Shown here piece after piece: positions 1 through 64,000 of a stretch of DNA of 64,000 nucleotides. The number at the start of each line of letters is the position of its first letter. The first letter of the stretch is position 1. The notes under the pieces were generated by a model. That model was not told where the DNA came from and did no database searches. It saw nothing but the letters and a program-made list of their open reading frames with translations. The position numbers were made by a program, and so were the translations under genes. Origin of the DNA: Gracilibacillus suaedae (GTDB lineage Bacteria; Bacillota; Bacilli; Bacillales; Amphibacillaceae); assembly GCF_017599345.1 (NCBI RefSeq), contig NZ_JAGFVL010000060.1, forward strand, positions 1 through 64,000. Direction: 5' to 3'.

Positions 1-1500
1 GATGAGTTTAAATCAAAGTCTGAAGATATAAAAGATAGTCTTTCAAAAGTGGAACAAAACATAGAAGAAATCTGTAATATGACTACTTTTTCAGGGGAAA
101 CTGCAGATCAAGCCAAATTATATTTTAGAGACCTTCATCTTACTGTCTTAACAACATTTGATGGAGTCTTTACGGATTTATATGAGAATTTGAACAAACA
201 TATTGAGACCTTCCAATCAAGAGTAGATGAAAGTAGTAGCACCATTATAGAAAGTAATTATGTTAGAGATACAATGGAAGATGTCAGTGAGGACTATGAA
301 GCTTTACAAACACACCGTGATTCAGTAAGTAGCACTATTAGCAGTATCTCAGATATTAGCAGTGCAACCACTCCTTCTTTCGTTGCAATCAATAATGATA
401 AATATTCGGTCATTAATGTAGGAGATAATTTACAAGAAGATTTAGATTCGTTTACAACGACAGGTAGAAGTAGCAACTCGCAAACAGAAGAGTTATTAAA
501 GGAAATCAAAAATACGCTGAATAATGCTGGAGCTGTGAGTGGAAAAGCTCGGTTTACGGATTATAAAGGAGACTCTAGAAATGCGGGATTAGCAGTTCTA
601 AAAGGTTACAATGAAGGTATTGCGAATTCAGGGGAAGTAGATCTAGATTCTATTCGATATATGTCGATGTATGAGATTGAACAGTTAAAAGAATCAGCTT
701 TAAAGGGGATGGATGAAACAGAACGGGCAATCTTAAATAATGCCTTTAATGATTTAAAAAATGGTAAACTTCCACGAGATAAATTTTATAATATTCTATC
801 TGTACTAAAATCTTCAAAAAATATCACCAATAATGAAAAACTGAAAGAAGAAGTTTCTGATGAAGATACACAAAATTTAATTGAATATCTAAACGATAAC
901 AGCGAGAAGATTGAGAGGAATTTTAAGATTAATTTAGCTTCTTCAACGTTTGAACAACTAGGGATTAGTGTAGTGAAAAATGGACAGAAAATAACTTTTG
1001 AAAGAGGAATTAAAGGTCCTTCTGGCTCAAAGTCGTTTGTAATGATGGATGAGAATACAGCAAAACGAGCAAGTGCTTATTCAGATATTGGTTCAAAGAT
1101 AACTAAATTTGGAAAGACAATAGGTGGAATAGCGGCATTCGGTGGTTTTAGTATTGGTATGTATGATGATATTTTCGTTAAGAATAAGACAGCTGGAGAA
1201 GCAATTGCACATAATGTTACATCGTTAGCAGTTGGTGCCGGAGTAACGTTAATAACAGGTGCGTTGATTAGCAATCCAGGTGGTTGGGCAATTCTTGGAG
1301 CTGCAGCTTTAGGGACAGCTGCTGGAACATTCTTCAATTTTGCATATGATACTAACTTATTAGGATTACAAGATGGACTGGACTATGTAGGAAGTAAAAT
1401 AGATAAAGCTAAAGAAGCTTTTGATAATTCATTAGAAAGAGCTGGAGAGGCTATTCAAAGTGGATTTGATGCTATGAATCCAATGAATTGGGGGTGGTAA
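1..1500 (+). CDS. LXG-domain polymorphic toxin (type VII secretion substrate), 5' end outside window
   Basis: The reading frame is open to the first base of the window, so the true start lies upstream; the GTG at 49 is internal. The first 80 or so visible residues resemble the end of an LXG domain (the FSGETADQAK and YFRDLHLTVL stretches followed by alternating helices), the helical N-terminal targeting module of type VII-secreted Firmicute toxins. The middle is helical and coiled. The last 120 residues form a glycine/alanine-rich hydrophobic segment followed by an amphipathic tail ending MNPMNWGW. A glycine-zipper-like C-terminus is the kind seen in membrane-depolarising LXG toxins such as TspA, so a pore-forming toxin is inferred; no nuclease or NADase motif is visible. 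The stop is two bases from the ATG of a membrane protein that probably gives immunity. LXG assignment is firm; the killing mechanism is inference. Confidence 0.82.
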   Translation, partial: DEFKSKSEDIKDSLSKVEQNIEEICNMTTFSGETADQAKLYFRDLHLTVLTTFDGVFTDLYENLNKHIETFQSRVDESSSTIIESNYVRDTMEDVSEDYEALQTHRDSVSSTISSISDISSATTPSFVAINNDKYSVINVGDNLQEDLDSFTTTGRSSNSQTEELLKEIKNTLNNAGAVSGKARFTDYKGDSRNAGLAVLKGYNEGIANSGEVDLDSIRYMSMYEIEQLKESALKGMDETERAILNNAFNDLKNGKLPRDKFYNILSVLKSSKNITNNEKLKEEVSDEDTQNLIEYLNDNSEKIERNFKINLASSTFEQLGISVVKNGQKITFERGIKGPSGSKSFVMMDENTAKRASAYSDIGSKITKFGKTIGGIAAFGGFSIGMYDDIFVKNKTAGEAIAHNVTSLAVGAGVTLITGALISNPGGWAILGAAALGTAAGTFFNFAYDTNLLGLQDGLDYVGSKIDKAKEAFDNSLERAGEAIQSGFDAMNPMNWGW

Positions 1501-1502
1501 TT

Positions 1503-2141
1503 ATGAACGGTGATTTACATTATCTGTATAAAAACATACGGTACAAACTTATTCATGTGAATGGGGAGTTATTCATTTTAGATTCGGAAAGGCCGAGAGG
1601 CAGTATTATATTTCCTTTTATTCACTGGATATTACCACAAAAAGCTTTCAAAGTAACAGATAAAAAGGTGATAGAAAAGTTGACAGACTCACATGATCAA
1701 AATTCTAATGATAAATACCCGTATCTTTTGATTGCCGGAATCTCAATATTGTTAGCCAACTTGATTAGACCTGTTATAAGTTATTTTGGTAATCAATTTT
1801 CGTTGTTAATAAGCTTATTATTTTTAGTCTCAAGCTTTTTAATGGTTTTGTTTTTTAGGTTATATTTAAACAAACGTAATGAAAAAAAATTAGATAATTT
1901 AATTAAGGGAGAATTAAAGGAGCATACAATGTGGATAAGACCTCAATCCTTTAAACGATTAGTTGTACCTATAGTTTTTTATTTAATGTGTTTAATTTTT
2001 ATATTACTTTCTTCACTGGGTTTTGTATACTCGGGAAATACAATAGTCCTATTATGTTTTATTGTATTTGCGTTTTTTTTGTTAATAGTTAATTGGTATA
2101 CGGTCGAAACGGGAAATATTACTGTGAAATTTATACAATAG
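1503..2141 (+). CDS. DUF443-type (tandem five-TM) membrane protein, probable immunity protein 1
   Basis: 212-residue membrane protein. A soluble N-terminal part of about 60 residues (tyrosine-rich, then an IIFPFIHWILP segment) is followed by two pairs of hydrophobic helices. It resembles the staphylococcal and listerial DUF443 'tandem five-TM' proteins that sit beside type VII effectors. The ATG at 1503 is preferred over the in-frame GTG at 1488 because GGGGTGG, which is also the end of the toxin gene, lies about 7 bases upstream and because the paralogues at 2463 and 4723 begin at the same alignment point. Start and toxin stop are two bases apart, so the two genes are probably translationally coupled. 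A membrane-located immunity protein fits a membrane-active toxin. This copy is the most diverged of three. Family call is fairly sure; the immunity role is inferred from position. Confidence 0.75.
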   Translation: MNGDLHYLYKNIRYKLIHVNGELFILDSERPRGSIIFPFIHWILPQKAFKVTDKKVIEKLTDSHDQNSNDKYPYLLIAGISILLANLIRPVISYFGNQFSLLISLLFLVSSFLMVLFFRLYLNKRNEKKLDNLIKGELKEHTMWIRPQSFKRLVVPIVFYLMCLIFILLSSLGFVYSGNTIVLLCFIVFAFFLLIVNWYTVETGNITVKFIQ

Positions 2142-2249
2142 TCTTCTATAACGTCAAATCATTTACCGAAATCTGGTTTCTACCAGGTACAGGAAAAACT
2201 TTAAAAAGGAGTTTTATAGCAGTTAGTACAGGAGTTGAAAAGTAAAAAG

Positions 2250-2460
2250 ACATATTTGAAAAGGTTGGACGGTTGGAATTGGCATGGCGCAACTTTGGCT
2301 TTTAACTATGCTTATGATAACAATGTTCTGAGGCTTAAAGATGGCTTAGATACTGTAAGGTCAAAGATTGTTCAAATTAGGTAACGAGCTTTTGGAGTCT
2401 GCTAAAAGCCATTAGTAAGAGGTTATATGCAATAAACCCAATGAGTTGGGATGGTAATTT
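2250..2460 (+). pseudogene. Relic of an LXG toxin C-terminus
   Basis: Between the first two immunity genes a frame from 2283 reads HGATLAFNYAYDNNV then LKDGLDTVRSKI before a stop near 2381. This matches the C-terminal tail of the intact toxin at about 1315-1410 (FNFAYDTN, LQDGLDYVGSKI). After a frameshift a second piece reads NELLESAK and the DNA ends in a near copy of the toxin terminus, with the same AATGAGTTGGGATGGTAATT-like junction before the next immunity gene. It has no start and several stops. It is best read as what remains of a second toxin whose immunity gene (2463) survived. Confidence 0.7.
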
Positions 2461-2462
2461 TT

Positions 2463-3101
2463 ATGAAGTGTGAAGTGCAACGTGTCTATAAGAATCCAAG
2501 ATTTCGAATATTAAAGATTGATGAAGAGACCTATATCTTAGATATGGGCAAGTCAATTTGGAAAACACTATTCCCTTTTCTAACTTGGATAGTACCAAAT
2601 ACAATCTATAAAGTGGATGGGGAAGAAATTAATAGTAAGATGAAGTACTTAGAGAGAGAGAAGTCAAACGATAAAAGTCTTGCAATACTAGGAACTGGGA
2701 TAGGAATTTTTTTAGCCAATTTATTAAGACCACTTACAGAGTATTTTAATATTCAGAGCACTATGTTAGTGAACAGTGTGATTGCGACTTTTATGATGTT
2801 ATTAATAGTGTTAATACGTGTTTATATAGGCAAAAAGTACAAAAAAAAGTTTTATGAAAAGGTTACTTCAAATTTATTATTAAAGAAACGTATTTTTATA
2901 AGGCCAAGAACATTTAAACATGTTATACAAAGTTTATTTATTTATTTATTTATTTTACTTTTTTTTCTTTCCACGTTGGTATTATTTATTACAGACGGTA
3001 ATATGATGTTAATAATTGTGGCAACTTTTTTCTTTTTTACTTTAACTGTCGTTAATGCAACCACAATATTAGATGGTCCAACTCCAGTAAGATTTAGATA
3101 A
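2463..3101 (+). CDS. DUF443-type (tandem five-TM) membrane protein, probable immunity protein 2
   Basis: 212-residue paralogue of the proteins at 1503 and 4723. The N-terminus (MKCEVQRVYKNPRFRILKI) is nearly the same as that of the 4723 copy, and the IWKTLFPFLTWIVPN segment is strongly conserved. Two hydrophobic hairpins follow, with an IRPRTFKHVIQS segment between them that the paralogues share. Start ATG 2463 was chosen because the in-frame ATG at 2451 lies inside the relic toxin end and the paralogues start here; GGGATGG gives a ribosome site. Its own toxin is a relic, so it may act as an orphan immunity gene against toxins of other strains. Type VII immunity genes are often multi-copy for this reason. 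Confidence 0.75.
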   Translation: MKCEVQRVYKNPRFRILKIDEETYILDMGKSIWKTLFPFLTWIVPNTIYKVDGEEINSKMKYLEREKSNDKSLAILGTGIGIFLANLLRPLTEYFNIQSTMLVNSVIATFMMLLIVLIRVYIGKKYKKKFYEKVTSNLLLKKRIFIRPRTFKHVIQSLFIYLFILLFFLSTLVLFITDGNMMLIIVATFFFFTLTVVNATTILDGPTPVRFR

Positions 3102-3132
3102 TTACTTAAAATATAAACGGGGAGGAATAAGT

Positions 3133-3441
3133 ATGTTACCAATAGGTTCAATTGTATATCTGAATGAAGGAACAAGTAAATTAATGGTTTTAAATAGAGG
3201 CCCGATAATTGAAGTAGAGGGTGAAAACCAAATGTTTGATTATTCTGGGTGTTTATATCCACAGGGATTAGTTCCAGACAACGTCTTTTATTTTAATCAT
3301 GAGAATATAGATCAAGTTGTGTTTGAGGGATTTGAAGATGAGGAAGAAGAAAGATTTCAGAAGTTGTTTAACGATTGGAAGATAGAAAATAAGTCTAGTT
3401 ATGTAGAGGGGAAAGTAAACGGACCGCTTGATAAGGTTTGA
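3133..3441 (+). CDS. DUF4176 domain protein of the type VII secretion locus
   Basis: 102-residue acidic soluble protein. It opens with MLPIGSIVYL, followed by a glycine-rich turn and LMVLNRGPII, then a DYSGCLYPQGL segment. This is the signature of DUF4176 proteins, small beta-rich proteins encoded in many Firmicute type VII and LXG effector loci. A strong GGGGAGGAATAAGT ribosome site lies just before ATG 3133, and it follows the second immunity gene by 31 bases, so it probably belongs to the same transcript. Its biochemical role is not established; LXG-associated accessory or chaperone proteins and immunity factors are both possible. The acidic tail (FEDEEEERF) is typical. Confidence 0.7.
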   Translation: MLPIGSIVYLNEGTSKLMVLNRGPIIEVEGENQMFDYSGCLYPQGLVPDNVFYFNHENIDQVVFEGFEDEEEERFQKLFNDWKIENKSSYVEGKVNGPLDKV

Positions 3442-3600
3442 AAATAAAGAAAGATTGATGGAGATCAAATATGGTATCTAGAGCAGAGCTGTATAGGAAT
3501 CTTGTTAGTTTACCGAAGATATATTTATGAAGTTAACAGAATTTAATATTGACTTAAGAAATTTTTTGTTTTGGCACTAGAACAACGTACTTAACTTAAG

Positions 3601-3941
3601 GAAGTAATTAAAGCAGATCCAAAAGCAGGTATTCCCAATGATTTTAGTGTGTTTCCACATGATATTGTTTATAACAAAGATGGCAGTACTTCTATACTTT
3701 TCTTTGGTGTGAATCGATTACGCGCACCTATTCAAAGTATCTATTTTGAATTAACTTTAGGGAATCAAAATGGAGACTATATTTTCGAAGGAATGCCAGT
3801 CACACTAGATGAGGAATATATGGGTATTATAGAGAAAGACAGTGCTGTTCGTTTCTTATAAGATATTTATCCGGAAGATGAAGATATATTTACGAAATTA
3901 ACGGAAGAGAATATTCACTTCAGATTAGATAACTATGATTA
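3601..3941 (+). pseudogene. Broken gene in toxin island, interrupted by an in-frame stop
   Basis: A frame with no start codon opens at 3601 (EVIKADPKAGIPNDF), continues through a GTG at 3649 and stops with TAA at 3859-3861. It continues in the same frame after that stop as DIYPEDEDIFTKLTEENIHF until TAG at 3939-3941. The upstream bases read similar sequence in another frame. The simplest account is a once longer protein with a lost 5' end and one nonsense mutation. The family was not recognised. The 70-codon part alone (3649-3861) could still be translated but has no ribosome site. Confidence 0.5.
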
Positions 3942-3977
3942 GGAACTAGATGAATAGGAGGAAGGGCAAAGAAGCAG

Positions 3978-4052
3978 ATGATCTTGTTTCTTTGCCTTCT
4001 TTTAGGTGTGCTGTTAAGTGTAGGGGGTTATACATTAGTAGATGAACTATAA
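3978..4052 (+). CDS. Possible 24-residue hydrophobic micropeptide or relic
   Basis: ATG 3978 opens a 24-codon frame (MILFLCLLLGVLLSVGGYTL then VDEL), a single hydrophobic helix. AGGAGGAAGGG lies about 10-20 bases upstream, somewhat far. It sits in a 340-base stretch (3862-4201) with no other complete gene; the rest looks like decayed coding DNA with scattered stops. It may be the start of a former membrane protein rather than a working gene. Confidence 0.2.
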   Translation: MILFLCLLLGVLLSVGGYTLVDEL

Positions 4053-4201
4053 AGCGAGAAGCAGATGTAAATTAATTCAAGAAGCGATGATATTTTCTTT
4101 CATCATGATCATATAAAAAGAAGTTATCTTGAAAGGTTTTGAATTGAAAGGTGAATTAATTTTGCACCATACATTTATGGAAGTGTCGAGGGAGTGAACC
4201 A

Positions 4202-4531
4202 ATGAAGAATTTTTTATTGTATCCATTCCGGGTTGCTATACAAGAAATAAAAAAAGATAAAGAACGGATTAAAATTTCAAAACAATCAGGCTCAAATTTG
4301 GATTTATATCCATTTATTAAGATGTCATATATGTTTCTATTAATAATTTCTATTATGTATATTGCTATTCTATATTTAATAATCGGCGGTATTTTTGTTT
4401 ATCCACTTGCTTTTATTGCTCTAATTCCTACAGGATTAACTACCTGGATATTTACTCTTATCTATACAAAAGTTTTTCCTAAAACAAAAGAGAATTATTT
4501 AAAAAGGACGGGGTTTTATAATAATAACTAA
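4202..4531 (+). CDS. Small two-helix membrane protein in toxin island
   Basis: 109 residues. A basic N-terminal 45 residues (LYPFRVAIQEIKKDKERIKI) is followed by two hydrophobic helices at about 48-70 and 75-95 and a basic tail. The ATG at 4202 is preceded by GAGGGAGTG. The family is not recognised. It lies between a relic region and the third DUF443 gene, so it may be an immunity or accessory protein of the type VII island or a fragment of a larger one. The positive-inside pattern suggests both ends are cytoplasmic. Confidence 0.5.
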   Translation: MKNFLLYPFRVAIQEIKKDKERIKISKQSGSNLDLYPFIKMSYMFLLIISIMYIAILYLIIGGIFVYPLAFIALIPTGLTTWIFTLIYTKVFPKTKENYLKRTGFYNNN

Positions 4532-4722
4532 ATCTGTAATTACAAGGTGAAAAATCAGGTGAAGCTAATCCCCAAAAGCAAATGGAGAAAGTAGAATTCA
4601 AAATATCTGAGATGGAAAATATAGTATTTCCTTTTTTTTCATTGAGTTAGTTTATATGGTTAATGCTAAAAGGTTAGTAGATATATTTATGAAGAAATAG
4701 CACGAATTGGAGTTGATGATTT

Positions 4723-5382
4723 ATGGAATGTGAAGTCCAAAGAATAAAAAATAATCCAAGATTTAGAATTCTGAAGATCGAAGGAAACACCTACACTTTG
4801 GACATGAACCAGTCAATATGGAAGATATTATTTCCGTTTTTAACATGGCTCACACCTAACTCGATTTATCAAATTGAAGAAGAAATTGAGGGAAAATTAT
4901 CTGTCTTACAGAATGAACCAACTGATAAAAAAATCGGTACCATTACATTAGGGTTCTTATCAGTAGCTATTGCAAACAACTTTTTAAGTCCTTTGACAGA
5001 TTATTTGGAACTAGAGAGTACGTTGATGTTTAATATTATTCTTTCAGTTGTGGTGATCGCTTTAGTATTGTTACTACGGTTCTATTTTAGCAATAGAAAT
5101 AAACAAAAGCTTTATCGTGTCTTTAACCAAGACAAATTATCAAAAAGGTGTATTTGGATAAGACCAACGTCATTTAAGCATTTTTTGCAAAGTTTTTTTT
5201 ATTACATTGTTAGTCTGGGAATAAGTGTTTTATTTTTTATAGTATTTATTCAGGAAGGACATTTGGTACCTTTAATCTGTGCTACTACATTTTTCATAGC
5301 TGTATCTTTAGCGAATGGAACGACAGTATTAGAACCTAGTACCAATGTGAAATTTGACGGAGATTTCATGTTACAAGATTAA
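4723..5382 (+). CDS. DUF443-type (tandem five-TM) membrane protein, probable immunity protein 3
   Basis: 219 residues, closest to the 2463 copy. The N-terminus reads MECEVQRIKNNPRFRILKIE, then IWKILFPFLTWLTPN, a hydrophobic hairpin, an IRPTSFKHFLQSFFYY segment and a final hydrophobic hairpin. The DNA just upstream (4532-4722) has no intact gene but resembles decayed coding sequence, so a cognate toxin may have been lost here as well. The ribosome site is weak (GGAGTTGATGATT). It is likely an inner-membrane immunity protein; this role is inferred from family context. Confidence 0.72.
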   Translation: MECEVQRIKNNPRFRILKIEGNTYTLDMNQSIWKILFPFLTWLTPNSIYQIEEEIEGKLSVLQNEPTDKKIGTITLGFLSVAIANNFLSPLTDYLELESTLMFNIILSVVVIALVLLLRFYFSNRNKQKLYRVFNQDKLSKRCIWIRPTSFKHFLQSFFYYIVSLGISVLFFIVFIQEGHLVPLICATTFFIAVSLANGTTVLEPSTNVKFDGDFMLQD

Positions 5383-5432
5383 ATGATAGTAAAATAGAAG
5401 ATGTGAATAATAACAATGTTAAGGAGCCACTG

Positions 5433-5780
5433 ATGAAATCTAAAAATACACTATATTTTTATAACTCTTTAATAAACAGCATTTTCATCATGTTTATCAG
5501 TCTTACTTTTGTTGTATTTGGATCTATGATTTGTTGGGCAGCTTTTAAATATGTAGATCTTTTTTTAGGTTTAATAGGTCTGTTTCTGGTAGGATTATTT
5601 ATTTTTTTACTTTATCGGATTATAAAAATATTAAAGGAATCGAAACCACTTCTTATTTTAAGCGACGAAGAATTAATTCTTAATTCGCGATCAAAGAAAC
5701 CAATTGCAGTCAAATGGGTAGATATTAAAGAATATGAAATTCAAGAAGTAAATTTATATAGATATATCAATATAAATTAA
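5433..5780 (+). CDS. STM3941-like membrane protein, N-terminal part, cut by an in-frame stop
   Basis: Start ATG 5433 has AAGGAG 7 bases upstream; the GTG at 5403 is in frame but lacks a site. The product has two hydrophobic helices, then a PLLILSDEELIL segment and a VKWVDIKEYEI segment, the pattern of STM3941-family proteins (membrane hairpin plus PH-like domain). The frame ends in TAA at 5778-5780. The very next codons, in the same frame, read YDEEKYLAR, which is the expected continuation of the family. So 5433-6446 was probably one gene of about 337 codons broken by a single nonsense codon, unless this TAA is an assembly error. The function of the family is unknown. Confidence 0.55.
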   Translation: MKSKNTLYFYNSLINSIFIMFISLTFVVFGSMICWAAFKYVDLFLGLIGLFLVGLFIFLLYRIIKILKESKPLLILSDEELILNSRSKKPIAVKWVDIKEYEIQEVNLYRYININ

Positions 5781-5807
5781 TATGATGAAGAAAAATACCT
5801 TGCTCGT

Positions 5808-6446
5808 ATGTATGATAACACGAAACTTTTAAGTAAAGTAAATAAATCAATGAAGTCTCATCCATTCACTATTGTCTGGGGACAAGTGAAACGAAAAGAT
5901 AGAGATATATTGGTAGACGAATTAGATCGACGTGCTTTTGAAGAAGAAGAAATTGCAGTGTCTGGAGAAAGATTATACAAGTATCATGATGAGAGCAAAA
6001 AACTGTCTGATCAACTAGCTGCATATCATGAAGAAAGAAAAGAGTATAGTCAAGTCAATCGTAAATACTTCTTAAAAAAGTATGGTCAGAGTGCACTTTG
6101 GGCGCTTGGTTTGACTATCTTATTTTCCTTCGATAAGGATGGATGTTCTTGGATGTACCTTTCAATAATATCCTTCTTTATTTATCCTTTTGCAAAAGTT
6201 ATTTACGATGTAATATTCGGGTTTAGATACGAATTTAAAATAAAAAAACAATCATTTGCTACTATTTATGTATACCAATCTAAATATTTCATTCAATTCT
6301 TTGTTTATATTTTTAGTTTGTTGCTCGCTCCTTTTGGTATCCTATATTTGTTAATTAGGGCAGTTTATCTATGGATAAAACGAAGAAAAATCAATCATAA
6401 AAAGGATGATTCAGTTGAAATTAATTCCTATTTACACGGAAAATAA
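5808..6446 (+). CDS. Continuation of the STM3941-like protein with a C-terminal membrane domain
   Basis: This frame is in phase with 5433-5780 and directly follows its stop. Residues 1-60 complete the PH-like STM3941 domain (PFTIVWGQVKRKDRDILVDE). A charged linker (ESKKLSDQLAAYHEERKEY) and four hydrophobic segments follow. An ATG at 5808 exists but has no ribosome site, so independent translation is doubtful. The membrane extension is not typical of short STM3941 proteins; in this neighbourhood it may be another type VII immunity module. The end overlaps the next gene by 41 bases, which suggests translational coupling when the gene was intact. Confidence 0.5.
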   Translation: MYDNTKLLSKVNKSMKSHPFTIVWGQVKRKDRDILVDELDRRAFEEEEIAVSGERLYKYHDESKKLSDQLAAYHEERKEYSQVNRKYFLKKYGQSALWALGLTILFSFDKDGCSWMYLSIISFFIYPFAKVIYDVIFGFRYEFKIKKQSFATIYVYQSKYFIQFFVYIFSLLLAPFGILYLLIRAVYLWIKRRKINHKKDDSVEINSYLHGK

Positions 6447-6960
6447 AAGGGCACACAAATATACCATTTATGTTGATATACATACCAACTATACTTATAG
6501 AATTGATCATAGTAATGATATGAACAAAACGGGTTACTGGATTAGTTTTTTCGCAATTCTAGCAATTATGAGAAGCTTGCAAGAAATTAGCTATACATTT
6601 TCCAGTATGGGAAAGACAATAGTAGTAATTGCCATTATTTTAGTAGGTATTATTTTAGGGAGTTTAGTCTATAAGAAAATGATACCTAAAGAAATAAGAG
6701 AAATATATCTAACTCAAACCATGATAGAAGATTATATTCAGAGAGGAAGAAAATTGATTAAGCAAGATATCTGGATCGCGGTTATTTCCTTGATAATCTT
6801 CCTATTTTTAATCTTCTTATTTTTATTTACTTCTTCTTTCGTTTTATTAACCTTTGCTCAATTTTCATTCATATTATTTATAGCTTTTATGCAAAGACTT
6901 CCTAAAGAAAGATTTGCCTTGTATAAGAAAAGTTCTCAACTAACCGACCAGAATGATTAA
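6406..6960 (+). CDS. Unrecognised membrane protein, last gene of toxin island
   Basis: 184 residues. A short soluble N-terminus with a YTIYVDIHTNYTYRI strand pattern is followed by two hydrophobic helices (about 45-62 and 70-90), a charged loop and two more (about 125-165). AAAAGG is close to ATG 6406, which lies inside the preceding gene. The general plan, a small tyrosine-rich head and two helix hairpins, is like the DUF443 proteins upstream although residues do not align by eye. An immunity role is possible but not shown. A terminator hairpin follows at 6981. Confidence 0.5.
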   Translation: MIQLKLIPIYTENKRAHKYTIYVDIHTNYTYRIDHSNDMNKTGYWISFFAILAIMRSLQEISYTFSSMGKTIVVIAIILVGIILGSLVYKKMIPKEIREIYLTQTMIEDYIQRGRKLIKQDIWIAVISLIIFLFLIFLFLFTSSFVLLTFAQFSFILFIAFMQRLPKERFALYKKSSQLTDQND

Positions 6961-6980
6961 GAATACGAGGCATTAAAAAT

Positions 6981-7008
6981 CCATTTGAAAACCAAATGGT
7001 ATTTTTTT
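6981..7008 (+). terminator. Rho-independent terminator
   Basis: Stem CCATTTG / CAAATGG with a short loop, followed by a T-rich run (ATTTTTTTG). It closes the toxin-island transcript before fabH. Confidence 0.75.
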
Positions 7009-7016
7009 GTATTAAA

Positions 7017-7033
7017 TTAGTACCAGATACTAA
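7017..7033 (+). promoter_or_regulatory. FapR operator upstream of fabH
   Basis: TTAGTACCAGATACTAA is a 17-bp near-perfect inverted repeat matching the FapR box. FapR is the malonyl-CoA-sensing repressor of fatty-acid genes in Bacillus and Staphylococcus. It lies 48 bases before the fabH start. A second, weaker copy lies before fabI at 35847. Confidence 0.8.
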
Positions 7034-7080
7034 GATTAAGTGTTAAAATAGGATCAAACATAAAAATGAGGTGAAGAGTG

Positions 7081-8064
7081 ATGACAAATTCCAAAGCTCG
7101 AATTACGGCAATAGGTTCATATGTACCAGAACGAAAATTGACCAACCATGATTTAGAGAAGATCGTTGACACAAGTGATGAGTGGATTATGAAGCGTACA
7201 GGTATGAAAGAACGAAGAATTGCCCACGAAGAAGAATTCACGAGTGATATCAGCTATAACGCTGTACTAAACTTAATGGAGCGATACAATAAATCTGTTG
7301 ATGACGTTGATTTGATCATAGTTTGCACTTTTACTCCTGATTTCAAAACGCCTAGTGTTGCTTCTTACCTTCAGGCAAAACTAGGGATCAAAAATACCGG
7401 TACCATTGATTTAAACGCAGCCTGTGCAGGTTTCACATATGGACTACATCTAGCAAATGGATTGATAACATCAGGTTTGAATAAAAAAATACTTGTCGTT
7501 GGTGCAGAAACTTTATCAAAGATAACGGATTATACAGATAGAACGACTTGCGTTCTTTTTGGTGATGGTGGAGGTGCGGTGCTCGTAGAATATGATGAAG
7601 AACAACCAAGTTTTATTTCAGCACATATGGGATCTGAAGGTGAAAGTGGACAGCATTTATATTGCACCGATCAAGCGAACCAAATGCATCATCAAAAATT
7701 AATCGATAACGGTTTGATCGTACAAAACGGTAGAGAGGTTTATAAATGGGCCGTTAAAACAGTTCCAAAAGGTATGCAAGCTGTAACAGAAAAGGCCTCG
7801 ATGCAATTAGCTGAATTAGACTGGTTTGTTCCCCACAGTGCTAATTTAAGAATGATTGAGGCTATTTGCGAAAAAAGCCAGTTTCCAATTGAACGGACAT
7901 TATACAGTTTAGTTGATTATGGAAATACCTCTTCCGCTACTATACCGTTGTCTTTAGATATTGGAGTACAAAATGAAAAATTAAATAATGGCGATAAAGT
8001 CTTATTATATGGTTTTGGCGGAGGCTTAACATATGCTGGGTTGCTGATAGAGTGGACACTGTAG
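7081..8064 (+). CDS. fabH: Beta-ketoacyl-ACP synthase III (FabH, FabHB-like)
   Basis: 327 residues, usual FabH length. It condenses an acyl-CoA primer with malonyl-ACP to start fatty-acid synthesis in the cytosol. The catalytic Cys is in NAACAG (C115), His in VPHSAN (H252) and Asn in YGNTSS (N282), all in place. Segments such as KIVDTSDEWI, RTGMKERRIA and SGLNKKILVVGAETLSK closely recall Bacillus subtilis FabHB rather than FabHA. ATG 7081 is preferred to the GTG three bases earlier because GAGGTG lies 7 bases upstream. The gene is monocistronic or shared with the next gene and is probably repressed by FapR through the box at 7017. FabHB-type enzymes favour branched primers in Bacillus; that preference here is inferred. 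Confidence 0.92.
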   Translation: MTNSKARITAIGSYVPERKLTNHDLEKIVDTSDEWIMKRTGMKERRIAHEEEFTSDISYNAVLNLMERYNKSVDDVDLIIVCTFTPDFKTPSVASYLQAKLGIKNTGTIDLNAACAGFTYGLHLANGLITSGLNKKILVVGAETLSKITDYTDRTTCVLFGDGGGAVLVEYDEEQPSFISAHMGSEGESGQHLYCTDQANQMHHQKLIDNGLIVQNGREVYKWAVKTVPKGMQAVTEKASMQLAELDWFVPHSANLRMIEAICEKSQFPIERTLYSLVDYGNTSSATIPLSLDIGVQNEKLNNGDKVLLYGFGGGLTYAGLLIEWTL

Positions 8065-8074
8065 GACCACGTGT

Positions 8075-8638
8075 ATGGATATTTCATTAATTAGACATGG
8101 CAAATCGGAATTCACAACTAATCGTCGGTTAACGGCTGAAGAATTTAATGATTGGGTGAGCAGTTATGATAATAGTGGCGTTTTGAAAGAGGATTTCTAT
8201 CCTTTGGAGACACTGAAGAAAGTACGGACAGCCAATTTGATCTTGACAAGTGATTTACAAAGGTCGATTCAGTCTGCAAAGTTATTGCACCCCAGCCTTG
8301 ACTTTGTACCCAATCGAATTTTTCGTGAAACAGAATTGCCTAGCTCCTCTCTGAGAGGGGTAAAGTTACCCTCAAGTATCTGGGCATTTTTACTAAGGTG
8401 TTTGTGGTTTTTCGGAAATGCAAAAGGTTGTGAGTCGATAACTCATGCAAAAAAGAGAGCCCAAAAAGCTGCACAATTATTAATAGAATATGCTGAAATA
8501 TATGATTCTGTTGCCTTGATTGGGCATGGCTTTTTTAATATGTTGATTGCAAAAGAACTATTAAAGATGGGCTGGAGAGGTAAAAGAAAAACAAGTAGCA
8601 AACATTGGCATTGTACTACGTATTATCATGAAGAATAG
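8075..8638 (+). CDS. Histidine phosphatase superfamily protein
   Basis: 187 residues. The N-terminal LIRHGKSEF carries the RHG catalytic motif of the phosphoglycerate-mutase-like superfamily. LTSDLQRSIQSAKLL gives the second arginine, a glutamate-rich FRETELP segment supplies the acid, and ALIGHGFFN has the second catalytic histidine. All core residues are present, so an active phosphatase is likely, but the substrate cannot be told. It starts 11 bases after fabH and probably shares its transcript; a bidirectional terminator follows at 8647. Confidence 0.8.
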   Translation: MDISLIRHGKSEFTTNRRLTAEEFNDWVSSYDNSGVLKEDFYPLETLKKVRTANLILTSDLQRSIQSAKLLHPSLDFVPNRIFRETELPSSSLRGVKLPSSIWAFLLRCLWFFGNAKGCESITHAKKRAQKAAQLLIEYAEIYDSVALIGHGFFNMLIAKELLKMGWRGKRKTSSKHWHCTTYYHEE

Positions 8639-8646
8639 TAATAAAT

Positions 8647-8690
8647 AGCCAAGGATTTAATGACATCCTTGGCTACCGTATTATTTTTTT
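8647..8690 (+). terminator. Terminator between convergent genes
   Basis: Perfect 10-bp stem AGCCAAGGAT / ATCCTTGGCT with an 8-base loop, followed on the + strand by a T-run that overlaps the stop codon of the minus-strand AraC gene. Confidence 0.85.
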
Positions 8691-9511
8691 ACAATCGGAA
8701 TCCAAATTTCACTAACTTCATCTTTGCTGCTCAGGATTTCGGGTGCTCCACTGTGTTCATAATTGGAAGAAGGAAACCACTCACTATAAATACGCTCCCA
8801 AGCGGCTTGAACGTCTTCCCAACCACCCTTAACTTTAAATACAGCCCATGTTTGTTCTGCAATATCCAGGCTGTCATATGAAGAAGATGAATTTTTAGAG
8901 GTCGCCACACCGAAATAATAGTCAATTTCCTCCTCGGAGTAATTAGTTAGTACATGAAGTATCCCTGTTGGTTCAAGGTTAGATAGTTTCTTTAATTCTT
9001 CTAATGTGTCTTCTGATGCATGTTCCCAAAGTTTATTTATTTCTGGGTCTACGTCGTTTTCTAATACTTTCATTCTCTTTCTTGTTCCAATGATGGAAAA
9101 ATCATCCTTTTGAACGATACGTACATTCATTTCATTCACTCCTCTAACAGTTAGTTGGAAGGTCAACTGTGGATAGGCCTTTAAAGAATGAGCTTGATCT
9201 CTCATATCTGAAGGCATTAGACCGTGAACTTGATGAAAAGCCTTAGCAAATGAATTTGGTGTGGCGTATCCATATTTTAATGCAACGTCAATAATTTTCG
9301 TTTGTTCTCCTTTTAACTCAAGTGCTGCCAAAGTCATACGTCGCCTGCGAATGTATTCGGATAGTGGTATCCCTGCTAAAAAAGAAAACATCCTTTTAAA
9401 GTGGTACTCTGAGCATTGAGCTATCTGGGCAACCTTTTTATAGTTGATTGAGGTCGTCAAGTGAGCTTCAATATAGGCTATCGCTTCATTCATTTGTCTT
9501 AAAGAATTCAT
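8681..9511 (-). CDS. AraC-family regulator with GyrI-like effector-binding domain
   Basis: 276 residues. Residues 1-105 form two AraC helix-turn-helix motifs (VAQIAQCSEYHFKRMFSFLA and the ALKYGYATPNSFAKAFHQ segment). Residues 125-276 resemble the GyrI/SOUL-type small-molecule binding domain, ending with the usual EIWIPIVKK strand. The two-domain order is that of Rob/YdeE-like one-component regulators. GGGAGG precedes ATG 9511. It is divergent from the Nudix gene at 9652, which it could regulate; no target site was identified. Confidence 0.87.
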   Translation of the reverse strand: MNSLRQMNEAIAYIEAHLTTSINYKKVAQIAQCSEYHFKRMFSFLAGIPLSEYIRRRRMTLAALELKGEQTKIIDVALKYGYATPNSFAKAFHQVHGLMPSDMRDQAHSLKAYPQLTFQLTVRGVNEMNVRIVQKDDFSIIGTRKRMKVLENDVDPEINKLWEHASEDTLEELKKLSNLEPTGILHVLTNYSEEEIDYYFGVATSKNSSSSYDSLDIAEQTWAVFKVKGGWEDVQAAWERIYSEWFPSSNYEHSGAPEILSSKDEVSEIWIPIVKK

Positions 9512-9651
9512 TGTTGTAACCTCCCATTAATTAATAGAGTAGCAAAATAAAAAACCATGTTCCTCACAATCTGTGCACCATTTTGTGAGTTTGGGTTAAT
9601 GGCTCCTTTTTTCTAAAATAACAAGTTATAATAAAAAAGAGGTGATCAATC

Positions 9652-10098
9652 ATGGCAAAAGATAGATTCAAAGTAATTGTGGCAGTGCATATTTTTCTAT
9701 TAAAAGCTGATCATATTCTGTTACTCAGACGATATAACACAGGTTATGAAGATGGCAACTACAGTGTCTTAGCTGGTCATGTCGATGGAGGAGAAGATGT
9801 GATTACTGCTGCTCAAAGAGAAGCATTAGAAGAGGCTGGCATTACTATCTCCAAAAAAGACTTGAACATTGTTGGAGTTATGCATCGTAGGGCAGAAGAG
9901 GAGCGGATTGATTTCTTTTTGACAGCTGAGAAGTGGACAGGAGATATTATTAATAAAGAGCCTGACAAATGTGATGAGTTAGCATGGTATCCACTCAACA
10001 ATCTGCCTGAAAATATCATTCCTTATGTTCAACAAGCAATTGAAAATTATCAAGATGGTAAGCCATTTGATTTGTACGGGTGGACTGATTTTTTGTAG
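9652..10098 (+). CDS. Nudix hydrolase
   Basis: 148 residues with a complete Nudix box in residues 42-64 (GHVDGGEDVITAA then REALEEAGI, the pattern GX5EX7REXXEEXG). The box coordinates the metal for cleaving nucleoside-diphosphate-linked substrates. Flanking strands (FLLKADHILLLRR, AWYPLNNLPENI) are typical of small MutT-like members. AGAGGTGATCAATC gives a strong ribosome site. The substrate is unknown. Confidence 0.88.
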   Translation: MAKDRFKVIVAVHIFLLKADHILLLRRYNTGYEDGNYSVLAGHVDGGEDVITAAQREALEEAGITISKKDLNIVGVMHRRAEEERIDFFLTAEKWTGDIINKEPDKCDELAWYPLNNLPENIIPYVQQAIENYQDGKPFDLYGWTDFL

Positions 10099-10663
10099 AA
10101 AAAGCGACAAATCATAACGTTCACCTGATAACCTGAAAATCTAAATGGCTACTTCCATATGAATTATCCCAGGGAGAAAGGGTTTTATCCAAGCAACAGG
10201 TAGTTCCCTTCCTTGGACAAGTGCACCGCTTTCTGGGACATCAGCGCTTCCCTTCCAAGGTCCAACTTATTTGTTCTTCTTAGTAACACCTACTTCCATA
10301 AAGATTAACAGGTGACCTCGGTTTTCCCAGTGAAATGCAATCATTCGTAAAATCCCCACTGATGGAAGTCACGCTTTATATTTTTCAGCATGATAGCCTA
10401 AATTTTAATAATTGTTCCATCATTCCGTTTTTCTCATTGTTATCTAATCCGTCAAAAATACTCGATATCGCTTCTTTTTGTTTCATAACATCTAGTCATT
10501 TATCTTGAGTTCGAGATAATTAAATGCTTGGATGATAAAGTTCAATTACGGAAACAGTATTCTTATTTTAATATTACATTGACAATCATAGTAATATGAT
10601 TTATATTGTATTTGTGGATGACAGAGACACCATCCAAAAATAATATACAAGGAGAATGCCATT
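10099..10663. other. 565-base intergenic stretch with relic regulator
   Basis: No intact gene. 10385-10498 on the minus strand encodes a MarR-like C-terminal tail (separate entry). 10140-10380 is GC-richer than its surroundings and repeats short words (ACTTCCAT twice, CCTTCC/GGTCC pairs) without a readable frame; it could be decayed coding DNA or a structured RNA. TTGACA at about 10579 with poor -10 candidates may serve the ABC remnant downstream. Confidence 0.4.
10385..10498 (-). pseudogene. C-terminal fragment of a MarR-type regulator
   Basis: The minus strand reads VMKQKEAISSIFDGLDNNEK then a NGMMEQLLK tail before a TGA at 10385. This is the usual last helix pair of MarR-family repressors. 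No upstream domain remains. It sits next to a deleted DrrAB-type ABC operon, and MarR-ABC pairings are common, so this may be the former regulator. Confidence 0.5.
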
Positions 10664-11184
10664 ATGGTTGAAACGAAGGAGAAACTGATAGCAGTTCGAA
10701 ATCTTCAGAAGTCGTATAAAGGCCATAAAGTATTAAAAAATATCAATCTTTCTGTAGAGAAGGGAAGTGTTTTTGCTTTATTGGATTCCAATGGTGCGGG
10801 AAAAACAACGACCATTAAAATACTTTCAACGCTTCTTAATGCAGATAGTGGTTCGGCTGTAATCAATGGATTTAATGTAATGAAGGAGCCGGAACAAGTT
10901 CGTGGAGTGATCAGTTTGACAGGTCAATATGCCGCGGTAGATGAGGGATTAACAGGTAGGGAGAACATCCGCATGATTGGAAAACTTCGTCATTTGCCAC
11001 AAGCAATTAAAAAGTCTGATGAGTTACTTGATGCTGCTGATAGGCGGTTCTTGAAGCTATACGAAGCTTGTTGCTGAGTGAACCTGTCGGTAACAATGTT
11101 TGGATTTCGTTACTATGGTTATTTGGATTGTTGATTGTCACCTATATAGCTTCTGTTCAGGTTTTTAAAAGAAAAACATCCTAA
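10664..11184 (+). pseudogene. Deleted drug-export ABC operon: ATPase N-terminus joined to permease C-terminus
   Basis: ATG 10664 (AAGGAGAATGCC upstream) starts a DrrA-type ABC ATPase: Walker A region LLDSNGAGKTTT, with Asp where Gly is usual, then the Q-loop region SLTGQYAAVDEGLTGRENI. The frame runs to 11077 (137 codons) but leaves the ATPase pattern near codon 125, before the signature motif and Walker B. In another frame 11042-11184 reads AVLEAIRSLLLSEPVGNNVW and then SLLWLFGLLIVTYIASVQVF, the typical C-terminal helix of a DrrB permease. One internal deletion of roughly 1.3 kb, judging from usual DrrAB length, joins the two near 11035-11045. No transport function can remain. Confidence 0.8.
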
Positions 11185-11283
11185 TCTCGTTATGTAATAC
11201 CTCCTTGGGGAAGTTTATAACAGCTATAACAATACAATGAAGGTCAAAGTAATGTATGATGGTATATAGGAGGTGCATCGTTC

Positions 11284-11631
11284 ATGAAAAATAAAGCTTC
11301 CTCTGATTTGCTTAGAGGACATGCAGATACAATTATTTTGAACTTACTAATGAGTGGAGATAAATATGGATATGAAATAACGAAATTAATAGCAGCATAT
11401 TCAGATGGAGAGTATGAGCTGAAAGAGGCCACCATGTATTCAAGTCTGAAGCGTCTGGAGAAGGATGGCAGTATCGTATCCTATTGGGGAGATGAGACCC
11501 AAGGTGGCAGACGTAAATATTACAAGGTTACGGAAAAAGGAAAAGTTAATTATTACGAAAATAAAAGAAACTGGGAAGCAGCCAAACGGATTTTAGATCA
11601 ATTATTAGCGAAAGGTGGAAATGAAAATTGA
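11284..11631 (+). CDS. PadR-family transcriptional regulator
   Basis: 115 residues, standard PadR length. A winged helix-turn-helix (ADTIILNLLMSGDKYGYEIT, then ATMYSSLKRLEKDG and a wing GGRRKYYKVTEKGK) is followed by a short dimerisation helix. It has AGGAGGTG before ATG 11284. It overlaps the next gene, which carries a HAAS domain. PadR/HAAS pairs usually act together, with the PadR protein repressing the operon. Confidence 0.9.
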   Translation: MKNKASSDLLRGHADTIILNLLMSGDKYGYEITKLIAAYSDGEYELKEATMYSSLKRLEKDGSIVSYWGDETQGGRRKYYKVTEKGKVNYYENKRNWEAAKRILDQLLAKGGNEN

Positions 11632-12353
11632 TGAATAAAATAGAAAGATATGTTGACGGCATATTGTTGCCTTATGAAAATACCCATTCTGTTGGGGAGT
11701 TGAAGGAAGAGTTACACAACAATTTACAGGAAAAATTAAATGACTTCATAGAACAAGGATATGACGAAGATACCGCTTTTAAAATGACGGTTAACTCGAT
11801 TGGGGATGTTGCTGAATTGGTGGAAGAATTTTCAGAAGCTGCAGAAGAGGAGCAGGTAGAACAAAAGAAAATGGATTTTACAAAAATGGACCTTGTAAAC
11901 TCAGACTTTAAAGAAGTTAATCTACAAGGATCTGAGTTTAGTAAAAGTGATATAAGAGGTTCAGATTTTACAGGAGCAGACTTATCAAATACTAAGTTTG
12001 ATACTTGTGATCTAAGAAATGTTATTTTTGACGCTGCCAATCTTTCTGGAGCTAGTTTATCGAAGACAGATCTATCAAAAACAAGTTTTCAAAAGACAGT
12101 TTTAGATGATACAGACTTAAGCTATTCTAATTTATCTGGTGTTAATTTCGAAAATCAAACATTTAATGGTACGAGTTTTTACCTAAGTGCACTTAAAGGC
12201 GTAAACTTTAAAAATGCTGTGTTTAGAAATGTATCTTTTAAATATGCATACTATTGCCATAAAGCAAATTTCGACGGAGCAACAATGGATAAAGTAACTT
12301 ATGCCACATTGAATAGAACGAAAGCAGATTTAACGAATGTTACAGTGATTTAA
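11631..12353 (+). CDS. HAAS-domain and pentapeptide-repeat protein
   Basis: 240 residues in two parts. Residues 1-75 are a helical HAAS-type domain (RYVDGILLPYENTHSVGELK with EQGYDEDTAFKMTVNSIGDV), the module that partners PadR regulators and in relatives is followed by membrane helices. Residues 80-240 are about thirty pentapeptide repeats of A(D/N)LXX/SDFXX type (SDFTGADLSNTKFDTCDLRN), which fold as a right-handed beta-helix. It has no membrane segment. Start ATG 11631 overlaps the PadR stop (TGATG); the in-frame TTG at 11628 is an alternative with better spacing to GGTGG. It may be a soluble antagonist or co-sensor of the PadR protein. A terminator follows. Confidence 0.82.
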   Translation: MNKIERYVDGILLPYENTHSVGELKEELHNNLQEKLNDFIEQGYDEDTAFKMTVNSIGDVAELVEEFSEAAEEEQVEQKKMDFTKMDLVNSDFKEVNLQGSEFSKSDIRGSDFTGADLSNTKFDTCDLRNVIFDAANLSGASLSKTDLSKTSFQKTVLDDTDLSYSNLSGVNFENQTFNGTSFYLSALKGVNFKNAVFRNVSFKYAYYCHKANFDGATMDKVTYATLNRTKADLTNVTVI

Positions 12354-12362
12354 AACATATTT

Positions 12363-12385
12363 GAGCCTATCCGGGCTCTTTTTTT
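12363..12385 (+). terminator. Rho-independent terminator
   Basis: Short stem GAGCC / GGCTC followed by seven or more T. It ends the PadR/pentapeptide operon. Confidence 0.7.
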
Positions 12386-12467
12386 GCGCTAAATTTCGCA
12401 AATAACACTAGTATTCAATTTCATATTCTGGTAAAATGTTTTCAATTTACCAATTGGGGGGATAGAC

Positions 12468-13010
12468 ATGTTTGTACGTAAAATATACGAGAATTTGTCT
12501 CTAAAACTAATTGACCAAAGAGATGCAGAAACGATATTTGATCTAACCGAAAATTCAAGGGACTATTTACGAGAGTGGCTACCTTGGGTTGATGTAACAG
12601 TAAAAGTAGAAGATACGAGGGAGTTCATTCAATCCAGTTTGAAAGGTTTTGCTGATAATAAGAGTCTTACTACAGTCATTTTATATCATGGGGAGATTGT
12701 CGGGGTTGCTGGTTTTAATAGTATTGATTGGTCCAATAAAATCGCATATATCGGTTATTGGCTAGGGGCTGAGTATCAAGGAAACGGAATCATGACAAGG
12801 GTTGCTAAAACGCTAACAGATTATGCTTTTATGGAACTAAAACTTAACAAAGTTGAGATTAGAGCGGCCATCAATAATCAAAAAAGTAGAGATATACCTA
12901 AACGACTTGGCTTTGTGGAAGAAGGACGTATTAGAAGTGTTGAGTGGTTATATGATCACTATACGGACCATGTTATTTATGGAACATTAGCGGAAGAATG
13001 GCTCAAATAG
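12468..13010 (+). CDS. GNAT N-acetyltransferase, RimJ/RimL (YdaF-like)
   Basis: 180 residues. The full GNAT fold is seen: DYLREWLPWVD early, the central AGFNSIDWSNKIAYIGYWL strands, the acetyl-CoA loop YQGNGIMTRVAKTL, and the NQKSRDIPKRLGFVEEGR helix-strand. The pattern matches Bacillus YdaF, a RimL-type acetyltransferase thought to modify protein N-termini such as that of ribosomal L7/L12. GGGGGG precedes ATG 12468. It stands alone, closed by the hairpin at 13035. Confidence 0.87.
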   Translation: MFVRKIYENLSLKLIDQRDAETIFDLTENSRDYLREWLPWVDVTVKVEDTREFIQSSLKGFADNKSLTTVILYHGEIVGVAGFNSIDWSNKIAYIGYWLGAEYQGNGIMTRVAKTLTDYAFMELKLNKVEIRAAINNQKSRDIPKRLGFVEEGRIRSVEWLYDHYTDHVIYGTLAEEWLK

Positions 13011-13034
13011 TATAGCAATAAATAATAGAATATA

Positions 13035-13070
13035 AGAAGTCGTTTGGCGGAAAAATACCAAACGACTTCT
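13035..13070. terminator. Bidirectional terminator
   Basis: Perfect 13-bp stem AGAAGTCGTTTGG / CCAAACGACTTCT between the convergent acetyltransferase and lipase genes. T-tracts are weak on both sides but the stem is long. Confidence 0.75.
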
Positions 13071-13085
13071 AGATAGTGAATAATA

Positions 13086-13691
13086 TTAATTTCCTAAACT
13101 TTCAACAATGAGATCTTGTACTCTGCTACTCGTTAAAAGACGAAGGTGTGATACGCCTGAAACATGAATATTATCAGCACCACTAATTCTTGACAAACTG
13201 ATAGATACGATAGAATCTGAACTGCTATAGATAGAAGTGAAATCAACTCCGGATGGGACTGATGTTGCCCCTAAGCGATTAGCACCTCCAAGTGTAATTA
13301 CTTTATCGACTTTATCCACACCACCTAAGCGAGTTAAATAACGTAAAGTATTAGCACCACCCATACTGTGAGCAATAATATTTACTTCCTCTACATCATA
13401 ATTACTAAGTACATCATCAATATAATCTCTGAGTTGACGAGAATTTCGATAATTATTGCCTGTTTTGTCTCTGAAGTTTATCGCATGCAAATCAGATCTG
13501 TCGTACCCAATACTTCTTAATTTTCGTTCGATACTATAGAAATTGTACGGTGCACCACCTATACCATGAACGAGAACAACAGGCTTGTCAAAGTCAATGC
13601 CAGATTCTTCTTGTGCCATTGTGGTTGTAGGAACACTAAAAAGTAATACAAGTAACAGCAAGCCAATAAACGAGAGTTTGATAGATTTCAT
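13086..13691 (-). CDS. Secreted lipase, Bacillus family I.4 (LipA/EstA type)
   Basis: 201 residues including a Sec signal peptide (about 1-26: basic MKSIK, hydrophobic core, cleavage near TMA-QEE). The mature part follows the small alpha/beta-hydrolase lipases of B. subtilis: VVLVHGIGG oxyanion region, nucleophile elbow AHSMGGAN (S109), acid in YSSSDSIV (D159) and His in GVSHLRLL (H182). The alanine in place of the first elbow glycine is characteristic of family I.4. It hydrolyses extracellular acylglycerols. AAGGAGGAT precedes ATG 13691. Monocistronic. Confidence 0.92.
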   Translation of the reverse strand: MKSIKLSFIGLLLLVLLFSVPTTTMAQEESGIDFDKPVVLVHGIGGAPYNFYSIERKLRSIGYDRSDLHAINFRDKTGNNYRNSRQLRDYIDDVLSNYDVEEVNIIAHSMGGANTLRYLTRLGGVDKVDKVITLGGANRLGATSVPSGVDFTSIYSSSDSIVSISLSRISGADNIHVSGVSHLRLLTSSRVQDLIVESLGN

Positions 13692-13818
13692 ATAATCCTC
13701 CTTTAGTATATTATATGGATTATTTTACCACAGGATTGATATTGTTTGTATAATATTTCCTATTTTTAAAAGCGATGGAATATTTACGTTAATACTTTCT
13801 TTTAATTGTCGAAATATA

Positions 13819-13847
13819 TTGACAATTCCAACAAAAGCATGTAAAGT
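13819..13847 (+). promoter_or_regulatory. Candidate promoter for the S-box operon
   Basis: Perfect -35 TTGACA at 13819-13824, a 17-base spacer, and a weak -10 TAAAGT at 13842-13847. It lies 43 bases before the first S-box aptamer. No equally good promoter is seen between the two riboswitches. Confidence 0.45.
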
Positions 13848-13889
13848 ACAGTATATTACTAGGATATAAAAACTGAACATTAATCTTGT

Positions 13890-14001
13890 CTTATCAAGAG
13901 AGGTGGAGGGACTGGCCCAAAGAAGCCTCGGCAACCATTAAGTGTTATTGCTTAATATAGGTGCCAATTCCGTCTGAGTGTTTTCACTTAGAAGAGATAA
14001 G
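13890..14001 (+). promoter_or_regulatory. SAM (S-box) riboswitch 1 of a tandem pair
   Basis: All class SAM-I landmarks are present: P1 5' strand CTTATC, the conserved AAGAGAGGTGGAGGGACTGG core, a GGCAACC segment, AGGTGCCAATTCC, and P1 3' strand GATAAG. The lead-in and core are identical to those of riboswitch 2 for about 29 bases, suggesting a local duplication. A terminator at 14023 is its expression platform. Confidence 0.95.
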
Positions 14002-14022
14002 AGATTCATTGTTACGTAATGT

Positions 14023-14054
14023 ATCTCTCTATCTCCAAATAGAGAGATTTTTTT
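14023..14054 (+). terminator. Terminator of S-box 1
   Basis: Stem ATCTCTCTAT / ATAGAGAGAT with a 6-base loop and a run of seven T. SAM binding to the upstream aptamer should favour it. Confidence 0.9.
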
Positions 14055-14086
14055 ATGATAAGGATTACCAACATTATATCTATAAG

Positions 14087-14188
14087 CTTATCAAGAGAGG
14101 TGGAGGGACTGGCCCTATGAAACCCGGCAACCATTAAGCGATTGCTTAAAAGGTGCTAATTCCAACAGGAGTATTCCTGAAAGATAAG
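14087..14188 (+). promoter_or_regulatory. SAM (S-box) riboswitch 2 of a tandem pair
   Basis: A second full SAM-I aptamer only 85 bases after the first: CTTATC, the same AAGAGAGGTGGAGGGACTGG core, CCTATGAAACCCGGCAACC, AGGTGCTAATTCC, and GATAAG. It is closer to the consensus than copy 1. It has its own terminator at 14200, so transcription must pass two SAM-controlled stops. Confidence 0.96.
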
Positions 14189-14199
14189 AAGAGTAGTAG

Positions 14200-14231
14200 A
14201 GTCCTCTTTTTATCGAAGAGGGCTTTTTTAT
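14200..14231 (+). terminator. Terminator of S-box 2
   Basis: Stem AGTCCTCTT / AAGAGGGCT (one G-T pair) with a 7-base loop and a T-run, 27 bases before the thiolase start codon. Confidence 0.88.
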
Positions 14232-14257
14232 TTAAATAGAAGAAGGAGTAATCATAT

Positions 14258-15424
14258 ATGTCGATTGTTATATTAGACGGGATCCGGACACCTTTTGGAA
14301 AATGGAATGGTGCCCTTGCAGCATTTGATGCGGTAACATTAGCGAGTAAGCCGTTGAACTATTTAATCGAAAAGTATGCAGCAATTCCTCAGATAGATGG
14401 CGTGTTGTTAGCACAAGTTATTCAGGCTGGTCAGGGCCAAAATCCTGCTAGACAAGTTGCATACCAAGCAGGGCTTGATAGTAGAACACCAGCAATCACC
14501 TTAAATAATGTATGTCTCGGAGGAGTTGCCTCTGTCATTGATGCGGCGCGCCGCATTAGATTAGAAGAAGGTTCTTTTTATATTGTTGGTGGCTTTGACT
14601 CGATGTCCAATGCACCACACGTTATCCCGACTAGATCAATCAAAGGTATAGGTCATCAGACGATTACTGATACGTTGTTACATGATGGGCTGTGGTGTGC
14701 TCTGAGTGATCAGTCGATGGGCACATTAACGGAACAATATAATCGTGATTATAACATTAGCCGCAAAGAGCAAGATCAATTTGCAGCTCTCTCTCAACAA
14801 AGAGCAGCAACTGCCTTTGAAAGAGGACTACTGGCGGAAGAAATCCTACCAATCGATAGTGTATTAGCAAATGATGAAGGGTTACGCCCTCAGACAACTA
14901 TAGATAAATTAGCTAATTTAAAACCGGCTTTTACGAACGATGGAACCATTACAGCAGGTAATGCCTCGCAAATGACGGACGGAGCAAGTCTTGGAATTGT
15001 CACAACTTTAGAACAGGCAGAACGGCTCGGAACAGAACCCCTAGCCCATGTTATTGATTGGGCGGAAACGGCTGGTCCTGACGCAAGTCTCCAAACAAAA
15101 CCGGCAGACGCCATTCAAAAAATATTGAATAAACAGCAACTGACAATAAATGATATTGATCTATTTGAAATAAATGAAGCGTTCGCTAGTGTGGTGATCG
15201 CTAGCTGTAAAGCATTAAATATTGGTTATGACAAAGTAAACGTTAATGGAGGAGCTATTGCAATCGGGCATCCACTTGGAGGTACCGGATTTCGTTTAGT
15301 TTTAACATTAGCACATGAATTGAAACGTCGTGGCGGTGGTAAAGGAATAGCTTCCCTATGTGGTGGTGGCGGTCAAGGAATTGCTATTCTTATTGAAGTA
15401 CCAACGGAAGGGGGAAAACAATGA
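14258..15424 (+). CDS. Acetyl-CoA C-acetyltransferase (thiolase)
   Basis: 388 residues, usual thiolase length. Catalytic residues are complete: nucleophile NNVCLGG (C86), EINEAFA, GGAIAIGHPLGGTG (H338) and SLCGGGGQG (C368). It should cleave acetoacetyl-CoA with CoA into two acetyl-CoA, or run the reverse condensation. AAGAAGGAG precedes ATG 14258. It is the first gene of a tightly coupled six-gene operon behind two SAM riboswitches and overlaps the next gene by four bases (ATGA), an acetoacetyl-CoA synthetase that would supply its substrate. Substrate length preference cannot be read from sequence. Confidence 0.9.
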   Translation: MSIVILDGIRTPFGKWNGALAAFDAVTLASKPLNYLIEKYAAIPQIDGVLLAQVIQAGQGQNPARQVAYQAGLDSRTPAITLNNVCLGGVASVIDAARRIRLEEGSFYIVGGFDSMSNAPHVIPTRSIKGIGHQTITDTLLHDGLWCALSDQSMGTLTEQYNRDYNISRKEQDQFAALSQQRAATAFERGLLAEEILPIDSVLANDEGLRPQTTIDKLANLKPAFTNDGTITAGNASQMTDGASLGIVTTLEQAERLGTEPLAHVIDWAETAGPDASLQTKPADAIQKILNKQQLTINDIDLFEINEAFASVVIASCKALNIGYDKVNVNGGAIAIGHPLGGTGFRLVLTLAHELKRRGGGKGIASLCGGGGQGIAILIEVPTEGGKQ

Positions 15425-17352
15425 ATACTCAAACAATAGATAACAAGAGTCATATATTATGGGAACCTGCAGAAAAAGATATTGAACAATCACACCTTCA
15501 AGCTTTTGCTAATTATGTTAATCAAGTACTTTTTCCTTATGAAAGATTACATCGTTGGTCGATTACGAATATCGGGGATTTCTGGTCTGGTGTATGGGAT
15601 TATGCAGGTATTATCGGTGAAAAAGGAGACAGATTCTATGTCCAAGGTGAATCAATGGCAGATGCTGTTTTTTTCCCTGATGCTCAATTAAACTTTGCGG
15701 AGAATCTACTAAAAGGTAAGGATCATCAAATTGCTGCCTATCAAGCAGATGAAACAGGTGTAACAGCTAAGGTTACTTATCAAGACTTACGTACACAAGT
15801 TGCAAAAGCACAGTACGGATTAAAACAATTAGGCGTAAAAAAAGGAGATCGCGTAGCGGGGATTACTACTAATAATATAGCAGGATTAGTCGCTTTACTT
15901 GCTGCAACATCACTTGGAGCAGTTTGGACCTCCTGTTCACCAGATTTTGGTGCGAAAGGAATTATCGATCGAATTGGTCAAGTGCAACCGAAAGTCCTAA
16001 TCGCGAATCTAAAGTATCAGTATAAACAAAAACCTTTTGATATTTCGAAAAAAGTACAAGAAACAGTTGAGCAGATTACTAGCATTAATCACATCATAAC
16101 CATTGCGGGAGAACTAGCTAACTCGATCACTTGGTCATCTCTACTCGAAAACGATGCGAAGGAACCAGAGTTTGAAAGAACTGAATTTCGTGATCCGCTA
16201 TATATTCTTTATACATCTGGAACGACAGGATTGCCTAAGGCAATTGTTCACTCTGTAGGTGGCACGTTACTACAACATGTGAAAGAACATCAATTGCATT
16301 GTGATGTACATGAAGAAGATGTGCTTTTTTGGTATTCCAACACTGCATGGATGATGTATCCATGGCTTGTATCTGGTTTGGCTAGTAATGCTTCCCTTTT
16401 ATTATATGATGGTTCTCCAGTATTACCAAATAATCCAACGCATTTATGGGACATTGCTGAAGGAATCGGACTGACGCACTTTGGCACGAGTCCAAAGTAT
16501 TTAGATTCATTGATGAAAGCAAATGTTGTCCTGAAAGATCGGTATCCATTAACTTCCTTAAAAAGTATCCTTTCCTGTGGTGCACCGCTAGTAGCTGAAC
16601 AATATGATTGGGTATATGAGACGATTAAAGAAGATTTTTACTTAGCATCTATCTCAGGAGGTACAGAGATTATTGGATGTTTTGTCATGGGTTCTCCAAT
16701 TCACCCAGTTTTCCGCGGAGAGATTAGTTGTAAAGCATTAGGGATGGCGATGGAAGTGTTAGATGAACGTGATGCACCTGTCTATGGTCAAAAGGGAGAT
16801 CTTGTCTGTACACAGCCTTTTCCAAGCATGCCACTAACATTTTATGGTGAGAATGGTGACGAACGTTATCGTACCAATTATTTTGCTGAACGACCAGGTA
16901 TTTGGACACATGGTGATTTTGCCGAACAAACTATTGATCAATCGTTTATTATCTATGGCCGTGCAGATACTGTCCTAAATCCGGGTGGTGTGCGAATTGG
17001 GACTGCAGAGATTTATAGTGTTGTAGAACAAATCGAAGAAATTAAAGATTCGATCGTGTTTGGCTTACCATGTGAAAATGATGAAGAGATTGTGTTATGT
17101 GTTGTAACCGATCAGTTAACGAAAGAACTAGCCAAGCATATTCGACAACAAATACGAGAAAAAGCATCACCACGCCATGTTCCAAGACGAATTTATCAGG
17201 TGAAGGATATACCATACACGGTCAACGGTAAGAAAGTCGAAGGTGCTGCAAAAACAGAAGCGATTGGTAATGAAGTCCAGAACAAAGCTTCTATTAGTAA
17301 TCCTGAATGCTTACAAGAATTAACAGATATTAAAGAGAAGGAGTGCTACTAA
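15421..17352 (+). CDS. Acetoacetate-CoA ligase (acetoacetyl-CoA synthetase)
   Basis: 643 residues, matching the family (about 650). Segments diagnostic of AACS rather than general acyl-CoA ligases include FWSGVWDYAGIIG, a FPDAQLNFAENLL motif and AVWTSCSPDFG. ATP-binding P-loop YTSGTTGLPK is at about 264-273, ISGGTEI is present, then YGRADTVLNPGGVRIG, and the catalytic lysine lies in NGKKVEGAAK near the end. It converts acetoacetate, ATP and CoA to acetoacetyl-CoA, AMP and PPi in the cytosol. It overlaps the thiolase by four bases and the next gene by one, so stoichiometric expression is likely. A related small 3-oxo or sulfur-containing acid could be the true substrate, given the SAM riboswitch control. 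Confidence 0.9.
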   Translation: MNTQTIDNKSHILWEPAEKDIEQSHLQAFANYVNQVLFPYERLHRWSITNIGDFWSGVWDYAGIIGEKGDRFYVQGESMADAVFFPDAQLNFAENLLKGKDHQIAAYQADETGVTAKVTYQDLRTQVAKAQYGLKQLGVKKGDRVAGITTNNIAGLVALLAATSLGAVWTSCSPDFGAKGIIDRIGQVQPKVLIANLKYQYKQKPFDISKKVQETVEQITSINHIITIAGELANSITWSSLLENDAKEPEFERTEFRDPLYILYTSGTTGLPKAIVHSVGGTLLQHVKEHQLHCDVHEEDVLFWYSNTAWMMYPWLVSGLASNASLLLYDGSPVLPNNPTHLWDIAEGIGLTHFGTSPKYLDSLMKANVVLKDRYPLTSLKSILSCGAPLVAEQYDWVYETIKEDFYLASISGGTEIIGCFVMGSPIHPVFRGEISCKALGMAMEVLDERDAPVYGQKGDLVCTQPFPSMPLTFYGENGDERYRTNYFAERPGIWTHGDFAEQTIDQSFIIYGRADTVLNPGGVRIGTAEIYSVVEQIEEIKDSIVFGLPCENDEEIVLCVVTDQLTKELAKHIRQQIREKASPRHVPRRIYQVKDIPYTVNGKKVEGAAKTEAIGNEVQNKASISNPECLQELTDIKEKECY

Positions 17353-18512
17353 TGGTGAAACGACCGAAAGGCGCAATTATCGGTATCGGTGAACTAAAGC
17401 CAGTACGGTACTCTGAAGGGAAAACGACGTTAGGATTAATAGCGGAATCTGTTCAGTTTGCATTAGCGGATGCCGGTCTAACGAAAGATGAAATCGATGG
17501 ACTATTAGTAGGACCCCAAGTAGGTGAAACGCCACAACACGTACCTGCAACAGTGTCAGAATATTTAGGCATTTCTCCGATTATGTCCAACACTGTTGAT
17601 CTAGGAGGAGCGACTGGTGCGGGAATGGTTTGGCGGGCAGCTGCGGCGATTGAAGTAGGAATGTGTGAAACAGTCGTCTGTGTATTAGCTAATAAAAATG
17701 AAAAAGGACAGGTACCACGCTCACCGAACCGTAATCCAATTCGTGAATTTGATGTTCCGTTTGGTGCTTCAGGCGCAAATACGTCCTATGCATTGTTAAA
17801 AAGAGAGCATATGGAATTATATGGATCTAAACAAGAAGATTTTGCGAGAATTGCGTATTGGTCTAGAAAAAATGCACTAAAAAATCCGAAAGCAATCTTT
17901 TATGATAAGCCAGTTGAGTTAGATGATATTTTGCGATCACCAATTATATCGGATCCATTAAGACTGTTAGAAATTGTTATGCCATGTGCGGGTGGAGCAG
18001 CCGTGATTGTTACTTCAGAGGAAAAAGCAAAGCAAACAAAGAAAAAGCCGGTCTATTTAAAAGGGGCAGGGGAAAAAATCACTCATCGTGCGGTTAGTCA
18101 AGCCCCGGCAATTGATCAGTTACCTTTTACCTATTCGATTCCACAAGCCTTACATCAGGCAGGAATTAACGGGGAAGATGTAGATTTGTTATCACTTTAT
18201 GATTGTTATACAAGTGTTGTAGCGGTGCAGCTAGAAAGCATCGGGATATGTAAGCAAGGCGAGTTCGGTGATTTTGTCCGAAGTCATACTTTTGATCATG
18301 ATGGCGATTATCCTCTCAATACCCATGGTGGTCAACTAGGCTTTGGCCAAGCCGATTTAGCCGGAGGAATGTCACATATTATTGAAGCAGTCATTCAATT
18401 ACGCGGTGAAGGTGGAGACCGACAAATTGCTGATGTTAAACATGCACTTGTGACAGGAAATGGAGCGACATTAAGCGAAACAACTGCTTTAGTTTTAGGA
18501 GGAGAGCAATGA
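17352..18512 (+). CDS. Thiolase-fold protein of SCP-x/lipid-transfer type, lacking catalytic cysteines
   Basis: 386 residues; ATG 17352 overlaps the preceding stop (TAATG) and has AGGAG 8 bases upstream. The fold markers are there (AIIGIGELKPVRYSEGKTTL, LSLYDCYTSVV, NTHGGQLGFGQADLAGGM). However, the position of the thiolase nucleophile reads DLGGATGAG with no Cys, and the C-terminal CGGGG loop reads GNGATLS, also without Cys. So it is unlikely to be a thiolase. The family includes Ltp2-type retro-aldolases, which lack these cysteines and need a DUF35 partner; a DUF35 protein is encoded directly downstream with a four-base overlap. A retro-aldol role on a 3-hydroxyacyl-CoA is a reasonable inference; a purely structural or acyl-transfer role is also possible. 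Confidence 0.8.
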   Translation: MVKRPKGAIIGIGELKPVRYSEGKTTLGLIAESVQFALADAGLTKDEIDGLLVGPQVGETPQHVPATVSEYLGISPIMSNTVDLGGATGAGMVWRAAAAIEVGMCETVVCVLANKNEKGQVPRSPNRNPIREFDVPFGASGANTSYALLKREHMELYGSKQEDFARIAYWSRKNALKNPKAIFYDKPVELDDILRSPIISDPLRLLEIVMPCAGGAAVIVTSEEKAKQTKKKPVYLKGAGEKITHRAVSQAPAIDQLPFTYSIPQALHQAGINGEDVDLLSLYDCYTSVVAVQLESIGICKQGEFGDFVRSHTFDHDGDYPLNTHGGQLGFGQADLAGGMSHIIEAVIQLRGEGGDRQIADVKHALVTGNGATLSETTALVLGGEQ

Positions 18513-18919
18513 CGAACATATCATTTCCGGAACCAACGATTACAGCAGTAAGTAAGCCTTTTTGGGATAAGATTAACGAAAAGCAATTTTATCTACAGCA
18601 ATGTAATGATTGTACGCAATGGGTTTTCTATCCACGCGCACATTGTCCCAACTGTTTTAGCTCGAAGCTAACGTGGAAAGAGACATCGGGACAAGGTAAG
18701 TTAAAATCTTGGAGTATTGTCCATCGAGCAGGACATCCTGCTTGGCAAGAACGAACACCATATGCAGTAGGGATTGTCCAATTAGCCGAGGGACCATCCT
18801 TACTCACACATTTGCTAATCGATGAACAGGAATTACGTTATCAGTTACCAGTACAAATATCCTTTCAGCAATTAAATGAACGGTTATTACCATTTTTCAA
18901 AAGAAAGGGGAGTAAGTGA
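18509..18919 (+). CDS. DUF35 / Zn-ribbon OB-fold acyl-CoA-associated protein
   Basis: 136 residues. Residues 30-56 contain a rubredoxin-like zinc ribbon (CNDC then HCPNCFSSKL), and residues 65-125 an OB-fold (GKLKSWSIVHRAGHPAW, PYAVGIVQLAEGP). Proteins of this type bind CoA substrates and form complexes with thiolase-fold enzymes (HMG-CoA synthase/thiolase in archaea, Ltp2 aldolases in actinobacteria). The overlap with the cysteine-less thiolase-like gene strongly suggests such a complex here. Confidence 0.87.
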   Translation: MTNISFPEPTITAVSKPFWDKINEKQFYLQQCNDCTQWVFYPRAHCPNCFSSKLTWKETSGQGKLKSWSIVHRAGHPAWQERTPYAVGIVQLAEGPSLLTHLLIDEQELRYQLPVQISFQQLNERLLPFFKRKGSK

Positions 18920-19002
18920 TGATTTATACGTATCTCATTTTAGTTGTCGTATTTTGGATTATCGGACTGACGATTTGGAACAAGTTCTACAAAAATAATT
19001 AA
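18919..19002 (+). CDS. Symporter small accessory protein (27 residues)
   Basis: ATG 18919 overlaps the DUF35 stop (TGATG) with GGGGAG just upstream. The product is one transmembrane helix with a short basic tail (IYTYLILVVVFWIIGLTIW then NKFYKNN). Tiny single-helix proteins of this pattern precede many bacterial sodium:solute symporter genes and are annotated as symporter small accessory proteins. The symporter gene begins 13 bases later. Confidence 0.78.
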   Translation: MIYTYLILVVVFWIIGLTIWNKFYKNN

Positions 19003-19015
19003 AGGTGGTATTGGC

Positions 19016-20512
19016 ATGTTAACGGAATCTAGTTTACTTCTTTGGACTGTTATTATATTATTAGTTGCTTATTTTGGTGTTGTAACATGGATTGGAAAAA
19101 AAGGAAGTGCCCATAGTAAATCGATGAACGGATTTGCAACCGCTAGAGGGAAGGTCAGCCCTTGGCTTGTAGGAGCTAGTTTTGCTGCATCTTATTCTAG
19201 TGCAAATCTTTTTATTGGAGTTCCTGGATTAGCCTATCAACATGGTACTTCCGTTTTATGGTATACATTAGGGTGTTTTGGTGTTTCATGGGTCGGTCTA
19301 TTAATTTTCGCAAAAACATTTTGGCGTTATGGCAAGAAATTCGGACGAGTTTCTACTGTACCTGAGTGGTTAGGACGTCGATATAATTCGAGAACATTAC
19401 AAGTCATCGTCTCTCTTTTGATATTATTTAATGTATATTATATTGTTGGTCAAAATGTCGGACTTGCTACAATTTTTGAGACGGTAATTGGTATTCCTTA
19501 TTTCTGGGGAATTATTATCGGAGTAGCTATTACGATTTTATATATTGGTTTAGGTGGAGCATTTGCTCAGATGATTACGGACGGTATTCAGGGATTGTTT
19601 ATGGCTTTAGCTTCCATTCTTATTTTTATTTCGTTCTTTTGGACAATCGGTGGCGGTATCAACGTGTTCGGGGAATTGACTAATCAACTGAATGCAGTAG
19701 ATCCCAATCTAACCACTTTTGTTGGCGTTGATGGACCGTATAACAGTGTGTTAGCGATTATGGCTGTACAATTTTTATTATTCAGTTTTATCCTTATGCC
19801 ACACTTGTTGAACAAAATTTTATCAATTGAAACAGAGGAAGAGCTTGCACCATTTACCTTATCATCGGGAATTGTATTATTCGTCATTTCTACTTTGATG
19901 GTGCTTGGTGGTTTAGCTGCACGGGTACTTTTTCCAACATTGAATAGTGCAGATTCAGCCATCCCAATGTATGTGATCGAATCATTCCCTAGTATTATTG
20001 CCGCGATTATGATTGTAGGTATTATTTCGGCGATCCTCTCCAGTACAGATAGCTTATACTTAGGTGTAACAACTAGTATTGGGAATGACTTTTACAAAGT
20101 ATTGGCACCAGTATTCAAAAAGAATATAAGCCAAGCGAAATTAGATTTACAATCAGTGAAAGTAGCAAAAGGATCGCTCATTTTAGTAGGACTCTTATCA
20201 TTATATATTTCATTAGATCGCCCGGATTCCTTGTCAATCTTAATCCAATTCAGCTTTTCCGCGATCATTTCAGGAATATTAGCACCTATAACATTAGGCT
20301 ACTTTTGGAAAAAAGCAACAAACTATGGTGCGATTGCAGCAGTGATCACAGGTGCAGCCTTGTATGTGATCTTTACACAATTTAATGTGATTGCAAATAT
20401 TTATCTAGCGATGTTCTTTGCTTCCTTAGCTTCATTTATCGTAATGGGGGTTATCGGCTTATTAACAGCTACGGAAGAACATGAAGAATTAGTGTTAAAG
20501 AAAATTAGCTAA
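19016..20512 (+). CDS. Sodium:solute symporter (SSS/SLC5 family)
   Basis: 498 residues with about 13 hydrophobic helices. The family pattern is clear: GFATARGKVSPWLVGASFAA (substrate-site helix 1), SSANLFIGVPGLAYQ, helix-2 region WRYGKKFGRVSTVPEWLGRR, LGGAFAQMITDGIQG and SAILSSTDSLYLGVTTSIG. The ASFAASYSSAN and SSTDS motifs correspond to sodium-site residues in the LeuT fold. As last gene of the S-box operon it probably imports the carboxylate or amino-acid substrate of the enzymes upstream; the substrate is not readable. AAAGGTGG is the ribosome site. Confidence 0.9.
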   Translation: MLTESSLLLWTVIILLVAYFGVVTWIGKKGSAHSKSMNGFATARGKVSPWLVGASFAASYSSANLFIGVPGLAYQHGTSVLWYTLGCFGVSWVGLLIFAKTFWRYGKKFGRVSTVPEWLGRRYNSRTLQVIVSLLILFNVYYIVGQNVGLATIFETVIGIPYFWGIIIGVAITILYIGLGGAFAQMITDGIQGLFMALASILIFISFFWTIGGGINVFGELTNQLNAVDPNLTTFVGVDGPYNSVLAIMAVQFLLFSFILMPHLLNKILSIETEEELAPFTLSSGIVLFVISTLMVLGGLAARVLFPTLNSADSAIPMYVIESFPSIIAAIMIVGIISAILSSTDSLYLGVTTSIGNDFYKVLAPVFKKNISQAKLDLQSVKVAKGSLILVGLLSLYISLDRPDSLSILIQFSFSAIISGILAPITLGYFWKKATNYGAIAAVITGAALYVIFTQFNVIANIYLAMFFASLASFIVMGVIGLLTATEEHEELVLKKIS

Positions 20513-20525
20513 AACATGATTGGAG

Positions 20526-20554
20526 AGAGCTGACGTTTAAGTCAGCTCTTTTTA
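20526..20554 (+). terminator. Terminator of the S-box operon
   Basis: Stem AGAGCTGAC / GTCAGCTCT with a 6-base loop followed by a T-run. Confidence 0.85.
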
Positions 20555-20612
20555 AATGTTCTTTCCATTGGATGATGTAATAATGATATTATGGAAATGC
20601 ATTCATAAGTTT

Positions 20613-20716
20613 ACGATCAACTTCGAGTGAAATACTATCAACTTTTAGAATTTACGATCAACTTCAGGCAAAACACTATCAACTTTTAAGAACCTACTAT
20701 CAACTCCTGACAACAT
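20613..20716. repeat. 21-nt-phased array, ATCAACTT word (5 units)
   Basis: Five tandem units start at 20613, 20634, 20654, 20675 and 20696; lengths 21, 20, 21, 21 and 21. Each begins AC(G/T)ATCAACT and ends in about 10 variable bases. It lies between the operon terminator and the SRPBCC gene. Same period as the arrays at 26601 and 50142 but a different word. Confidence 0.75.
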
Positions 20717-20749
20717 TCTCAAATTTAATGGATAAAGGTGGGAAAACAG

Positions 20750-21244
20750 ATGACAAATCATTCAACGGTAACATTAACAATGACCAAAGCTTTTAATGTG
20801 GACGCAGCAAAAGTATACGCCGCTTGGATTGAACCGGAATTAATGAAAAAATGGCTATTTACAATGGAACTGACCAACAAAGTGGCTAAGAGTGATGCCA
20901 AAGAAGGTGGTAGCTGGGAAATTGTTGATCACCGTGATGGCATGGATTATCGAGCGATTGGTGAGTACCGAGTTTTAGATAAATCGAATAAACTTGTAAA
21001 AACTTTTGAAATGCCACAGTTTAGTGATACCGTAGATGTTTTAACTGTTTCTTTTGAACCAACGACGTCTGGATGTAATATGACTTTTGTCCAGAAGATA
21101 GTTGTCCCCCATGAAGAAGAATGGACACAAGTAGATATTGACAAGGCATGTAAAGAATATCATGATGGGTCACAAGCTGGTTGGGAAATGATGTTTGAAG
21201 GACTTAAACAATTAATGGAAAAAGGTAAGGTTAGCTATCCTTAA
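20750..21244 (+). CDS. SRPBCC (AHSA1-like) domain protein
   Basis: 164 residues from ATG 20750 (AAAGGTGG about 8 bases upstream; the GTG at 20738 is in frame but less likely). It is typical of the AHSA1/START-like fold: VTLTMTKAFNVDAAKVYAAW, EPELMKKWLF, GGSWEIVDHRDG, a strand-rich centre and a final helix GWEMMFEGLKQLMEK. These proteins bind hydrophobic ligands or act as stress-related cofactors of unknown substrate. Closed by a terminator at 21255. Confidence 0.82.
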   Translation: MTNHSTVTLTMTKAFNVDAAKVYAAWIEPELMKKWLFTMELTNKVAKSDAKEGGSWEIVDHRDGMDYRAIGEYRVLDKSNKLVKTFEMPQFSDTVDVLTVSFEPTTSGCNMTFVQKIVVPHEEEWTQVDIDKACKEYHDGSQAGWEMMFEGLKQLMEKGKVSYP

Positions 21245-21254
21245 TAACAACTGT

Positions 21255-21287
21255 GCGACTGATAGATTTATTCATCAGTCGCTTTTT
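21255..21287 (+). terminator. Rho-independent terminator
   Basis: Stem GCGACTGAT / ATCAGTCGC with a 10-base loop and a T-run. Confidence 0.85.
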
Positions 21288-21309
21288 ATATGAATGAAAG
21301 CATCTTATT

Positions 21310-21325
21310 CATGTAAAATTACATG
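21310..21325 (+). promoter_or_regulatory. Palindrome upstream of LytTR operon
   Basis: CATGTAAAATTACATG is a perfect 16-bp palindrome, 82 bases before the LytTR start. It could be the operator through which the regulator acts on its own operon. LytTR sites are usually direct repeats, so another factor is possible. Confidence 0.35.
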
Positions 21326-21407
21326 CTATGTTTTTAAAAATACGACTAATGAGTTATTTTCCCAAATAAGAAGTGATATACAGCATAATACAAAGAGGGG
21401 TGAAACA

Positions 21408-21863
21408 ATGAAAGTGAGAATCGATATTGATCCCGAAAATGGTGATGAGTGTCAAGTAACGATTCATGCGAAGGAATGGACTAAGGAAGTAGAGGAGCTT
21501 GTTCAACTGTTAAAAAAGAAACAACCGAAGCGGATAGTGGCTGTCGAAGAAGATCGTTCGATAGTTTTAAACCCTGAGGAAATTGATTTTTTTTATGCTA
21601 AAGATCGGAAAGTGCTCGCCTCCATTAATGGCGACTGTATGGAGTTAAAAATGAAATTATATGAAGTGGAAGAAATGCTGAGTAATGCTGGATTTATCCG
21701 CTTTTCCAAGTCTGTTGTTGGTAATGTAAATCAAATCGATCGTTTTGAACTATCGTTTAATGGTACGTTGTGTGTTTACTTTAAGTCTGGAAGTAAGGAA
21801 TATGTAAGCAGGAAATATGTCAATGATTTAAAAAAACAGATTATGGAAGGAGGAGACAAATGA
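21408..21863 (+). CDS. LytTR-domain DNA-binding regulator
   Basis: 151 residues from ATG 21408 (AGAGGGGTG upstream); the longer frame from 21294 overlaps the palindrome and has no ribosome site. The N-terminal 50 residues are a short beta-rich segment. Residues 55-148 are a LytTR domain: ILNPEEIDFFYAKDRKVLAS-like strands, YEVEEMLSNAGFIRFSKSVV, and VNQIDRFELSFNG to SRKYVNDLKKQI. There is no receiver domain, the form that goes with DUF3021. It overlaps the DUF3021 gene by four bases and is followed by an ABC-2 exporter, an arrangement in which the regulator controls the exporter. Confidence 0.87.
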   Translation: MKVRIDIDPENGDECQVTIHAKEWTKEVEELVQLLKKKQPKRIVAVEEDRSIVLNPEEIDFFYAKDRKVLASINGDCMELKMKLYEVEEMLSNAGFIRFSKSVVGNVNQIDRFELSFNGTLCVYFKSGSKEYVSRKYVNDLKKQIMEGGDK

Positions 21864-22273
21864 TTGTTGAAGGACTGAAAAGAATATTACTCGGTGTTGC
21901 GATAGGAAGTCTGATAACCTTTGTGGTACTTTCCTTCCTAGTTATGCTAGACATTAATTCGACGATACAAGAAATATGGAAACATTGGTCTGCAAGCATG
22001 GCAATCGGTGTTTATTACAGTTTAGCTTCTGTCATATTTGAGCTAGAAAGATGGAGTATTTTGAAACAGACAGTAATTCATTTGTCTTTGACTATTCTCG
22101 TTTTTTTTCCAATAGCTATTTTGGCGGGGTGGATTCCTTTTAACCTGTTAGCAATGATTATAGGGTTAGGGATATTTTTAACGCTTTATTCCATTTTTTG
22201 GATTAGTGCTTATTTCTACTATAAAAACATGGAAAGAGTCATGAATGAACGCATAGATCGAGAAAATAATTGA
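21860..22273 (+). CDS. DUF3021 membrane protein
   Basis: 137 residues with four hydrophobic helices and a charged C-terminus (NERIDRENN). It opens with EGLKRILLGVAIGSLITF and carries SMAIGVYYSLASVIFELERW in the middle, the DUF3021 pattern. These proteins are nearly always encoded after a LytTR gene and are thought to hold or tune the regulator at the membrane. Start ATG 21860 overlaps the LytTR stop. Confidence 0.85.
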   Translation: MIVEGLKRILLGVAIGSLITFVVLSFLVMLDINSTIQEIWKHWSASMAIGVYYSLASVIFELERWSILKQTVIHLSLTILVFFPIAILAGWIPFNLLAMIIGLGIFLTLYSIFWISAYFYYKNMERVMNERIDRENN

Positions 22274-22300
22274 AAACATTTTTGCAGAGGAGATGTCTAG

Positions 22301-23215
22301 ATGATTGAAGTGCAATCTGTTAGTAAATATTATGGTTCTGTTCAAGCATTGAATGACTTACAGTTTCAAATTGAGGAAGGAAGTTGCTTTGGTTTAGTCG
22401 GTCCAAATGGTGCAGGGAAATCTACTTTCATGAAAATATTGGTTGGGGTATTGCAAAGGTTTGAAGGGGATATTCAAGTTTTTAACAAGTCTGTGAAACA
22501 GAATCAGCTAGCGGTTAAAAATTTTATCGGATATGTACCACAAGATATTTGCTTAGAGGAATTATTAACGGCTAAGGATAATTTAATGTATTTTGGCAGG
22601 CTGTATGGTTTATCAGGTGAACATTTGCGTAAACGAATTCGGACAGTGTTGGAACAAATTGGACTAAGTGATAAGGCAAATCAAAAAATAACAGAGTTCT
22701 CTGGAGGCATGAAACGCCGTTTAAATATCGGTTGTGCCATCCTTCATGAACCTTCTTTAATAGTATTAGATGAACCCACCGTAGGGATTGATCCTCAATC
22801 AAGACATGCCATTTTCACCCTTATTCAGCAATTAAAAGAGATGGGAAGTACCGTTATTTACTCTAGTCACTATATGGAAGAAGTGGAGCAAATCTGTAAT
22901 AGTGTTGGCTTTATTGACAAAGGAAAATTAGTGGAACATGGCACCATGAAGCATGTGTTAAATAAACACCGCAGTGCATCTATTTTTGTTTCTGCGGATG
23001 GAATTGGCAAAGAGGAACTATCTTCATATGGTGATACCATTGAGAAGAAGACTGGATTCGCCGTGAACTGTGATGACCCGCTTTTGACAATGGGAAAAAT
23101 GATTGAACAATTTCGGCAAAATGGAATTAACCCGGAACGATTGGAATTGAGCCAGTCAAGATTAGAAGATATTTTCTTTTATTTAACAGGCACCCAATTA
23201 AGGGATAATGGATAG
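22301..23215 (+). CDS. ABC transporter ATP-binding protein (ABC-2 exporter)
   Basis: 304 residues. Walker A GPNGAGKST, Q-loop GYVPQDICLEE, signature EFSGGMKRRL, Walker B and D-loop LIVLDEPTVGIDPQS, and H-loop YSSHYMEE are all intact, followed by an 80-residue DrrA-type C-terminal domain. It energises the permease at 23229. GAGGAG precedes the ATG. Related LytTR-linked exporters give resistance to lipid-active compounds (for example linearmycin in B. subtilis); the substrate here is unknown. Confidence 0.92.
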   Translation: MIEVQSVSKYYGSVQALNDLQFQIEEGSCFGLVGPNGAGKSTFMKILVGVLQRFEGDIQVFNKSVKQNQLAVKNFIGYVPQDICLEELLTAKDNLMYFGRLYGLSGEHLRKRIRTVLEQIGLSDKANQKITEFSGGMKRRLNIGCAILHEPSLIVLDEPTVGIDPQSRHAIFTLIQQLKEMGSTVIYSSHYMEEVEQICNSVGFIDKGKLVEHGTMKHVLNKHRSASIFVSADGIGKEELSSYGDTIEKKTGFAVNCDDPLLTMGKMIEQFRQNGINPERLELSQSRLEDIFFYLTGTQLRDNG

Positions 23216-23228
23216 GAGTGGATGGTTT

Positions 23229-23972
23229 ATGTGGGCAATTACGATAGTCGAATTAAAAATGAAGCTGCAGGACAAAGGGATTTGGTTTTGGACTTTTATA
23301 TTGCCAATTATTTTTATTATAGGTTTTATTACGATATTTTCCGGTGTGAATGAAATGGAGCCAGAGCAACTAGTAACACAAATAGTACCAGGCTATATTA
23401 TAATGTTTACTTTCTTTATTATGATTTCGATGGTGATTACCTTTATAAAAGATCGAGATAGTGGAATGGTCGCTCGAGTTGCTAGTACACCTTTACCATT
23501 AAATCGTTTTCTTATCGGAAAATGGTTACCATTTTTGATCATTGTGATCCTTCAAATTGTCGTATTATTGTTGTTTGGAGTACTTGTATATGACTTACCT
23601 TTAGGTGACCCCATTGCTTTAACGATTATATCCCTTACACTAGCTTTTCTTTCCACCAGTTGGGGAATGGCCATGTCATTACTAGTTAATACCGAAAATA
23701 TGGGTATTGCGCTAACGCAAGTGATTGCATTAGGTGGAGCAATGCTTGGTGGGCTATGGATGCCACTAGAGATCATGCCAAATTCGATGCAATTGATAGC
23801 GAAATTCCTACCACAATATTGGGCACTGGAAGGATTCCAATCTATTTTGCAGGATGGTGGTCATGTTACTGATATATGGTTGACCTTATTAATTTTGTTA
23901 GGATTTGGCATGGTAGGTTGTGTGATATCCTTCTTTAGCTACCCTCGTTTTCTAAGACAATCAAGAAGCTAA
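23229..23972 (+). CDS. ABC-2 type permease
   Basis: 247 residues from ATG 23229, which has AGGAGTGG upstream; the in-frame ATG at 23208 sits inside the ATPase gene. Six hydrophobic helices are seen. The ABC-2 pattern includes FWTFILPIIFIIGFI, DRDSGMVARVASTPLPLNRF and the loop GGLWMPLEIMPNSMQ before the last helices. It forms the membrane part of the exporter with 22301. Confidence 0.9.
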   Translation: MWAITIVELKMKLQDKGIWFWTFILPIIFIIGFITIFSGVNEMEPEQLVTQIVPGYIIMFTFFIMISMVITFIKDRDSGMVARVASTPLPLNRFLIGKWLPFLIIVILQIVVLLLFGVLVYDLPLGDPIALTIISLTLAFLSTSWGMAMSLLVNTENMGIALTQVIALGGAMLGGLWMPLEIMPNSMQLIAKFLPQYWALEGFQSILQDGGHVTDIWLTLLILLGFGMVGCVISFFSYPRFLRQSRS

Positions 23973-24078
23973 AGCCAAATGTTCAACATTTTGTAATATT
24001 TTCTTTCACAGAGCTTAAAAGTATTTGTGGTAAGCTATTGTAGAAGATACAATAGAAAGGAAAGGTAAGGTGTTGGAA

Positions 24079-24423
24079 ATGATGAATGAAAACAATATGC
24101 CATTACCACCGAAAACTTGCAGCGTTGACCGTTTGGTTACATTACCGGAAGATGTAGAAAAAGTATTAAAAGGTATCAAGACCGCAACAAGACGTAATGG
24201 TCGTTATGCAGATATCGGTGAAACAATGGAACTAAAAGACAAGCAATTCCGAATAGATAATGTATATAGACAAAAACTTGGCGAATTAACAGATGAAGAT
24301 GCCAAGCGAGAAGGATATGAAAGTTTAGCGGCATATAAAGAAGCCATATTGTCGATCCATCCAGGAATGCCATGGCTCCCTGAAATGGAAGTATGGGTAC
24401 ATGAATTTAGCGCTCAAGGATAA
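24079..24423 (+). CDS. ASCH-domain protein
   Basis: 114 residues from ATG 24079 (AAGGTG six bases upstream; GTG 24070 is an alternative). GIKTATRRNGRYADIGETM and KQFRIDNVYRQKLGELTDED are the ASCH pattern, a PUA-like beta-barrel. ASCH proteins bind nucleic acids or modified nucleosides, and some are RNases or amidohydrolases acting on acetylcytidine. Expressed alone; a terminator overlaps its stop. Confidence 0.75.
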   Translation: MMNENNMPLPPKTCSVDRLVTLPEDVEKVLKGIKTATRRNGRYADIGETMELKDKQFRIDNVYRQKLGELTDEDAKREGYESLAAYKEAILSIHPGMPWLPEMEVWVHEFSAQG

Positions 24424-24448
24424 AAGACTTCAAATTGGAGTCTTTTTA
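24423..24448 (+). terminator. Rho-independent terminator
   Basis: Stem AAAGACT / AGTCTTT and a T-run directly after the ASCH stop codon. Confidence 0.75.
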
Positions 24449-24540
24449 TTTTTTAAGCGAATACGATATTGTTAGTAGCTCCTGCGAATGTAGAAAAAAG
24501 AATAACATACACTATAAAAAAAGTTGAGGAGCGAAACTTA

Positions 24541-25224
24541 GTGGATTTTTATTTATATATTCTTATTACCCTGTCTTATATGGTTTTACTGGTAACAGCT
24601 TTCATTAAAAAAAGAGGGAAAAATATAAGAAGTCTTACTTTATTCTTGTACATAGTCATAGCTGGTTTAATCGTTGACAATCTCATTATTGCCTTTGGGA
24701 AATTTATTGGAACAGGTCCCTTTTTGGAAAATCTCCATCTGTTTCGCTACTGGATACATGCTATCGTTACACCGACACTTATTCTGTTTTGTTTAGGTGT
24801 ATTAAGAAAGTTAGGTAAAAAGGGATTTCACTCTGTAAGAGCAATTAGGATAACCCTTACTTTCACATGTATTTTAATACTTATCGAAATCATGACAGTG
24901 GTGACAGAAATAGAGCTAAAGCCTGTTTCAGAGTACGGTATTCTGCATTATATTCCTGCAACAGAGACAGAAGGATCACATCTAATGATTATTTGTGTTA
25001 GTGTAATTCTTCTTGTTACATGGTTTATTCTTTATCACTTTACTAAATGGAAGTGGATGCTCGCAGGTGCCATTATAATGGGAATCGGTAGTGCTCTGCC
25101 AGTCAAGGTCGAAAGCACAGCCTTTACCAATGCTTTGGAGCTACTACTGATGATCAGCTTAGTGGCAACAGATATTACTTTTTCAAAAAAAAGAAAACAC
25201 CTAATCCACTTCCCTTGTGAATAA
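24541..25224 (+). CDS. Unrecognised seven-helix membrane protein
   Basis: 227 residues if read from GTG 24541, which has TTGAGGAGCG at the right distance; a TTG at 24469 would add 24 residues but has no site. Hydrophobic segments fall at about 5-22, 32-55, 70-92, 100-125, 145-172, 178-198 and 200-218. Short basic loops suggest an inner-membrane protein with the C-terminus inside. No family motif was recognised. It stands alone between the ASCH gene and a convergent small gene. Confidence 0.6.
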   Translation: MDFYLYILITLSYMVLLVTAFIKKRGKNIRSLTLFLYIVIAGLIVDNLIIAFGKFIGTGPFLENLHLFRYWIHAIVTPTLILFCLGVLRKLGKKGFHSVRAIRITLTFTCILILIEIMTVVTEIELKPVSEYGILHYIPATETEGSHLMIICVSVILLVTWFILYHFTKWKWMLAGAIIMGIGSALPVKVESTAFTNALELLLMISLVATDITFSKKRKHLIHFPCE

Positions 25225-25243
25225 GGCGTTTCGCTGCTCTCAA

Positions 25244-25462
25244 TTACTCTACATTAACCCGTAAAAACATGTTGTTATGATTAAGAGACCATAAGGAATT
25301 TTTTATTTTCAGGTTTTTCTCAAATCGTTCAATCCAAACCTGATTTGCTTGGAATAAAGCTGTTATCTGAGCATTGTTCAAGACCGCCTCTTCTACATCT
25401 TCGTTTTTCTGATTCAGAAATACTACCTGGATTGTGTCATTATTCTGATAGGCTGTACGCAT
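25244..25462 (-). CDS. Small hypothetical protein
   Basis: 72 residues, soluble, with a central helix (EEAVLNNAQITALFQANQVW). A very good ribosome site (AGGAGGAGATTTTTC) precedes ATG 25462, which argues for a real gene. Family not recognised. It is convergent with the membrane protein upstream and divergent from the acetyltransferase at 25582. Confidence 0.55.
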   Translation of the reverse strand: MRTAYQNNDTIQVVFLNQKNEDVEEAVLNNAQITALFQANQVWIERFEKNLKIKNSLWSLNHNNMFLRVNVE

Positions 25463-25581
25463 GAAAAATCTCCTCCTTTTTCACATCACATACGTTTTGT
25501 GGGACGTAAATGTTTCGTATTTTAACCTTTTGTTGGAAAAGTTGTTATAATAAATGTAATTCTTACAATATGGTGATAAAG

Positions 25582-26046
25582 ATGAAAATAAGAAAATTAG
25601 GATTAGATGAAACGAAACCTATAGAATTATTACTGTTAGCAGACCCTTCTCCTTCTATCATTGAAGCATACTTAAATAGGGGAGAATGCTATATTGCTGA
25701 GGTAGAAAATAGAATAATAGGTGCATATGTCCTGCTTCCAACAAGACCTCATACAGTTGAACTGGTTAATATTGCTGTTGCAGAAGAGCACCAAGGAAAA
25801 GGAATAGGAAAAAAATTAGTTTCAGATGCTATCCAAAATGCGAAAAAGTACGGATATAAGATAATAGAAGTCGGCACAGGTAATTCCAGTATTGATCAGC
25901 TCGCATTATACCAAAAGTGTGGCTTTCAAATGGTTGGGATAGATAAGGATTTTTTTATTAAGCATTATCAAGAGAAGATCTATGAAAATGGTATTCAATG
26001 TCGCGACATGATACGTTTATCGCAGGATTTAAATGGACAGGAATAA
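25582..26046 (+). CDS. GNAT N-acetyltransferase
   Basis: 154 residues from ATG 25582 (GGTGATAAAG upstream); earlier in-frame starts lack sites and fall in the promoter region, where TATAAT is seen near 25546. The acetyl-CoA loop is VAEEHQGKGIGKKLVSDAI, followed by GTGNSSIDQLALYQKCGFQM, both classic GNAT. The substrate is unknown. A DUF4269 gene, now frameshifted, follows six bases later. Confidence 0.85.
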   Translation: MKIRKLGLDETKPIELLLLADPSPSIIEAYLNRGECYIAEVENRIIGAYVLLPTRPHTVELVNIAVAEEHQGKGIGKKLVSDAIQNAKKYGYKIIEVGTGNSSIDQLALYQKCGFQMVGIDKDFFIKHYQEKIYENGIQCRDMIRLSQDLNGQE

Positions 26047-26051
26047 TCATT

Positions 26052-26584
26052 ATGTATAAGAGTCTTGATTATTTAAAAAGAGGAAATCAATTACAACAAC
26101 ATTCCTATCACATTCTAACAGAACTAGGGATAATGCAGGACCTAAAGATATATCATCCTGTTCTCTGCGGTACGATTCCATTAGATATTGCGATTGTAGA
26201 ATCTGATTTGGATATTATCATGGAAGTGTGTAATCTCACAGAGTTTAAGCGTACACTCGAATCTTTATACAAGCATTTAGATGGTTTCAAGATAAAAACA
26301 ACGAATATAAGAAATATGCCGGTAGTTAAAGCGAATTTTTTCTTTAAAGGATTCGAGTGTGAATTGTTCGGTCAACCACAACCTGTAGAGCAACAATATG
26401 CCTATCTCCATATGCTTATAGAAAGCAAGTTATTGAAAGAAACTCCCAATTTGAAAGAAGCGTTATATTGCTCAAAGAACAAGGTTATAAAACTGAACCT
26501 GCTTTTTGCAAGGTTATAGGTTTAACAGGAACAGACCCATATGAAGAGCTTTTAAATTATGGTAGAGAACAAGGATGGATATGA
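26052..26584 (+). pseudogene. DUF4269 nucleotidyltransferase-like protein, frameshifted
   Basis: ATG 26052 opens a frame typical of DUF4269: YHPVLCGTIPLDIAIVESDL carries the nucleotidyltransferase-like strand pattern, then a FECELFGQPQPVEQQYAYLH segment. The frame ends early at 26519 with an unrelated tail. In the +1 frame from about 26467 the expected C-terminus continues (ILLKEQGYKTEPAFCKVIGL, then DPYEELLNYGREQGW) to TGA at 26584. One missing G in GCG(G)TTATATTG near 26466 restores the full protein, so this is a single-base deletion or a sequencing error. Function of the family is unknown. Confidence 0.75.
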
Positions 26585-26600
26585 AAATGAGAATATTATA

Positions 26601-26705
26601 AAAGTGGCCATTAAATGGTGGAAAGTGACCATAAAAGTCTCGAAAGTGGCCATAAAACTGCCAAAAGTGACCATTAAATTCCGAAAAGTGGCCATAAAAC
26701 AAAAG
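26601..26705. repeat. 21-nt-phased array, AAAGTGGCCATAAA word (5 units)
   Basis: Five consecutive units of exactly 21 bases begin at 26601, 26622, 26643, 26664 and 26685. Each starts AAAGTG(G/A)CCAT(A/T)AA and ends with 7-8 variable bases. It fills the gap between the broken DUF4269 gene and the convergent quinone reductase. The minus strand reads as a seven-residue protein repeat without a believable start; see rejected items. Confidence 0.85.
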
Positions 26706-26728
26706 GAGCTTGAGTGATAGCTCTCATT

Positions 26729-27307
26729 TCATGATGATTCTCCATAACTCAGCCCCAGTTCATAAGCCTTTTGTAGCCACTGTTCCATATATACAGGCTT
26801 TTCTTTAATTGTTTCATACAATAATTCGAACCTGGAAGTTTCAATCCCGCAATAATCGGCTAACGCAACATTAAAATAGTGGGTAATCATCTGATCATAT
26901 TTCCTTTTGGTAAACCTTTCTACAGGAGCACCGGCCAGACTTAACCATAGTACATGTTGATGTGGTAATTTACCTGGTCCATAGGCAAAACTGTAATTCC
27001 ACACTCTGTCAATGTAGCCCTTTAACAATGCTGGCATGCTCCACCACCAAAGTGGAAAAACGAATGCTAATCCATCGTATTGCTTCAATCTATCCATTTC
27101 TTGATGCACTCTAACAGAAAATTGCTGCTGATCAACTCCCCATTCTGGTTCATCCACTTCTTTTAAAACAGGGTCAAAATCACTTCGGTATAAATCGAGA
27201 ATATCTACTTCATGTCCAGCATCCCGCAATCCTTCCATCATACGATTAGCGACAGTGAAGGTTAATGAGTCTTGACGGGGATGTGTTACGATCGTTAAAA
27301 CTTTCAT
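26729..27307 (-). CDS. Flavodoxin-fold NAD(P)H:quinone oxidoreductase
   Basis: 192 residues. FMN-binding loops are seen: VTHPRQDSLTFTVANRMMEG (phosphate loop) and VFPLWWWSMPALLKGYIDRV, the hallmark of Flavodoxin_2 / KefF-YwrO-type NAD(P)H oxidoreductases, with WLSLAGAPVERFTK for the third loop. Likely a cytosolic two-electron quinone reductase used in electrophile or oxidant defence. GAGGAGAG precedes ATG 27307. Divergent from a LysR gene that probably controls it. Confidence 0.88.
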   Translation of the reverse strand: MKVLTIVTHPRQDSLTFTVANRMMEGLRDAGHEVDILDLYRSDFDPVLKEVDEPEWGVDQQQFSVRVHQEMDRLKQYDGLAFVFPLWWWSMPALLKGYIDRVWNYSFAYGPGKLPHQHVLWLSLAGAPVERFTKRKYDQMITHYFNVALADYCGIETSRFELLYETIKEKPVYMEQWLQKAYELGLSYGESS

Positions 27308-27422
27308 AATGATCTCTCCTCTTGTTCTTTTCTTTATTTCATTATATAGTTGTTTTATAGTTCAGTAAAATTGATATTTTCGATAAAATAATTCATTAAA
27401 ACTGATATAAGGAGTAGATAGA
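27308..27422. promoter_or_regulatory. Divergent promoter region between reductase and LysR gene
   Basis: 115 bases between divergent starts, very AT-rich. Two similar words AAAATTGATAT (about 27369) and AAAACTGATAT (about 27399) lie 30 bases apart and could be LysR half-sites. The spacing fits a regulator that controls both directions; this is not proved by sequence. Confidence 0.35.
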
Positions 27423-28256
27423 ATGGAGCTACGACATCTCATTACATTTAAAACAATCGTTGATGTTGGTGGGTTTAAAAAAGCTTCGGACCAATTAGAC
27501 TATGCTCAATCTTCCGTAACGGCACACATCAAGGAATTAGAAGGTGAACTAGAAAAGCCTTTATTTGATCGAATGGGCAGAAAGACAATATTAACGCAAG
27601 CAGGTCGCGATTTTTATCCATATGCACTAGAGATTATCAACCTCTATGCAAAATCAAAAGCCGTTGTCAGTGAAGGAGAGGAGCCATCAGGTCCATTGAC
27701 CATTGGTGCTAGTGAATCTTTAATGGTCCATTGGCTTCCAGAGCTATTAATGGAATTCACGGAGAAATACCCGAAAGTTGAATTAATCTTAAAATCACTT
27801 CAGTATGAAAATATTACCTCACAGTTAAAAAGTGGAGACATTGATATTGCTATCCTTGTTGAGCTACCAGATTGGCAAATAAGTGAATTGCACATTAATC
27901 AGGTTAGTGAGGAAAGCCTTTGTTTGATTAAAGGTAAAAATAAAAGTGAAAAGCAAGAGCGGATGCTGGTAACAGAATACAAGTGTAGTTGGCGCCCGAT
28001 CATTGAAGATTATATCAAAAAAACGGATATATCTATTTCTAGGATAGAATTACCTAGTTTGGAGGCAATCAAAAAATCGGTAATTTGTGGTCTCGGTGTT
28101 TCGATGTTGCCATATTTTGTGGTCAAAGATGAACTTCATAATGGTCAATTAGAGGAGATAAACAGTATCAGTCAATTAGGAGTTTATTCAGCGGTTCATA
28201 AAGATAAATGGCTATCGAAAAATATGAAAGCTTTCCTCCATTTATTAAATAGCTAG
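27423..28256 (+). CDS. LysR-family transcriptional regulator
   Basis: 277 residues. The N-terminal winged helix-turn-helix (FKTIVDVGGFKKASDQLDYA, then SSVTAHIKELEGELEKPLF) is standard, followed by a periplasmic-binding-protein-like effector domain. The C-terminal lobe is a little short (family usual is about 290-300), but the domain is complete. GGAGTAGATAG precedes ATG 27423. Probable activator or redox-responsive regulator of the divergent quinone reductase. Confidence 0.9.
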   Translation: MELRHLITFKTIVDVGGFKKASDQLDYAQSSVTAHIKELEGELEKPLFDRMGRKTILTQAGRDFYPYALEIINLYAKSKAVVSEGEEPSGPLTIGASESLMVHWLPELLMEFTEKYPKVELILKSLQYENITSQLKSGDIDIAILVELPDWQISELHINQVSEESLCLIKGKNKSEKQERMLVTEYKCSWRPIIEDYIKKTDISISRIELPSLEAIKKSVICGLGVSMLPYFVVKDELHNGQLEEINSISQLGVYSAVHKDKWLSKNMKAFLHLLNS

Positions 28257-28423
28257 CGAGCAGCAATGTTCTACTTTCTTTAATGCCATGAATAAGAAAG
28301 GAAAATGCAACTCATATTAATACAAGAGCTACTTGTGTTATGCTAGATGTAGCATTCTCCGGTAATCCGGTATGTAATGACGTAAGTGAATGAGATAGTC
28401 GATATCTCATGAAAGGAGATAGT

Positions 28424-29887
28424 ATGACGGTAACAACGAATGAAGGTTGGAATTTAGATAATAGTTATCAGCGTTTACCTGGCATCTTTTATTCGCGTGT
28501 TCAATCGACACCAGTAGATGATCCGGAAATCGTGATGTTTAATCGTGATTTAGCAACAGAGCTTGGTTTAAATGCAGAGAGCTTGGAGGAAAGTGCAGAT
28601 CTTTTTTCTGGAAATAGACTGCCTGAAGGTGGACTTCCGATTGCACAGGCATATGCAGGTCATCAGTTTGGTCATTTTACTATGCTTGGTGATGGGCGCG
28701 CAGTCTTACTTGGTGAGCATATTACACCTGATGGACGAAGGGTAGATATTCAACTAAAGGGTTCTGGAAAGACACCGTATTCCCGTGGAGGTGACGGTCG
28801 GGCTGCATTAGGACCGATGTTACGTGAATATTTAATCAGTGAGGCCATGTACGGCTTGAAGATTCCGACAAACCGGAGTTTAGCGGTTGTAACAACAGGA
28901 GAATCTGTTGAACGTGAAGTTGCATTTCCTGGAGCTATTTTAACGAGAGTAGCAAATAGCCACCTTCGTGTCGGGACATTTCAATATGCAAGACAATGGG
29001 GAGAAAAGGAAGATTTGCAAAAACTTGCAGATTATGCAATAGATCGCCATTACCCTGAAATCAAAAAGGATGAAAATAAATATTTATCTTTTCTAAAAGC
29101 GGTGATCAAGAACCAGGCTTCCTTGATTGCTAACTGGCAATTAGTAGGTTTTATTCATGGTGTCATGAATACCGATAATGTGACGATAAGTGGAGAGACG
29201 ATTGATTACGGTCCTTGTGCGTTTATGGATACGTATGATAAAAGAACGGTATTTAGCTCCATAGATGTTCGTGGACGTTATGCTTACGGCAATCAGCCAG
29301 ATATTGGCGGTTGGGATTTATCCCGTTTTGCTGAAGCGATCTTGATATTACTAGATGACGATGAAGATAAAGCGCTTGAAGCAGCACAGGATGCAATTAA
29401 GGAATACTTGCAATTATATGAAAAAAAATGGCTTGCAGGAATGAGAAAGAAATTAGGCTTGTTTGACGAAGAAGAGGAAGATCAAGCATTAATTCATCGT
29501 TTGTTAGATTTGATGGAACAGCATCAGGCAGATTTTACAAACACTTTTCGCTCGCTAACATTAAATCAGTTCGATAAAAAGATAAGACTATTCCAAGCAA
29601 ATGCCTTTAACAAGTGGTATGAAAAATGGCAAGCGCGATTAGCACGACAGCACGAAACAACTGATCAAGCACGACGATTAATGAAAGAAAATAATCCGTC
29701 TATTATTCCGAGGAATTATCTGGTTGAAGAAGCTTTGGAAAAAGCGGTAAGTGAAGATGATTACAGTGTAATGGAAAAATTATTGAAGGCATTATCAAAT
29801 CCTTATGCTTACTCAGAAGAACAGGAAGAATATGCTGTTTTACCACCAAAACCAGACGAACCATATCAGACATTCTGTGGAACTTAA
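28424..29887 (+). CDS. selO: Protein adenylyltransferase SelO
   Basis: 487 residues, full SelO length. Pseudokinase-type AMPylator: [58 protein letters not shown] and [20 protein letters not shown] carry the family's ATP and metal residues (the NTDN and DYG motifs). It transfers AMP to Ser/Thr/Tyr of target proteins, linked to redox stress in other bacteria. It ends FCGT, a cysteine where eukaryotic SelO has selenocysteine. ATG 28424 with AAAGGAGAT is preferred to ATG 28409. Monocistronic with its own terminator. Confidence 0.95.
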
Positions 29888-29893
29888 TAACAC

Positions 29894-29926
29894 TTAGGGC
29901 TGCTATTCGAAGGCAGTCCTTTTTTG
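29894..29926 (+). terminator. Rho-independent terminator
   Basis: Stem GGGCTGC / GCAGTCC (one G-T pair) with an 8-base loop and a run of six T after selO. Confidence 0.75.
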
Positions 29927-30074
29927 TATGAACGAAGTATTCTAAAAACCGCAAGAGAAGATAAAGGTAATACATGAGTTAGATAATCAGCAATTGATTA
30001 ATCGATCTGTTTTTGAAATAATAGTTTGTATTAGGTAGATAATTGAAATGTTAAGTTCGGGGGAGGGCATTTAA

Positions 30075-31586
30075 ATGAGTATTATAGTAACTAATCCAAT
30101 CTTCTGGTCGGATGTACCTGACGTAGATGTAATCAGAGTGGAGTCTACTTTTTATATGGTAAGTACAAGTATGCATTCGATGCCAGGGTGTCCGATTATG
30201 AAATCGCATAACTTGAGAGATTGGGAGATTGTCTCTTATGTATATGATAGCTTAGAAGCTAATCGGGCACATCAATTAAAAGATGAAACAGGGATCTATG
30301 GTCAAGGGCAATGGGCAACAAGTTTACGTTATCATAATGATACATATTATCTTTGTTTTTCAAGCAATGATATGAATCAATTCTACGTTTATCAAACAAA
30401 AGATATCGAAAATGGTCCATGGACTCGATCGGTGATTGATGGTATTTATCATGACCCAGCATTACTGTTTGATCAAGACAGAGTTTTTGTTATTTATGGA
30501 TGCGGTGACATTCGTATTACGGAACTAACTGCAGATCTCACAGCCGTAAAACCTGATGGAGTCGATCGCTTATTACTCGAAACACCGAAAGAAAATATTG
30601 GGCTACGTTGTGAAGGTTGTCATGCCTATCAATTAAACGGTGAATTTTATTTACTTTTTATCGAATGGCCGTCCGATGGTAATCAGCGGAGAAGGCAGGT
30701 TTGCTATCGCTCCACAGAATTATTGGGAAAGTATGAGCGAAAGGTTATTCTCGATGATGATATGGGCTATCGCAATAAAGGAATTGCTCAAGGTGCGATT
30801 TTTGATACACCAAATAACGAATGGTACGCGATGTTGTTTCAAGATCATGATGCTGTCGGGAGAATTCCATATATCCTGCCTGTAGAGTGGGAACAGGGCT
30901 GGCCGATGATCGGTATTGATGGGAAAACACCTGAAAAGCTTGAAATAAATCTTCCTGCTGATGACCCTAAACCATTAGTAATTAGTGATGATTTTGAATA
31001 TGGAAAAAATGAATTAGCGTTAAATTGGCAATGGAATCACAATCCAGATCCTTGCTATTGGTCTGTTACGGAAAGGCCGGGTTATTTACGACTTACAACA
31101 GGACATTTGACAACAAGTGTTTTAACAGCACTAAATACATTGACACAACGAACAGAAGGACCGGCATGTAGTGGTACTATTTTGTTTGATGCATCCAACA
31201 TGAAGATAGGAGATTTTGCAGGGTTAATCGCGCTTCAGAGCAATTTCGGTACAGTAGGCATCAAACGAAAGGAAAATGGTGAATATGCTGTGGTGATGAC
31301 AATAAATGATGGAATTGATCAGGAAAAAGTAGTGGAAGAAAAAACGTTTGCTAACGAGCAAATCTACTTAAAAATGATATTTAATTTTGCTGATAGTGTT
31401 GATGAAGCAACCTTTCATTATTCTGCTGACGGGCAAGACTGGCATCAGATCGGGAAGACCCTTCAAATGAAATATACATTAGACCATTTCATGGGATATC
31501 GAATGGGGATATTCAACTACGCTACCAAGGAAACTGGTGGTTATGTAGATATCGATTATTTTCACTATGCTAAAAAAGAAAAATAA
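30075..31586 (+). CDS. Glycoside hydrolase family 43 with C-terminal beta-sandwich domain
   Basis: 503 residues, no signal peptide, hence intracellular. Residues 1-290 are a five-bladed propeller: NPIFWSDVPDVDVIRVESTF has the catalytic-base Asp region, IYHDPALLFDQDRVFVIYGC the pKa-tuning Asp region, and LRCEGCHAYQLNGEFYLLFI the catalytic-acid Glu region. Residues 310-500 are the GH43 C2 jelly-roll domain (SVTERPGYLRLTTGHLTT). Family members are beta-xylosidases or alpha-L-arabinofuranosidases that split imported oligosaccharides. No sugar transporter is adjacent, so the substrate remains open. GGGAGGG precedes ATG. Confidence 0.87.
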   Translation: MSIIVTNPIFWSDVPDVDVIRVESTFYMVSTSMHSMPGCPIMKSHNLRDWEIVSYVYDSLEANRAHQLKDETGIYGQGQWATSLRYHNDTYYLCFSSNDMNQFYVYQTKDIENGPWTRSVIDGIYHDPALLFDQDRVFVIYGCGDIRITELTADLTAVKPDGVDRLLLETPKENIGLRCEGCHAYQLNGEFYLLFIEWPSDGNQRRRQVCYRSTELLGKYERKVILDDDMGYRNKGIAQGAIFDTPNNEWYAMLFQDHDAVGRIPYILPVEWEQGWPMIGIDGKTPEKLEINLPADDPKPLVISDDFEYGKNELALNWQWNHNPDPCYWSVTERPGYLRLTTGHLTTSVLTALNTLTQRTEGPACSGTILFDASNMKIGDFAGLIALQSNFGTVGIKRKENGEYAVVMTINDGIDQEKVVEEKTFANEQIYLKMIFNFADSVDEATFHYSADGQDWHQIGKTLQMKYTLDHFMGYRMGIFNYATKETGGYVDIDYFHYAKKEK

Positions 31587-31659
31587 CCGACATGTTTCAT
31601 CCATTTCCTTCATAAAATGATATACTACAAATAACTAATATTATAAGGAATGGACATAT

Positions 31660-33966
31660 ATGCTAGATCAACAATTTCAAAAAAACGAAAAGAAAGCACA
31701 TACCTATTTTCAAGACTTAGTGCAACAGTTAGAAGACCCACAGTTTACGGTAACATTAAAAGCAGATTTACAGGACTATCAAGAAAAGAAAAAATCATCT
31801 TTCTGGAATTATGACAATATAGCAATAAAAGAAGACCAACAATTTCTTCAGCAACTAGCGAAAAAAGGCATGCTTAATGATTATTTACATCGAAGTATTT
31901 CCTATATCTATTTACGTGATTTAGGGAGAGATATTTCCTCTGACAAAGTGCAACATAGAATCACAGCTGTAACCGAGGATGTGAAAATGTATTTACAGCA
32001 TCATTCGAAACAAGAATGGTTCAGCCTGGCGAAGCTTTACCGACTAGCTGAAAAGGAATCATTAGAAGCAACTTTTTTCTGGTTGATTGAGAAATTAAAA
32101 TATGTGTCTTCGCTCATTCCAGAAGGACTGGATAAGGTTCACGCACAACGGAAATTAATCAAAATAATAGCTGGCGTATTAATGCATGAAATAGAAGAGT
32201 TACAAGGGGAAACATCACAGCAAGTCAGGACCGAGCGTTTGGATAAAGCGGTCCGGATTGGCTATTGTTATGGTCTAACCTATCCATTTATTGACGACTT
32301 ATTGGATGCTACTATATTGTCGAATCAAGAGCAGGGACAGTTTGCCTCTCTTATTCGACACACGCTACGAACAGGGGAGATTATTCCTTTTACAGCATGG
32401 GAGGGGGATAATCGTGAGATCGTTGAACCAATTTACCGTGAATTAACAGATGCGTTTCGATATTTGGAGAACAATCAGCCGCCAGATAACCTTGATAATT
32501 TTTATCAACATGCTTATTTGTTTTTTCACGCCCAAGAAATAGATCGCAATAAGCGGTTAGATAATCCTGATTATACGAATGAAGAATTGTATATTCCGCT
32601 TATTTTGAAATCTTCTTCATCGCGAATGATTGTGCGCTCGTTTCAAACCTTCTCAGCGAATGATCAGGTGGGAGAGAATATGTTTTATTACGGTATTTAC
32701 AATCAGTTAGCAGATGATTTAGCTGATATCGATCAGGATATGTCAATGGGGAGTGTAACACCATATACGTATTTTCTTAAATACCGTGATAAACGTCCTG
32801 ATTTAATCAATCCTTTTGCCATGTATTGGTCAGTCATCTCTTATTTAATTCATCATGTCTATCAAAATGATGAGAAAACGCGAGAGATCATACTAGATCG
32901 AGTGACGAATGGTCTGAAACGATTACGAAAACGTCACGGTAAGCAACAATACACTGAATTGTTGCACACTTTCTCTATTAGTCCATCTTTTATTTCCCTT
33001 TTGGAAAAGGTGGTAGAGAGAACGAAGAATGTTGCTTTCTTTGATAAACTACTCCGTGACAAAATGATAGTAACGATCCAGCAGCAGGATAAAGAAAAAG
33101 TGAATTTCCAACAAACATTGGAAGGTGCACGTCATGCCATCAATCAATTCTTAACGATTCAACCAAAAGAACAGCATGCTATCATTGATGCTGCTAATTA
33201 CAGTTTGCAAGGGGATGGAAAACGATTAAGACCTATCATGACTTGGATGATGGCAACAGAAGGATTTGGCTTAGCAGGTAAGGATGTTATTCCATTATTG
33301 AAGGCTATTGAGTATATGCATACAGCCTCGTTAATTTTCGATGATCTGCCTTCACAGGATAATGCACCAATTCGAAGGGGAAGACCAACCGTACATGAGA
33401 AATATAGTAGTGCTGTAGCAGAATTAACCGCCTTATGGATGACGCAAAAAGCGGTACAGGAACAGACGAGGCTACGAACATACGATGCAGACAAAATTCT
33501 AGATTTGATAGCATATTCGACACAGATTACACAAGACATGTGTAATGGGCAGATTATGGACCTGGAAGCGAAAGCAAGGCAATTATCGGTTGATGAATTA
33601 ACGAAACTCTCTTTATACAAGACCGGGATCGGATTTGAAGCGGCGTTAATGATGCCAGCCATCATTGCAGGTGCGAAGCAAGAAGTAATAGAGGCGATCA
33701 AGCAATTTACACGTCATGCGGGAATTGCCTTTCAAATTAAAGACGACTTGTTAGATCTTGAAGGAGACTCAACTGTTTTAGGAAAGCAAGCTGGAATCGA
33801 TCGGCAAAATAATAGCTCTACTTTCGTCACAGTGTTAGGTAAGGAACAAGCTAAGAAAGAAATGTGGGGCCATTATTGTAATGCAATAGAAGCTTTGGAA
33901 AAATTTCCGGATAACATTGCATTTTTTAAGCAGCTCATGCACTATATCGTACAACGAGAAAAATAA
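31660..33966 (+). CDS. Double isoprenoid-synthase protein (terpene-synthase-like N-half, polyprenyl synthase C-half)
   Basis: 768 residues, about twice the usual prenyltransferase length. The C-half (about 480-768) is a clear trans-polyprenyl diphosphate synthase: GDGKRLRPIM, first Asp-rich motif DDLPSQD at 561-567 with RRGRPTVHEKY behind it, and second motif KDDLLD at 694-699. These bind allylic and isopentenyl diphosphates through magnesium. The N-half (1-450) is helical and has its own Asp-rich motifs, FIDDLLD (D212, D213, D216) and NQLADDLADIDQD (D352-D360), but lacks the RRGxPT element. It therefore looks like a second class I isoprenoid-synthase-fold domain, perhaps a terpene cyclase fed by the C-half. 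It is monocistronic. The chain length and product cannot be read from sequence; both activities are inferred. Confidence 0.82.
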   Translation: MLDQQFQKNEKKAHTYFQDLVQQLEDPQFTVTLKADLQDYQEKKKSSFWNYDNIAIKEDQQFLQQLAKKGMLNDYLHRSISYIYLRDLGRDISSDKVQHRITAVTEDVKMYLQHHSKQEWFSLAKLYRLAEKESLEATFFWLIEKLKYVSSLIPEGLDKVHAQRKLIKIIAGVLMHEIEELQGETSQQVRTERLDKAVRIGYCYGLTYPFIDDLLDATILSNQEQGQFASLIRHTLRTGEIIPFTAWEGDNREIVEPIYRELTDAFRYLENNQPPDNLDNFYQHAYLFFHAQEIDRNKRLDNPDYTNEELYIPLILKSSSSRMIVRSFQTFSANDQVGENMFYYGIYNQLADDLADIDQDMSMGSVTPYTYFLKYRDKRPDLINPFAMYWSVISYLIHHVYQNDEKTREIILDRVTNGLKRLRKRHGKQQYTELLHTFSISPSFISLLEKVVERTKNVAFFDKLLRDKMIVTIQQQDKEKVNFQQTLEGARHAINQFLTIQPKEQHAIIDAANYSLQGDGKRLRPIMTWMMATEGFGLAGKDVIPLLKAIEYMHTASLIFDDLPSQDNAPIRRGRPTVHEKYSSAVAELTALWMTQKAVQEQTRLRTYDADKILDLIAYSTQITQDMCNGQIMDLEAKARQLSVDELTKLSLYKTGIGFEAALMMPAIIAGAKQEVIEAIKQFTRHAGIAFQIKDDLLDLEGDSTVLGKQAGIDRQNNSSTFVTVLGKEQAKKEMWGHYCNAIEALEKFPDNIAFFKQLMHYIVQREK

Positions 33967-33973
33967 AATATAA

Positions 33974-34018
33974 AACTCAAAGAAAAAAGGCACTTTAGGA
34001 GCCTTTTTTCTTTGAGTT
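33974..34018. terminator. Bidirectional terminator
   Basis: Perfect 18-bp stem from AACTCAAAGAAAAAAGGC and its complement with a 9-base loop, between convergent genes. The A/T tracts inside the stem give a T-run on both strands. Confidence 0.9.
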
Positions 34019-34022
34019 AGCA

Positions 34023-35402
34023 TTACTTCTCTTCTTTTTTAATCTTCAAGAATTTATTCGTTTCTGCCACCACAATTCCAGATAGCGCCAGAAGACCGAT
34101 TAAGTTTGGAAATGCCATTAAACCGTTCATCACGTCGGAGAAGTTGAATACAACATCTAATGATACAACTGCGCCGATAAAGACGAAGGCGATGAAAATA
34201 TAACGATAAACTCTGACACCTTTAGCACCCATCAAGTAATAGATAGATTTTTCACCGTAATAAGACCATCCGAGAATCGTAGAAAAGGTAAAGAATAATA
34301 TACCGAATGTTACAATATAAGAGCCTGATGTCCCTAGGAATTGAGAAAAAGAAGCACTTGTTAATGCGGATCCATCTAATCCAGCGTCCCATTGACCTGC
34401 CATAACAATGGTAATACCTGTAATCGAACAAACAATGATCGTATCAAAGAAAACTTGTGTCATCGAAACTAACGCTTGTCTTGCTGGATAATCAGTTCTG
34501 GCTGCCGCTGCCGCAATTGGTGCAGACCCTAAACCAGCTTCGTTGGAGAATACACCGCGAGCCACTCCATAGCGGATGACGGTACCAAGTATACCACCAC
34601 CAACAGCACTGCCAGTAAACGCATCTTCAAAAATAAAAGAGATTGCTCCAGGCACTAAATCAAAGTTCAAAACAATAAGAATAAGTCCACCTAGAATATA
34701 AAATGCACCCATCACCGGAACAAAGAAAGCAGTCACCTTACCAATACTTTTGATCCCGCCAATGATAACTAAAGCAGCTAAAACGGTAAAGACAATACCA
34801 GTAATAAATGGACTAATAGAAAAAGATTCCTCTAAAGATGAAGCTGCTGTATTAGATTGTACCATGTTTCCTATACCAAACGCTGCAATCGAAGCGAAAA
34901 TCGCAAATAACACACCTAAAAATTTTCCAATTGGTTTGTTTTTAAGTCCTCGTTCCAAATAGTACATCGGACCACCGGACATTTCACCATTTTCATTTTC
35001 GACACGGAATCTCACAGCTAACAATGCCTCTGCATATTTGGTAGCCATACCGACTAATGCGGTAATCCACATCCAAAAAACAGCACCAGGTCCCCCGGCA
35101 ACAACAGCTGTAGCGACACCGGCAATGTTACCAGTACCGATTGTTGCTGCCATCGCTGTCGTTAATGCTTGATAATGACTAATATCCCCTTTGGATGATT
35201 TGTCCTGGTTTTTACTGAAGGATAGTTTTAGTGCATAAGGTAATAATTTAAACTGTAAAAAGACTAGACGGAATGTTAAATATAAACCTGTCCCGACTAA
35301 TAAAATAAGTAGGGGTGGTCCCCATACCCATCCGCCAATCTCACCGAGTATTTCTGCACCTTGTACATTAACTTTGCTTAACCAATCCAACAAAAAATCC
35401 AT
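34023..35402 (-). CDS. Amino acid:cation symporter, AGCS (alanine/glycine) family
   Basis: 459 residues with about 11 helices. It matches AlsT-type carriers: NVQGAEILGEIGGWVWGPPL at the start, ALTTAMAATIGTGNIAGVAT, AVFWMWITALVGMATKYAEA and GVARGVFSNEAGLGSAPIAA. It imports alanine, glycine or glutamine with sodium or protons. Which substrate applies cannot be decided here. GGGAGGG precedes ATG 35402. Monocistronic on the minus strand and closed by the terminator at 33974. Confidence 0.93.
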   Translation of the reverse strand: MDFLLDWLSKVNVQGAEILGEIGGWVWGPPLLILLVGTGLYLTFRLVFLQFKLLPYALKLSFSKNQDKSSKGDISHYQALTTAMAATIGTGNIAGVATAVVAGGPGAVFWMWITALVGMATKYAEALLAVRFRVENENGEMSGGPMYYLERGLKNKPIGKFLGVLFAIFASIAAFGIGNMVQSNTAASSLEESFSISPFITGIVFTVLAALVIIGGIKSIGKVTAFFVPVMGAFYILGGLILIVLNFDLVPGAISFIFEDAFTGSAVGGGILGTVIRYGVARGVFSNEAGLGSAPIAAAAARTDYPARQALVSMTQVFFDTIIVCSITGITIVMAGQWDAGLDGSALTSASFSQFLGTSGSYIVTFGILFFTFSTILGWSYYGEKSIYYLMGAKGVRVYRYIFIAFVFIGAVVSLDVVFNFSDVMNGLMAFPNLIGLLALSGIVVAETNKFLKIKKEEK

Positions 35403-35520
35403 TACCCATCCCTCCCATTATTTTAAGAAAAGCTTATTATTAAAAGTATTCCAATAATAATGAGAGAATGCAATAGTATAGGGAAAGTTTTTAACATAAA
35501 AAAGCACAGAGGTCAGAACT

Positions 35521-35745
35521 TTAATAATATTTAGAAGTGAGATAAAAAATAAATAGAACTAATCCTCCGAAACCAAAAATATATGTTAAAAAAATCGGAT
35601 TGAACAGTATCGGATGTTTCGCTGTTGCTTTTGTATCTGTATCATGTTCACCTTTTTGTCGGTCCACAATTTTACCGACCTTTAATGTGTAGAGAAACGA
35701 AATGAGCGCAATGATAATACTGATAATCGCTAAGCCTATAATCAT
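35521..35745 (-). CDS. Small two-helix membrane protein
   Basis: 74 residues from the ATG at 35745, which has AGGTGAT at good spacing; the ATG at 35754 overlaps that site. Helices fall at about 2-20 and 45-70 with a polar loop rich in Lys, Asp and His between. Not recognised as a named family. It is 119 bases before the symporter gene on the same strand and might share its transcript. Confidence 0.55.
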   Translation of the reverse strand: MIIGLAIISIIIALISFLYTLKVGKIVDRQKGEHDTDTKATAKHPILFNPIFLTYIFGFGGLVLFIFYLTSKYY

Positions 35746-35846
35746 ATCCATCACCTGTCTTTTTTCTTAACTTTATCTATTTTAAACGGTATTATACACA
35801 TATGAATCATTTTTATTTCGGGAAAAATATGTTATAGTAAAGATAA

Positions 35847-35863
35847 TTAGCAGTAGGTACTAA
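35847..35863 (+). promoter_or_regulatory. FapR operator upstream of fabI
   Basis: TTAGCAGTAGGTACTAA: the right half GGTACTAA is a perfect FapR half-site and the left half keeps TTAG. It lies directly after a likely -10 (TATAGT near 35834) and 93 bases before fabI. The box before fabH at 7017 supports the reading. Confidence 0.65.
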
Positions 35864-35955
35864 CACCAAATATAAAGTGTGGCTTCCAGAGATTAAAGGT
35901 TAGTGAAACATTTATGGGAGTTAGCGCGTGATCAAGTATCAATTAGGAGGACGTT

Positions 35956-36735
35956 ATGGAAGATTTATTAAAATTAAAAGGAAAAAATGTCGTAGTGATG
36001 GGCGTAGCAAATCAGAGAAGTCTAGCGTGGGGTGTAGCGCAATCCTTACATCAGGCAGGTGCCAATCTAATTTTCACGTATCGTAAGGAGCGTTCTTTAG
36101 CAAAACTAACAAAATTGCTGGAAAAGTCAGATCTAGATGCAAAGCTGGTACTTCCTTGTGATGTCAACAATGATGATAGTATCAAAGAAGCATTCAGTAA
36201 AATTGCTGATGAAGTCGGTACTATTCATGGTGTTGTTCATTCGATCGCTTTTGCACATGGCGAAGATCTGAAAAACCGTTTTGTTGAAACATCTCGTGAC
36301 GGCTATGCATTTGCACAAGATACTAGCGCATACTCATTAATTGCAGTAGCTCGTGAAGCACAACCTTTAATGGCTGAAGGCGGATCGATTATGGCGATGA
36401 GTTACTTAGGTGCAGAACGTGTAGTACCAGGATATAATGTGATGGGTGTTGCCAAAGCAGCATTAGAGTCTACTGTTAAATACTTAGCGATGGACTTAGG
36501 AGAACATAACATTCGTGTAAATGCTATCTCAGCTGGTGCAATCAAAACGTTAGCTGCCAAAGGTGTTCCATCCTTCAATGAGATTTTACACAAAATCGAA
36601 GCAGAATCCCCTTTAAAACGAAATGTGACACAAGAAGAAGTGGGAGACATGTCAGTAGCAATGCTAAGCCACTTATCCAGAGGTGTTACCGGAGAAATCG
36701 TTTATGTAGACTCTGGTTATAATATTTTAGGGTAA
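35956..36735 (+). CDS. fabI: Enoyl-ACP reductase FabI (NADH/NADPH)
   Basis: 259 residues, standard length. Rossmann fold of the short-chain dehydrogenase class: VVMGVANQRSLAWGVAQSLH for cofactor binding, VHSIAFAHGEDL, SYLGAERVVPGYNVMGVAKA with the FabI-type Tyr-x6-Lys pair (Y160, K167), NAISAGAIKTLAAKGV for the substrate loop. It reduces trans-2-enoyl-ACP in the last step of each fatty-acid elongation cycle and is the target of triclosan in relatives. TTAGGAGGACGTT is the ribosome site. Likely repressed by FapR. Confidence 0.96.
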   Translation: MEDLLKLKGKNVVVMGVANQRSLAWGVAQSLHQAGANLIFTYRKERSLAKLTKLLEKSDLDAKLVLPCDVNNDDSIKEAFSKIADEVGTIHGVVHSIAFAHGEDLKNRFVETSRDGYAFAQDTSAYSLIAVAREAQPLMAEGGSIMAMSYLGAERVVPGYNVMGVAKAALESTVKYLAMDLGEHNIRVNAISAGAIKTLAAKGVPSFNEILHKIEAESPLKRNVTQEEVGDMSVAMLSHLSRGVTGEIVYVDSGYNILG

Positions 36736-36738
36736 TCT

Positions 36739-36777
36739 AAAAGACAAACAGACCATTCAAGGTTTGTTTGTCTTTTT
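36739..36777 (+). terminator. Terminator of fabI
   Basis: Stem AAAGACAAAC / GTTTGTCTTT with a 16-base loop and T-run just after the fabI stop. Confidence 0.75.
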
Positions 36778-36810
36778 AAATGTGGAAAGAAGGTATTAAT
36801 GGTAGAAAGT

Positions 36811-36835
36811 GTCTTCGAGAAGAGCTCTCGAAGAC
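36811..36835 (+). other. Perfect hairpin before a possible micropeptide
   Basis: GTCTTCGAGA / TCTCGAAGAC, a 10-bp stem with a 5-base loop, no T-run. It lies between the fabI terminator and a small frame with a strong ribosome site, so it could be part of a short transcript's leader. Confidence 0.4.
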
Positions 36836-36869
36836 AAAAGAACACAAGAATTAGAGCAAGGAGGACAGA

Positions 36870-36923
36870 ATGCTTAACTACGAGATATTCGAACGTGTTG
36901 CAGTTCTCTTGGAGTCTGCGTAA
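36870..36923 (+). CDS. Possible 17-residue peptide with strong ribosome site
   Basis: ATG 36870 (MLNYEIFERVAVLLESA) is preceded by CAAGGAGGACAGA, an optimal Shine-Dalgarno at optimal distance. Downstream at 36974-37012 a stem GGGGAAC / GTTTCCCC with TTTT could terminate the transcript. No family known. It could be a leader or signalling peptide or chance. Confidence 0.3.
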   Translation: MLNYEIFERVAVLLESA

Positions 36924-36973
36924 TTTCACCTTGCTTGTTAGAAAACAGAAGCTTTGACAAAATACAAACTTCA

Positions 36974-37012
36974 GTGGGGAACGGCACTAGCAGAAAATCT
37001 GTTTCCCCTTTT
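36974..37012 (+). terminator. Hairpin with T-run, terminator-like
   Basis: GTGGGGAAC and GTTTCCCC pair over an 18-base loop, followed by TTTT on the + strand. It would end a short + transcript and also lies just after the stop of the minus-strand RND gene. Confidence 0.45.
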
Positions 37013-37020
37013 AAATTTCC

Positions 37021-40000
37021 CTAAGCAGACATCGAAGCAGCTTCTTTAGCTTCTTTATTTAATTTCTTATTAGAGCTAAACAATCGATAAATCGCAGGAA
37101 TCAACAATAATGTAATGAACGTTGCGAACAGTAATCCCGAAATGATAACCGTAGCCATTGGTGCTTGATAGTTACTCGAAGCTCCTGTTGTAATCGCTAA
37201 TGGTAGCATGCCGGCAGCGGTTGTAAAGCTAGTCATAAAAATAGGTCGGATTCGATTTCTACCTGCTTCCACAAGTGCATCTGTAACGATATATCCTTCT
37301 TTTCGCAGTTGTTTCGTTCGATCGATAAATAGAATAGCATTATTAAGTACGATCCCAATGAGCATGATAATCCCCATGGCAGATAATGCACTTAGTTCCT
37401 GTTGCGTGAAGAATAGACCTAAGATTACACCAACGACCGTCATTGGAATAATCGACATGACAATTATCGGGTGGAGTAAGTGATCAAATTGCACAGCCAT
37501 CACTAGATAAACAAGGAAAATAGCAATCCCGATAATGATTAGAATCTCCATCATTAACTCCTGCTGTTGTTCCAAGTCACCCGCAGTTTCGATTTGATAG
37601 CTGTCCGGTGTTTCGAAATCAGCAATTAATTGTTGGATGTCACGATTAACAGAACCTAAATCTCTTCCTTCTAATTCAGCAGATACCGCTAGATACCGTG
37701 TTCCATCATCATGTGTAATTTGATTTGGAATTTCCGTTGTATTCAAACGAATAAATTCAGATAATGCTTTATTGCCTTCCATTGTCGGTACTTCCATAGC
37801 CAATAAGGCTTCTTTCTTATCTATTTCATCGTCCCATTCTACTTGAACAGGTATCTCTTTATCTTCCACAACGATTTTGTCAATCGGCATATCTAAAAAT
37901 GCTTGCTCTATATAATTTTTAATAGAGATAGTACTAAGACCACTATCACTGATAGCATCGTCTTTCAATTCAATTACTTCGTCAAGGGAAGCACGTTCGC
38001 CAGAGTGACTCACACCGACAACCCCTGGTATTTCTTCTAATTCACTGGAGAAGTCAGTTGCAATGGATTCAAGCTCCTCCAATTTATCCCCTTTTATCAT
38101 CACTTGGATTGGTTGCCCACCACCTTCCGAGAATGCACTTTGCACACTTTTAATCGGCTGGGTGTCTTGCAATTCTCGTAACGATTTCAGGATTTCTTCA
38201 TTGACCTCATTTTGCTCTCTTGTAATGGCATCTCCTTTGGTCAAATTAATAATACTGAACAGTAAGCCGCCATCATCCATCGCATAGTTCGCTTCTACAT
38301 CTTGTATCGCTTCAAGTTCTCGATTAATTTCTTGGACAACTTCATTCTTTTCAGAGATGGATACACCTGGTTCTAATTCAATCGTCATTTCAGCATAACG
38401 GTTATACACATCTGGCATAATTGTCATTGGTATTTTCGAGACTAAAAAGAGTGAACCAGCCAACATAAAGATAAACAAGCTAATGATGGCGAAGCTATTT
38501 CGTTTCTTCTTAACAATCCATTGAGCGAATTTGCTGTAGTTATTGATAATCCAACCGTCCTCTGTTTTCGCATGGCTTTTACGAATTTTTAAAAAGCGAT
38601 GAGCAAAAGTTGGAATAACGGTAAAGGAGATAAGGGCAGAGCTGACTAATGTGATGGCTACTATCATGGATAAAATGATCATAAACCTTCCAATATCTCC
38701 ACTAATTAATCCAATTGGTACAAATACGACAATCGTTGTTAGCATCGAGGCGATGACTGCAGTTGCTACTTCTTTTGTTCCTTCTAATATTGCTTCCAAT
38801 TTCTCCAAGCCCTGTTCTTTCTTACGATAGATCGATTCGAGAATAACGATAGAGGAGTCAACCATCATCCCAATCCCTAATCCTAAGCCAATTAACGTCA
38901 ACATGTTAAAACTATAATCAAAAAGCCACATAGTAATAAAGGTAAGCAAAATAGAAGTCGGAATCGCAAAGCCAATAATAAAAGTAGCTCTTATATTACG
39001 CAGGAAGAGAAATAGGATAAATATTGATAAAATCCCGCCAATAAGAATGTTTGCCGTTACGCCGTTAAGAGAATCTTCTACGTAATCAGCTTGCGCTACA
39101 ACCTCATGTAGTTCAAAACCATTTATAAGTCCTTCATCTCTTATCTCTTTTATTTCATCACGGACAGCGTGAGCCATTTCAATTTGAGTTACATCTGCAA
39201 CTCGACCAATTTGTATCATGATGAAATCCTTGGATCCGTTCTTCCAAACGATAGAATTACTTTCTTGCGGTTGAAGGGATAACTCTGCAATATCTTTCAA
39301 CACAATCGTTTCATTTGGGCCATGAATTGGTATCTCCTCAATGCTGGAAGTCGAATCTAATGCAGAATGCCATCTTAAGGACGGAGAATCTTCTTCTCCT
39401 TCGAATTGTCCAATCGCTGCTTCTCGGTTTACTTCTTGAATGGTTGTAATTATTTGCTGGAGATTAAGTCCTTGCTCCGTTATTTCATCTCGGTCGAATG
39501 ATACAATGATTTCCTGCTCGTAGCCCCCCTCTAAAGCAACATCTCTAACTTCTGGAAGATTTTCTAATCGAGGCTCCAATATATTCTCAGCAAAATCTGT
39601 CATCTCAACCATATCTTCGCCAGATAAATCTAGGTAAAATTCATAATCTCCCTCTGTACTATATTGACCTGCTTGATAATCTTGAATATTATCATTGCTA
39701 GAAGCTATAGTGTGGATGGTATTTTCTATCTCTTGAAAAACCTCATCCCCTCGGTCTGTTTCAATCGTAATACTGAGATTAGTTCTACCTACATAAGAAG
39801 TAGAAGAAACATTTTCTACTCCATCAATTCCTTTAATTTCATTCTCTACTGGGTTGGTAATGGTTTGCTCAACATCAAGTGCAGACATATCTCCTGCCAT
39901 GATATCCACAAATGCCCCATCCATATTGACTGATGGTAGCAGTTCCCTGTCTAACTTTAAAATCGACTGTATTCCTAAGACTAAAATAAGCACAACAAGC

Positions 40001-40047
40001 AAACTGATAAAAATTTTTCTTTCGATAATAAACCTTAACCACTTCAA
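37021..40047 (-). CDS. swrC: RND-family exporter, SwrC/YerP-like
   Basis: 1008 residues read from TTG 40047, which has CCAGGAGGAGATAACA just upstream; the ATG at 40068 overlaps that site. Standard RND layout: helix 1 (about 10-28), a large extracellular loop, helices 2-6 with the DSSIVILESIYRKKEQG signature after GLGIGMMVD, a second helix at about 520 and a second loop, then helices 8-12 ending ILLIGIVLNNAILFIDRTKQ-like. The proton-relay Asp region and TM4 glycines are kept. In B. subtilis SwrC exports or tolerates surfactin and supports swarming. The substrate here is inferred from family only. A single-gene unit without a membrane fusion partner, as in SwrC. Confidence 0.88.
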   Translation of the reverse strand: MKWLRFIIERKIFISLLVVLILVLGIQSILKLDRELLPSVNMDGAFVDIMAGDMSALDVEQTITNPVENEIKGIDGVENVSSTSYVGRTNLSITIETDRGDEVFQEIENTIHTIASSNDNIQDYQAGQYSTEGDYEFYLDLSGEDMVEMTDFAENILEPRLENLPEVRDVALEGGYEQEIIVSFDRDEITEQGLNLQQIITTIQEVNREAAIGQFEGEEDSPSLRWHSALDSTSSIEEIPIHGPNETIVLKDIAELSLQPQESNSIVWKNGSKDFIMIQIGRVADVTQIEMAHAVRDEIKEIRDEGLINGFELHEVVAQADYVEDSLNGVTANILIGGILSIFILFLFLRNIRATFIIGFAIPTSILLTFITMWLFDYSFNMLTLIGLGLGIGMMVDSSIVILESIYRKKEQGLEKLEAILEGTKEVATAVIASMLTTIVVFVPIGLISGDIGRFMIILSMIVAITLVSSALISFTVIPTFAHRFLKIRKSHAKTEDGWIINNYSKFAQWIVKKKRNSFAIISLFIFMLAGSLFLVSKIPMTIMPDVYNRYAEMTIELEPGVSISEKNEVVQEINRELEAIQDVEANYAMDDGGLLFSIINLTKGDAITREQNEVNEEILKSLRELQDTQPIKSVQSAFSEGGGQPIQVMIKGDKLEELESIATDFSSELEEIPGVVGVSHSGERASLDEVIELKDDAISDSGLSTISIKNYIEQAFLDMPIDKIVVEDKEIPVQVEWDDEIDKKEALLAMEVPTMEGNKALSEFIRLNTTEIPNQITHDDGTRYLAVSAELEGRDLGSVNRDIQQLIADFETPDSYQIETAGDLEQQQELMMEILIIIGIAIFLVYLVMAVQFDHLLHPIIVMSIIPMTVVGVILGLFFTQQELSALSAMGIIMLIGIVLNNAILFIDRTKQLRKEGYIVTDALVEAGRNRIRPIFMTSFTTAAGMLPLAITTGASSNYQAPMATVIISGLLFATFITLLLIPAIYRLFSSNKKLNKEAKEAASMSA

Positions 40048-40282
40048 TGTTATCTCCTCCTGGATCATAATTATTTACAGTGCTAATCATAGAGATAAGT
40101 CCCCTAATAAAGGTTTCTTTTGATTGAATATCTAAGTTGTGGACGAACTATTTCTACCTAGCGATTTCATTCTATACCTTAATTATCCAATTAGGTATTG
40201 CTCTTGAGACGTAACTTTTCTAAGTCTAGAGGCTTAAGGGGTATATGCTATACTGAAAGAAAAAAGTTTTGGTGGTATGAGA

Positions 40283-41239
40283 ATGAAACAATTATTACTC
40301 GTGATGTTATTGTTTGTAAGTGGCTGTCAAGTAGGAGACCAAGCAGCATTACCATTTAACAAGGCTCCTCAGACAGATAAAGTAAAAAAAGAATTGTTAT
40401 ATCCCGATCGACCATTAGATAGGTTTTGGCATATTACCAATATCGATTTAGAAGCAAGTTCTGTCCTTTTAATAAATGCCGATACAGGACATGTTATTTA
40501 TGAAAAAAATAGTGATATAGCATTACCTACAGCGAGCATGTCAAAAATGATGACGGAATTACTTGTTTTAGAAGCAATTGAGAGTGGGGAATTCGAATGG
40601 AATAGTGATGTAGACATAAGTGATTATGCCTACGACATTTCTCACCAACCAGGATATGCTTCCGTTGATTTATCGAAAGAACATCCATACACGGTAACAG
40701 AATTGTTTCAGGCGATGGCAATTCACTCTGCAAATGGGGCAACCATCGCATTAGCAGAAGAAATAGGTGGAAGTGAAGAAGTTTTTGTACAGCAAATGAA
40801 TCAGCGAGCCCAAGAATTACAGTTGGAGGATACACAGTTTGTAAACAGCACCGGATTAGATAACTTGCATTTGGGAGACTATTATTCTGTTGGCGGTGTT
40901 AACGATACGAATACGATGTCGGCACAGGATTTAGCGATACTTGCGAAGCATTTAATAACGACATATCCGGAATTGTTGGAAACCAGTAACCAGCCAACAT
41001 ATCTTTTACATAACCGGGAATATGAAAATACGAATTGGATGCTGGAAGGTGAATTAGCTTTTGATGGGGTAGATGGGTTGAAGACTGGTTATACTGATCT
41101 TGCTGGCTATTGTTTTACTGGAACTATTGAGAGGAATGGAGTAAGGCTTATTTCAGTTGTAATGGGAGCCTCCTCAGAGGTCGAACGGTTTAGCGAAACA
41201 GCAAGATTATACGAAAAAGCTTTTGAGCAAATAGAATAG
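40283..41239 (+). CDS. D-alanyl-D-alanine carboxypeptidase lipoprotein (S11 penicillin-binding protein)
   Basis: 318 residues from ATG 40283; GGTGG spacing fits it better than ATG 40277. A lipoprotein signal (MKQLLLVMLLFVSGC) puts it on the outer face of the membrane. Active-site motifs are SMSK (S85, K88), SAN and KTG (in GLKTGYTD). It trims the terminal D-Ala from peptidoglycan pentapeptides. The lipobox is unusual because most DacA/DacF proteins use a C-terminal amphipathic helix, and here the C-terminal domain is missing (length about 320 rather than 380-440). TATACT near 40250 is a likely -10. Confidence 0.9.
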   Translation: MKQLLLVMLLFVSGCQVGDQAALPFNKAPQTDKVKKELLYPDRPLDRFWHITNIDLEASSVLLINADTGHVIYEKNSDIALPTASMSKMMTELLVLEAIESGEFEWNSDVDISDYAYDISHQPGYASVDLSKEHPYTVTELFQAMAIHSANGATIALAEEIGGSEEVFVQQMNQRAQELQLEDTQFVNSTGLDNLHLGDYYSVGGVNDTNTMSAQDLAILAKHLITTYPELLETSNQPTYLLHNREYENTNWMLEGELAFDGVDGLKTGYTDLAGYCFTGTIERNGVRLISVVMGASSEVERFSETARLYEKAFEQIE

Positions 41240-41373
41240 TTTTGAAAATAACTGAAGACCATTACTGTATTAATGTAAAAAAATCGAATCAATAAAAAAT
41301 AATTAACATTTGTTCCACAGCTTGTAGTTGGGTATAATTGGTTTTGTTGATTTTTAGTAAAGAAGGCGAATAT

Positions 41374-43620
41374 ATGAAAAACAGTTTACATCTATACAAA
41401 ACCGATATGAAGAATATTATAACTAATTGGGTTGCAGCGATTTTAATAGGTGGCCTCATGATCCTTCCCTCATTATATGCTTGGATGAACATTGAAGCAT
41501 CATGGGACCCGTATGGTCAAACAGATCAAATTAAAGTCGGAGTAGTGAACAATGATGCTGGAGCTAAAGTTCGTGAGGAAGATATTGATGTCGGCAAGGA
41601 ATTAGTAGAAACACTAAAAAGTAATAACTCTATGGATTGGCAGTTTGTCGATGAAGAAGAGGCCATGGATAAATTAGAATATGGGGACTACTTTGCTGTT
41701 ATCGTGGTTCCGGAAGACTTTTCGGAAAAGTTGGCTACTGTGATCAGTGATCAACCAGAAAAAGCTGAAGTAGAGTACTATGTGAACGAAAAAATAAATG
41801 CAATTGCTCCAAAAATAACAGATAAAGGAGCTACTGCAATAGTAGAAGAAATAAGCTCAAGTTTTATTTCAATAGTTAATGGTGTTATTTTTGATATGTT
41901 TAATCAGATCGGTATTGAACTAGAAAAATCGCTACCTGACATTATAAAATTTGAGGAATATGTTTTTACAATCGAAGAGGAATTACCCGAGATTAAAAAA
42001 ATCTTAGATGAATCGTTAGCGGATGCAGAAAATGCAGAAGGTATGATCGATGATGCCAACAACCTTATTCCGAGAGTAGAAGAGACCACAGATCAAGGGC
42101 TAGCAACTGTAAATGAGACGTTAGATTTTATAAATGAAGCAGAAGGACGCTTAAATGAAATAGCTCCACGTGTAAACGAAGACTTAGACACGATTCAGCA
42201 AGCAGTGCAAGATACCAATGAATTTTTGGAATCTGTTGATCTCTCTTCACAGGACTTACCAGATATCAATCAACAAATAAACAGTTGGAATGAACAAATA
42301 GATAGTACCATTGCCTCTATTGAAACTATCGAGGAAATTTTAAGACAAGTGCAAAATCAAGAATCTAACCAGGGTGAAGAAACAACGGATAATCCAGATC
42401 AGAATGGATCAGAAGATAATCAGGAAGCTGAAGGAGACACAGAAGAAGACAATCAGCAAAATAATCAAGAGCAGATAGAAGATGCACTAAACCAACTGAC
42501 AGGGATGAAAACAACATTACAAGAACTACAAGATCAACTGAACCAAGCTGATGAGATGATTGCAGAACATAATGAAGCACTAGAAGAAATGATGGCGAAC
42601 TTAAAAGAAACGGCCCAATTTACAAATGAGCGATTGGATGCTTTTATTACAGAATATCAAGAAACGATTGAACCGCGAGTCAAAGAAGAAATTCAACATA
42701 CGAAAAGTACATTAGAATCGGCAAAAAATATCTTAATGGAAATTCAAGATACGATACCAGAAGCCCAAGAAATGTTAAATAGAACAGCTTCCAATTTGGC
42801 TGACGGAGAAGAGATGCTGGAAAGTGTGTTAGCAGAATATCCGTATATAAATACAAAAATTAATGAACTTGCTGATAAAATTCGTAGTATTGAAGGGGAA
42901 ACGGATTTAGAAGAGATAATTGACTTGTTACAAAATGATCCTGATGCGGAACGAAGCTTTTTTGAAGAGCCAGTGATGTTGAACCAAACTAAGTTATTCC
43001 CGATTGAGAATTATGGAACGGGATTAACGCCGTTTTATACGGTTTTAGCGATCTGGGTTGGTGGATTACTTTTAATTTCATTATTGGCAACAGATCCTCA
43101 TCATGTAGAGCCATACTCAGGAAGACAAATTTATTTTGGCAGATTATTCACGTTTATCACAATTGGATTCTTCCAAACCATTATTGTGACATTAGGTGAC
43201 ATTTATCTTCTTGGTGTAGAAGTAAGGGAACCGGTTTGGTTTATATTATTCGGTTTGTTATCAAGCGTTGTGTTTATTTTGATCGTATATACCTTAGTAT
43301 CGGTTTTTGGTGACATTGGTAAAGCACTAGCCATTGTATTTCTTGTTCTACAGATCGCTGGTGCTGGTGGAACCTATCCAGTCGACTTATTGCCAGAGTT
43401 TTTCCAAGTAATTAACCCTTATCTTCCTTTCACTTATGCGATCAATTTGATGCGAGAAGCGGTAGGAGGAATTGTTTGGAGTAAAGTCCAACATGATGTC
43501 ATCGTGCTATCGGCATTCGGACTTGTTGCATTGATCGTTGGAGCTCTGTTCAAAGCACGCTTGAACAAGTATACACATCAATTAATGAAGAAATCGAGAG
43601 AAACTGGCTTGTTCCATTAA
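41374..43620 (+). CDS. YhgE/Pip-domain membrane protein
   Basis: 748 residues from ATG 41374; the frame upstream lacks a ribosome site. Helix 1 (about 15-35) is followed by the conserved LPSLYAWMNIEASWDPYGQT, the YhgE/Pip N-terminal domain. Residues 180-520 are a long extracellular coiled coil interrupted near 340-375 by an acidic Gln/Asn-rich stretch. Five C-terminal helices of the ABC-2-permease type follow (LLISLLATDPHHVEPYSGRQ between them). Relatives include the lactococcal phage infection protein Pip and type VII-linked YueB/EsaA. The role is a cell-surface anchor or export component. A monocistronic gene. Confidence 0.87.
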   Translation: MKNSLHLYKTDMKNIITNWVAAILIGGLMILPSLYAWMNIEASWDPYGQTDQIKVGVVNNDAGAKVREEDIDVGKELVETLKSNNSMDWQFVDEEEAMDKLEYGDYFAVIVVPEDFSEKLATVISDQPEKAEVEYYVNEKINAIAPKITDKGATAIVEEISSSFISIVNGVIFDMFNQIGIELEKSLPDIIKFEEYVFTIEEELPEIKKILDESLADAENAEGMIDDANNLIPRVEETTDQGLATVNETLDFINEAEGRLNEIAPRVNEDLDTIQQAVQDTNEFLESVDLSSQDLPDINQQINSWNEQIDSTIASIETIEEILRQVQNQESNQGEETTDNPDQNGSEDNQEAEGDTEEDNQQNNQEQIEDALNQLTGMKTTLQELQDQLNQADEMIAEHNEALEEMMANLKETAQFTNERLDAFITEYQETIEPRVKEEIQHTKSTLESAKNILMEIQDTIPEAQEMLNRTASNLADGEEMLESVLAEYPYINTKINELADKIRSIEGETDLEEIIDLLQNDPDAERSFFEEPVMLNQTKLFPIENYGTGLTPFYTVLAIWVGGLLLISLLATDPHHVEPYSGRQIYFGRLFTFITIGFFQTIIVTLGDIYLLGVEVREPVWFILFGLLSSVVFILIVYTLVSVFGDIGKALAIVFLVLQIAGAGGTYPVDLLPEFFQVINPYLPFTYAINLMREAVGGIVWSKVQHDVIVLSAFGLVALIVGALFKARLNKYTHQLMKKSRETGLFH

Positions 43621-43767
43621 TCAATAAACCCTAACTTGGCTCCGCTGAGGGAGTTCCACTTTATTTAGGAAGATTATCTTTTCTTATAAGTTAAGAATGT
43701 ATAAAATCAGTACAATGACTGCGTTAAGCGAAGTAGTTATTTTGAAATGTTTGATATATTTGTAACG

Positions 43768-43885
43768 CTCCGACTAATTACTTTCCGCGGGCACGGCCTC
43801 CACTAACTTTGCAAAGAAGAACACGTTGCAAAGTGGATTTTCGGCTCGCGCTATTCCCGCAGGAGTCTCCGTAATTAGTCTCCGC
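43768..43885. repeat. Bacillaceae palindromic repeat element A
   Basis: Ends are perfect inverted repeats GACTAATTAC (43772) and GTAATTAGTC (43871). Inside are TTTCCGCGGGCACGG and GCTATTCCCGCAGGAG, words common in intergenic repeats of Bacillaceae genomes. It is much GC-richer than its surroundings. A REP-like or MITE-like element is likely. Confidence 0.7.
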
Positions 43886-44019
43886 TATGAGAAGGTGCGA
43901 CCATTCTTGTCATAAGTAATAGGTTGACTTTTTACAATGAACAAAGTGAAAAATCGCTATTCGTGAGTATAAAAGCTGCTGTGTTACTTCATGCTTGCGT
44001 TGTAGAGCAGTACTTAGCG

Positions 44020-44132
44020 AAGGCTGCCCACTTCCACTCCTGTGGGAATCGTTTGACCTGAAGATCCACTTTTTCGAGCGGTTTTTGCTCGAAAAATTTC
44101 AACCCCCACGGAAAGGGAGGTGGGCAGCCGGG
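44020..44132. repeat. Bacillaceae palindromic repeat element B
   Basis: Ends GGCTGCCCAC (44022) and GTGGGCAGCC (44120) are a perfect inverted repeat. An inner hairpin TTTTCGAGC / GCTCGAAAA lies at 44071-44095. Different sequence from element A but the same general plan. Confidence 0.65.
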
Positions 44133-44228
44133 GTTATGGTCATACTGTCGATATATTTCATCATTATTTTAGCATTTAGTGATTAGGACTGGCGGTTATT
44201 GTCCAGTTTTTACTTAGGAGGATTTGCA

Positions 44229-45116
44229 ATGGGTAAAAGAGGCTGGATTATTTACAATGGTAATCTATACACAAAGAAGTTTGTCGAACAAATCGAATGG
44301 TTACGAAAAACAGCGGAGACGTTTGACTTTGAAATAGATGTGATCGCTAATAATCAATTACTCGTTACTATTGAAGAAGGTGAAACAAGAATATTAACGG
44401 AAAAAGCTGAGCCTGATTTTGTGTTCTTCTGGGATAAGGATTTATTTTTGGCAAGGCAATTGGAAGTACAGGGATTGCGTTTATTTAATTCAGCAAAAGC
44501 GATTGAAATATGCGATGATAAAGCATTAACCTATCAACAGTTAGCGAATCATGGTATTCGAATGCCGAAGACGATCATCGCCCCGAAGGTTTTTGTTTCG
44601 TTAGAAGACGACAGTCATCTTGATCAAGTAATCGAAACGTTGGGCTTTCCTATGGTTATTAAAGAAACATTCGGATCCTTTGGTGAACAGGTATATTTAA
44701 TCGAAAATGAGCAGCAATTACGTCAAAAAGTGAAGGAATTACAGCATAAACCACACCTTTTTCAAGAATACATTGCATCAAGCTACGGCCGAGATGTGCG
44801 CTTAAATGTTGTTGGAGATCAAGTAGTGGCAGCTATGTTAAGAAAATCTGAGCAAGATTTCCGTGCAAATGTGACTGCAGGTGGTCACATGTTTGGTTAC
44901 CAGCCATCAGAAAGAGAGCAAGCGTTAGCGGTTCGTTGTAGTCAATTAGTTGGTGCAGATTTTGCAGGGGTTGATCTCCTTTTTGGAGAAAATGATGAAC
45001 CGATCTTGTGTGAAATTAATTCCAACGCCCATTTTAAAAACATCTATGATTGCACAGGTGTTGATATTACACAAAATATGATGGCTTTTATTAAAGAGAG
45101 CATTACTGAGAATTAA
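44229..45116 (+). CDS. RimK-type ATP-grasp ligase 1
   Basis: 295 residues from ATG 44229 (TTAGGAGGATTTGC ahead). The N-terminal 100 residues form the pre-ATP-grasp domain. The ATP-grasp core shows FPMVIKETFGSFGEQVYLIE (lysine and glycine loop), LFQEYIASSYGRDVRLNVVG and VDLLFGENDEPILCEINSNA with the metal-binding Glu/Asn. It is of the RimK/lysine-biosynthesis type that joins amino acids to carboxylates with ATP. The substrate is unknown. A related ligase sits at 49328, and the germination receptor genes lie between the two. Confidence 0.87.
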   Translation: MGKRGWIIYNGNLYTKKFVEQIEWLRKTAETFDFEIDVIANNQLLVTIEEGETRILTEKAEPDFVFFWDKDLFLARQLEVQGLRLFNSAKAIEICDDKALTYQQLANHGIRMPKTIIAPKVFVSLEDDSHLDQVIETLGFPMVIKETFGSFGEQVYLIENEQQLRQKVKELQHKPHLFQEYIASSYGRDVRLNVVGDQVVAAMLRKSEQDFRANVTAGGHMFGYQPSEREQALAVRCSQLVGADFAGVDLLFGENDEPILCEINSNAHFKNIYDCTGVDITQNMMAFIKESITEN

Positions 45117-45144
45117 ACCGGGCAAAATTTTGCTCGGTTTTTTG
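45115..45144 (+). terminator. Rho-independent terminator
   Basis: Stem AACCGGGC / GCTCGGTT with an 8-base loop and a T-run directly after the ATP-grasp stop. Confidence 0.8.
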
Positions 45145-45206
45145 TATCTATTCTATCTTTCTACAAATAATAAAGCTGTATAAGTCAAAAAAATGAGGTG
45201 GGAAAA

Positions 45207-46718
45207 ATGAGGAGACTTCAGACAATTCATCAAAAAAATAAATCTCAACAACCTAAGCAAACAAATCGAATGGTTAAACGAGCGCTAGAGGATAATCGTT
45301 CGATATTAAAGCGTATCTTTAAGAATAGCATTGATATAAAGTTCAGAGACTTGCAGTTACAGGATAACAACAACACTCGTGCATTTATTTGTTACACAGA
45401 AGGAATGGTCAGAGAAGAGTTTATTCATGATAATGTCTTAGAGCCGTTATTAGGAATAAATTTTAATGAGGGAAAGGTAGAATCTAAGTTATTAATTTCT
45501 TATATGCAATTTAATATTATTAAGGCTTCTTCTGTAAACAAGACATCTGACCTAGATCAAGTAATTGAAAAAGTACTTCGAGGACAAACCGTGCTATTTA
45601 TTGATAGTTGTGACAGTGTATTACTAATTAGTACGGAATCTTATAAATCAAGAGCGATAGAAGAGCCTGATACAGAATCAACGGTAAGAGGGTCAAGAGA
45701 AGGTTTTAACGAAGTCATAAGCACAAATACATCTTTACTCCGCCGTAAAATAAATAATCCGCATTTAATTTTTGAGGAGTTCATTATAGGCGGGAACACT
45801 AAAACTACCGTGCGGATTGGCTACATCAATGGAATTGCAAAAGATGAGACAGTAAAGGAAGTAAGAAAGCGTCTTGAATCGATCGAAACGGATGTTGTTC
45901 TGGAAACCGGTTATTTAGAGCAATATATAGAAGACCATCCTAAGTCTATCTTTCAAACGATTGGAAATAGTGAAAAATCAGATAAAGTAGCCGCTAAATT
46001 ATTGGAAGGGCGAGTAGCTATATTATGTGATGGTACACCATTTGTATTAACAGTGCCTTATGTATTTATAGAAAGTTTACAAGTTCCTGAAGATTACTAT
46101 ACTAAGCCTTACTTTGCTTCATTAGTTCGTTTTATTCGCATGCTATCTTTGTTTCTAACTGTTTTTACTCCAGCGGTCTTTGTTGCCGCTGCTACTTTTC
46201 ATCATGAAATGGTGCCAACATTATTATTAACAACGATGGCAGCTGCTGAAGAAAGAGTACCTTTTCCAATTTTATTAGAAGCGTTAATTATGATTATAAT
46301 CTTTGAACTACTTCGCGAAGCTGGGGTTCGAATGCCACGCCCTATTGGATCGGCCGTCAGTATAGTTGGCGCATTAGTAATTGGAGAATCTGCAGTACAG
46401 GCCGGGCTAGTAGGAGCACCAATGGTTATTGTTGTAGCATTAACAGCTATCACTAGTTTTGTTGTAACCGCAATAAATAATACCGTTATTATGATTCGGA
46501 TTTTTTTGCTGGTATTAGCAGGAACGTTTGGTTTTTATGGTTTATTAATGGGAACGTTGTTTGTAGTAGCACATGTTTGTTCATTAAGATCGTTTGGTAC
46601 TCCTTATCTAACACCACTTGCGCCTGCAGTGTTAACGGAATGGAGAGATACATTTGCTCGATTGCCACTAAAGAAATTACAAAAAAAGCCAGGTTCTATA
46701 CTTCGCAAGAAATTTTAA
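45207..46718 (+). CDS. Spore germination receptor subunit A (GerA family)
   Basis: 503 residues from ATG 45207 (GAGGTGGG ahead; GTG 45198 overlaps it). A basic, low-complexity N-terminus is followed by two soluble subdomains (to about 290) with YTEGMVREEFIHDNVLEPL and TTVRIGYINGIAKDETV, then four or five helices (310-480) with FTPAVFVAAATFHHEMVP and RMPRPIGSAVSIVGALVIGE, the GerAA signature. It forms the germinant receptor in the inner spore membrane with B and C subunits and likely forms the ion channel. Next gene is subunit C. Expressed presumably in the forespore. Confidence 0.95.
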   Translation: MRRLQTIHQKNKSQQPKQTNRMVKRALEDNRSILKRIFKNSIDIKFRDLQLQDNNNTRAFICYTEGMVREEFIHDNVLEPLLGINFNEGKVESKLLISYMQFNIIKASSVNKTSDLDQVIEKVLRGQTVLFIDSCDSVLLISTESYKSRAIEEPDTESTVRGSREGFNEVISTNTSLLRRKINNPHLIFEEFIIGGNTKTTVRIGYINGIAKDETVKEVRKRLESIETDVVLETGYLEQYIEDHPKSIFQTIGNSEKSDKVAAKLLEGRVAILCDGTPFVLTVPYVFIESLQVPEDYYTKPYFASLVRFIRMLSLFLTVFTPAVFVAAATFHHEMVPTLLLTTMAAAEERVPFPILLEALIMIIIFELLREAGVRMPRPIGSAVSIVGALVIGESAVQAGLVGAPMVIVVALTAITSFVVTAINNTVIMIRIFLLVLAGTFGFYGLLMGTLFVVAHVCSLRSFGTPYLTPLAPAVLTEWRDTFARLPLKKLQKKPGSILRKKF

Positions 46719-46739
46719 TACATCCTAGGAGTGAAATAT

Positions 46740-47897
46740 ATGAAGAAATTATTACTTTTCCTAATGGTAATTTTATTGACGGGGTGTTGGGACGTGGAAG
46801 AATTAACAGAAATTGGTATTGTGACTGCGATGGCAATTGATATAGATGAAGAATCGGAAGAATATCAGCTTACTGCCATATATTTAAGACCATCCGCTGA
46901 GGATACGTATGCACCTTCACAAGACGAGCCTTTTTTTACGGTTTCGGTAACAGGCAGATCAATGTCTGAATTACTAAGCAAAACAAACTACAAAATCGAT
47001 CGCAAAGGCTTTTATGCTCATAACAAAGTGGTGATTGTTAGTGAAGAAGTTGCTAAAAAAGGTTTGTTACCTCTTTTCGAAACATTTCAACGAGAGCAGG
47101 TTGTGCGAAGTTATGTTTGGCTAGGTGTGACAAAAGGTACAAGCGCTTCTTCTGTTCTTAAAAAACAAAAAAATAGTATAGCAAAAATTCCTGCTGATTT
47201 CCTTAGTAGTTTATTTGACAACGCTGATTATCAAGCTGTTTCTTTTAATTTATTGAAATTTTATAAGCAATCTTTAAGACAAGGACAAAATCCAGTATTA
47301 GGTGTTATTACATTAGACCAGAGTGAACAAAGCGCAGAACCTAATGTGCGATTGTATGGTGGAGCGGCTTTTAGTAAAGACAAACTTGTGGGGTTTATGA
47401 ATAATGATGAAACAATGGCATACAATTGGATTACTAAAAATAACGATGAAGGTGCACTAACTTTTCCTTATGAAGATGATAAATATGTTACATTAAATTT
47501 AAGTAAAATGAACTCAAGTATTAAGCCTAAGGTAACGAATAAAACGGATATCTCCTTTACAATAGAAATAAAACAACAATTGGAAGTTGCAGAGCGTCAG
47601 GAATTAAAAAAAGCGGAAACAAGAAAAGAGCTTGCGAAATTAGTATTAGAACTCGAGAAAACAGTAGAAAAGGTAATAGAAGGTAAGGTAGAACAAGTCA
47701 TAACAAAAGCACAGGAAGAATTTCAATCAGATATTTTTGGTTTGGGAGCATCATTACGCAATAAGTATCCAAAAGTATGGAATAAATTAAAAGATAATTG
47801 GGGGCAAGAATTTTCCGAAGCTCCTTATGAAGTAAAAGTTGAGGTTGACATTATAAATTCAGGACTATTACAGGGATCATTACATCCTAATGAGTAA
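46740..47897 (+). CDS. Spore germination receptor subunit C, Ger(x)C lipoprotein
   Basis: 385 residues from ATG 46740 (CTAGGAGTG ahead; GTG 46731 overlaps it). Lipoprotein signal MKKLLLFLMVILLTGCWDVE with the usual CWD start. The Ger(x)C domains follow: LTEIGIVTAMAIDID, FYAHNKVVIVSEEVAKKG and a C-terminal helix-rich domain ending with the conserved EVKVEVDIINSGLL. It anchors at the outer face of the spore inner membrane and is needed for receptor assembly. The stop is three bases from that of a convergent minus-strand gene. Confidence 0.95.
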   Translation: MKKLLLFLMVILLTGCWDVEELTEIGIVTAMAIDIDEESEEYQLTAIYLRPSAEDTYAPSQDEPFFTVSVTGRSMSELLSKTNYKIDRKGFYAHNKVVIVSEEVAKKGLLPLFETFQREQVVRSYVWLGVTKGTSASSVLKKQKNSIAKIPADFLSSLFDNADYQAVSFNLLKFYKQSLRQGQNPVLGVITLDQSEQSAEPNVRLYGGAAFSKDKLVGFMNNDETMAYNWITKNNDEGALTFPYEDDKYVTLNLSKMNSSIKPKVTNKTDISFTIEIKQQLEVAERQELKKAETRKELAKLVLELEKTVEKVIEGKVEQVITKAQEEFQSDIFGLGASLRNKYPKVWNKLKDNWGQEFSEAPYEVKVEVDIINSGLLQGSLHPNE

Positions 47898-47899
47898 TA

Positions 47900-48028
47900 T
47901 TAACGAAAGAATCCCTTGAAAATATGATAAATAAGCACGAGCATTAATAATACAACATAGATTAATGCCCCAAATACTAAGAAGGATAACAAAGGATCTG
48001 CTTTTAGTAATTCTATTTTGATTGGCAT
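47900..48028 (-). CDS. 42-residue single-helix protein downstream of germination subunit B
   Basis: Minus-strand ATG at 48028 with AAAGGAG eight bases upstream. Product MPIKIELLKADP then a hydrophobic helix of about 22 residues (FLVFGALIYVVLLMLVLIYH) and IFKGFFR. It lies 48 bases after the B subunit on the same strand. Some germination operons (B. megaterium gerU/gerV, B. subtilis gerK region) carry a small D subunit of one or two helices that changes receptor sensitivity; this could be such a D subunit. Not in the size range of most gene callers. Confidence 0.6.
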   Translation of the reverse strand: MPIKIELLKADPLLSFLVFGALIYVVLLMLVLIYHIFKGFFR

Positions 48029-48076
48029 TGTGAATACTCCTTTTGTTATAGTGAATTCCAATAAATCATCTAAAGA

Positions 48077-49159
48077 TCACATTTTTTTATGTTTCTTCTT
48101 TACTTTGATAATGAGCAAGAGTAATAATGGAAGGATGGCGTATATTAGTATATTGTATACATTTCCTTCCATACCTTTCCAGCGCTGATCACTTAGACTT
48201 TCAAACCGTAGAATAGAAATCATAGGGAGTGCTAAACCGAATATAATACATATCCATTTAGGGTTAGTTTTATTAAGTAACCAAGAAAATGCTAAGCAAA
48301 AGGCAAAAAAATGTATAGCTGTTTTATAGAATCCGCCTATGAACATGATGAAGACACCGATAATATCAAGATTGGTAAAAATCATAGCTATATGCACAGA
48401 TAACAGTGCCTCTAGTAACGGTATCTCTGAAGTGGCTGTCAGTTCCGCTCCCAAGACAGCTATAAAAATAATTTGAGCTATTAATAATAAAAATGTTGAA
48501 ACAGTAACAGCAATGTAAGTTGTTTTACGGATATGTGGTTGCTTTTGGACATAGTGCCAAATGACTAGAAAAACTACTGTCTCACCGAAAGGAAACCCAA
48601 CAACTTTCGGTGCTTCTGTAAGGACTGGTTGCAACCCATCCCCTAGAATCGGTAATAAATTCTCCAATTCAAAGTCACCTGAAATCATAATTAGGAAATA
48701 AGCGGCAAGTAAAAAAAAGAAAAGAAAAGGAAGAAATACTTCAATTGATCTTGCTATAACTTCAATGCCTTTATTCAAAATATAAACCATCACCACTATA
48801 AATAAATAAAGAATAACGGTAAGAGGTGTAGTGGGTAATGCAGTCATTTTTATCAATGCTCCAAATTCATAGAAGTTATGTGTCGCTTGACCTAAAAAAT
48901 ACAAACTGTATAGCAATAATAAAGGTTTAGCAAGAATGACACCTAGACAGTCAGTTAAAATCTCTGCAAAGTTCTGTTTGGGGTAGTATTTAGGGATTTC
49001 AGTATATATCCATAATAAAATAAAACTGAATAAAAAAGAGACCAAGACTACTATCCATGCATCCCTTTTAGCTCCTACACCTAGGACAAATAATGTCGTA
49101 CTTCCAATCTCAAATGTTACGATGAGGGCGAAAAGCTGAATATTTGATATTTGTCTCAT
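48077..49159 (-). CDS. Spore germination receptor subunit B (GerAB, APC-type transporter fold)
   Basis: 360 residues with 10 helices. It resembles GerAB/GerKB: ISNIQLFALIVTFEIGSTTL at the start, IPKYYPKQNFAEIL, RSIEVFLPFLFFFLL, KVVGFPFGETVVFLVIWHYV and ILRFESLSDQRWKG near the end. This subunit binds the germinant (amino acid or sugar). GGGAG precedes ATG 49159. Unlike most ger operons the B gene is on the opposite strand to A and C, so it needs its own promoter. Confidence 0.93.
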   Translation of the reverse strand: MRQISNIQLFALIVTFEIGSTTLFVLGVGAKRDAWIVVLVSFLFSFILLWIYTEIPKYYPKQNFAEILTDCLGVILAKPLLLLYSLYFLGQATHNFYEFGALIKMTALPTTPLTVILYLFIVVMVYILNKGIEVIARSIEVFLPFLFFFLLAAYFLIMISGDFELENLLPILGDGLQPVLTEAPKVVGFPFGETVVFLVIWHYVQKQPHIRKTTYIAVTVSTFLLLIAQIIFIAVLGAELTATSEIPLLEALLSVHIAMIFTNLDIIGVFIMFIGGFYKTAIHFFAFCLAFSWLLNKTNPKWICIIFGLALPMISILRFESLSDQRWKGMEGNVYNILIYAILPLLLLLIIKVKKKHKKM

Positions 49160-49327
49160 ATCTCATTACTCCCATGAAAAAGATTATCGAAATTGTTTTT
49201 TTTTTTTTTCGTAAGGGTATAGTTTTAACATTTTTGCCATTAAAAGTGAAAAATATAACGTATCTGTAAATAAAGGAACATGGTATACTTGAGAATAAAA
49301 GTGAAAAAAGAAGAAGGGGGCCATAGC

Positions 49328-50155
49328 ATGAATGGTTGGCTCGTTTATCGTAAAGAGGATTCCGAGAAGAATCACGCATTCATAGATTGGATACAAACAG
49401 AAGCAGCAAAACTTGGTATGGAGCTTGAACTTGTTATCTATCATGAGCTGACATATGGTATTCAAGATCGCCGCCTTTTTATAGATTGGAAAGGGCGAGA
49501 TTACCCGGATTTTGTGATGATGAGAGCAATTGATCCACTCCTCTCACGGCAGTTCGAATTACTAGGCATTCGAGTCTATAACGATTCAAGAGTGGCTACT
49601 ATTGCCAATGATAAAGCACAAACACATCAACTATTTGCTACTTATGGAATTCCGATGGTTGATACAAACTTTATCAACAAAGCTGAGTTAATGAAGTATT
49701 CATTCCGTTTCCCGATTATAGTAAAAGAAGTTAATGGAAGAAGCGGAAATCAAGTACATTTGCTTGCTTCTGTAGAAGATTTACCGTCATTAACGAGTGA
49801 GAGATACATTGTGCAATCATTAGCAACGCCTGGGAAAGATCTCCGTGTTTTTGTCATGGGTGGTAAAGTGATTGGCAGTGTGCTTCGAGAGTCTGATAGC
49901 GATTTTCGAGCAAATTATACCCTTGGTGGAAAAGCAACACTGTATCGATTATCTTCGTCAGAGCAGGAATTGGTGGATCACATCATTTCCATTTTACCAG
50001 CTGATTTTATAGGGATTGATTTTGTCTTTGATGATCAGGGGGGACCTTTGTTCAATGAAATAGAAGATATTGTCGGAAGCAGAACACTTACGAGTCTAAC
50101 AGATATAAATATTGCGAAACTATATTTGGAACACATTTTGAAAAGTGCCCGATAA
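49328..50155 (+). CDS. RimK-type ATP-grasp ligase 2
   Basis: 275 residues from ATG 49328 (GAAGGGGGCC ahead; upstream frame starting at 49280 is promoter DNA). Same fold as the 44229 protein but diverged: YRKEDSEKNHAFIDWIQTEA at the start, FPIIVKEVNGRSGNQVHLLA, YIVQSLATPGKDLRVFVMGG and IGIDFVFDDQGGPLFNEIED with the metal-binding acids. Its last four codons (KSAR, stop) are already the first unit of a 21-nt repeat array. Divergent from germination subunit B (169 bases between). Substrate unknown. Confidence 0.87.
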   Translation: MNGWLVYRKEDSEKNHAFIDWIQTEAAKLGMELELVIYHELTYGIQDRRLFIDWKGRDYPDFVMMRAIDPLLSRQFELLGIRVYNDSRVATIANDKAQTHQLFATYGIPMVDTNFINKAELMKYSFRFPIIVKEVNGRSGNQVHLLASVEDLPSLTSERYIVQSLATPGKDLRVFVMGGKVIGSVLRESDSDFRANYTLGGKATLYRLSSSEQELVDHIISILPADFIGIDFVFDDQGGPLFNEIEDIVGSRTLTSLTDINIAKLYLEHILKSAR

Positions 50156-50267
50156 ATAAACGAAAGTGCCCGATATCGATTGAAAAGCGCCCGAAAAATG
50201 TCCAAAAGTGCCCGATATCTCTCTGAAACCGCCCGATATCCACCAAAAAGTGCCCGATACCAAAGCA
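50142..50267. repeat. 21-nt-phased array, AAAGTGCCCGATA word (6 units)
   Basis: Six units of exactly 21 bases begin at 50142, 50163, 50184, 50205, 50226 and 50247. Each has AAA(G/C)(T/C)GCCCGATA or a near copy, then 8 variable bases. Unit 1 overlaps the end of the ATP-grasp gene and supplies its stop codon. Same period and the same AAAGTG opening as the array at 26601. Confidence 0.87.
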
Positions 50268-50418
50268 GACGGAATCAAGAGGTGTCTGCTTTGTGGGAAC
50301 TTATTTTCTTATGCTATACTAATGGTAACTACAATTTTTTCCTCCATATTTCCGTTCTATTTTAATTACATACCATAGAGAAAAATAACCATCTGAAGAA
50401 GAGAGGAATGTATCTGGT

Positions 50419-51900
50419 TTGAATATTTTACTATCAAAACTCTTGGAAGTTGTACTAGCAGTTCTTCCCATAACAATTATTGTCGTAATTTTAAATTTTA
50501 CCCTGACTTCACTTGATGTTACCTTAATTATCCGCTTTTTAATTGGTGCAGTCTTTATTATTATCGGTTTATCGATCTTTTTATTAGGTGTTGATCTTGG
50601 AATCACCCCGATTGGTAAACATCTAGGAAAAACGATTGCGAAATCAAACCGCTTATGGATTGTGGTTATATCCGGGTTATGTTTAGGGTTTATTATTTCC
50701 ATTGCGGAACCAGATCTACATATTTTAGCTGGGCAAGTAGAGATGGTAACCTCAGGAGCAATCGGAAAATATATCTTAGTTGTGGTAGTATCGATTGGTA
50801 TTGCAGTCTTACTTTCGATTGGTCTCGTAAGAATTGTCCACAACATACCTTTATTTAAAATTTTAACGGTGCTGTATGGGATTGTCCTTGTAATTGCCAT
50901 CTTCACCTCACCACAGTTATTAGCGATTTCCTTCGATGCGTCTGGTGCGACAACAGGCGCAATGACGGTACCTTTTATTCTGGCATTATCAATCGGTATC
51001 TCTGTATTGAAAAAGGATAGTAAAGCATCGGAAAAGGACAGTTTCGGACTTGTTGCGATTGCGTCTGTCGGTGCGATTATTGCAGTCATGTTGATGAGTA
51101 TTATTACCAATCAAGCGGAATTGACCGGAACAATGGAGCAAGCTCACCCTGTTTCAGGCTCTGTATTTGCACCGTTTCTCCACGAATTTGGTCACATTGC
51201 TCAAGAAGTAATCCTCGCATTGTCACCAATTATCGTGATATTTTTAGTATTTCAAAAACTATCATTTAAACTGTCGAAAACTAATTTCCGTAAAATTATC
51301 ACAGGTCTTGTCTTTACTTTTATTGGATTGGTTCTTTTTCTAGTCGGAGTAAATGCAGGATTTATGGAATTAGGTACCGAACTAGGATATAGTATTGCCT
51401 CGTTGGACAATAAAGCGTATATTGTAATTATCGGTTTAATCTTAGGGATCGTCACGATATTGGCAGAGCCTGCTGTGTATGTATTAACAAATCAAATTGA
51501 AGATGTAACTAGTGGTTATGTGAAACGTAAAGTGGTCCTCTTTACATTAGCGATCGGGGTTGGAATTGCCGTAGCCTTATCAATGCTGCGAATTTTAGTC
51601 CCAGATTTACAATTGTGGCATTATCTATTACCAGGTTACCTAATAGCGGTTGCGTTAATGTATGTAGCACCGAAACTATTTGTTGGTATTGCATTTGACT
51701 CTGGTGGTGTTGCCTCAGGACCGATGACCGCAACTTTTATTCTGGCATTTACTCATGGAGCAGCGGATGCGATAGAAGGTGCAGATGTTATTGTTGACGG
51801 ATTTGGTATGATAGCAATGGTAGCATTAACACCACTTATTACACTACAATTATTAGGGCTGATCTTTAAGGTGAAGTCGCGAAAAGGAGGCATGGAATAA
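50419..51900 (+). CDS. DUF1538 membrane protein (putative transporter)
   Basis: 493 residues, about 14 helices arranged as an internal repeat: each half has a LFLLGV(D/N)LG(I/F) or VLFLVGVNAGFMELGTELG segment, an IAEPDLHIL or LAEPAVYVLTNQIE segment (AEP motif in the membrane), and an AISFDASGATTGAMTVPFIL or AFDSGGVASGPMTATFILAF segment. The inverted-repeat plan with broken GA(M/T)T helices is transporter-like. Start is TTG 50419 with GAGAGGA upstream; ATG 50408 is out of frame. A PII-like gene overlaps its stop by one base. Substrate unknown. Confidence 0.85.
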   Translation: MNILLSKLLEVVLAVLPITIIVVILNFTLTSLDVTLIIRFLIGAVFIIIGLSIFLLGVDLGITPIGKHLGKTIAKSNRLWIVVISGLCLGFIISIAEPDLHILAGQVEMVTSGAIGKYILVVVVSIGIAVLLSIGLVRIVHNIPLFKILTVLYGIVLVIAIFTSPQLLAISFDASGATTGAMTVPFILALSIGISVLKKDSKASEKDSFGLVAIASVGAIIAVMLMSIITNQAELTGTMEQAHPVSGSVFAPFLHEFGHIAQEVILALSPIIVIFLVFQKLSFKLSKTNFRKIITGLVFTFIGLVLFLVGVNAGFMELGTELGYSIASLDNKAYIVIIGLILGIVTILAEPAVYVLTNQIEDVTSGYVKRKVVLFTLAIGVGIAVALSMLRILVPDLQLWHYLLPGYLIAVALMYVAPKLFVGIAFDSGGVASGPMTATFILAFTHGAADAIEGADVIVDGFGMIAMVALTPLITLQLLGLIFKVKSRKGGME

Positions 51901-52565
51901 TGTTGCCTAATAGGAAAACACCTCATTTTGAAATCATACATGTCATTGTCAAGTTTGGCTTAGGAAGTAAAATTTTAAAAGAAGCTAAAAAATGTGGTGT
52001 GAAAGGTGGAACCCTTTTTATTGGAAAAGGAACGATCAGTAATAAAATATTAAATTTATTGTCGATCACAGACATGCGCAAAGAGATTGTCATGATGATC
52101 TCCAGTCGAAAAACAAGTAAAAAAACATTAGAACATTTAAATAAAGTGTTTCGCTTTGATAAACCAAACCACGGGATCATTTTTACTACTTCTTTAACGA
52201 GCTTGATGGGAACAAGAAGTTGCCAAATGGATGATAATGAGGAAAGAGGTGACGAAGAAATCATGTATCAAAATATTATGGTTGTAGTTGATAAAGGAAA
52301 AGCAGAAGAGGTTGTGGAAGCAGCACAAAAAGGTGGCTCTAAAGGCGGAACGATTATCAATGCACGTGGATCGGGCGTCCACGAGACGAGTAAGCTATTC
52401 TCCATGGATATTGAACCTGAAAAAGAAATCGTAATGATACTTTCAGATGAAAATTATACCGATGCCATTTGTGAAAAAATTAGTGAAGATCTGAAAATTA
52501 ATGAACCCGGTAATGGCATTATTTTCGTACAAGATGTGAATCGAACATACGGAATTTACGAGTGA
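51900..52565 (+). CDS. Double PII-like (GlnB-fold) regulator
   Basis: 221 residues in two PII-like repeats: residues 12-100 (HVIVKFGLGSKILKEAKKCG, GGTLFIGKGTISN, EIVMMISSRKT) and 123-218 (NIMVVVDKGKAEEVVEAAQK, GGTIINARGSGVHETSK, EIVMILSDENYT, GNGIIFVQDV). The GlnB glycine loop is replaced by KGGT. Start ATG overlaps the DUF1538 stop (TAATG), so the two form a unit. PII proteins sense adenylates or 2-oxoglutarate and gate transporters (GlnK-AmtB, SbtB-SbtA), so a control role on DUF1538 is inferred. Confidence 0.85.
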   Translation: MLPNRKTPHFEIIHVIVKFGLGSKILKEAKKCGVKGGTLFIGKGTISNKILNLLSITDMRKEIVMMISSRKTSKKTLEHLNKVFRFDKPNHGIIFTTSLTSLMGTRSCQMDDNEERGDEEIMYQNIMVVVDKGKAEEVVEAAQKGGSKGGTIINARGSGVHETSKLFSMDIEPEKEIVMILSDENYTDAICEKISEDLKINEPGNGIIFVQDVNRTYGIYE

Positions 52566-52632
52566 TTTTTTTGAAAATAAGAGCGTCCAGGAAATAATAG
52601 AACTTCTCGCGATCTGAAAAAGGAGAATAATA

Positions 52633-53484
52633 ATGCGAAGCGAAAAGGAAATGATGGATTTAGTGATTGATTTTGCTAAAGCAGATGATAGAGTTCGTGT
52701 AGTAGGGATGAATGGCTCCCGTACCAATCCTAACATCAAAAAAGATCGCTTCCAGGATTATGACATCGTTTACCTAGTAACAGACATGGCTTCTTTTCTG
52801 GCAAACAGGAAGTGGATCGATTATTTTGGTGAGCAGATGATTATGCAAACACCGGAAGAATCAGCATTATTTCCTGCTACTTTAGGTAACTGGTTTAGCT
52901 TTTTGATGCAATTTACTGATGGAAACAGAATCGATTTAATGCTTATTCCTTTAGAAGAATTAGATCTCTATCTGCAAAATGATAGCTTAACAGAAATATT
53001 ATTAGATAAAGATAACCTAATAGCAAACCGTCCGGTCCCGAATGAGAGCAGTCATTTTCTAAAAAAACCGTCAGAACAGCATTTCACCGATTCCTGTAAT
53101 GAATTTTGGTGGGTATCCCCATATGTAGCAAAAGGGCTATGCCGAGGGGAATTTTTTTATGCGACCTTTCATCTGGATAGAGTATTACGAGAGGAATTGT
53201 TACGAATAATAGCATGGAACGTTGGTGCGGAGCATGATTTCAAAGTGAATCTTGGTGCTGCTAATAAATTCCTTCATCATTATCTAGATGCCGATATATT
53301 GAAAGCGTTACAAGAAACCTATCACATAAATTCGTTGGACAAATGTTGGGAGTCGTTATTTTCAATGCAAGAAATATTTCAACAACAGGCAAAGCAATTA
53401 GCTAATCGCCTTGGATTCGATTATCCTGATCAGTTTGAGAAAGTTATACCATATATTCATAATCTTCAGCAGCAATACAGATAA
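52633..53484 (+). CDS. Aminoglycoside 6-adenylyltransferase (AadK/ANT(6) family)
   Basis: 283 residues. The nucleotidyltransferase motif (GMNGSRTNPNIKKDRFQDYD with the catalytic DYD acids) is followed by RIDLMLIPLEEL. The C-terminal helical domain with NEFWWVSPYVAKGLCRGEFF and LRIIAWNVGAEHDFKVNLG is diagnostic of ANT(6)/AadK. These enzymes adenylylate streptomycin at position 6. Chromosomal AadK genes are common in Bacillus and often weakly expressed. AAAAGGAGAATAATA is the ribosome site. It shows no mobile-element context. Confidence 0.9.
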   Translation: MRSEKEMMDLVIDFAKADDRVRVVGMNGSRTNPNIKKDRFQDYDIVYLVTDMASFLANRKWIDYFGEQMIMQTPEESALFPATLGNWFSFLMQFTDGNRIDLMLIPLEELDLYLQNDSLTEILLDKDNLIANRPVPNESSHFLKKPSEQHFTDSCNEFWWVSPYVAKGLCRGEFFYATFHLDRVLREELLRIIAWNVGAEHDFKVNLGAANKFLHHYLDADILKALQETYHINSLDKCWESLFSMQEIFQQQAKQLANRLGFDYPDQFEKVIPYIHNLQQQYR

Positions 53485-53513
53485 TGAAATAACAATAAAA
53501 GCGTTCTTCATTT

Positions 53514-53698
53514 TCGCGGACATTTAGTACGTTATTCCGACTGAAATATGCCTATTTTAGAAGTCCACGGACATTTATTCCGTTATTTCAGTAAATTTCT
53601 ATAGAACTGGCTTCTATTTTTGTAAATAACGGAATAAATGTCCGCCAACACCTCTATAGGAGCACTTTTTTAAAAGATAACGGAACAGATGTCCGCGC
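53514..53698. repeat. Inverted word cluster, GGACATTTATTCCGTTAT
   Basis: Two direct copies (GGACATTTAGTACGTTAT at about 53518 and GGACATTTATTCCGTTAT at about 53569) are followed by two inverted copies (ATAACGGAATAAATGTCC about 53625 and ATAACGGAACAGATGTCC about 53676). The set is palindromic overall and could fold into a long stem. It does not have the 21-nt period. Confidence 0.65.
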
Positions 53699-53733
53699 CA
53701 ATGCCATATATGCTTATTCTACACAACACCATA

Positions 53734-53905
53734 TTACTTTGTATGTTTCTCATAAGCACGAAGCCATTCTTCAAAAGCTAGAGAATAACCTTGCAGCATA
53801 AAACTATCTTTCACGGACATTTCTGCAATGACAACAGGTTCAGGAATTGGGTTAAAATATCCTGATGTGAGAACGGTGACTGGTATGATGATGTCATCGA
53901 AGCTC
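53734..53905 (-). pseudogene. C-terminal gene fragment, family unknown
   Basis: The minus strand reads SFDDIIIPVTVLTSGYFNPI, then PEPVVIAEMSVKDSF and a LAFEEWLRAYEKHTK end before TAA at 53736-53734. It reads like a real protein end but has no start. AAGGAGGAGC at its 5' end probably belongs to an out-of-frame 28-codon frame or to the lost gene. Not recognised. Confidence 0.35.
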
Positions 53906-53921
53906 CTCCTTGCCGAACCCG

Positions 53922-54506
53922 TTAATTTCTTTTCCCCATCATACCATAGAAGAACAGTTTAATGATATCTTCTGTTAACGGTAAAATATGATCGCTAATA
54001 TCATCTTTCTTCATATAATCTTTAAACATATGAATATAGATCATGATCGCTTCTGTTGAAATATCTTGATGAATATATCCTTTGCTTTTCCCTTCAGCTA
54101 TCAACTGGTTGAATAAGGGAAGAGCTTTTTCTTGATAAACCTTATCGATATACGATCCTTCATTTGTAAAATCATGCATCAAGTAGTGATATAATTCCTC
54201 ATTAATTTTTGCTGCATCATCTGTTTTATTGAAGATAATCTGTTCAATTTTTTCTGGAAAACTGATATCGCTATCTATAATATCTTGAAATTTTTGATAT
54301 TCCTTTTCGACAAAATAAACCATTGTTTCATAAATCAGTTTTTCTTTGCTTTCGAAATAATTATATATGGTAACCTGGGAGACATTCGCTTCACTTGCTA
54401 TTTTGGCTATCGGAACATTTTTAATTCCATAATTAGAAAATAGTTGAAGTGATACTTCCAGGATTTTATTCATTTTTCGTTGAGTTCGTTTTTTAAATCC
54501 ATCCAT
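53922..54506 (-). CDS. TetR-family regulator
   Basis: 194 residues from ATG 54506 (AGAGGTG six bases upstream; GTG 54515 overlaps it). The N-terminal helix-turn-helix is typical (KILEVSLQLFSNYGIKNVPI, then ANVSQVTIYNYFESKEKLIY). The remainder is a helical ligand/dimer domain. Divergent from an ABC exporter operon whose promoter carries a perfect inverted repeat at 54607, the likely operator. Confidence 0.9.
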   Translation of the reverse strand: MDGFKKRTQRKMNKILEVSLQLFSNYGIKNVPIAKIASEANVSQVTIYNYFESKEKLIYETMVYFVEKEYQKFQDIIDSDISFPEKIEQIIFNKTDDAAKINEELYHYLMHDFTNEGSYIDKVYQEKALPLFNQLIAEGKSKGYIHQDISTEAIMIYIHMFKDYMKKDDISDHILPLTEDIIKLFFYGMMGKRN

Positions 54507-54578
54507 TGTTGTCACCTCTTGTATAGTATTTTAAGTTAAATTATGAAATATAACAATGATTTTATTTCAAAAAATTCC

Positions 54579-54605
54579 TTGATATTAGTCATATACTTTT
54601 ATAAT
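54579..54605 (+). promoter_or_regulatory. Candidate promoter of the ABC exporter operon
   Basis: TTGATA at 54579-54584 and TATAAT at 54600-54605 with a 15-base spacer (shorter than ideal). The operator palindrome follows immediately. Confidence 0.45.
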
Positions 54606-54606
54606 A

Positions 54607-54632
54607 TGAAATATATAAGTTAATATATTTCA
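54607..54632 (+). promoter_or_regulatory. TetR operator palindrome
   Basis: TGAAATATAT / ATATATTTCA with a 6-base centre, a perfect inverted repeat located between the -10 and the ABC ATPase start. A related half-site ATTATGAAATATAA lies nearer the TetR gene at about 54540, so the regulator may also control itself. Confidence 0.7.
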
Positions 54633-54651
54633 AAACTTAGGAGGTTTTGAT

Positions 54652-55551
54652 ATGAACATGGTTGAGGTAAAGGGAGTAACAAAGAGGTTTGGTAAGTTCA
54701 CCGCTCTCAATGGTATTGATTTAGAAGTGAAAAAGGGAGAAGTGTATGGTTTTATTGGGCCGAATGGTGCTGGTAAATCGACGACTATACGTGTTTTATT
54801 GGGAATTATTCAAGCAACGTCAGGAACTGCGAAAATATTTGGTAAGGATGTCTGGAAAGATGCGGTAGAAATCCATCGCAAAGTGGTTTACGTACCGGGG
54901 GATGTCCATCTTTGGGAAAATTTAACCGGGGGAGAAATCATAGATACCTTTTTAAAATTACGTGGAGGAATTAACAAGGAAAAGCGTGATGCATTAATTG
55001 AGAAATTTAAGTTAGATCCACGTAAAAAAGCTGGGACGTATTCGAAAGGGAACAGACAAAAGGTAGCATTAATTGCTGCTTTTGCATCTGAGGCAGATTT
55101 GTTTATTTTAGATGAACCGACTTCTGGACTTGATCCTTTAATGGAAAATATTTTTCAGCAATGTGTAGAAGAAGTGAAATATGAAGGAAAAAGTGTCCTG
55201 TTATCCAGTCATATTTTATCCGAAGTGGAAAAGCTTTGTGACCGTGTCGGCATTATTAGACAAGGGGAGATAATAGAAACTGGTACATTAGATGAATTAC
55301 GCCATTTAACAAGAACGAACATTATTATCGAAACAGAAAAATCTGCGGCAACCTTAAGTGATCAATCAGGAATTCATCAATTTACAGAGGAAGCCGGTGT
55401 ATATTCATTCCAGGTAGATCCTGAAAAACTATCCACCGTTATGCTGAAGGTTAGTGAGTTAGGTGTCAAACGAATTGAAAGTACACCACCCACTTTAGAG
55501 GATTTATTTATGCGTCATTACGAAACAGACAATGTAGCGGAAAAGAGGTGA
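54652..55551 (+). CDS. ABC transporter ATP-binding protein
   Basis: 299 residues. Walker A GPNGAGKST, signature YSKGNRQKVALI (KG in place of the usual SGG, seen in this subfamily), Walker B LFILDEPTSGLDPL and H-loop LLSSHILSEVEK, then a C-terminal domain ending LEDLFMRHYE. TTAGGAGGTTTTGAT precedes the ATG. It drives the large permease encoded next, four bases after its stop. The set resembles tetronasin-type polyketide exporters. Confidence 0.92.
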   Translation: MNMVEVKGVTKRFGKFTALNGIDLEVKKGEVYGFIGPNGAGKSTTIRVLLGIIQATSGTAKIFGKDVWKDAVEIHRKVVYVPGDVHLWENLTGGEIIDTFLKLRGGINKEKRDALIEKFKLDPRKKAGTYSKGNRQKVALIAAFASEADLFILDEPTSGLDPLMENIFQQCVEEVKYEGKSVLLSSHILSEVEKLCDRVGIIRQGEIIETGTLDELRHLTRTNIIIETEKSAATLSDQSGIHQFTEEAGVYSFQVDPEKLSTVMLKVSELGVKRIESTPPTLEDLFMRHYETDNVAEKR

Positions 55552-55555
55552 TGGA

Positions 55556-57151
55556 ATGCTTTTTCATCAATTGCAATTTTTGCTCAGATTTAATGCGCGT
55601 CAAAATTGGCTTGCCAGTATTATTTGGACATTGTCAATTGTTGGGATCACAGTTGTGGTAGCAGGTACTTTTGTGAACCTTTTTGGATCTGAACAGGAAC
55701 GCAATACAATGGCTCAAACACTTGAAAACCCTGCAATGGTTGCGATGGTTGGACCGGTATATGGGGTTGATGACTATACGACAGGTGCAATGATGGCGAA
55801 TCAAATGCTATTGTTTACTGCTATTGTTATTGGAATTATGAGTATTTTAATGATTTCAAAATTAACTCGGAAGCAAGAGGAAGAAGGGAAATTTGAATTA
55901 ATTCGCTCGATGCCGGTTGGTCGCTTATCAAGTTTGAGCAGTGCGCTAATATTAGTAGCATTAGTTAATTTGATTATTGGGATGGCAACTACATTTGGTT
56001 TAATTGTGATCAATGTAGAAGGTATTGATGTAGAAGGTTCGATCATGTATGGCGCAGTTTTAACGGTAACGGGTCTCATGTTTACTGGCATTACGGCAGT
56101 GATTACCCAGTTAACAGAAACATCCCGTGGTGCAACAGGGTTATCAATCGCTGTATTGCTTTTGGCTTACTTTGTCCGAGCGATTGGAGATGTCAGCAGT
56201 GAAGCGTTAAGTTTAATATCACCATTAGGCTTAATCTTGCGGACAGAAGTATACGTGGAAAACATTTGGTGGCCGGTAATCGTTTCGGTTGTGATTACAT
56301 TGGTATTTACGGTGCTAGCTTTTTACTTGCATAACCGAAGAGACTTAGGGGCAGGTTTACTGCCATCTAAGCCTGGTAAAAATGAAGCTTCAAAGCTCTT
56401 ATTATCACCACTTGGCCTCATATTGCGATTGCAGCGTACTCAGGTTATTTCCTGGCTGGTGGCGATGCTCTTTTTAGGTGCCTCATATGGATCGGTCTTG
56501 GGCGATCTGGAATCATTCTTTGCAGATAATGAAATGTTTCAGCAACTCCTAGGAGATAATTCGGAATATACGATGACAGAACAGTTTATGACGATGCTAA
56601 TGGTGATTCTATCGATATTTGCGACAATTCCAATGGTCATTTCTTTTTTGAGAGTACGTGGGGAAGAGAAGAAAGAGCGTAATACCCATCTATTAACTAC
56701 AGGCATTTCAAGATATAAATTACTAAGCTATTATCTTGGTGTATCAGTAGTAATTGGTGTCGCTTCATTATTTATCACACTGTACGGATTGTGGGCAGCA
56801 GGAGCGGCGGTAATGGACGATCCGATTCCTTTGGAAAATATCTTAATAGCGGGGACGTCTTATTTACCTGCGATGCTAATTATCTTAGCGATTGCCAATC
56901 TATTATTTGCCTTTTTGCCAAAATGGACATCATTAGTGTGGGCATATCTGGTATTTTCGTTCTTCACTGTATACTTAGGTGGGATGATAGACATACCAGA
57001 ATGGTTAGCAAACATTTCGAGTTTTAATCACATTCCACAAATTCCAGTAGATGAATTTACGTGGTCGCCATTAGTGGTCTTAGTATTAATTGGCATCATC
57101 GCGTTAATAGTTAGTCAATTCGGATATCGGAATCGAGATGAGATAGGATAA
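55556..57151 (+). CDS. ABC exporter permease with two six-helix halves
   Basis: 531 residues with 12 hydrophobic helices in two halves of about 265 residues. LTRKQEEEGKFELIRSMPVG in the first half and FLRVRGEEKKERNTHLLTTG in the second are the equivalent cytoplasmic loops. This is the fused ABC-2 permease of antibiotic exporters of the tetronasin-resistance kind. The TetR upstream should sense the exported compound; its identity is unknown. Confidence 0.88.
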   Translation: MLFHQLQFLLRFNARQNWLASIIWTLSIVGITVVVAGTFVNLFGSEQERNTMAQTLENPAMVAMVGPVYGVDDYTTGAMMANQMLLFTAIVIGIMSILMISKLTRKQEEEGKFELIRSMPVGRLSSLSSALILVALVNLIIGMATTFGLIVINVEGIDVEGSIMYGAVLTVTGLMFTGITAVITQLTETSRGATGLSIAVLLLAYFVRAIGDVSSEALSLISPLGLILRTEVYVENIWWPVIVSVVITLVFTVLAFYLHNRRDLGAGLLPSKPGKNEASKLLLSPLGLILRLQRTQVISWLVAMLFLGASYGSVLGDLESFFADNEMFQQLLGDNSEYTMTEQFMTMLMVILSIFATIPMVISFLRVRGEEKKERNTHLLTTGISRYKLLSYYLGVSVVIGVASLFITLYGLWAAGAAVMDDPIPLENILIAGTSYLPAMLIILAIANLLFAFLPKWTSLVWAYLVFSFFTVYLGGMIDIPEWLANISSFNHIPQIPVDEFTWSPLVVLVLIGIIALIVSQFGYRNRDEIG

Positions 57152-57161
57152 CGGGACAGGG

Positions 57162-57539
57162 TTAGTGTCCCACTTTCAATGAATAGGGGACATTTCGTTT
57201 ATTCTCATTCCCCATTCCAGGGAAGATAATCGTCCATGGCATGCTTGTTTTAGCTGGTAAGCGGAGTCTGGATTCCTTGATATGCTGGCTGGCGATTTGC
57301 TTGCAGTCTTGATAGAGCTGGATGTTGATGTTGGTTAGGTCGGTTTCTTCCGGTTGGAAGTTATGAATTAATGTTGTGATGAGTAAGTCATTGCGATGAT
57401 TTACTGCACTTCTGATCGGAACAAATGTGACGCCATCTTCAGCATCCTTTTTTGTTTGCTCAAAAATCTTCTTTATTTCTAAACGATCTTTATTACTAAT
57501 GGTCCTGTTCCAGGCATCTTCAAAGTGTAATTTCTGCAT
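57162..57539 (-). CDS. SLAP-domain protein
   Basis: 125 residues. LHFEDAWNRTISNKDRLEIK and VPIRSAVNHRNDLLITTLIH followed by LPAKTSMPWTIIFPG are the SLAP (SecA2-region accessory) domain pattern. Such proteins occur singly or in tandem in Bacillales and are linked to accessory SecA2 surface export; no secA2 is nearby. AGAGGAGCG precedes ATG 57539. Convergent with the ABC operon with a ten-base gap and no clear terminator. Confidence 0.8.
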   Translation of the reverse strand: MQKLHFEDAWNRTISNKDRLEIKKIFEQTKKDAEDGVTFVPIRSAVNHRNDLLITTLIHNFQPEETDLTNINIQLYQDCKQIASQHIKESRLRLPAKTSMPWTIIFPGMGNENKRNVPYSLKVGH

Positions 57540-57625
57540 GTTTACGCTCCTCTAAAAAATTCTGAAAAAACAATCAATATATGTCAGTTTTTGTCGATAT
57601 AAATAAAAAGGAGGGGATTATAGCA

Positions 57626-59347
57626 ATGAAAAGATTGATCGCAAACCAAAAGCTATCGACAAAACTGTACGCTATTGTTACTTTAGCAGTACTAGTCATT
57701 GTAGCCAGCAGTGCTTTATTTATTAATACTATTTTATCAGTAAGTGATCAATTAGAACAACAGCTTTACGATAATCTTTATGAACCGACATTTTATTTAT
57801 TGAATGCTGACAGGGATTTCTATCAAGCAGATCAAGCTCTTTTTACCGCTATCCTAGATGAAGAAAATCAAGAGGAATATATAGCAGTTTTTGAAGAGAA
57901 TGCTCAGCAAGTAGAAGAAAGAATGCAGGTAGCAGAAGAAATTCTCCGGAATGATGAGCAAATTGATCAATCCGTTGTTGATGAGCATCTATCTAGTTTT
58001 CACCGTGGATTCGATAGCTGGCGAGAGATGACAGCATCTATTTTTCATGCGGAGGATACTGCTTCGCTCAGCAGTCTCATAGGAAATATGAGAGCAGAAT
58101 TTGATGAGACACGAAATGAAATAGATTTACTGCAGCAAGAGGTAGAACAAACATCAGAAGAAATTTTGAAAGAAATAGAAACAACAACGCATTATATTGT
58201 TATTTTTTCAGGTGTCATCATGCTAATATTTATCCTTATATTATTTGTGTTGAGCTTTATTCTTATTCGTCAAGTTACAAAGCCGATTACTGAGCTTGTT
58301 GATGTCAATGAACAAGTGGCAGATGGTAATTTACAAATCGATTCACTTGATGATACTCGTAAAGATGAAATAGGAAGTCTTGCTAGAAGTACGAACCGAA
58401 TGATTGATGAATTGAAAACAATGGTACGCCATATCCAAGAGATATCTTTAGAGGTAAATGGACAAAGCAAGGAATTATCACAAGCATCAGATGAAGTGAA
58501 TCTGGGTTCTCAACAAATTGCTAGAACAATGGAGGAAATGTCAAATGGGGCTGAAGAGCAGGCGAGCGCATCAAGTGATATTTCAACGTCTATTGAATCC
58601 CTTCATCGAAAAATTGAAGCATCTTCAGAAGAAGGTAAAGTACTTCAGGTATCTTCCAATGAAGTATTAGAGTTATCCTCTGAAAGTGGTACTAAGTTAA
58701 ATCTATCTGTAGAACAAATGCAAGAGATTACGGCAATGATGCAAACGTCATTGTCTAAAGTGGAAAGTTTGGAACAACAATCGAGTAAAATTTCTACATT
58801 AATTGACGTGATTCAAGACATTGCTGAACAAACAAACCTATTAGCGTTAAACGCAGCAATCGAAGCAGCACGTGCAGGTGATTCTGGGAAAGGGTTTGCT
58901 GTAGTAGCGGATGAAGTAAGAAAATTAGCTGAACAAGTAAGTAGTTCCGTTACAGAAATAACAGATATAATCAGTGGATTGCAGTCAGAAACAAAGGATG
59001 TTGCAGGTGTGCTAGAAGGAGGCTACTCCATCGTTGAAACAGGAAATCAACGGATTCAGGAAAGTCATCAAAGCTTCCAAACGATCCAATCACAAATGAA
59101 AGAGATGATAGGAAGAATCCATAACATAAGTGTCAATCTGAACGATATTCAATCATCTAGCGAACAAGTAAGTGATGCAAGTACTGATATCGCTTCAACA
59201 TCCGAAGAAGTAGCAGCAGGTATTGAAGAAAGCTCAGCAACAGCAGAAGAACAATCAGCATCGATGCAGGAAATTGCAAGTAATGCAGATCACTTATCAC
59301 AACTATCGCAAGACTTGAATCAGTTAGTCAAGAAGTTTAAATTATAA
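57626..59347 (+). CDS. Methyl-accepting chemotaxis protein
   Basis: 573 residues from ATG 57626 (AAGGAGGGGATTATAGC ahead; the 57581 start has none). TM1 is at about 14-32, a helical extracellular four-helix bundle to about 195, TM2 about 198-222, then HAMP ([20 protein letters not shown]) and the signalling domain with the invariant hairpin [20 protein letters not shown]. It ends [10 protein letters not shown]. It feeds CheA. No ligand can be assigned. Confidence 0.93.
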
Positions 59348-59390
59348 GTTAATAGCTTTAAATGGTTTCACTTTTATGGACATGAAGTAG

Positions 59391-59430
59391 AAAAACCACC
59401 TAGTTGTTTTCAAACTAGGTGGTTTTTTTA
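59391..59430. terminator. Bidirectional terminator
   Basis: Long stem around AAAACCACCTAGTT / AACTAGGTGGTTTT between convergent genes with T-runs on both strands. Confidence 0.9.
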
Positions 59431-59431
59431 A

Positions 59432-60316
59432 TTATTCTGATACGGGAATGATTGCTCCGCCGTATTCTTCTTCCATAAATGTTTGGATTTCTTCAGAACG
59501 CAGTACATCTACTAATGTTTGAAGTGCTTCATTATCTTTATCTTCAGAACGAACAACGATTAAATTAGCATATGGTGAGTCAGGACTTTCAAGAATAATT
59601 GCATCTTCAGTTGGTACTAACCCATGTTCAATCGCATAATTCGTGTTGATTGCTACAATTGCATCTTCTTCTCTTTCATAATTTTGCGTTAAAAGCGCTG
59701 GTTCAATACTTGTGTCAAACTCCAAGTTTAATGGGTTTTCTACAATATCTTCAACTGTTGCTTCCGTTGGATCAACATTTTCGTCAAGCGTAATAAGCCC
59801 TTCTTCTTGCAACAGCAATAAAATACGACCATGGTCTGGAACATTACGACTCATAATAATAGTTGTTCCTTCTTCAATATCCTCTACAGTTTCCACGTTT
59901 TTAGAATAAATTCCAATTGGTTCAATGTGAACTCCACCAAGACTTGCAAAGTCATAACCTTTTTCTTCTTTTTCAGTTTCTAAGAATGGTGTATGTTGGT
60001 AATAGTTAGCATCTAATAATCCACCATCTAAGTCTTGATTTGGTAGTACATATTCTTGATATGTTTCAATTTGAATCTCGATACCTTGTTCTTCTAATAA
60101 TGGTGCGGCTTTTTCAAGTACTTCAGAGTGAGGAACTGCTGTCGCTCCAACGACTAACTCTGTTAATTCTTCCGTTTCACCTTCATCGTTTGTTTCTTCT
60201 GTGTTGTCTTCACCATTGCTAGTGTCCTCTGCACCTTCTTCATTGTCAGCTGTACCACATGCTACAAGTGCTAAAGACAATAATGCTGTAAGTAAAAAAA
60301 TAACTAGTTTTTTCAC
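59432..60316 (-). CDS. metQ: Methionine ABC transporter substrate-binding lipoprotein MetQ
   Basis: 294 residues. Lipoprotein signal with lipobox LVAC, then an acidic, Glu/Asp/Asn-rich linker (about 24-50) typical of halophilic relatives. The NlpA/MetQ domain follows: LVVGATAVPHSEVLEKAAPL, QEYVLPNQDLDGGLLDANYY, QHTPFLETEKEEKGYDF and VAINTNYAIEHGL. It binds extracellular methionine. Third gene of the metN-metI-metQ operon behind a SAM riboswitch. Confidence 0.95.
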   Translation of the reverse strand: MKKLVIFLLTALLSLALVACGTADNEEGAEDTSNGEDNTEETNDEGETEELTELVVGATAVPHSEVLEKAAPLLEEQGIEIQIETYQEYVLPNQDLDGGLLDANYYQHTPFLETEKEEKGYDFASLGGVHIEPIGIYSKNVETVEDIEEGTTIIMSRNVPDHGRILLLLQEEGLITLDENVDPTEATVEDIVENPLNLEFDTSIEPALLTQNYEREEDAIVAINTNYAIEHGLVPTEDAIILESPDSPYANLIVVRSEDKDNEALQTLVDVLRSEEIQTFMEEEYGGAIIPVSE

Positions 60317-60346
60317 AATAGATCATCCCTTCTTAAATTTTAAATT

Positions 60347-61015
60347 TTATCTTTTATCTATCACTCTGGATAGGAAATCCCCAATAAATTGAACAACAAA
60401 TACGATAACTACAATAAACACAGTACAGAGAAATACTACATCAAAATCCCAGCGTTGGAAACCTTTCATATAAGCAAGGTCACCTAATCCACCAGCACCA
60501 ATTACACCTGCCATAGCTGTATAGCTGATTAAGGCAATTAATGTAACGGTAATCCCAGAAATAATCGCTGGCATCGATTCAGGCAATAATACTTTGAAAA
60601 TAATCGTGTAACCTTTTGCTCCCATAGATTTCGCAGCCTCGATAACCCCTTTATCCACTTCCTTCAAACCTATTTCGACAAGACGTGCATAGAAAGGAGC
60701 TGATCCAATAATTAAAGCAGGCAATGCAGCCTTCCAACCACGAATTGTACCAATTAAGAAATCGGTGAAAGGGAAAAGTAATAAAATTAAAATAATAAAT
60801 GGTATTGCTCGAAATACGTTAACAATAGTTGCCGTAATAAAGTTTATTAATCTATTTTGCCATAGGTTACCTTGGTCAGTTAGGAAAAGCAATAATCCAA
60901 GTATAATCCCAAGAACAAAGGTACCAATACCAGCAAAAATGGTCATGTATAGTGTTTCCCATGTAGCTTGCCACATATCATCCATCACTACATTTGGAAA
61001 TAGTTGTTCAAACAT
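60347..61015 (-). CDS. metI: Methionine ABC transporter permease MetI
   Basis: 222 residues, five to six helices. LGIILGLLLFLTDQGNLWQN, FRAIPFIILILLLFPFTDFL and the EAA-loop region VIEAAKSMGAKGYTIIFKVL are the MetI pattern. Overlaps metN by eight bases. Forms the membrane channel of the methionine importer. Confidence 0.95.
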   Translation of the reverse strand: MFEQLFPNVVMDDMWQATWETLYMTIFAGIGTFVLGIILGLLLFLTDQGNLWQNRLINFITATIVNVFRAIPFIILILLLFPFTDFLIGTIRGWKAALPALIIGSAPFYARLVEIGLKEVDKGVIEAAKSMGAKGYTIIFKVLLPESMPAIISGITVTLIALISYTAMAGVIGAGGLGDLAYMKGFQRWDFDVVFLCTVFIVVIVFVVQFIGDFLSRVIDKR

Positions 61016-62033
61016 GTCTTAACACCTCAACTTCCACTCCGGTGCCTCTTAGAAAAGAAATGGTCTCTTCTAAAATGTTTTTATCACCATTTATCTCAAC
61101 ATAGAGGGTGCCATAAGCCCCTTCCTGTGTAGGTGCAATTGATCCTTGTAAAATGTTTATTTCTACATCAAATTTTTTAGCTACTTCACTTATAACTGCA
61201 CGTTTCGCATTATTCCCTATAAAATGTAATTTGACAACCTCGCTATCTTCCTTGTCATTAATAAAGTCTACTAAATTTTCTTTTTCGTATTCTAAAGGAT
61301 GGAGTTGCTGTACAAATCGTTTTGTCGTTTTCGATTGTGGTTTTACGAAAACATCTAGAACATCACCAGTTTCCACAACATTACCATTTTCCATTACAGC
61401 AACACGGTGACAAATTTTTTGAATAACGTGCATTTCATGTGTAATTAATATAACAGTTAGGTTTAACTTTTTATTAATAGAAACTAACAAATCTAGGATA
61501 TCGTCGGTTGTTTCAGGATCTAGAGCTGAAGTCGCCTCATCACAAAGTAATACCTCAGGATCATTGGCAAGTGCTCGAGCAATCCCTACACGTTGCTTCT
61601 GTCCACCACTTAATTGAGAAGGGTAAACATTCTCTTTCCCTGTAAGGCCAACAAGGTTAATTAACTCTTGTACTTTCTCTTTCCGCTCTGCTTTCGATAC
61701 ACCAGCGATTTCAAGTGGAAATGCAATGTTATCGAAAACGGTTCGAGACCATAGCAAGTTAAAATGCTGAAAAATCATACCGATTTTTTGGCGTTTTTTA
61801 CGTAATTGGTTCGTTGACATTTTGGTAATATCTTTTTCATGGATGACAACCGAACCATTAGTTGGCTCCTCTAATCGGTTAATTAATCGAACAAAAGTAC
61901 TTTTACCAGCACCACTATAACCAATAACACCAAAGATTTCGCCTTGTTCTATATTAAGTGAAACATTATCGACAGCTTGCACTTGTTGTTTCTTTGTCTG
62001 GTAAAGTTTCGATAAGTTTTTAATGCGAATCAT
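61008..62033 (-). CDS. metN: Methionine ABC transporter ATP-binding protein MetN
   Basis: 341 residues. Walker A GYSGAGKST, signature QLSGGQKQRVGIARAL, Walker B VLLCDEATSALDPETT, H-loop LITHEMHVI, and a C-terminal NIL/ACT-like domain (VVKLHFIGNNAKRAVISEVA, GTLYVEINGDKNILEE), which binds methionine and gives feedback inhibition. First gene of metNIQ; transcript begins at the S-box leader at 62227. Confidence 0.96.
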   Translation of the reverse strand: MIRIKNLSKLYQTKKQQVQAVDNVSLNIEQGEIFGVIGYSGAGKSTFVRLINRLEEPTNGSVVIHEKDITKMSTNQLRKKRQKIGMIFQHFNLLWSRTVFDNIAFPLEIAGVSKAERKEKVQELINLVGLTGKENVYPSQLSGGQKQRVGIARALANDPEVLLCDEATSALDPETTDDILDLLVSINKKLNLTVILITHEMHVIQKICHRVAVMENGNVVETGDVLDVFVKPQSKTTKRFVQQLHPLEYEKENLVDFINDKEDSEVVKLHFIGNNAKRAVISEVAKKFDVEINILQGSIAPTQEGAYGTLYVEINGDKNILEETISFLRGTGVEVEVLRHV

Positions 62034-62070
62034 TTTTTCACTCTCCTTCGTTTATTGTGCCACAAACACA

Positions 62071-62108
62071 ATAAAAAATCCTTTCTGAACTAAGAGGACA
62101 GAAAGGAT
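62071..62108 (-). terminator. Terminator of the metNIQ S-box
   Basis: On the minus strand: stem ATCCTTTCTG / CAGAAAGGAT with an 11-base loop followed by TTTTTTAT, between the aptamer and metN. Confidence 0.92.
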
Positions 62109-62124
62109 AATTATTCGTTGTCCT

Positions 62125-62227
62125 CTTATCTTTCAAAGCAAAACGCTTTGATGGAATTAGCACCTATCAGCTTTAACTGACGGTTGCCGGGTTTCATAGG
62201 GCCATTCCCTCCACCACTCTTGATAAG
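62125..62227 (-). promoter_or_regulatory. SAM (S-box) riboswitch upstream of metNIQ
   Basis: Minus strand: CTTATC, AAGAGTGGTGGAGGGAATGG core, CCTATGAAACCCGGCAACC, AGGTGCTAATTCC and GATAAG, with a terminator downstream. It is a classical SAM-I element that switches off methionine import when SAM is plentiful. Confidence 0.97.
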
Positions 62228-62255
62228 AGCTATCATATACAAATTCATAACCAAT

Positions 62256-62284
62256 ATAATATCATTACGGATGACAATCGTCAA
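62256..62284 (-). promoter_or_regulatory. Promoter of metNIQ
   Basis: Minus strand -35 TTGACG (62284-62279), 17-base spacer and -10 TATTAT (62261-62256), about 30 bases before the aptamer. Confidence 0.7.
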
Positions 62285-62398
62285 TTCTTTTTGAAAAAGT
62301 AAAACTATTCAGAAAATAGGAGTGTTGTCATGGTTAGCGCCGTGATAAAGACGAGGTAAGGAGATGGAATAAAGAGACTTTGGCAAAGTATAAGTGTT

Positions 62399-63067
62399 CT
62401 AATAACGAAACTCTGCTTCAACTTTAGCTTGAATATCCAGCTCTCCTGGTTCAATTGGGGTGGTAGCACTGTCAGTGGATATACCTAATACTACTGGACG
62501 AGACTCTCTGTCTTCAAACTTAGAAATTTCTTTTAAAGAATACGGCACAGAACTAACGGTTACACCCAGCTCTTGTGCAATAAGGGAGGCTTTCACCTGG
62601 GTGTTTTCCACGGCACGTCTGAGCGCACTTTGATAATATCGATCTTGATTAGCAGTGGTTAATTGAATGTTACGAACGATATTTGCTCCTTGATCAACCG
62701 CAATATCAATAATGCTGCCGACCTTACTAATTGGTGTAATGGTAACCTGTAGCAAATTAGTTACGCGATACCCTCTAAAAATTTCAATGCCTTCCTTGTA
62801 ATCATAATTTATATCTATTCGGTAATCGTGTGTTTTAATATGATTTTGAGGAATATTCTCTTGAAGCAGTGCCTGAATAACATTATTTGTCATCTCGGCA
62901 TTGTCATCCTGGGCTTTTTGGAGGTTTACGTTTTCTGTTTTAACACCTAGGATAACTAAAGCTTGATCTGGTTCAACGGATACCATACCATTGCCTATTA
63001 CTAGTATTGAATGACCATTTTCTCTTACTTGTGAGTCGGATCTTGTATAAGAGTTGGCATAATACAT
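62399..63067 (-). CDS. SIMPL-domain (DUF541) protein
   Basis: 222 residues from the ATG at 63067 (GAGGTGACTTGC ahead; the 63076 start overlaps it). ILVIGNGMVSVEPDQALVIL, VIQALLQENIPQNHIKTHDY, YRVTNLLQVTITPISKVGSI and ALRRAVENTQVKASLIAQEL form the SIMPL/YggE pattern. There is no signal peptide. Family functions are obscure (oxidative-stress and signalling links in other bacteria). Monocistronic. Confidence 0.87.
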   Translation of the reverse strand: MYYANSYTRSDSQVRENGHSILVIGNGMVSVEPDQALVILGVKTENVNLQKAQDDNAEMTNNVIQALLQENIPQNHIKTHDYRIDINYDYKEGIEIFRGYRVTNLLQVTITPISKVGSIIDIAVDQGANIVRNIQLTTANQDRYYQSALRRAVENTQVKASLIAQELGVTVSSVPYSLKEISKFEDRESRPVVLGISTDSATTPIEPGELDIQAKVEAEFRY

Positions 63068-63411
63068 GCAAGTCACCTCATTTTAGTAACAACTTTTACT
63101 TCTACTCTATTCGTAATATAGTGCTTACATTCATTCTCCTACGGAAAAAAGATAATCGAAAAACTCGTCAGTGCAGTTATGGATACCACATAGCATATGA
63201 AGGCTAACCTGTATCAAACAAACAAATATTTAACATAATGGATAAATTATTTGATGGTGAACTACTCTCCACGTAGCTACTGTTGGAGATGGAGACTTCT
63301 TGGCTAAAATTATGTTAAACTATATTTATGTTGATCAGTACACAATATAGCAGATTTATTAAATGAGCCCAATAAGATAAATGGTAATATTCGAAATGGG
63401 GGTGTTTTTCA
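63068..63411. other. 344-base intergenic region
   Basis: No coding capacity. It holds a short imperfect palindrome (CTCCACGTAGCTACTGTTGGAG, about 63268-63290, given here as a 22-base span with arms CTCCA and TGGAG) and AT-rich promoter-like DNA (TTATGTTAAACTAT) before the DUF6366 gene. Confidence 0.4.
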
Positions 63412-63621
63412 TTGAATAAAGAAACTCCTGAAAATAGAAGAGAGAGGTTTAGGCAAGAAGAATGGAAAGGAAATCCAGGCGGTAATTTGAATGATTCCTT
63501 TAATAGAGGAAGTAACGGAAGTCTTGTTGATTTAGTTGGAGGATTAGGTTGGAAAGGTACCGGAATTCTAATTATTGTATTAATATTAGGTTTTATCATA
63601 TACTCTGTCTTCTTTCGCTAA
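63412..63621 (+). CDS. DUF6366 family small membrane protein
   Basis: 69 residues from TTG 63412 (ATGGGGGTG about nine bases upstream). A charged, glutamate/arginine-rich N-terminus (ETPENRRERFRQEEWKGNPG), an NLNDSFNRGS segment, the conserved LVDLVGGLGWKGTG and a single C-terminal helix are the DUF6366 pattern of Bacillales. Function unknown; likely a membrane-anchored small protein. Confidence 0.82.
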   Translation: MNKETPENRRERFRQEEWKGNPGGNLNDSFNRGSNGSLVDLVGGLGWKGTGILIIVLILGFIIYSVFFR

Positions 63622-63677
63622 TAAAAGGTACTTTTAGTTGAATATGAAATAATAATAAAACGCTTGGATTAAAATTG

Positions 63678-63728
63678 AACTGCACCTTAATTGTTGGAAA
63701 CTATCTAACAATCAGAGGTGCAGTTTTT
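63678..63728. terminator. Terminator-like inverted repeat
   Basis: AACTGCACCT / AGGTGCAGTT outer stem with an inner ATTGTTGG-like pairing and a T-run; lies between the DUF6366 gene and the convergent UPF0210 gene. Confidence 0.75.
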
Positions 63729-63778
63729 GGTGTGCAATTTCACGTGGTATTTTCTTTGCGTAATAGACTGTCAGGCTT

Positions 63779-64000
63779 TTAATTAATCAACGATTGTAAT
63801 GGAGCCGGAATTCTGCCACCTCGTTGTATTAATTTATCAGAAGAAAACTGGTTCACACCTATAATCGGGGCACGACCAAGTAAGCCACCGAATTCGACTG
63901 TTTCTCCTTCTTCTTTACCAATTACAGGAATTACCCGTACTGCCGTAGTTTTTTTATTGATCATTCCAATGGCAGCCTCATCTGCAATAATGGCGGCCAA
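63779..64000 (-). CDS. UPF0210 family protein, C-terminal end only
   Basis: The minus-strand frame is open to the window edge; only the last 73 residues are seen. [40 protein letters not shown] and the end [14 protein letters not shown] match the highly conserved C-terminus of UPF0210 (PFL-like glycyl-radical-fold) proteins, about 450 residues when complete. Function unknown; often paired with a small ACT-domain gene, which would lie outside the window. Confidence 0.82.

Follow-up and report, generated by a model that had tools for sequence, protein, structure and literature searches.

A tandem S-box leader and a ligase-aldolase-DUF35 operon in Gracilibacillus suaedae: a possible methionine-linked salvage route

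Two S-box (SAM-I) aptamers in series, each with a terminator behind it, stand before an operon of five genes in Gracilibacillus suaedae, and the analysis of this operon and its relatives suggests that salt-loving relatives of Bacillus possess a so far undescribed salvage route linked to methionine. The operon lies within a window (the whole stretch of DNA that was analysed) of 64,000 nucleotides, corresponding to positions 1-64,000 of the + strand of contig NZ_JAGFVL010000060.1. Computation shows the two switches, the conservation of an S-box before the module, the link to metY, an aldolase-type active site and the divergence of the ligase. We tentatively read the operon as a SAM-repressed one in which uptake, CoA activation and retro-aldol cleavage of a hydroxy acid feed methionine synthesis, a reading that is quite possible though short of probable. 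The features are as follows.

13819-13847, + strand: candidate promoter-like site (TTGACA-17-TAAAGT)
13888-14003, + strand: S-box (SAM-I) aptamer 1 (RF00162, 84.6 bits, full length)
14023-14048, + strand: predicted intrinsic terminator 1 (hairpin and T run, z -2.7)
14085-14190, + strand: S-box (SAM-I) aptamer 2 (RF00162, 88.4 bits, full length)
14198-14226, + strand: predicted intrinsic terminator 2 (hairpin and T run, z -4.5)
14258-15424, + strand: thiolase, acetyl-CoA C-acyltransferase family (TIGR01930, 412 bits, cut-off 240.55)
15421-17352, + strand: AMP-forming CoA ligase, a diverged member of the acetoacetate-CoA ligase (AACS) family (TIGR01217, 698.9 bits, cut-off 520.9)
17343-18512, + strand: probable Sal-type thiolase-fold aldolase (YDCY at residues 286-289)
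18509-18919, + strand: DUF35 partner, ChsH2-type zinc ribbon and OB fold with a Cys4 motif (PF12172, PF01796)
19016-20512, + strand: sodium:solute symporter, SSS family (PF00474)
20520-20555, + strand: terminator-like hairpin at the operon end
62123-62229, - strand: a third S-box of the window (RF00162)

Architecture of the tandem leader

The initial annotation described two complete S-boxes, each with its own terminator, and this description is confirmed by the covariance matches (the Rfam gathering score of RF00162 is 44.4 bits), in which both boxes keep the conserved core of the SAM pocket, and by the hairpins, of which the leader contains two against a mean of 0.2 in shuffled sequence. The 3' strand of P1 pairs with the arm of the next terminator at -13.9 kcal/mol for box 1 and -13.4 kcal/mol for box 2, which is the usual antiterminator geometry. 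The box 1 antiterminator is the minimum-energy fold once the 5' half of the aptamer is removed; that of box 2 is not under the same removal, and in isolation it is weaker than terminator 2. Both boxes combine a terminator with a competing antiterminator, as expected of a SAM-I riboswitch, and we predict that both aptamers bind SAM and terminate transcription as off-switches. The promoter-like site at 13819-13847 is no evidence on its own, since the search gave three sites of this kind against an expectation of 2.6.

According to published work, tandem SAM-I switches are expected to repress more sharply. The window shares with the tandem SAM-I riboswitches of Bacillota, of which 164 doubles are recorded in the available part of PMC9481103, the arrangement of RF00162 aptamers in series with their own terminators and the off-switch architecture, but differs in its target operon, none of whose genes is known to belong to methionine, cysteine or SAM metabolism; as the initial annotation noted, no methionine gene is recognised among the five genes.

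An identity of 29 bases between the boxes, starting at 13890 and 14087, is exact, but its earlier interpretation as a mark of duplication is not supported, given the collinear metY leader described below. Other S-box pairs of the G. suaedae genome share identical runs of up to 24 bases, and only 8-18 identical bases are seen in 18 of the 20 other tandem pairs compared. The conserved S-box core accounts for most of the identity, and local conversion is possible.

Conservation of the S-box link and its relation to metY

The tandem leader of the window and that of G. suaedae metY are collinear throughout, both terminators included (74% over 369 columns, E 1e-57), and a second Gracilibacillus genome has a metY leader that matches as well; metY of G. 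orientalis has a single S-box. In a tree of S-boxes built from 115 columns and 62 rows, in which many forks are open, box 1 of the window groups, with support (98/94), with box 1 of the metY leader from the same genome, and metY box 2 groups weakly with a Halobacillus box 2 (88/68). These alignments make the leaders of the operon and of metY paralogous, and the common leader would wire two operons to the same type of tandem switch. A recent doubling of one S-box was also considered as the main origin of the tandem and is rejected, because box 1 groups with metY box 1 and the leaders are collinear.

The G. suaedae metY gene is located elsewhere and not in the operon of the window, together with SsuABC-like and AcsA-like genes. 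At six of 42 Firmicutes loci, however, metY is the first gene of the operon itself, standing between the tandem S-box and the ligase, and loci with metY and the module in one operon occur in Bacillus timonensis, Bacillus sp. HNG and Fredinandcohnia. The module therefore has both an operon, at these six loci, and a homologous leader in common with a known methionine gene.

With our own S-box model an S-box was found upstream of the module at 38 of 42 named Firmicutes loci (30 tandem, eight single) and was not found at the other four. Rfam, applied to 12 of the 42, places an S-box in eight and none in four, and it detects one before the module in all 15 relatives having upstream DNA. Across the 42 loci the link persists while the first gene, the gene order and the transporter change. 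The constant core of the module is ligase-aldolase-DUF35, with the DUF35 gene adjoining the Sal-type aldolase gene in 42/42 loci, and a thiolase gene beside the core was not found in four (L077, L080, L082 and L106). At 15 AACS loci outside the module no S-box was found.

Outside Firmicutes no S-box was found at any of 38 module loci, and Rfam detected no other RNA switch in the six non-Firmicutes loci searched with it. The core there adjoins genes for a ribose-type ABC transporter, a PfkB kinase, a fuculose-phosphate-type aldolase, an SDR and a GntR regulator, neighbourhoods that look like sugar, polyol or aldehyde catabolism and not like sulfur metabolism. A cluster in Sulfitobacter includes a gene resembling short-chain-acid transporters (TIGR00366, 405 against a cut-off of 575.75).

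Enzymes of the operon

The first three gene junctions overlap and the last gap, between the DUF35 gene and the symporter gene, is 96 nt; the operon ends near 20555, where the terminator-like hairpin is weak on its own, since one was found and 0.9 are expected. Of the five genes listed by the initial annotation, the one whose product it called thiolase-like is better described as encoding a Sal-type aldolase, and the acetoacetyl-CoA role is not supported.

The best PDB match of the gene 3 protein is 9MYR (304 bits), and in the alignment Y286, C288, Q331 and Q336 match the catalytic Tyr, Cys and two Gln. YDCY, both glutamines and a VDLGG motif are invariant in 28/28 aligned rows. The nucleophilic Cys of thiolases is missing, with VDLGG at that place, so that the residue expected under an SCP2-type thiolase annotation is not present. 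A structure model made with 25 sequences (mean pLDDT 80.6; an earlier model from 16 sequences was poor, with a mean of 64, and was set aside) has the two known DUF35 aldolases as its top three fold matches, but thiolases also match at a TM of about 0.8, and the fold alone therefore cannot tell aldolase from thiolase. Taken with the active-site residues, gene 3 probably encodes a Sal-type aldolase with predicted retro-aldol activity.

Among the closest known systems is Sal-Shy(DUF35) of Comamonas testosteroni, an aldolase of bile-acid side chains (9MYR; available part of PMC12329534), which has in common with the window pair the YDCY motif, the glutamines, a Gly at the nucleophile position and a DUF35 partner. 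The window differs in having a separate DUF35 protein with a Cys4 zinc motif, a shorter and nearly invariant active-site loop, and an AACS-family ligase as the companion of the aldolase, with no steroid genes seen alongside. The steroid features of Sal, a long beta4-alpha4 loop and a Cys3His1 zinc finger in DUF35, are not found in the window pair, and because of the shorter loop and the Cys4 DUF35 we regard gene 3 as Sal-like in mechanism without classing it as a steroid enzyme. The Ltp2-ChsH2(DUF35) steroid aldolase (6OK1), which supplies the second and third fold matches and also has a DUF35 partner, uses YDHF and a second Tyr according to the same part of PMC12329534, neither of which is found in the window protein.

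The ligase matches the acetoacetate-CoA ligase family (TIGR01217; 4WD1) over its whole length and above the cut-off. It nonetheless differs from non-module AACS of the order at near-fixed positions: between 43 Firmicutes module sequences and 15 non-module ones, 33 positions, identified by sequence comparison, are at least 90% fixed within each group yet different between the groups. These group-specific positions make acetoacetate doubtful as the substrate. The thiolase retains its catalytic motifs in alignment to 5lp7, and for the symporter no NCBIfam equivalog scored above its cut-off to indicate a substrate class.

A possible route and its alternatives

In the salvage operon that we tentatively propose, low SAM would allow read-through at both S-boxes, so that all five proteins would be made: the Na-coupled importer, the CoA ligase, the Sal-type aldolase, the DUF35 protein that partners it, and the thiolase. 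The ligase would convert an imported short polar beta-hydroxy carboxylate to its CoA ester, which the aldolase would cleave by a retro-aldol reaction to acetyl-CoA and either an aldehyde or a ketone; the thiolase, which is not in every locus, may handle the beta-keto form, and the released fragment or its product would supply sulfur or methyl groups for methionine alongside MetY. We infer the reaction, the substrate class and the direction of the pathway. Against the salvage reading, no protein of the window handles sulfur by itself, and the sugar-type neighbours without an S-box outside Firmicutes and the four Firmicutes loci without one also count against it. The initial annotation had offered either an unrecognised methionine-linked compound or SAM control of ketone metabolism, of which the first is the likelier given the six metY operons and the paralogous leader; its suggestion that the thiolase splits the substrate is not supported, the core being ligase-aldolase-DUF35 and the thiolase not being found in four loci.

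One alternative is that the operon degrades a carbon compound to acetyl-CoA for the acylation of homoserine. MetY releases acetate, the metY operon of G. suaedae encodes an acetate-CoA ligase (PRK04319, 793.5 against a cut-off of 729) and its metY is fused to a CoA-binding domain; acetyl-CoA would moreover be a product of both the retro-aldol and the thiolase steps. Acetyl-CoA is seldom a limiting precursor, however, and maintaining an importer and an aldolase just to obtain it would be expensive, so that we consider this explanation unlikely. Use of ketone bodies under SAM control, with the symporter importing acetoacetate, AACS activating it and the thiolase yielding two acetyl-CoA, would account for the family score of the ligase, the catalytic motifs of the thiolase and the transporter-like gene of Sulfitobacter. 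It leaves the ever-present pair of aldolase and DUF35 protein unexplained, and the diverged ligase, the absence of a thiolase nucleophile in gene 3, the loci in which no thiolase was found and the lack of S-boxes at non-module AACS loci all make it distinctly unlikely. The module could also have landed behind a metY-type leader, its S-box control being non-adaptive, and the homologous leader, the loci in which metY is still first and the modules without an S-box outside Firmicutes are what this would predict. We nevertheless find it improbable, as the S-box lies directly upstream despite differing first genes and transporters, and the tree requires six changes for box 1, at least five of them forced by well-supported branches, which, although the columns are few, suggests repeated re-acquisition. 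Altered aptamers sensing another ligand, such as spermidine, are very improbable, for although SAM-I variants that sense spermidine are known, including one from Oceanobacillus, and are altered in J1/2 and the P3 internal loop (available part of PMC10853860), the ligand-pocket core columns (J1/2 and P3 loop) are invariant or almost so in the 34 S-boxes compared and both boxes score well above the RF00162 cut-off.

The operon would extend the SAM riboswitch regulon by a conserved unit of non-classical content that brings an importer and a C-C cleaving enzyme, and the Sal-type DUF35 aldolase, described for steroids, extends to apparent small-molecule metabolism in several phyla. Most queries of the open-licence literature found no riboswitch terms together with acetoacetate or AACS terms, one listed a single paper, Halobacillus is absent from the best 10 of 65 matches for SAM riboswitches in that literature, and the available parts of PMC3766115 and PMC12452182 contain neither 'acetoacet' nor 'thiolase'.

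The conserved S-box control offers a strong handle, low methionine, for discovery of the substrate. A more specific form of salvage, in which a sulfur- or methyl-bearing beta-hydroxy acid is imported under SAM starvation, activated with CoA and cut by the aldolase to an aldehyde that leads to methionine, is rather unlikely as it stands. Its candidates are gonyol (giving dimethylsulfoniopropionaldehyde), carnitine (giving betaine aldehyde) and a methylthio hydroxy acid, none of them directly favoured. Gonyol is eaten by marine bacteria, with release of methanethiol reported to be likely in one species, and the available part of PMC7221440 names no pathway for its use; the gonyol users of that paper are Ruegeria pomeroyi DSS-3, Sulfitobacter sp. 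EE-36, Halomonas sp. HTNK1 and Alcaligenes faecalis M3A. Further ideas considered were that the Sal-like protein might remove a thiol by beta-elimination, and that 2-deoxyribonate, mevalonate or 3-hydroxybutyrate might be the substrate.

Other genes of the non-Firmicutes clusters may give weak hints as to substrate. The best matches of their aldehyde dehydrogenases are to betaine-aldehyde dehydrogenase (400, 405 and 427.8, far below the cut-off of 668.6), and those of their flavin monooxygenases are to trimethylamine monooxygenase in two loci and to ArsO in another cluster, again far below cut-off. On a plasmid of Rhodococcus opacus (L166) the ligase is nearer to acetate-CoA ligase.

Two S-boxes in series and their conservation

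The five genes of the operon, encoding a thiolase, a ligase of the acetoacetyl-CoA synthetase (AACS) family, a thiolase-like protein, a DUF35 protein and an SSS symporter (genes 1 to 5), lie downstream of SAM-I riboswitches (S-boxes, RF00162) and are separated by overlapping or short junctions. The initial annotation described two complete aptamers in series, and this is borne out: both match RF00162 at full length, each is followed by a hairpin and a T run, and each P1 has a 3′ strand able to pair with the terminator arm that comes after it. A promoter-like site at 13819-13847 is by itself not above chance expectation.

13888-14003, + strand: S-box aptamer 1
14085-14190, + strand: S-box aptamer 2
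20520-20555, + strand: terminator-like hairpin at the operon end
62123-62229, - strand: third S-box of the window, ahead of metN, metI and metQ-type genes (named by eye)

The last of these is an ordinary S-box target; the 4.65-Mb Gracilibacillus genome contains 14 S-boxes. Tandem SAM-I switches are common (PMC9481103). The spermidine-sensing variants described in PMC10853860 are changed in J1/2 and the P3 loop, whereas the usual core is kept at both places in the 34 S-boxes considered here. In the open-licence literature, including passages of PMC3766115 and PMC12452182, we found no report of a SAM riboswitch ahead of this module of ligase, thiolase-like protein and DUF35 protein.

The thiolase-like protein has a sharply delimited set of orthologues, present in 16 of 150 related genomes at 72% identity or above (one orthologue is split by the assembly), with homologues beyond this set at no more than 37%. 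The regions of all 16 were examined; one contig stops inside the ligase gene, and all 15 regions with upstream DNA have one or two RF00162 elements ahead of the module (seven tandem, eight single). A named collection of 130 relatives, several of whose genomes also belong to the 16 so that the two counts are not additive, yielded a best 80 (43 Firmicutes and 37 others), among which G. lacisalsi has the nearest named ortholog. A search with a model built from 34 S-boxes places such elements ahead of the module at 38 of 42 Firmicutes loci (30 with two, eight with one), although the model includes elements of five of these loci (L094, L095, L106, L110, L111), of L108 and of further genomes recurring among the named loci, all of which match by construction. 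The 43rd locus, L149, is cut and was excluded. Rfam, which is independent of this model, was applied to 12 of the 42 loci and agrees with it there, finding S-boxes in eight and none in four. The model gave no match at any of 38 non-Firmicutes loci (the 37 and a Rhodococcus plasmid), and no S-box was found at 15 non-module AACS loci of the order, which are part of the non-module matches, in flanking DNA extending at most about 1.5 kb.

Four Firmicutes loci gave no S-box: those of Oceanobacillus rekensis (L103) and Cytobacillus citreus (L113), and a second copy of the module in each of two Bacillus strains (L104, L105). MaoC and MFS genes are present at the latter three loci, together with a regulator that adjoins the S-box-less module and is a possible second sulfur link.

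L104:9131-9793: ArsR-type regulator with rhodanese domain (Pfam)
L105:14758-15420: the same, by similarity
L113:15852-16532: the same, by similarity

In Heyndrickxia sporothermodurans (L110:6315-8043) transposase-like ORFs, recognized by eye, separate the S-box from the ligase gene, and SAM control may therefore be cut there.

Origin of the leader and its link to metY

Six loci (in Bacillus timonensis, Bacillus sp. HNG and Fredinandcohnia) have a tandem S-box followed by metY, ligase, aldolase, DUF35, MHS-type transporter and thiolase genes. In the window's genome metY is located away from the module and has a tandem S-box of its own in front.

L063:5821-14646 (same genome): metY, fused to a CoA_binding_2 domain and preceded by a tandem S-box; SsuABC-like transporter; AcsA-like ligase; further elements given below

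The module and metY leaders are collinear through the two aptamers and the two terminators (74% over 369 columns, E 1e-57). In G. dipsosauri, too, the leader of metY matches that of the window, and G. orientalis metY has one S-box. On an S-box tree of few columns, window box 1 falls in a supported set with metY-leader box 1 (98/94) rather than with window box 2. The tandem is accordingly a leader type in common with metY, and a fresh doubling of one S-box is rejected as its main origin. The 29-base identity between the copies, earlier taken to indicate duplication, is real, but other S-box pairs of the genome also have 20-24-base identities. Module box 1 requires six changes on the tree, at least five forced by supported branches, which hints that S-box control of the module was renewed more than once.

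Still within the L063 range given above, the AcsA-like ligase is followed by another S-box, which precedes genes for an FMN hydroxyacid-oxidase-like protein and a lactate dehydrogenase. Elsewhere in the genome (L066:5050-8899) an S-box precedes a second met transporter set and then an FMN hydroxyacid-oxidase-like gene, an arrangement that could mean that hydroxy analogues of methionine are used.

A probable Sal-type aldolase and a distinct ligase

The ligase scores above the AACS cut-off, yet 43 Firmicutes module sequences and 15 non-module AACS differ at 33 positions where at least 90% of each group carries its own residue. In 14 module ligases from other phyla the commonest residue is that of the Firmicutes modules at 27 of the 33, which include positions 307-314, 358 and 416-418, presumably in the region where ligases of this kind usually have their acyl pocket. 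Gene 1 keeps the thiolase motifs; for gene 5, an SSS symporter, no equivalog scores above its cut-off.

Gene 3 is annotated as thiolase-like, and its best solved relative by sequence (304 bits) is 9MYR, the Comamonas side-chain aldolase Sal with its partner's DUF35 domain (PMC12329534). A structure model from 25 sequences (mean pLDDT 80.6) has as its top three fold matches 9MYR and two chains of the steroid aldolase 6OK1; next come thiolases, at TM about 0.8, and the fold alone is therefore not decisive. In Sal, according to the same paper, Tyr302 and Cys304 of YDCY are catalytic, Gln347 and Gln352 neighbour the catalytic Cys, and Gly replaces the thiolase nucleophile; the gene 3 counterparts (Y286, C288, Q331, Q336, VDLGG) are invariant in 28 of 28 rows. 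The flexible loop is longer in Sal, whereas that of gene 3 is shorter and nearly invariant, and this, with a Cys4 zinc motif in the window's DUF35 protein, makes a steroid an unlikely substrate.

Possible function of the operon

Low SAM would give read-through at both switches; the symporter would import a small beta-hydroxy acid, the ligase would convert it to a CoA ester, and Sal-DUF35 would cleave this, releasing acetyl-CoA together with an aldehyde or ketone. A beta-keto form would be handled by the thiolase, whose gene was not found at four of the 42 Firmicutes loci. Because S-box control is kept across reordered operons and the module is coupled to metY, the likeliest purpose is to supply sulfur or methyl groups for methionine. 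As zwitterionic beta-hydroxy acids, gonyol and carnitine are specific candidate substrates that can be tested.

The main evidence against the methionine-supply explanation is gene context in other phyla. The core's neighbours in Rhizobiales, Sulfitobacter, Marinomonas and Paraburkholderia are MaoC, an MFS transporter, a GntR regulator, an SDR, a fuculose-phosphate-type aldolase, a ribose-type ABC transporter and a PfkB kinase, with a flavin monooxygenase and an aldehyde dehydrogenase in some cases.

L165:8331-29081 (Sulfitobacter dubius plasmid): ligase, Sal, DUF35, MaoC, MFS, GntR, SDR, FucA-type aldolase, ribose-type ABC transporter, PfkB kinase

Clusters of this type are conserved at other non-Firmicutes loci and probably represent an undescribed catabolic route. 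On a Verrucomicrobiota contig a sugar ABC transporter (by eye) and a cupin lie upstream of the core, and in Rhodococcus the core, with a more distant ligase, accompanies MFS, MaoC and thiolase genes. These gene contexts speak for a general cassette that activates and cleaves a hydroxy acid, and against a module devoted purely to sulfur.

Separately, an ABC ATPase ORF at window 10664-11284 has 137 aa against 313 aa in the G. lacisalsi relative, where a 254-aa permease, missing in the window, follows; by this comparison the transporter appears decayed or deleted.
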